Shown here one piece after another: positions 1 through 64,000 of a stretch of 64,000 nucleotides of DNA (within the stretch, counting starts at the first letter, position 1; the number at the start of each line of letters is the position of its first letter). The notes beneath the pieces were generated by a model. It made no database searches and had not been told where the DNA came from. It saw only the letters and a list, made by a program, of their open reading frames with translations. Source of the DNA: Branchiostoma floridae (Eukaryota; Chordata; Leptocardii; Amphioxiformes; Branchiostomatidae); assembly GCF_000003815.2 (NCBI RefSeq), contig NC_049980.1, positions 16,887,613-16,951,612 on the forward strand, in the 5' to 3' direction. Made by a program: the position numbers and the translations under genes.

Positions 1-36115
<36,115 letters not shown>

Positions 36116-36719
36116 CTCTGGTCCTGGAGCCTGTCTCCTTCTCCTCAACCCCGCCCGCGGCACTCAAACCCGGAAGCTAACGGTCCGCACGGAACCCCCG
36201 CGTGGATTCTGCGCGCCAACCGAAGATTACCGAATGTACACGAAGCTAAAACCTACAGTGGGTCTACCAATTGAAGTCTAGTTCATCAACTAACACACGA
36301 TGTGTTCAAACATGGCGATGATGGCTGTGTGTGTGGCTCGGTGTGTATTCAATAATCGATGCAAATAAGCTTGCGATGATCCCACTTCCGCCTTCTGAGT
36401 AATGACGAGATGACTACTGCACTTCATGCAAAAACAGATAGGGGCCGCCGTTGTACAGTGAGAAGCCGTTTGTCCGCATATTCCGTGCAATTATTCGGGT
36501 GGTGCAACAAAGCGTTATCCAGATGCACCGCACCTTCACGGAATTTGGGGATTCCATGCAATTCATAGAAGTGTCCGGTAATCCATTGTGCAATTAACTG
36601 ACTTCTACTGTATATGAGACTTGAGACTTGGAAAAAAATACATGGCACGAGAATTGATGTCTGCTTTTGAGAAAGATAAATACCACCTGGCCATTAGTCT
36701 ATATGGCAGGCTGTTCTTC

Positions 36720-36819
36720 NNNNNNNNNNNNNNNNNNNNNNNNNNNNNNNNNNNNNNNNNNNNNNNNNNNNNNNNNNNNNNNNNNNNNNNNNNNNNNNNN
36801 NNNNNNNNNNNNNNNNNNN
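36720..36819. other. Assembly gap (100 N) flanked by inverted sequence
   Basis: TATATGGCAGGCT lies just before the gap and AGCCTGCCATATA just after it, which are inverse complements. The missing sequence is probably the centre of a palindromic element. Confidence 0.7.
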
Positions 36820-36898
36820 AGCCTGCCATATAGCCATTTCGGAAACCATATGATTGTAACAATCTCTCAAGATTTGATATTCAAGCAGATTTACCAGC

Positions 36899-36992
36899 GG
36901 CATAAGTCAGTATCAAAAGGACCAAAGCAATACCCAACTTTACCCGGTGACCAGTTGGATATAACTTTAGCCGTTTGATACTGTCTTATGCC
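36899..36992. repeat. 94-bp inverted repeat (miniature hairpin element)
   Basis: GGCATAAGTCAGTATCAAA at the left is matched by TTTGATACTGTCTTATGCC at the right, with one mismatch, around a loop of about 50 bases. It lies between the FRMD gene and cyclophilin 1. No coding content. Confidence 0.6.
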
Positions 36993-37071
36993 AACGTTAG
37001 ATCTTCTTATAGATTAGACCACACTATCTTCATCCAGAAAGACAAACTAACTGTTTCAGCGAAGCAAGTGT

Positions 37072-37077
37072 TTTATT
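37072..37077 (-). terminator. Candidate polyadenylation signal for cyclophilin 1
   Basis: AATAAA on the minus strand, about 425 bases past the stop codon. It is the first such hexamer I see downstream. Confidence 0.35.
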
Positions 37078-37500
37078 AGTAAGAACGGTCTAGGGTTGAC
37101 TACATTATTACGTTACACAATACACCATAAGCTTAGTCGATGTCCATACTCACAAGTTGTTCTAGATCTCTTAGGAAAATTTTATGTCTTCTCTGAATAC
37201 GAAACAATTGAACAAGTATCCTTAGCAGAAACGACTAGTCAGCGTACCTAATTTATGGTCAGTAAGTCAAGGCATATGCTTTTGTATATGAAAGTATCAA
37301 TGATAGTATGCCAGTGGAACAAATATCTAGTATTCGTATCTTGGCTACCTATATGAAAATGAAGACTATGCATGTGTGTCTTAAACGTAAAAAGAAGCAT
37401 GTAGCATTGAAAAAGGTTCTATCCCGAAGATTTGTTACTGACATGTTGAACATCATAGCATGCTCATGCAAGCCGGACATGGATACGTGCGCTTTATGCC

Positions 37501-38987
37501 TTATTTGTCGGACTTGTCTGACTTCTTAGCACCCTCCGTGTTCGACTTGGGCTTCAGCTCGTACGGCGAAGTGTGCTGCACGCCGCAGTCCTTAATCAGA
37601 ACAGGCTTCTTGGGACGCCCGAAGTCGTCCACATCGACCTCTCCAATCTTCTCAACGATGTCCTGTGAAAAGGGATGCAATCAACAAATGAAAATACAGG
37701 AATATGTCCATATATACGACCGGTGCAGGAGAGAAACATATATTCTGGTAGAAAAGTTCGAATGAGAATTATGTAGTGTCCAACTCACCATGCCCTCTAT
37801 AATCTTCCCAAAGGCGACATGCCTCTTGTCCAGGAACCGTGCGGGCTGCAGAGTGATGAAGAACTGTGAGTTGTTGCTGTCCGGCCCGGCGTTCGCCATG
37901 CTGACCCACCCCTTGTCATCATGACTCAGGTCGAACGTCTCGTCAGCGAAATCCGCACCGTAGATGCTCTTTCCTGGAGTGGAGGTAGATTTAACAGTGT
38001 TGAAAATACTGTTTGTAAAGTAGTAACTGAATAATCTGTGCAGGTTTTATTAAACTAGGTTACTAGAAACTGGTAAAGAATTTGTTACTGCATTTCGCGC
38101 TTCCTAGACATAGAGACACAAGCAAGTGTTTGCACCCACCTCCAGTACCGTCCCCAACAGTGATGTCGCCACCCTGGATCACGTGATCTTGTACGACACG
38201 GTGAATGTAGGTGTTCTTGTAGCCAAATTTGGGCTGCGCAAAAACAAAGGAGATAAATCATTCGACGACCAATAGCTAGTGGAAGGGACAGGATCTAATA
38301 CTAGTCTAGTATCTCAGGCTTGTAATCTTGACCCGTCGTCTTGCTGGATAAAAGTGTTCAGCAATGCCTATAAGCACGAATATAGGAAATGATTAACCAT
38401 ACCACAACGATGCTAATATAAAATGATGGGTTGAAATATTTCGAGGAAGACGCCTCTTGAGACTTACGTCCATTCTGTAGTTTCCCCTTGCCAGAGCTGC
38501 GAAATTCGCCACTGTGATTGGCGCCATCTCTCCGAATAGCCCGACGACAAATCTTCCGATTGGTTCATCGTCGACCTCCACGTCGAACCAGGCCTTCTTG
38601 GTGACCAAAAGCTTTGGTACTTCCTCCTCTTCGTTATCCTATAGTGACGGCAAGTCGCAATGAAACGCGGTAGTACGAATAAGGCGTTTCAAATTGCAAA
38701 TGGGTATGAAATATTTCTAAATGCAAATGGTATAAAGTACGTACAGTCTGTTCTGTGGCAGCTGTTGCTAAAACCCTGGAGCGGAAACATTCGTGCATTC
38801 ATGAAGTCTTCCCCGGAAATTTAAGATACACAAGAACACAGATTAGTCCTGATATCATAAAGCTCCTTACCTTATCCTTCTTATCTTTGTCGTCCTTCTT
38901 GCCCTTATCATCAGAAGCAGCGACGGCGTGTGTCACAAGGCATAGTCCTAGGACCACTGCTAACGTCAGTTCAAACAGCTTAGCCAT
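37501..38987 (-). CDS. Secreted/ER cyclophilin-like peptidyl-prolyl isomerase 1
   Basis: Cyclophilin-fold protein, probably acting in the secretory pathway. Five coding exons: 38987-38871, 38638-38468, 38233-38140, 37973-37789, 37662-37501. They give 242 residues and a TAA stop. Residues 1-23 form a signal peptide ([20 protein letters not shown]). A Lys/Asp/Glu-rich linker (25-45) follows, then the cyclophilin domain: [80 protein letters not shown]. The catalytic Arg (cyclophilin A R55) is kept. The F60 position is His, M61 is Val and the W121 position is Phe, so substrate choice or cyclosporin binding is likely altered. The C-terminus (SDKSDK) is not a KDEL signal. A tandem paralogue lies at 42896-44714. 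I cannot tell whether it is an active isomerase or a scaffold. Confidence 0.9.
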
Positions 38988-39659
38988 TGCAAATTCTATA
39001 TTCGGGAAAAGAATATGCGATTAGCAACTGAGATCCCTGATCGTGTGTGTGTGCTTTCACAATTTTCGTATGTAAATGCGACAACAATTAAAGACCACTT
39101 GTCGATTTGCAATAGTTACACACGACACGTGGACACTACATATGCAGCATATGAAAACAATAAAATCAGAAAAAGTTATCGATCGTTTTTTACTCTACAG
39201 AACACGTGGCTCGCCACGAATGCATGTACATCCAGTGGATGAGGGTATATGGTTTTATGGGAGAGCACGCAACTAAACTCGTTTTCGTCTACAACTTTGT
39301 ATTACTCCCTGGACATGTTGTCCAATGGAGTTCAGACAAAAGCCACATCCCATTATTCCCGTACATCCTGAGGGTATATCTAGTTCAGAAAACTCTTCTA
39401 AGACGTTTTGGTATATATAACTAGGTGTACTAAATTTTATGTTAACTTCCAATGATTTCTAAACCATCTTCTTTGTAATCAGAGCTATTTTCCTAGCTGT
39501 CACATCTTCATATTTTTCTTCATTTCGCTTAAAAAACATAACGACGAGTCAAAGGTTAATTGGGTTGTCAGTGACTGAGACGTCTCGGATTCATTAAACG
39601 GGTAAGAATCACTTACATGTACAAGTAGAAAGGACAATGATATAGAAAAAGGTACTCAC

Positions 39660-39745
39660 CAAATATCTAGCGAATCCGACAGGATGGAGTAGAGTAAATT
39701 CGGACCGGTGGTTGTCGGTTCAGAGGTGGATGTGTAGAAGTTGCA
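39660..39745 (-). other. Probable 5' UTR exon of cyclophilin 1
   Basis: On the minus strand, GATATTTG is followed by GTGAGTAC, a strong donor at 39659. A matching acceptor TATAG lies at 38996, leaving only 8 untranslated bases before the ATG at 38987. The upstream boundary is approximate. Confidence 0.45.
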
Positions 39746-41308
39746 ACGTGTATCGTTATCAGCTGTCTTAATAAGGGGTAGTCCTGGCAATTCCACCAAT
39801 CAGGGGACAGCAAGCTGTCGGTGTGTATCTCATCCAGTACGTGTCAAGAATGGGCGCCATGAGGGGAGCGCTTATGCGGAACTCCGACGTGGAACCATAT
39901 GGAACCGTACACGTGGGATTTCAGAATGTTTCTGGTCATTATCCACGTTTAGAAACTGACAAAGACATACAAGACAGCTGTTTTCAAAAAATTACCAATC
40001 AAACTTGCGGCATTGCTTTGTACCACCAGGTGTGTGTGCTTCTGCCCACAGTTACAGAAAACGCTTCACCAACATACTTGTATAGTCTGATGATACTACC
40101 CTGTAAGACGACGCTCATACGACCCACTTCACATTCATGTTTCGTGTACTATGTTTCATGTATATGTAGTAAGTGTACACCTTACTGTGAAGTTTCTACC
40201 TGTTAAGGCTATATCCTGTGCAACATTTTCTACAATATTTTCAAATTAAGTAACAATTGAGCAACCCTACTTTTATTTTACACAATGATTTGACTTTTTT
40301 ACATATCAAGAGTTCTATTATTAGCTAATTTTCTACGCAATTACTGTAAAACAAAGCGAAAGCCGATTGCACTGCAGTCACATCCGCGATGTAGCTTGGT
40401 CGTGCCCAGCTGACGTCCAATTGGTCTCCTAATCTTGGGTAACAGCTGACACAAGGATCATGTCAAATATCAATATTCTAAAGTCACCGAAATTTCTTTT
40501 CACAAAGTACAGGTAAGTGGCGGATAGCTATAACGCTCAGTAGATTTTATGTTGTGTTACGGTACAGAATATAAGTATAGTTATTGAAGGAGACAAACAT
40601 CTTAGATTTATCTTCGATGACCTGAAATTTTCCTGGTAAACTTCGTTTGGTTTCATATTTCAGAGCTCAGACACGGCTGTCCCGATTGGTCCTTCTTCTT
40701 TCCTGGGGGCATTTCTGAACACTTTTGTTGCCGCCTGGTTAACATGTGTTATAAGTCGCGAGCACCAGGTTAACCGCTTTCTGGACGATACAAGCGGCTA
40801 ACAACGATTGGTTTAGACACAGGGTTACTTGTCATCGAACAAACTATTCAACCAATAAGAGATAACCACGCAAGGAGAAACCTGCGTTTGTTTCTTTCAA
40901 CTGATTTCATATCAAAAGCTAAAAGATGAAATTTCCGTAGAGTGAAAAGTTAACACTTGCTACACTTCTCGCTTGCCATGTTGAAGCTACCGTGGTCAAA
41001 TAATCATAAAGGATGGTTTTATTACGCACGTTTGCATTAAATATTCAATTAGATCTTTTACAATGATGCTGGCCGGGGTGCTATGCCGTTATTTGTTTCA
41101 TTCTTTCGAAGCTAATATCTATTAATCATCATTGAAGGCCAACGCATGGACTCTATCGCTCTGTACGTGTATGTGTTAACCTCCTTGTGTATACCAACCC
41201 TGGACTTTGCTCTTCACGTGACCGACAACGGTTATTTGCTATAGTGAATACGCAGCCATACGTCTGCCTCTGGATACTTAGATCATTACTACCAATGGTA
41301 CATCTGCT
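39746..41308. other. Intergenic region, no gene supported
   Basis: Holds the promoter side of cyclophilin 1 and the upstream region of the NHL gene. An open frame at 39823-40206 starts with GTG, lacks splice context and resembles nothing I know. Confidence 0.5.
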
Positions 41309-42142
41309 ATGGAGCCTTCTACTAAGCTATGTGCTAGTCCTATTTCCACAATAGGTACGACCGAAACTGGACAGGTACAGTTCAAAAACCCCGTAGCAAT
41401 TGCAGTTGGAAAGGAGGCAACCCTTTTCGTCGTTGACCAGGGAACTAAAACTGTCCATATGTTCAGCGCAGAGGGTAAAGCTGTGAGTACATTCAGCATA
41501 CCGACAGCTTGGGCACGGGGTGTGGCGGTCAGCCCGACCAGCGGGAATATTCTCATTGTTGAGAACGAGAACCAGTCCGTGATGACGTTTACACCGTCTG
41601 GAGAACTCGTTCACTCGTTCCACAGTGACCACTTCTCTTCATGCTACGGAATCGCAGAGGCAAACGACGGGAGAATTTTAGCTGTCGACTACGCAGAACA
41701 TTGCGTCGCCATGTTTGAATCAGACGGAACGTTCATACGAAATATCGGCAAACGTGGCGATGGGGAAGGCGAATTTTACCGACCGTTTTTCATCGCCATG
41801 ACCAAGTCTGATGGGTTTGTCGTGTCTGACTCGTATAACCACAGACTTCAAACTTTCAACAAAGATGGCCATTTTGAAAGAGCTTTTGGCCAGAGGGGCG
41901 AGACAAATGCAGATTTTGAGCTCCCCTTAGGGGTAGGGGTTGGGGGACGAGGGGAAATCGTTGTGGCAGACAGGGATAACCATAGGTTACAGGTGGTTGA
42001 TACTAACGGAAGTCACGTGACCACGATTGCTAATGATGACGGCAGATTGGATAGTCCCGCCAACATCGCCGTGACGTATGATGGGCATGTTTACGTCATC
42101 AACGGCAAGGATAAGTCGGTTGATAAGTTCAAATACAACTAA
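41309..42142 (+). CDS. Intronless NHL-repeat beta-propeller protein
   Basis: 277 residues from an ATG at 41309 to TAA in one exon. Six NHL-type blades can be counted: 21-56 (FKNPVAIAV, LFVVDQ), 64-104 (ARGVAVSPTSGNILIVEN), 110-145 (YGIAEANDGRILAVDYAEH), 150-190 (YRPFFIAMTKSDGFVVSDSY, NHRLQTF), 197-235 (FELPLGVGVG, VVADRDNHRLQVV) and 245-277 (LDSPANIAV, VYVING). NHL propellers bind protein or RNA. In TRIM2/3/71-type proteins this domain follows RING, B-box and coiled coil, none of which is present here. There is no signal peptide. The lack of introns amid intron-rich neighbours suggests a retrocopy or a derived, domain-only gene. The exact partner and function are unknown. Confidence 0.85.
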   Translation: MEPSTKLCASPISTIGTTETGQVQFKNPVAIAVGKEATLFVVDQGTKTVHMFSAEGKAVSTFSIPTAWARGVAVSPTSGNILIVENENQSVMTFTPSGELVHSFHSDHFSSCYGIAEANDGRILAVDYAEHCVAMFESDGTFIRNIGKRGDGEGEFYRPFFIAMTKSDGFVVSDSYNHRLQTFNKDGHFERAFGQRGETNADFELPLGVGVGGRGEIVVADRDNHRLQVVDTNGSHVTTIANDDGRLDSPANIAVTYDGHVYVINGKDKSVDKFKYN

Positions 42143-42895
42143 GATGAACCCAACAACGATGACATTCTTCTATACACTTTATTTCGTCGTTAATAACTTG
42201 CCACTATGGTATACGTACATGTAACATTATGTAGCAACAGATGGAGATAATGTGTTTCGAAAAGCTTATAGAAATGTGAGAGGCAGATACATAACAAAAA
42301 CTTATATATATATGTGTGTATATATATATAACACAACTGCAGCAAAATATATTGATTGCATTTATTGTTGTGATCGTTTAAAAGACCAAGACATTATACG
42401 TTGACAATGAAGCATTTTATTACCAGAAGAAAAATCGATATCACTCATGTTCTGTAGCGTTCTTTTTGTCTAATTTTCCCGGCCTGACATGACTGAAAAT
42501 ACGTTGACAAACATGCTTCTGTACTTAAGCGTCGATTTATGTAGACATTGATGCGGGCTGTATAATAAGTGTGTCACCGTGTGCTAAAATAACTCTGCCC
42601 GCCGTCTACGTCAGTCTGTTGAAATCGGTGGTGATGGTTCTACAATGTGAACCAAGCATTCTGTATTTACTCATAGATCAAGTGCGAGATTTTGTGAAAA
42701 TACAAAGTCACATTTTGTGCCCGGTTAGTTGAAAACCCTTCCCAGCCTTCATACTAAACTGAACCCCCTTCCCCCATTACAATCCTCACTGGTCCACGTC
42801 CTAATTTCGTTTTACATAAATGAAAACAAGTTTGTTGCGAACACATGTAGCGATATAAGAGCTCGAAGAAAACTGAGATCAGAATGTGTTAAAGA
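42143..42895. other. 3' region between convergent NHL and cyclophilin 2 genes
   Basis: Contains an (AT)-rich tract with TATATATATGTGTG at 42303-42332 and minus-strand AATAAA hexamers at about 42361-42366 and 42417-42422 that could end cyclophilin 2. No gene is seen. Confidence 0.4.
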
Positions 42896-44714
42896 TCACG
42901 TAGGTTTAATAAGGTCGGGTTCGATGTCATATATGATGGCCTCCGGCGCGTCCAACACGTAGGGTTGTGTCACGGCATCAGAGGAAGAGTCGGCCACACG
43001 GACTAGCTTGTACGGCAGACCGTTAGAACTGCTCCTCATCTCTCCGATATTCCGGGCGATATCCTGGGGAGGGCGGCAGTAAGGAATCATTACCGTCGTG
43101 AATGGGGAAAATGAATCAAAGCACATACACATGCGCACATGCATGTACAGAGATTTGCCGGTGTGTCTGTCTGTAGGCAGCATATAAATCAAAGGTAATT
43201 ATATATATATATATAACTTTAATATGATTTATGGAAATGAGGACATAATTTGCATTATCAATGACATTTGTAACATTTATAATTCACCCGAAAAGAATTA
43301 AGGTACGAGGTTGTACCAACTTACCATGCCCTTGACGACCTTTCCGAAGACGACATGTTTCTTGTCCAGGAAGCGTGATTTGGTCAGCAGGATGAAGAAC
43401 TCGGAGTTGTTGGAGTCTGGTCCACTGTTGGCCATGGACACCCAGCCTGGCCCGGCGTGACCCAGGCGGAAGTCTCGTCAATGANNNNNNNNNNNNNNNN
43501 NNNNNNNNNNNNNNNNNNNNNNNNNNNNNNNNNNNNNNNNNNNNNNNNNNNNNNNNNNNNNNNNNNNNNNNNNNNNNNNNNNNNCTGTAGGAGGAATGGG
43601 GGCGAGATGTACACGTGTATTAGTTCCAAGCAGAGGTCACGCTCCGGCTTGTTTTGGACATCTTTTAGGCGTTTAGTGTGCATGCCTTTCCATTTTCTTC
43701 AGTTTTTCTTAATAGATACTGGCCTAAGAAAAAAATAAATAAAAGGTCGACAAAACGCCTCAAAAAGTTCAAATCAAGCCAGAGTTCACCCTCTGCTTAG
43801 AGAGTATATTTATATCATTAAAACACAACGATACACTTGTCATACTACAGTACAGTGTAACATCTTTATCCTAGGACCTACTTGTCAGAGTCAACATGCC
43901 AAACAAGACTCACCGCCTGTTCCATCGTAAGACGAGATGTCCCCTCCCTGGATGATGAAGTCCTGCACCACGCGGTGGAAGTACGTTCCGTTGTACCCGA
44001 AGGTAGGCTGGAGGGTAATACAGGGAGATGTAAAATAGATTGATATTGTCACGACTCACGGGGTAGTCTGGTCCCACATAACCACCCCCTCTCCTATAAA
44101 GAAAGTGACGGTGACCATATTAGGTCATAGGTTGGTACTTTTGTTGCAATCACATCACTTATGACTTATGTCGGACCGTCGTCCAAACTATCTTACAAAA
44201 ACGCTTAGGTCAATTCTCTTTTAGTGGAGTACGTACATCATTCCTGACGTTCCCCTGTGCCAGCTTGTGGAAGTTCTCCACAGTTATAGGAACAGTCTCC
44301 CCGAACAGCGCGATCACAATTCTCCCCACAGGCTCGTCATCGATCTGTGGAGGGAGCACAGACACATAAAATGACGGTAAGAAAGCAGACATGAAATGTT
44401 GTGAATCATACTTTTGGTCCACGAAAACATACAGTTACGAAGTATTAGTTTGGTATTTTTGTACCTAAAAGGCAAACCAGAGGAGGGATGACTGTATATG
44501 TTATTCCTGTCACAATAACAGGGTAGCTTTAGGTAGTGGTGATGTAAAAAGCCGGTACCTCTATGTCGAACCACGCCTCTTTGGTCACCAGGAGTGGGTG
44601 GGGCTCGTCATCTCCGTCCAACATGTCTTCCTGTTCATCATCTTTAGAAGATTCTAACAGGACGGCCCGTGTCATAATGAGCAGGACGGCGCCGGCCAAC
44701 AGTAGGGCCTGCAT
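42896..44714 (-). CDS. Secreted cyclophilin-like protein 2 (exon 4 broken by gap and frameshift)
   Basis: Tandem paralogue of the gene at 37501-38987. Exons: 44714-44559, 44344-44237, 44007-43914, 43584/gap-43325, 43063-42896 (TGA stop). The start [18 protein letters not shown] is a signal peptide; an in-frame ATG four codons upstream (44726) is an alternative. An acidic linker ([17 protein letters not shown]) precedes the cyclophilin domain: [68 protein letters not shown]. Catalytic Arg (R55) and F60 are kept. Q111 is Glu, M61 is Ile and W121 is Phe. The C-terminus is extended and does not resemble that of paralogue 1. Exon 4 starts inside the 100-N gap, with a good acceptor CTCCTACAG directly at its edge. 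It also lacks one base near 43470 relative to the frame, giving a stop in the visible 5' part. I think this is an assembly error, because the rest is intact and conserved. Confidence 0.85.
43485..43584. other. Assembly gap inside cyclophilin 2 exon 4
   Basis: A run of exactly 100 N, which is a placeholder. By comparison with exon 4 of paralogue 1, only about 30 coding bases should be missing between the acceptor CAG at 43585 and the Asp-Glu-Thr codons at about 43478. Confidence 0.75.
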
Positions 44715-45336
44715 CTGGAGTAACATGCACGTTGATGTGAGACACAACCAAACGTACCATGCAACACTAGTCCTGTTTTCACTAGCATTGATGTCAGCTC
44801 TTAAAGTTAATACGCTCTCTCGTTCGCTTGCCAGAAAAAATGCATTAGAGAAAGCGTGCTAAAAGCGGATGATGGTATCCAGGCTATGTTTTCCCGTTCT
44901 CAACAAATATAGATATTGCCGAATCCAGCGAGTGTTACGAGCCTTAAATCATTTCGCTTTTTGTTACACGTCTTCATTAAGTTCACTTTTTTTGTACAAA
45001 GTAAACACTGTGCCTCTGTCATTTGCAACACATTTATCAATCCTCTCTTCAAGGTTAGATATTCTGTCGCTTTTTGATGCTGAAGTTAACGATTCCCAGT
45101 TTCGCCCAAATGTCACTACTAAGGTCAGATCGATTTTCTATGAGTGACAAAACAAAGAATGCAACACACTTTTCTCATTGGAATTTCAATGCTCTCATTG
45201 TACCATTTAGATTAGAAAACAAGCTTCGATCAAGGATCTCTACATACGGAAAGTTCACCTTAGCGAACCTTATCACCTATCAATCATAATCGAATGTTTA
45301 GAGGCGTCAATCTAAAATGAAGAAATAATACCTAAC

Positions 45337-45426
45337 CTTGGTTCTGGTGATGACAACTTGCACACAGGTTTTCCTGAAGTCAGTCGGTTGAGAACGTCAG
45401 CCAGCGTGTCCTCCCGTAAGTTTATA
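45337..45426 (-). promoter_or_regulatory. Candidate TATA promoter and 5' UTR exon of cyclophilin 2
   Basis: On the minus strand a TATAAA (45426-45421) lies about 85 bases upstream of a plausible donor, CCAAG/GTTAGG at 45337. An acceptor TTACTCCAG ends at 44715, immediately before the ATG at 44714. This would give a short untranslated first exon. The surrounding GC-rich open frames on both strands have no recognisable product. Confidence 0.35.
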
Positions 45427-45856
45427 TCGACCGATGTGTTTAAACACCACGACCAACGGAGCGGGCAGCAGCTGCGCGCGTGTGACGTGGCCGTGCAGCG
45501 GATGTGCCGGTTTATCTTGTTCGGTGATCTGGCGAGCGCGAGTAATCTTCGTCGGATTATAGATACGGATTTTGAGGCAGCCGGTGCTTCGGTAAACGAA
45601 CCGATCACGCCACGTTTAGGTTTTATCACATTCGTAACTACTTCATTTTGCGTTGCCAAGGGTATAACAGTCCACGGTTGATTTTCGTGAGAGATCTGGA
45701 CCTGATGTACTTTTTGTTCATCATAAAATGTTGAAACCACCGCATTACGGATAGCATTTAAACGACCGCCTATCTACCGTGACCATAGCTTGTCGAGAAC
45801 ACGAGATGTAAAACTGTAATTCCTGCTGCAGTAAGGATCCATCCCTAACATCGTTT

Positions 45857-46733
45857 AGGCCATGTTGATTTGATTATATGGATGACATCCTCCAGGAACT
45901 CCAAAACTGATGCGAGCGAGCGAATAAAAAAAAAGTTTGGCCAAAAAAAAAAAAAAAAAGTTGCCTTCAGTATGAAATCAAAGTGGTCAGGAAGGTTGAA
46001 CATAGGACTAAACACACATAGTATGGCATACCAACAGTTAGGTGTAGGGACCAGTACATCATACGGGTGCAAAACATTTTTTTCTTCTTGGACCAATCCG
46101 AAAAAAAAGACCTGAAAAAAAAACAGAGGAACAGGTTTCGCCAATTACAAAATGGACACACTATGTCGGCAGCCATTTGCCTGATGATTTGGGGTCTAAC
46201 CAGGGGGCCAAGAAGACAACAAGAGCGAAGTCAAGTAGAGTTTATAGTCAATTGCACCAAGTTTCTACAGTCAAAGGTACAGAGACAGTTAGCCTTTATT
46301 ACATGGAGATGGGATTTTAAAATGCAGTGGGAGTCCAATAATCCACCAAACAGATTCCTTTGTAGCAACATTGACCAATTACCATTGTTTTGAGTATTGC
46401 TAGTTCTCAAGTTTCCACAATCAGGTCCAGGTTCATGTCCGGACCTGGAAATGATCCTCTGGACCTGAATGTTCTGTACTGATACCTCCCCCAACCAACA
46501 ATAGATTTTTTTTTCTTTCTGTCCTTTCATATCTTATTCTTTGACTGTAGATTCATTTTGGCATTCTATGGCATTAGTTATCTGCTTTCTGATACTTTTT
46601 TTTCAATCTACGGAATATTTGTGCTGAAATTTGCACAATTTATTGTGTGGTCGAAAACTTCTTTTTTTTTGGAAATGGCCGAAAATTGGTGCGAACGTGG
46701 ATGTCATCCATATAATCAAATCAACGTGGCCTT
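45857..46733. mobile_element. Family B TIR element, ~880 bp copy
   Basis: The left end AGGCCATGTTGATTTGATTA continues to GATGACATCC. The right end is its inverse complement with one mismatch, giving arms of about 34 bases. The interior has poly-A runs and no credible reading frame, so the element is non-autonomous. It lies between cyclophilin 2 and the otopetrin gene. A shorter relative is at 27534-27942. Confidence 0.8.
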
Positions 46734-48411
46734 ACAAACAAACAAATACAGAGAAAGAGAGGGGGGGGAGACTGCAGGGCGAAAGTAAATAACACCTTAA
46801 CATAACATCTTCGCTGTCCAATTGTACTCCGTCTCAAGTAATTTTCCATAGGAGATCGGCACGGTATTGTTCTACTGAATATGAAATACAGCAACTTGCA
46901 TTGCATTTTAAGCTACGAAAGTGGCACAGCCTTGAACGCAATGGTGTATCGATCCCAGCTGCTCCAGTTAAATATCCTCCATATTTACGCTCCAAACCCT
47001 TGAAATGTCGGGTACAATGATGAGTAATAAGATGCACAGGCACAAGCCGCAGGTGCGCAAAGGTTCAAGTAAATGCGATCCTTCAGTTTCTTTAACCATT
47101 AGCTTACCAATCGGTTCATAGAAACCGCTGATACGAAGACAAAAACAGAAAAAATCCAGAGTTCTATTTCTAAGTCATCTGTTCTTCGTACAGCCTTGTA
47201 GCTTTCGTATGAAAGGATGTACTTACTATAGCCCTTGGTGTCTTAGAAACCAACGTATCGTGATCATGATACCCTTGGTAAAGATGGGTTAAACCACTGC
47301 ACTTGAGAAAACACTTAAGGATACACTATTGACCTGGTTCATTCAGAAGCAGAGGACTACGCTTATCACCCTAGGCACGACCGGACGCATATTCCATGTC
47401 TCCGCACACAGTTTAAAGGTGAGTTGATTTTAGTTTCCCTGCCGATGTGCAAGGACATGTTCACTTGTAGACGAGTACTAGGTGCGGTTAAGATTTGTTA
47501 AGACAACAATGACGCGATTTGCATCTCCTAAAAGAGAGCTTCTAGAGTTGGAATTAATCGGGCCTGAACTCTGTGGGGTCATGTGGCGTAACTGTAGGGT
47601 ATTTACCCCAGAACCCAGAGGTCCATGGATCCTTTGTTCGAAAATACCATGGGACTCCGACTGCCTGCACCTACCTTAATACCTTTAATCTTTAGTACGT
47701 GAATATGATTGCGCTGCGATATGTTCCTAGCCCATCATGCACTCATCAAATGAACACCGAAATGAACGGCTGTGGCTCGTCGATAGAGGGCCCAAAGTAA
47801 CTAAGCATTTTCGGAAGTGTGTCAAAATTGCAGTCTTGTATTCAAAATAAGGGAATCATCAAGTCGTTCCGCCAAGGTAAAGTTATGAGATTAAGCCTGA
47901 CGGCGACGTGTCTCTGGTAATGAACAAAATGGACAGCTGGATGTATATAAGTGGCCCTCGTGCGTAATGAGGAAGGCTGAGCCGAGACGGTGTGAGGAAC
48001 GGGTGGTGTGTGTAGAGCTGCCTGTGACGTCGCCATGCATCATTGTTTCTTTGTAGGGATGACGTCATGGTTAGAAAGCTGGATAAATAAGACGCGAATA
48101 GCATTTTTGCCACTCTTTGTACATTTGTACCGATTTCGGCACTGATTCAGGGACATGTGAACAATTAAAACTGTGTTTGTATCGGTAAAAGTTGAGAGGA
48201 CTCAAAGTGAGTACAATGTTCTCTTCTTGTTGCTGATTGATGGATTTGTTATTTGGAACCAAAAACCACGGTTTTAATGAGATACTAAAGTAAACACTAG
48301 AAAAGACGAAGCTATTTGCGAATGATTGAAGCAGTCATTATAGGCCACTTCTTAAAGTGTTACCCTGAGAGCTTTGGACTTACGTTTCCCACTTAGTTTA
48401 AGGACACGATG
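46734..48411. other. Intergenic region upstream of the otopetrin gene
   Basis: No exon or RNA gene is seen. A TATATAA sits at 47944-47950 with a GC-richer stretch and a TGACGTC word (48026) downstream, which could be a promoter for the plus-strand otopetrin gene; its first coding exon is preceded by a clear acceptor and so needs an upstream exon. Confidence 0.4.
47944..47950 (+). promoter_or_regulatory. Candidate TATA box, possible otopetrin promoter
   Basis: GTATATAAG followed about 80 bases later by TGACGTCGCC. The link to the gene 1.4 kb downstream is inferred only from the need for an upstream untranslated exon. Confidence 0.3.
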
Positions 48412-49240
48412 AGATAGATAGATAGATAGATGGTTTATTGCGCAACAATTGTATCAGTGACAATGTATGGCAATGTATATACAATAAAAGGTACAGTCTA
48501 ACACTACATATATAAGTTATATTGCAATAATTTCGGTTACTACAATACTAGTGGAAAATACGGCAGGTATTACAATTTCGGTTACTACAATACTAGTGGA
48601 ATCTACGGTAGGTATTAAAGGGAACTATAACATACATCAGTTGGGTATATCTAAGCTACTAGCGACATAATATTTGTCAAAAGTTATTTAGGAATGGTAC
48701 AGTTTCTTTTTTGCATAGCGTGATAAATGTATTGACCTATGTACATAGATATAGAGTCATGACATGATAAGAGTATATTGAAAGTGTCATTACTTGTGTG
48801 TGGTAGAGACATATTTGACTTACATGTGATTGATTTCATTAACTTTTGTCTTTCTTCATTGTATGTAGGACAGGTCATAATGAAATGATACTCATCTTCA
48901 ATGCTGGTGTCATCTTGACATGAAGGACATAGTCTCTGATCTGTTGGTATTTTATGGTGGCGACCTTTTTCAATTTCGAGGCAATGTGCACTTATTCTTA
49001 GTTTGGTAATGCTGTTAACAAAGTTTTTGTTTTGAATAGATAAGAGGTAGTTTTCTATGCCAAACTGAGTTTTTATTTTAGAATATACTTTGAGTTTATT
49101 GTTGTTTCTTATTTTTTGTCTCCATTCAGAGAGGAATGCGTCCTTCATGCGTTCCTTAAATGTGTTTCCAAAATATTTGGCGTCAACAGTAGGATTGAGC
49201 CAAATATTTCGGAATCCATGTCGGCTTAGCATATCTTGAA
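48412..49240 (-). mobile_element. 5'-truncated non-LTR (LINE) retrotransposon fragment
   Basis: The minus strand holds a 182-residue frame (49232-48684) that looks like the C-terminal end of a LINE polymerase: LRISAHCLEIEKGRHHKIP, then the zinc-knuckle-like CPSCQDD..IEDEYHFIMTCPTY. The 3' end (48412-48432) is a TATC microsatellite, a typical LINE tail. The reverse transcriptase and endonuclease parts are absent. A stop lies five codons before the ATG. In the 3' untranslated part a block with ATTTCGGTTACTACAATACT is duplicated in tandem (about 48524 and 48570). The fragment lies in what would be the first, untranslated intron of the otopetrin gene. Confidence 0.8.
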
Positions 49241-49452
49241 CATGTCAACATGGGCAAACATCTAAGAAATGAGTCAACATAGTGAAGAATGTTCCTGTGT
49301 AGCCACACACGACCTCTAAAACTCAGGAAAACTGGTACACCGTATCCAACATCAATCCATTATTGCGAGTCTTTTTCTCTCTTTACAGAGGTCTGGGTTA
49401 TTCCTGTCTATCAATTTTGGACAAGACAGCTACAAGCTGATAGGAACGAACG

Positions 49453-52400
49453 ATGCCTGCGATGTTGGACGCCCCGCTGAAGCCCTACCAGCACCATAAC
49501 GCCAGGAGGGTGGAGCCACGGCCAATAGAACAGCTGCAGAAGTCAAGAATATCCACCAGACCGCAACAGAACCTTCAAGACCAGGACATGATGTTTGAAC
49601 GGAACAAATCAGTCTATTCCAGAAGCCAACATGTCATTCCGACCGCTAACGGCATGGTGGAACGAAACAAGACTTATGCAAGGTACCAGAGAGAAAATCC
49701 TGTCCAGGACATGGCAGAACGTGCCAGTCAGGCTTCTTCGGTCTGCTCCGATAAGGAACTCTTCGCTTCTAGACGGAGCAGTGTGGTTAGCTCAAGGAGG
49801 TCCTCAGTTTCCGAGGAGTATTGTGGACAGGTAGGTGGCTTTATCTTAATTTTTGGAAGTTAATCTGTTTCTTCCTTTCGATTGTTTCCCTATAGGTATT
49901 TTTGGTGCTTTATATTAGGTGCTTTATGATACGTTGGTTAAACTACTAGTATGCTTACTACATTGAAAGTAGGCACCAGAACTTTCTCTCTTTCAGAAAT
50001 CAAATTAAGCCCTTCACATTTGTTTCACAGGTTGAGGAAGATAGGGAACCAACCCCAAATCAAAACACATTCCCTAACGGTACACTGGTAACAGAAGAGG
50101 ACGGTGCTGGGGGTGTTGAAGACACTGACAGCCCGTCAGACGACAAGTAAGTTTCATCTGCCTGTACTTGTGCCTATACAATATCTTCTTTGTCGCGTCA
50201 GCTACAATGGTAAAATGAAGGCACACTCACTCACAGGTCTAGTTGCACGTGGTGCGAGGACCTGACTTGGTCCACTTAGCTTCACCAGGAAAGGTGGAAT
50301 GATACGTTTCAAAATACCAGTAACGATTATACTCAGTTTATGCATACAAACCCACTGATTTCGAAAGCATACTGAAATTGACTTATCATAGAAGAGAGAA
50401 GACTTTAGCAAGACAGGATGTTACTTATTCGCGAAACTCTTGTTCCGTTCACAGGTGGATGTTGCTTCGCATGTTCGGAGTCCTGTATGGACTGTTGATG
50501 TTTGCTGTTGGCACCATGTTGCCCGCAGCCCAGCTCTTCTCGTCTGACATCTCCCAGGCAACCGTGGAGGCGTTCTACCTGTACCTGTTCCTGGTGGGCG
50601 CGCTGTGGATGGGCGCGGTGCATGCCTGCAGCATCATGGCTGCTCGCGGCGGACGAACTGTTGACAAGCCGGACTCAACCGTCAACACTTACCTAACAGG
50701 TGAGGCACGACTGAAGTATCCTTGAAGGAAATCTCAAGATTTCTGGACATTTTCTTTAAGCAAGAAAGCTTTGACAAATTTGAACGGTTGATCTATATGT
50801 TTTGACGCACATGTACTCGTTGTTTCAGGAGCAGCGTCCTTTTTCGGTTTCTGCACCATTCTAATTTCTGCGTTCAAGTTCGGCACGTATGTCTACTCCG
50901 ACGCCAACGACGACTCAGGCGGAGCTTGCGAAAACATCCTTCTGGCCGTGACACCTGTGTGTGAGGCGGTCTTCACTCTGCTCCTGGTGCACCACCTCTG
51001 GCACCACGCCTGGAGCAACAGGACACGTCGCGGCAAGCTTCACGTGCTGACAAGGTGGGCGTCGTTTTGTGGCTGATATTTCACTGCTAAGAAAATGTTC
51101 AAATTGCAGTTTCTGTGTCAAGTATATATGGTGTAGGCGTCTAATACTGTGGTGGTTCATTTTGCGTATTGAATAACGGTGTATCACAAATGAAATCATA
51201 ATGACGAAGGTCATTTTCGTGTCCTACAGTTTCGGGGTCATGCATACCGTTGCTACGTGCGGCTGCGCCTGGATACGCACCGTGATCATCGAGGCCTGGA
51301 TAGATGTAAAGCGTCTGACCCCCGACGACACGCCCAGCCTAGCACCCTCTACAGACGTGCCTGCGGCTTTCGGAGTCTCAAACTGCTCGTTCAACGGTTC
51401 TGGACTGCCGGTTGAATCTGTCACGACATTTGCATTGAACACCAGCAGCGCCACCCCAGCAGCAGTGGTGCGACGGTCTGTTGAAGACGAAGTCGAAGGT
51501 AAGAAAGAGAAAGAATATACTTAAAGTGTCGGGTGTCAAGTAATGGCATTGTCTTGAACATCTTGTACTTAAACAAGTCACATTGTGACTAATTATGATG
51601 CTTACTCATCTGTCCCCCTCAGTATTCAACATCACCGAAACAACAAATGCGGCCAATATGTCAGAGGCGTCTATGGACTGCCTGAGAGAAAGGGCGTTCT
51701 TGACCACGCTGGACCCCCTTCTGTATCCTAGCAACGTGGAGTTCTACATCCTCAGTGTTGGCCTTATTCTAATCCTTTGGAGCAAGATGGCGGAGGCGAA
51801 CGAGGTAGTGAGCCCTCCTCGACGATGGTCCATGGAGAAGTCTAACGGAGGAACCGTTCTGAGCTTCTTGCTGTTCGTCGTCACCATCTGTGTCATCGTG
51901 TTATACCACAACGACCCGAGCCCTGGCAGCGCTGCCTTCGTCGTCTACTACGCTCACAGAATCGTTCTTCTGCTGACAATGACGATAGCTTGTGTGTTCA
52001 CCTGCGTTCGGCGACGTCGTGCCGTGGAGAAAGGTGGGTGGACCCTTGACCCTGAGCGGGATAATCGACTGGGCATGATCATCATCCTACTGTGCGTGAC
52101 GACGATCTACTTCAGGGATCTACTCACCGCCGTGGCCGCCATCTTTCTGAACCAACCCGAGCTGATACCAGGAATAGTCCTGATGGAGGCACTTTTGGAT
52201 GTCGTCTTGGTAACGACGCAGTCTGCTGTCGTGCTGGACACGTTAAGCAGGATCCCGCCCACCGCTGAGTTCTGCCCGGATCTGACCCGACAAGCCGTCG
52301 TCTTCCTGGTTCTCTGCAACGCCAGCCTGTTTGTCATCTGCACTAACGACGCAAATGACCACGGGACAGACTTGGTTCAGATTGAGTACTTTGGTGTGAT

Positions 52401-52497
52401 CATGTGGTCCGTCCTTCGCAACATAGTACAGCCCTTTGTGATATTTCACCGATTCTATTGTTCTGTGTCCTTCATGGAAGTCTGGCTACGAGGCTAA
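49453..52497 (+). CDS. Otopetrin-like proton channel
   Basis: Twelve-helix membrane protein of the otopetrin (OTOP) family, proton-selective channels. Exons: 49453-49830, 50031-50146, 50455-50699, 50829-51054, 51230-51498, 51623-52497. They give 702 residues and TAA. An acceptor (CTCTCTTTACAG, ending at 49388) marks a non-coding leader on the first exon. The long hydrophilic N-terminus (1-165) is Ser/Arg-rich. Helices lie at about 171-192, 206-228, 249-268, 283-305, 323-345, 446-464 and six more to the C-terminus. The motif FGVMHTVATCGCAW (323 on) and LYPSNVEFYILSVGLILILW match helix 5 and helix 7-region signatures of the family. The C-terminal NIVQPFVIFHRFYCSVSF resembles the last helix. The 346-445 loop carries several N-glycosylation sequons (NCS, NGS, NTS, NIT, NMS). 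Which OTOP paralogue it is cannot be told here. Confidence 0.88.
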
Positions 52498-52846
52498 CAA
52501 CATATTCATGTGTCACAATCATTTGTATATCGGACGATATTTCTAACATTGACATGATGTACTTGGAGCTTGATTTTTCTGTTAATGTACATGTGATTCT
52601 TGACTGTTTTCATTTCTCTGTTTCTAAACCATGTACATAGTTTTTTTATATCTCCACGTTTTGAAAGTTAACTGAAAGTGGTTATGTTGTAACGTTATAT
52701 GCAAACCATCCAAATTTCAATTGTTGATATTTTTCAACCAACGGAGAAACCGATTTCAAAATAGAAAGAGACAGCTTGGATTTCTTCTAACCACCTTTAA
52801 TTTGTATATTTAATATCATCCATTAGCACAAGAAAATGCGAAGCAG

Positions 52847-52852
52847 AATAAA
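52847..52852 (+). terminator. Polyadenylation signal of the otopetrin gene
   Basis: AATAAA 350 bases past the stop codon, in AT-rich 3' UTR sequence. It is the first such signal downstream. Confidence 0.6.
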
Positions 52853-53845
52853 AGCATGTAAAAAATCCCCAGAAATGATTAGCACCATGTTGCACAATCG
52901 TAACTGGTACACGTATCTTTATCTCATTGTGATCTCTCTACATCAGTCAGTCGATAATGAAGATTACTCAACCTATTGTGTTATTAGGCAATAACATAGT
53001 ACACAACATGTAGGACTGGTTCAAATACACGACTGGACATGACAAATTCCCTTTGTCAACCCACATGTCTCTCAATTCCATGTTTCAATACTATGGTATT
53101 GTTTTTGTCTCGCGAGAACTTACGAGGTGATAGAACTGAGTGTCTATCTTGCATTTCAAGGATATTTTAAGTTGAATTCAAAATGGGCAAATCTCATTTC
53201 TTGTACCCAGGTTGAAAAAAAAACATACAAGAGCAGTTCTGTTACATACAAACATGTCTTCATACATTGTACTATATAATCGCGTAAGGAATATTCTTCT
53301 CCCCTCGTCTCCATACAATCTTAAAGGAAAACACAACATAGTACACCAGTAACCTCGATAACATGCATTATCTCTACATCTACTCCATATGTGCACATCC
53401 GAGTATACTCCACCACCCCTCCCAACTTACAGCGCTATCTCCACTTAAAACTAAATCCAACTTTGTAACATCAAAATCTCCCTGCCCATTATCTACGACG
53501 TCTGACTATCTCTTCTTGAAAACACACCATGCTTGGCGGACCTGTGTATCTTCGTAAAGTACAATTCCGGAAGATGACTCAGTGGCTAATAAGCGAACAT
53601 TAAAAGTAGAAAATTAGAAAAGTAGAAGGACCATTCATAACTTGCTATCTCCTGACAAACTGTATTTAACTAGTCTTTGTAAGTTCATAGGGTGTTATTT
53701 ATTTTAGAATCATAAATGAAAAATTTTGAAGAGAGCAAGTGTTTCGTATTCAACAAAATCATATAACTACGAATAATCCAAATATTGTTTTGGGAAAGTG
53801 CCAAAATGCCAAGTGCTAACGTTATCAGATTCAAATATCAGTGAG
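52853..53845. other. Intergenic DNA between convergent genes
   Basis: No reading frame, RNA gene or transposon is supported here. It is AT-rich sequence between the otopetrin 3' end and the repeat at 53846. Confidence 0.5.
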
Positions 53846-54010
53846 AGAAAGGGTAGATGACCCCTTTCTGACGTCTATAGATATTTTTCACCCAAGATAA
53901 CCACCCTCTGTAATAAAAAAAGGGTAGATGACCCCTTTTCTGACTTTTACAGAAATTTCACTCCCTAGACAACTACTGTCAGTAATGGAAAGGGTAGACG
54001 ACCCCTTTAA
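53846..54010. repeat. ~70-bp tandem repeat, three copies
   Basis: AAGGGTAGATGACCCCTTT recurs near 53850, 53925 and 53989. Each copy is followed by a TTCTGAC..ACAGA-like and TTTCACCC-like block. It lies just downstream, in minus sense, of a candidate terminal exon ending at 54032. Confidence 0.75.
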
Positions 54011-54031
54011 TTTGTTGACTTTTCGGACAGT

Positions 54032-54158
54032 TTACACCCTCGATTCGTACATGTCAATGTCGTTCTGCAAACTCTCCATCTCTTCGACGGCTTTGATGCT
54101 CTCTTTGTGCCACGTGCTGCCAGGGCCACCGTTCATCAGGAAAGGCGAGTTGGAGTCC
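54032..54158 (-). CDS. Possible alternative last exon of the filament gene
   Basis: On the minus strand a good acceptor (GCTCGTTTACAG) at 54159 opens a frame of 41 codons ending in TAA: DSNSPFLMNGGPGSTW, then HKESIKAVEEMESLQNDI, then DMYESRV. The exon enters with one base completing a codon. That phase fits filament exon 6 (ending ...GEET plus CG) or exon 8 (ending in AG). Splicing from exon 6 would give GEETR followed by this short tail, without the trefoil domain. The final ESRV has the form of a class I PDZ ligand. The frame is also open for 34 codons upstream, so a separate unrecognised gene is possible. Confidence 0.35.
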
Positions 54159-55080
54159 CTGTAAACGAGCGCAGGCGCGGGTCCAATGTTCCATCGTGCC
54201 ACAACAGTGGTTGTGAGTGTCCCTTCACCGTGTAAACCGTGTCCGACGCCATGCCCAAATCACCGACACCATAGGTTTCATATTCCGCTTTTCTAGACCA
54301 GTTAATGATTATTGGTGAATATTATTGAAAGTGTTAGTGTGTTCACAGGTAGCGAGGATTCTGATGTTGAAGTTATTTATGGTAGCAGCAGCAGAGGGAG
54401 TAACAGTAGATGTGGTAGCACCCGGTCAGTATTTGCAACATGTTAGACGTTGATGTCGAGGCCAGCACGTACAAGCTGTTGTACCGTTTCTCGTCTGGAA
54501 CAAGACACAGGGGACATTTTATACAGCCACTTAAGCTTGCTCCACCGATACACATAATAGGGCGCCTGCATTTTCTCTTAAACTCGTTTCCGTTCTACTT
54601 CAATAAGTTTTATAATTTTTTAACAGAGTGGTTTTATGATTGGACAAATTCCATATGACAATAACAATATGATTGGAAAAATATCTATTTGTATTTAGTT
54701 CATAATTCTTGTTACCAAAGACATAGAACATCATCGCTTCGCTGTTTTCATGAAGTCAATGTACTGTCCTTTACATGACAACATTGTTTCAGCGATAAAA
54801 TGTGTTTATGTGCGGCACAACAGTGCATGTGCGAAAATTACGGTACTGTGCAGAACAAAAGGAAAGGTCAACGTTATTCTCTGCTGTCACCAACAAATCA
54901 TAAAAAAGGTCATTGTCTCCTTTCCAGTTTCTTAAGTTTTTACCATGCTGAAGAGTTTTGTTAAGTGCTGTGCATTAAATTGCGCATTGCCTTAATCCTG
55001 TCAAATGTCCATTAAATTTGTCCATTAAACCAAGCTCGTGGTTAGGTAGTTAGTGTGGTAGGTTTGGAACGTTATATACG

Positions 55081-56023
55081 CTACACGGTCTCGTAGATCT
55101 CCACGTCCCAGTCCTGTCCCTCCTTCTTCTTGTGCTGAACCACAACCTTCCCGTCAGCCACGTCCATGGCCAGCTCGTCAGGGTCAGACAGGATGTACCC
55201 GTCTCCGCGGATCTACAGCAGGAAGTATTGTGTTGTCATAAAGGTGCATAGATCAGGCGACCAGTTGAGCGACCAAAATAGATTTGGCTGATCATTGGTT
55301 TTATGATTTAAGAACAACACGCGATGTAAAATGATGCTGTGAAAGACACCAAAGACATAAAACTTGATTTCGGTCTTTGTCTATGAAATTCGTTGAGCGA
55401 TCCGTCAAATTTCGGTCGCTCAGTGGTCGAAGTGAAAAAGGGGTGTCAGACAGAGGGGTTACCGTGGATTATAATTACTACGAATAAGCTTATTAAGATA
55501 ATTCTAAAGCTCTGCTCTTCTGACGGCCTGTGTGATCTCAATGGAAGGAAGGCACAGTAATGAGCATTTTGTATGGGGGATACTTACGATCCACTTTTGG
55601 TCTTGCTTGCCCGTTTTCTTGGCCACCTTCACAGCGCCTCCTGCCGTAGCCTCTGGGAGATGCAGTACTTGTCCGTTCTGTCTGTTTACCAGGAGACCAT
55701 CGGTGTAGGACCACAGTTGACTGTCACTGGAATTAAACAGAACATTGGAACGTATGTACCTCTTGGTTAATCTTCTAATTCAACATGCTTTGATTGTCCG
55801 AAACATTTTGTCCCCACGCGCACCCTTCAATTTTCTATTCAACCTGGACAATAAAAAACTGAAATGTCTCATGATCATTTTCAATGAAGTGTGATAGATA
55901 TATAAAGTGTAAGAACCTGCGAGGAGATTTCTTCCCTGCCAGGACTGCCTGGGGTCCATCAGGGCCGTTCTGCATCTCCAGGACGTCTTCTGAGTCACGG
56001 AATGACAGGAAAAACGTGCGGCC
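55081..56023 (-). other. Beta-trefoil tail-coding exons of the filament gene
   Basis: Exons 8-10 encode residues 495-619. Repeat one runs GRTFFLSFRDSED..SQLW, repeat two SYTDGLLVNRQNG..QKW, repeat three IIRGDGYILSDPD..QDW. Each is 36-41 residues with a hydrophobic-Asp/Gly pattern and a terminal QxW, the signature of the ricin B-type beta-trefoil. Cysteines and the classic sugar-binding Asp/Asn pattern are not clearly kept, so carbohydrate binding is uncertain. Confidence 0.75.
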
Positions 56024-59000
56024 CTGAAACAAAAAATACACTTTCTTGTCCGCCTCTGAGAGGAAACAGTGAAAAATAAATCAAAACACGAAAACAAATT
56101 ACAGTGACAACTAGAAATGATAAAACTTACCTTGAGCAGCCCTGCGATGTTCTCACTCTGCACCGTCATGCGGATCACCCCAGTCTCCTCGATCTTCAGA
56201 TCCTCCTTACTGTCCTCCAGATCGTCCACGATCATGGATTGCCTGCTCCGGGAGTAACTCATGCGGGACGTATCCATTCTGGGGGGAACGAACATTCCTC
56301 TCATTCAACTGTGGGATATGTGTGCGATAGTATGTCCTTGATAATTCGCTGAACTATCAACCAATATCTTGTGTCTGTGAGTAAATTAGCACATTCAGAC
56401 AATCTACGCGAGCCCAGACTAAACAGATAAAGCAGCAAGCATCAATAGCCCTACCGTGTTTCCTCGCCCTCCAGTAGTTTCCTGTACGCCTGAATCTCCA
56501 CATCCAGGGCCAGCTTGACGTTCATCAGCTCGTTGTAGTCCTGGACCTGTTTCGCCATCTCGTTCTTGATCTGCTTCAGCTCGTCCTCCAGACTGCGCAC
56601 CATGGACTGCAGCTGGTCAACATCGCCGGTGGACCTGCTCTCCAACTCACGGGCACTCTTCTCCAGCAGGGCGTTCTGACAAAAAGGGGAACAAAGAATT
56701 ACTAAAAGAAACTACTAGATATACGCACAATTGTGATGATAGGTAAAACGACTAGTTTGATGGACATGGATACGTAAATATTTGGTTATGAAATAAAAGT
56801 CATGGTTTTGGGACAATATACTTGAAGACTTGTCTTGAAAAAAATGTAGATATCATAAAGTGTGCGATATATAGACAGGCTATGTATTAGATGAGATGCA
56901 TCCCCTGTCCAAAGATTCCAAAGTCCATATCATATACATGGGTTTGTAGTCTAATTGCCTCACCTTGCTCTTGGCCGTGTCCACCTCGCTGGTGAGCACG
57001 TGAACTTGACGTTTGTTCTCCAGAGCCTCCTGCCTGGCCAGGCGCAGCGCGTCCTCCGCCCTGTCACACTTCTCCGTGATGTCACGCAGCTGGGGAGGGA
57101 CAGATCACATAGGAGTATTTCATTAAAGCTAAATTCGTGCTTATCCAATGCATCCAATTACTATTCATACCTAAACACCGAGGCGAAGTTATGTACAATA
57201 TCCAAAAGATAGAGTTTCAAAGGACTCACGACGAAAGACACTGACATCACTGTCTACTTTCAAAAACGCTTATTTAATGATCAGTTGCTGCCATAATTGG
57301 ATGACTTCCAAGAAGAATCTCTCCTCTGCACTGCGGTTTCATGAAGTAGCTAGACTACCATAGGTGAGAATAGCAAATCGGACACGAGTGGAGCCGCAGA
57401 TATCTTACCTTGGACTGGTACCACTGCTCAGACTCGTCCTTAGTCTTCTTAGCCAGGGCTTCGTACTGCTTCTTCATGTTGGCCATCGCCATGGCCATTT
57501 CGTCATAGATGCTGCGGCCGCTGTCGATCTGCACCACCGCCTTCTGCTCCTCCAGCTGCTTCTGGAGCGCTTCGATCTCCTGTAGTTTCAGGGAGAGGGA
57601 TAGGTGGCGTTGTGTGATGGAACGATCAGTTGTGCATACTTTTGTAGATGTTGATCGTCCAATGTTGCTATTTCATCAATTATTTTGCCAGTTAGTATTA
57701 CGCAATCTAACCCTTTTCTAACATGTCAGTCTTAACGCGTACCTGTTGGTGGATTTCCTTGGAGAAGTCCAGGTCTTGCAGGGCTGTTTTTAACCTCGTC
57801 TCCATGTCTTGCCTAGCCAGATCCACCTTATTCAGTTCCTGTAAGGAGATTTTGACCAAAAATGTTTCTTTTGTACGCATTCAAAAGATAAACAATCATT
57901 TGCATCGGATATATGGGAATATTTCAAGGTAAGACCAATAAAGAGATGAGCTTTATCGGGATGTACAGAAATATTGCGTAAAAAGTTTACCATTGTTAAC
58001 CACTGATTACACATTCAAGCACATTCATTCTGTATACAACTTCGAATTCCGCCGATTTTTTGTAAACAAATGCTCACCTTCCTGGAGCTGTTTAACTCAG
58101 TCTCAAGGTCCTGGCGAACTCGCTTCTCCTCCCCCAACCTGGAAGAGCGGGTATGTTTCAGTCTTGAAATCAAGTGCATATACGAACAACGCTATTGTCA
58201 TTAAACACCATAGTCGTTTGTATTTTGTGAAAAATCATGTTCGCCTGTATTTTATGACATCGACATCAATACGGATGCACATTGTTGCCAGTTTGAGAGG
58301 CATTTTCCAAGGCGCTAGCAAATTTCTTTAAACTTAGCGATTAGTAAAACAAGCAACACACTTTCCCCTGTCATTTCTTCAACAACATTACCGTATTCAA
58401 GCCACATCTAAATACACGTAAATGGCCTATTGAAGTAGGTTTAAGCTCGAGAAAGAAATCATACTTTCCATACATAACGTTATGTTCGACTTAATTACAG
58501 TTTTGTATTTCCCTACGGTTAGTACAATATGGATGCTGTTCTTATGTTTTCCGTGACATGATTCATGAATTTTTTGTCGGCCCGTCCAAACGAAATGCAT
58601 GGATCGGATATTTGTGTGCTGCCAATTCATTGGCCAACACGTACAACCAATTTCTTAATGAAACACCTGGTAATTGCAGTGGTGAACACAAGTGAAATTA
58701 CTCCCATGGCGGCACTCACTCTCAAAGTGACGGGTTTATGGACACGGACCACACGAACAGGTGGAATAGCTCGAGGAAACATCGCTGAAATTACAGCCGC
58801 CTACAGGGTCGTTATCCGCCCATATTCGCGATAATTTTACACAATTTGTAGACGTAAATGTATGACACGATTTGCGAATGGGGGCAATGACCTGACATAC
58901 TCTTTAGGTTTGCGGAGAAAAAAACATGGAAAGTCCAATTGATGACTTTTAGGTCAATTGGACTTAAAAGTTTGATTAAACTTAGCGGGGAACCAAACAA

Positions 59001-61493
59001 TTGCACCCATCGACTTATAGACTTCACCGAAAGTTTGTAATGTTCAAAGAAATCCTTTTGCCAAGCGTCTTTACAATCAAAAAGATGTAAAATAAGACTA
59101 ATAAGTTTTTCGAACGAAAATTGTAAAGTCCCTCCGTTTTGCTTGAAATGTGCATATTTTTTTAAGTTTCCAAATAACGAACGAACCCGGTTCTTCTGGC
59201 TGCATTTGTATCCACTTTCAACATTTCCTGCTACATATGAGCTTAACTAAAATCAAACAAACCCAAGTGTCTCTCATAGTCTTCATCATTCAGTTTGTAA
59301 GTGTTCAAGCATCAGTGAGCATCAGTGAAAGCACCAATCACTTCTTAAGTGAAGGCATGATTGGAGAAAAGTGTGACGCGACCCGGACACCTTTACGTGA
59401 TAAACTGCACTGCGTGCCTCGTGAATTGTGTCAGGGTGACCCCTAGCCGTTGTTAACGCCCCAGCTTCGGGCGAAAGCTGTGTAACTTCCCCATCTAATG
59501 ACAGACTAGGCACAACTGTTACCTTTGTGCACCAGTACTTAAGAACTAATTTGATGTACTTTGGTGTCAACAACCCGCATGTAATGATAGTACATGTACT
59601 TTTTAACGGGAAAATGAACATTGGGCAGACAATTTTACGTTTTGTTGTTTGACTGTAAGACTTATGCAATATACTGACTTTCTAATCTGATCACTTGTTT
59701 GAGTAATCTTGTTTCATGTCTTTCACAGAATTCGAAGATAGGCAATTTGGCGAGTGAATGATGTCCTAGCCTTTCTTGTCGAGGGTTCAAGAGCGAAGAG
59801 AGATATACTTTAGTAAATCGGATGAAATACAACTCAGGAATACACGGTGAATGAACTCCACTAAGGGTGATGATTTGGTCTTCCTATAAGGATGATTTGC
59901 AGAGTTCAGTCTCGAGCTCTGTTAACAAAACACCAAACAACCGCCGCCTGTGGCTGGGCTTGGAGACGTGTTGACTCTTTTCCCAGACTTCAAAGCACAA
60001 AGATCGCATTTGCATCGGAAAGGAACAAATATCGTCGCCAGAGTCCATCTGTCTGTTGACTTTGTCAGGTCAGGGAATAGGCCATGGCCGTCAGGCGTGA
60101 TTGAAAGAGACTAAAACAAAATCTATAGAGGTCTTATTTTCGTGGAGTCCGGCAAGAAAGGCATATCCGATTTCAAACGGGAGGACGGTGGTAATGTAGG
60201 ACAACATCGCCGACATTTCGACATACAGACAATCTATCTTAAGTCCTCCACATTAGCATGCACAAGTATACGAATGCTTGCATTGTAAAAAATTATTAGT
60301 ATGTTTCAGATGTGGTTATACCGATACATTCTCCTCGCTAAAACATATCAATCAAACGCGTAAGTGGTCGTCTATTGTGTTTGTGCATAATATCGATCCA
60401 TCTCGCAGAGCGAACAATACAAAGATGGAGCTGTGAATGAGGTAGAAAGGACACCCGTCTCTGGCCTTTATGTCGTGATCCTCAAAATCAATTATACATT
60501 CCTCAAACAATATGTGTAGCATCGCATTACACAGCACGTACAATATGGTGGGCTATGAACACAGCGAGCAATTTGTACAGCATTGGGCACATTTATGAAT
60601 GTCTTCATTGTGCTACCGTCGTAGAAAAAAGACAATTAATAAAAGCAAGTCTAAATTCACTTCCTCTAAGGTATCCCCGACTTTAGCATAATACATGTAC
60701 AGCTACTATACACAATAAACAATTCTACCTACATACATGTACTTGAATACACTACAAAAAGAATATCAATGCATGTGCAATATTCGTTACAACATCTTTA
60801 TGTTAAGACTATCGGAGAATGTCATGTTACTTACTGGTGCCTTGTATGGTCCAGCTCCTCCCCCAGGGTGTCCCTGTCCACCTCCACGATGGCCTTCTCG
60901 TTGGAGAGGGAGTCGATGGCGCGTCGGAGCTCGCGGATCTCCTGTTCAAACATCTCTTTCATCTGGTGAAAGTTCTGGTGGCCAGCCTGGAGAGCCCGCA
61001 CCTCTATCTCCAGCTCCTCGTTACGGGTCTCCAGGAAGCGCACCTTGTCGATGTAGCCGGCCAGGCGCTGGTTCAAGGTCTGCATCTCCTCCTTCTCCTG
61101 GACGCGCAAGGCGTGGTTCTCGGCGATTTGTAAGGCGTTGGAGGTGGCTATAGCCCCGCTGATGGTGGTGGTGCTGGGGCGGGAGGCGGCGATGGTCGTG
61201 CGGCGCATGGTCGTGACGGGAGAAGGCCGGCTGCCTGAGAAGGACGTCCGGTTGTTGGTGCCTCCCCCGCCCAGTCGGTACGTCGTCGTCAGCGTCTTGG
61301 TGGCGGAGTTGTAGTTGGACATCGCCGGAGAAGTGCTGAAACGCGCCGCGTAGATCGAGTCGGTCATGCTTCTGGGCGATCCTGACAGTCTCGTCTTGGT
61401 CGGAGTCGAGGTTGCAGAGGGGCGGGGTCCTGGTCTCTGCACTGGAACGGTGTGAGAGAGAGTGGTGGTACTCTGGGTGCCGCTACGGCTCAT
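55081..61493 (-). CDS. Cytoplasmic intermediate filament protein with beta-trefoil (ricin-B-like) tail
   Basis: Ten exons: 61493-60835, 58138-58078, 57838-57743, 57579-57409, 57089-56964, 56675-56455, 56278-56131, 56023-55917, 55726-55588, 55212-55081. They give 619 residues and TAG. The head (1-130) is Ser/Thr/Arg-rich. The rod (about 131-445) begins LNQRLAGYIDKVRFLE and ends VKLALDVEIQAYRKLLEGEE, the two filament consensus ends. It has the short chordate coil 1b, not the lamin or protostome form. Exon lengths 61, 96, 171, 126, 221 mirror vertebrate type III genes (61, 96, 162, 126, 221). No lamin-tail domain follows. Instead residues 495-615 form three repeats, each ending in QxW: SDSQLW, KQDQKW, EGQDW, with DGLLVNRQNGQVLHLPE and GDGYILSDPDELAMDV as typical trefoil strands. 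The exon 8 donor (GTTCTT) is weak, but phase and the repeat pattern support it. Role: cytoskeletal polymer; tail ligand unknown. Confidence 0.92.
58139..60834. other. Intron 1 of the filament gene, no second gene seen
   Basis: About 2.7 kb of mixed-composition DNA between exons 1 and 2. It holds scattered TACATGTA words and no recognisable exon, RNA gene or complete element. Confidence 0.55.
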
Positions 61494-63482
61494 CCTGTCC
61501 CACTTTCAGGCCGGGTGATAAAAGAACGGGAAACACAGGCTTCGATTGGTGCAGATACCAATCACACTGCCATGGCAACGCAATTTTCGTTTGCGTGAGT
61601 CAAAGATGATTACCGTCTCTCGTCGAATCACTATATTGTTCAGAAAAAAACTCGCTTAACCTGGTGCAAGAGTTGGTCCCAGCGAGACGAACGTGTCGCG
61701 TCCAGAGGCTGAGTGTCTCAGACTGAGGCAGACGCGGAGTGATCGGTTAACGCGGGATCACGGGGTGCCGCGTCTCTAGGCTGACGCTACTGTGTGTGGA
61801 AAGATGCATGAGGCCTCCGACTGATGTGGTGTGCCAAGGATTCCGCCACAACAAAGGACCCAGTAACTGGGAATTCATGAAGTGTACTCCCGTGCTCCAT
61901 TGAGCCCAGTATTCGTCTGAATACCGGCACAGTGTGAAGCCATACTTATTTGCGTCACTTCTCAGTACTTTTGACTTTGACGTATCTACATCTGCCTGGT
62001 TGCACCACAAAAACGAACCACACCGCTTCCTAGACTAGAAGGAAAATAATTAAAAGCCTCTAACCGAGACCTTGCCATCGAGCCTTGCCTTCACAAGTCA
62101 CAAAATGCGGTTCAAGTCAGTAGACAATGAAGTTTCGAAGATAACTTTCCAACAGGGCTGCCACCATGACCGTGACAGTAATGCGCTACACGTTTTGAAG
62201 GCACTTTCATGACCTAAAACTTCATTTCTATTCTGTAGTGGTGGTGAATCTGAGAAAGGCACAGAAGGACCGTGGGATGTGGTTCGACAAGGTAGCTCTG
62301 CTGACTTTTGTACCCCTCCGACAAGGTAGTCGCACTGCCCTAGAGGTGGCCTCTTCAAAGTCTTCCCACTAGCTGGGACTGGCGTCACAAATTGTTAAAT
62401 ACTCCTAGTATTTTTCTCCCCAAACCACTTAGAATAAGCTGCATTTACAAAGGACAATTATCACAAGACCTTAAGTTCCCAGTACGTAGTGTGTTGTCAG
62501 TGGCCCTTAACCAAGTGTGCAGCGGATACCCGCACTTCTGTTAACGAAGTGTTTTTCCCGATCATCTAAGTGGTTGTTTGATTGAGAGACAATTTGTTTC
62601 ATTGGCACACGAGCAAAATGACCTCCAGTGCCCTCTCGCTGGGCGGAGTTACATTTCGCTTAGAATAGTCAATCTTCGTTTTAGCCTCAACGTATTTTCA
62701 CACCTGTATCGCTGACATCCACGTTTCTCGCCTTTCGATTCCTGCCCATATAATTATCTTTTATTTCTACTACATTCTCAACCTGGTAATTTGCAAGAGT
62801 AACTCCCAGTTCAAACACCTCTGCTACGAGTAACTAAGTGTGCAGAATGAAAACAAACTCCTCATTCTGTACACACTGACATGTAAACGTTGTGTCTCGG
62901 CTGTCTGTGATGACGATGACTTTCGTAGAATTTTTGACTTGATTGTAACGAGAGACAATGGCTTCTTTCGTTCTTTTGTTCGGTATCTTGAAAAAGATTA
63001 GATAGGACAACATAACTTTTCAATAAGCTTATGTTCAGTGTTGTGTTTGGTGTAGTATTACCTACATGGTAAAGCAGTTGGGAATAGTCACGACCACGCC
63101 CCCTCCCTAAGGCAGCATAGAATCATTGATCTTAAAATACAGGGCCTGGGGACAGTTACTTCTATAGTATCGGTCTATCATTCGGCAACTGAACAATAAA
63201 ACCTTTCCCTCGGGCGTGTGTTAATTGCTTTTCTCGCGAATTACAACCGTCCTCCGGTTTGTCATTCCGCATGGGGTGTTTGAAGTGAAACAAGAACCAG
63301 ATAGAGAAGCAATTTTCATCCGAATCGCTGGGGACTTCGCACACAAGCCTGAGTTGAAATATACCCATTCTGGACAGTACAGAAGGTCTGAAGGTCACAC
63401 GCAACTTCTCACAGTTCTGTAAACACAAACTCATCCCTGCGAACCATGATATTGAAACAAGCAACTTGAAGCAAGGGTACAT
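61494..63482. other. Upstream region of the filament gene
   Basis: Contains the presumed promoter of the minus-strand filament gene. No TATA box is convincing and no other gene is supported. A MITE follows at 63483. Confidence 0.45.
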
Positions 63483-63800
63483 TAAGCTAACGGCACAACC
63501 CGCCGTACGTGCAACTACGTGCTATCTACGTGCCAAAACGTGGGCAATCATTTGGGATCCGTAAGTGGTAAGTACCCCCTCCGTACGAACTCGTAGGGTA
63601 TCCGACGGATTTTGGAGCACGCAGGCTCGCCGTAGAACTTCACGTGCAGACAAAACTTTGTGTGCCATCGGGCTGCGGATTCGCCCCCCGTACGGGCGAC
63701 GCGCATACCCTGTACGGCCTGAACGTTTCCAGAAATACGTGGCGGACGTAGCCTCCCCAAAAAACGCATTGTACATACGACGGGTTGTGCCCTTAGCTTA
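63483..63800. mobile_element. MITE with ~30-bp terminal inverted repeats
   Basis: The left arm starts TAAGCTAACGGCACAACCCG. The right arm is its inverse with few mismatches (CGGGTTGTGCCCTTAGCTTA). The interior is CpG-rich, holds many short TACGT/CGTAC words, and encodes nothing credible. It lies upstream of the filament gene. Confidence 0.75.
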
Positions 63801-64000
63801 GGCCTACGTCACATTACCCAGGGACCCGAAAGTGCAAAAAATCAGCCCTTAACATACCCGGCCGGGCCCCTTTGTGGAAATGTGACGTTAGCATTAACAG
63901 TTGGTTGGTTGCGTGTTTGTATAGCTACGATCAACATAATGCTCTTGTCTCAGACCTGGCATTCTTTTACACATCTCACGGTTCCACGAGCTGAATTGAT
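63801..64000. other. Window end, nothing recognised
   Basis: 200 bases of unique-looking DNA after the MITE. No exon or repeat boundary can be supported. Confidence 0.5.

Follow-up and report, generated by a model that had tools for sequence, protein, structure and literature searches.

Lancelet Intermediate Filament Genes in Which a Rod Is Followed by a Predicted Ricin-Type Beta-Trefoil Tail

A stretch of 64,000 nucleotides of Branchiostoma floridae (hereafter the window, C2:16887613-16951612 of its genome) contains a gene in which a complete intermediate filament rod is followed, in a single reading frame, by a tail that matches the Ricin_B_lectin family, and four further filament genes of the same genome carry such a tail. 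As judged from the sequence and its homologies, the product would be a cytoplasmic filament protein in which the trefoil serves as a docking or cross-linking knob and not as a sugar-binding lectin; we give this reading a probability of about 0.6. To our knowledge, the folded filament tail domain so far known is the Ig-like lamin tail.

The Filament Gene and Its Rod

The gene has ten exons on the minus strand, from 61493 to 55081, and the translation of the joined exons runs in one frame: their 1860 bases contain no internal stop and give 619 residues followed by a stop codon. The introns are GT-AG in nine cases out of nine. The donor of intron 8 (GTTCTTACA) is a poor splice site; the four sister genes described below have the join made by this intron at the same position and in the same phase. 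That four more exons follow the rod in phase had been the original prediction, and the ends found here agree with the junctions that it had proposed (56455/56278, 55917/55726, and 55588/55212). When a codon score trained on exons 1-6 was applied to exons 7-10 and to intron stretches, no intron stretch scored as high as these exons (0/473, 0/522, 0/481, and 0/489); per codon, the score is low in exons 8 and 9 (0.187 and 0.154, where exons 1-6 range from 0.42 to 0.98). The exons and the sister genes are given in Table 1; the GVIRM motif of exon 7 corresponds to GFIRM in two of the sister genes.

Table 1. Exons of the filament gene (positions in the window) and the four sister genes elsewhere in the genome
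Feature	Location	Strand	Description	Evidence
Exon 1	60835..61493	-	head domain and rod start (coil 1A and some of coil 1B)	frame, splice sites; Pfam Filament match beginning at residue 132
Exon 2	58078..58138	-	61 bases, rod	frame, splice sites, Pfam
Exon 3	57743..57838	-	96 bases, rod	frame, splice sites, Pfam
Exon 4	57409..57579	-	171 bases, rod	frame, splice sites, Pfam
Exon 5	56964..57089	-	126 bases, rod	frame, splice sites, Pfam
Exon 6	56455..56675	-	221 bases, rod end with YRKLLEGEETR	frame, Pfam, structure match
Exon 7	56131..56278	-	linker with GVIRM motif	frame, splice sites, sister comparison
Exon 8	55917..56023	-	trefoil repeat alpha, first part	frame, Pfam, tail alignment
Exon 9	55588..55726	-	QLW of repeat alpha, then repeat beta with QKW	Ricin_B_lectin 22.8 bits, exon alone
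Exon 10	55081..55212	-	trefoil repeat gamma (QDW) and stop	frame, Pfam, tail alignment
L019	C2		rod, long run of coiled-coil exons, then trefoil	
L020	C2		diverged rod, then trefoil	
L017/L028 (C19 forward gene)	C19	forward	rod exon in L017; trefoil in L028 and start of L006	
L006	C19	reverse	rod, glycine-rich exons, then trefoil	read by eye

Residues 132-445 match the Pfam Filament family (PF00038) over the whole of its length (positions 1-313 of 313, E 4.8e-85, 286.4 bits), and the conserved motifs of the start and the end of the rod, LNQRLAGYIDKVRFLE and YRKLLEGEETR, are both present in the translation. The best match of the rod among solved structures is vimentin (E 3.4e-67; 317 residues versus 312). 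Since coil 1B has no long insert of the lamin type in the vimentin alignment, the rod belongs to the short chordate type, and the complete chordate-type rod of the original prediction stands. The lengths of exons 2-6 are 61, 96, 171, 126, and 221 bases; those of vimentin, which we take to be 61, 96, 162, 126, and 221, coincide with them in exons 2, 3, 5, and 6 (61, 96, 126, and 221). Type II keratin genes share most of the vimentin exon lengths, so these lengths do not fix the type of filament. Vimentin and the vertebrate cytoplasmic filament proteins have the same short rod as the window gene, but the vimentin tail is short and has no known folded domain, whereas that of the window gene is a predicted trefoil made from three exons. 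Because lancelets are without type III and type IV filament proteins according to a passage of an editorial (PMC10590288), the window gene is not called type III here.

The Predicted Trefoil Tail

Taken alone, the tail matches Ricin_B_lectin (PF00652) with an E of 4.6e-8 and 33.7 bits, above the curated cut-off of 29, and its translation contains three QxW motifs: QLW, QKW, and QDW. A second Pfam match, to RicinB_lectin_2, lies below the cut-off. The reversed tail gives no Pfam match at E up to 10, and the tail itself has no match in NCBIfam at E up to 1. Among the tail exons tried singly, exon 9 matches the family (Table 1), and exons 7, 8, and 10 do not. As a single sequence, the tail matches the B chains of mistletoe lectin (best E 3.2e-7), and a profile built from three tails retrieves 59 matches among solved structures at an E of 1 or less, the strongest at 1.8e-12, the names of which include ricin-type lectins, a designed trefoil, and the trefoil parts of enzymes and toxins.

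Self-similarity of the repeats was considered as the main proof of a trefoil and was dropped, the similarity being too weak (shuffle p of 0.024 for alpha-beta, 0.72 for alpha-gamma, and 0.051 for beta-gamma). Consequently, the case rests on the profiles and on the homologous tails of the four sister genes; a beta-trefoil fold of the tail is implied by this homology. A structural model of exon 9, which holds one repeat and was built with five homologous exons, has four strands, the number expected for each repeat of a trefoil; with a mean pLDDT of 63, which is low confidence, it is compatible with this fold and no more. Both the three repeats and the ricin-B-like nature of the tail had been read from the sequence in the original prediction, and both are upheld by the family match, by the solved-structure profile, and by the homologous genes.

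Lamins and those protostome filament proteins that have a lamin tail resemble the predicted product of the window gene in that the rod is followed by a folded all-beta module. That module is, however, Ig-like, whereas the window gene has neither a lamin tail, nor a CaaX end, nor the long insert in coil 1B. A lamin tail, which the original prediction had named among the findings that would speak against it, is absent from the Pfam matches at E up to 1, and the translation ends in EIYETV rather than in the CaaX sequence usual in lamins. According to a passage of a 2024 review, just one crystal structure exists for the end regions of filament proteins, and it comes from the lamin tail (PMC11121635). 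Odd fusions do occur in the filament family, since a lamin of the salmon louse with an N-terminal PDZ domain is mentioned in one paper (PMC4448529, in part).

Sister Genes in the Same Genome

A search for the same fusion in amphioxus, which had been proposed along with the original prediction, was run on the lancelet's own genome (513,431,437 bases in 431 contigs). The exon-6 segment has 31 matches there, the window gene included, and 3.7 to 8.8 kb of downstream sequence was examined for 21 of the 30 other places. A trefoil lies downstream of the rod in four of these 21, and the fusion is not a single case. In the other 17, there is no trefoil at E 1 within the 3.7 to 8.8 kb, an absence that is not proof because one of the sister trefoils lies 16.5 kb from its rod exon. 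Beyond the five genes' trefoil exons, a more permissive trefoil scan (with one incomplete row) gave nothing better than matches of E above 4; the exception is a match in a second reading frame over the exons of the window gene itself (E 0.011).

Rod and trefoil share a strand in each sister gene and are separated by 1.5 to 16.5 kb. The Ricin_B_lectin cut-off of 29 is passed by each of the five tails (33.7, 29.1, 40.2, 33.5, and 43.8 bits), the pairwise identity between tails is 21 to 54%, and in the four genes read to their end the protein terminates with the trefoil. The sisters differ in what else they contain. Exon 6 of L020 is only 34% identical to the query and, with 35.0 bits, falls short of the Filament cut-off of 40. 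The C19 forward gene has a long coiled-coil stretch in its tail, as does L019; its rod and its trefoil are the 16.5 kb apart and have sequence gaps between them, and the putative link between the two is drawn from their common strand and from the tail exons, which by eye run parallel to those of L019.

The genome searches were run exon by exon, and diverged tails were missed in this way. Indeed, at E 0.001 the window tail as a query finds its own four exons only; the tails of L019 and of the C19 forward gene each find the other and none of the remaining three, and that of L020 finds itself alone. A search of the genome with the Ricin_B family gave nine matches, none of which is a filament tail.

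A sixth trefoil filament gene may be present on C9. An open frame there (L030, C9:14226200-14227400) has a start like that of a filament rod and continues as coiled coil, and some 15.7 kb downstream of it, on its strand, are two exons that carry the trefoil repeats (L029 396-578 and 810-1073, with profile E of 4e-13 and 0.0026); the link between this rod and this trefoil is putative. Elsewhere, in C2:27.68-27.85 Mb (loci L007-L010, L021, and L022), filament exon matches are dense on both strands, and no trefoil was found downstream of the exon-6 places examined in this cluster, nine other places of which are outside that count.

Two introns connect the five trefoils with one another. An intron in phase 2 interrupts the codon three residues before the first QxW in all five genes, and another, in phase 0, lies one residue after the W of the second QxW, again in five of the five. 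Other introns are less constant: the one between exons 7 and 8 of the window gene is absent from L019, the C19 forward gene, and L006, and L006 has one additional intron in the third repeat, the QxW of which is lost. The shared pair favours common descent of the trefoil tails from one origin and goes against a mis-joining or a splicing artefact in the window.

Proposed Role of the Trefoil and Alternative Explanations

The gene product would be a short cytoplasmic intermediate filament protein of the chordate type, with a folded R-type beta-trefoil carried on a linker as its tail. Filament rods pair and assemble with the tails outward. The chains of the present protein would pair via the rod and then assemble into filaments, and many copies of the trefoil would be displayed along the filament surface, where each could act in the cytosol as a knob for docking or cross-linking a protein partner such as another filament, a junction, or a membrane-associated protein. 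Its role would resemble that of the Ig-like tail of lamins. Moreover, the trefoil would be a reusable tail module in part of the filament family and, because the same module follows quite different tail stretches, a plug-in docking part is suggested; some chordate filaments probably carry such a folded docking knob. A parallel may be seen in fascin, which is also a cytosolic trefoil protein that acts on the cytoskeleton, although it has four trefoils and no rod, and binds actin; fascin was not among the matches listed in the searches with the tail. Filament genes of this kind also hint that a lectin fold has been converted for use in the cytosol. The genes with a trefoil tail offer a compact module for asking how tails recruit partners, and the tail itself is a marker for tracing the loss or the swap of the folded tail ends of chordate filaments.

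The main rivals of this docking account are the control of assembly and a true lectin function (the odds that we attach to the various explanations overlap and do not sum to one). In the first, the trefoil would mainly control how filaments pack laterally, are spaced, or are joined, by acting on the rods or on other trefoils. The position of the trefoil at the end of the protein in the genes whose end was read would suit such a function, as would the interaction of the Ig-like tail motifs of lamins with each other in dimers, which is described in a passage of PMC11121635. Against it, the 17 other exon-6 places have no trefoil in the downstream sequence given above, so the trefoil seems not to be generally needed for assembly, and we consider this explanation unlikely.

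In the second, the trefoil would function as a lectin whose ligand could be, for instance, an intracellular O-linked sugar or a glycan encountered at damaged membranes. The homology to R-type lectins speaks for this. A classical sugar site in these lectins requires two residues within a single repeat, the LDV Asp and the Asn that precedes QxW (NQxW). An LDV-like motif with one such Asp survives in every one of the five tails, and the NQxW Asn is kept in one repeat of L019 and in one of L006. The two residues occur together in none of the three repeats of the window gene and in none of the 15 repeats of the five genes (alignment by eye and motif print). As a control, nine Ricin_B fragments were taken from elsewhere in the genome, on contigs without a Filament match; both residues are present in five of them by eye, where LD before any residue and one QMF in place of QxW were accepted, and in two of the nine by the strict pattern. 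Cysteine is likewise present in all nine fragments, whereas four of the five filament tails, that of the window included, have none (L020 has three); since the fragments are partial and repeats of the same gene are not independent, this comparison is a contrast and not a test. The contrast in residues and in cysteines points to a cytosolic domain without a classical sugar site. Some trefoil lectins may use other sugar sites. Filament proteins are cytosolic, and such glycans are rare in the cytosol. The window trefoil has the three QxW repeats and the profile matches of R-type lectins and other trefoil carbohydrate modules, but it is placed on a filament rod and has no cysteine and no complete classical site. 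The original prediction of a ligand-binding trefoil on a filament is supported for the fusion and not for the lectin-like ligand binding, and a lectin function appears to us distinctly unlikely.

The docking account must also be compared with an explanation in which the trefoil is a passenger of exon shuffling and has little function. Such passengers might be expected in lancelets, which, according to a passage of PMC4284660, acquire more than 10 new domain pairs per million years, with losses just as fast. Yet open frames have been kept in five genes that have diverged to the tail identities given above. Furthermore, in the two closest tails the agreement at codon positions 1, 2, and 3 is 0.59, 0.72, and 0.46 (145 codons), and the better conservation of positions 1 and 2 would reflect a constraint at the level of the protein. 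A mere passenger is, on these grounds, quite improbable. Finally, that exons 7-10 come from another transcript, or that the join is an artefact, is highly improbable: the weak donor of intron 8 leaves some room for it, but one open frame runs over ten exons with canonical sites, and the order of rod and trefoil on one strand, with the same places and phases of introns, recurs in four other genes.

Origin and Inheritance of the Tail

A tree was made of the exon-6 rod segment from 19 selected rows and 74 columns. The five trefoil genes are not grouped in it (5 changes, with 500 of 500 shuffles as low). With half of its inner branches (8 of 16) open and with long branches for L020 and L018, this tree cannot choose between one gain followed by losses and several gains. 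Viral contigs and prokaryote genome contigs scanned with the tail contained no relative, at a sensitivity that extends to close relatives only, and at this sensitivity there is no sign of a recent viral or prokaryote donor.

One tentative explanation, to which we give less than even odds, is that chordates have had, in addition to the Ig-like lamin tail, another ancient type of folded filament tail, the trefoil. A single gain close to the root of the chordate cytoplasmic filaments, or of the lancelet branch, would have been followed by inheritance in several subfamilies and by loss in many other ones, among them those of vertebrates, whose tails became unstructured. The subfamilies that inherited it would then be, equally tentatively, one that is glycine-rich, two with long coiled coils, the vimentin-like one of the window, and one that is diverged. 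That chordate cytoplasmic filament proteins share the rod and have type-specific additions is stated in a passage of PMC4448529, which also states that in the deuterostome ancestor filament proteins were already reduced to the rod; to the extent of that passage, a very old trefoil tail is disfavoured unless it was regained. Given the rapid gain of domain pairs in lancelets noted above (PMC4284660, in the passage referred to), one more fusion is less surprising; the unusual part is the spread of the fusion over five filament genes.

The open-access literature (titles and the openings of abstracts) contains, among the matches listed, no description of a fusion of rod and trefoil; the specialist literature on Branchiostoma filaments lies largely outside it, and domain databases may already show the fusion.

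Additional Observations

Two tRNA-Leu (CAG) genes are predicted in L020, at 6630-6713 and 8021-8104, on the opposite strand and in what are presumed to be introns of the filament gene. In the window, the ETV at the C-terminus of the filament protein (55081-55092, minus strand) might fit a PDZ-binding end of the acidic type; the C-termini of the three sister tails whose end was read differ from it. Two open frames are found on the plus strand of the window: one, at 41282-42139, has NHL repeats (80.9 bits), and the other, at 51589-52494, matches Otopetrin, a proton channel family, with 104.3 bits and is arranged tail to tail with the filament gene.
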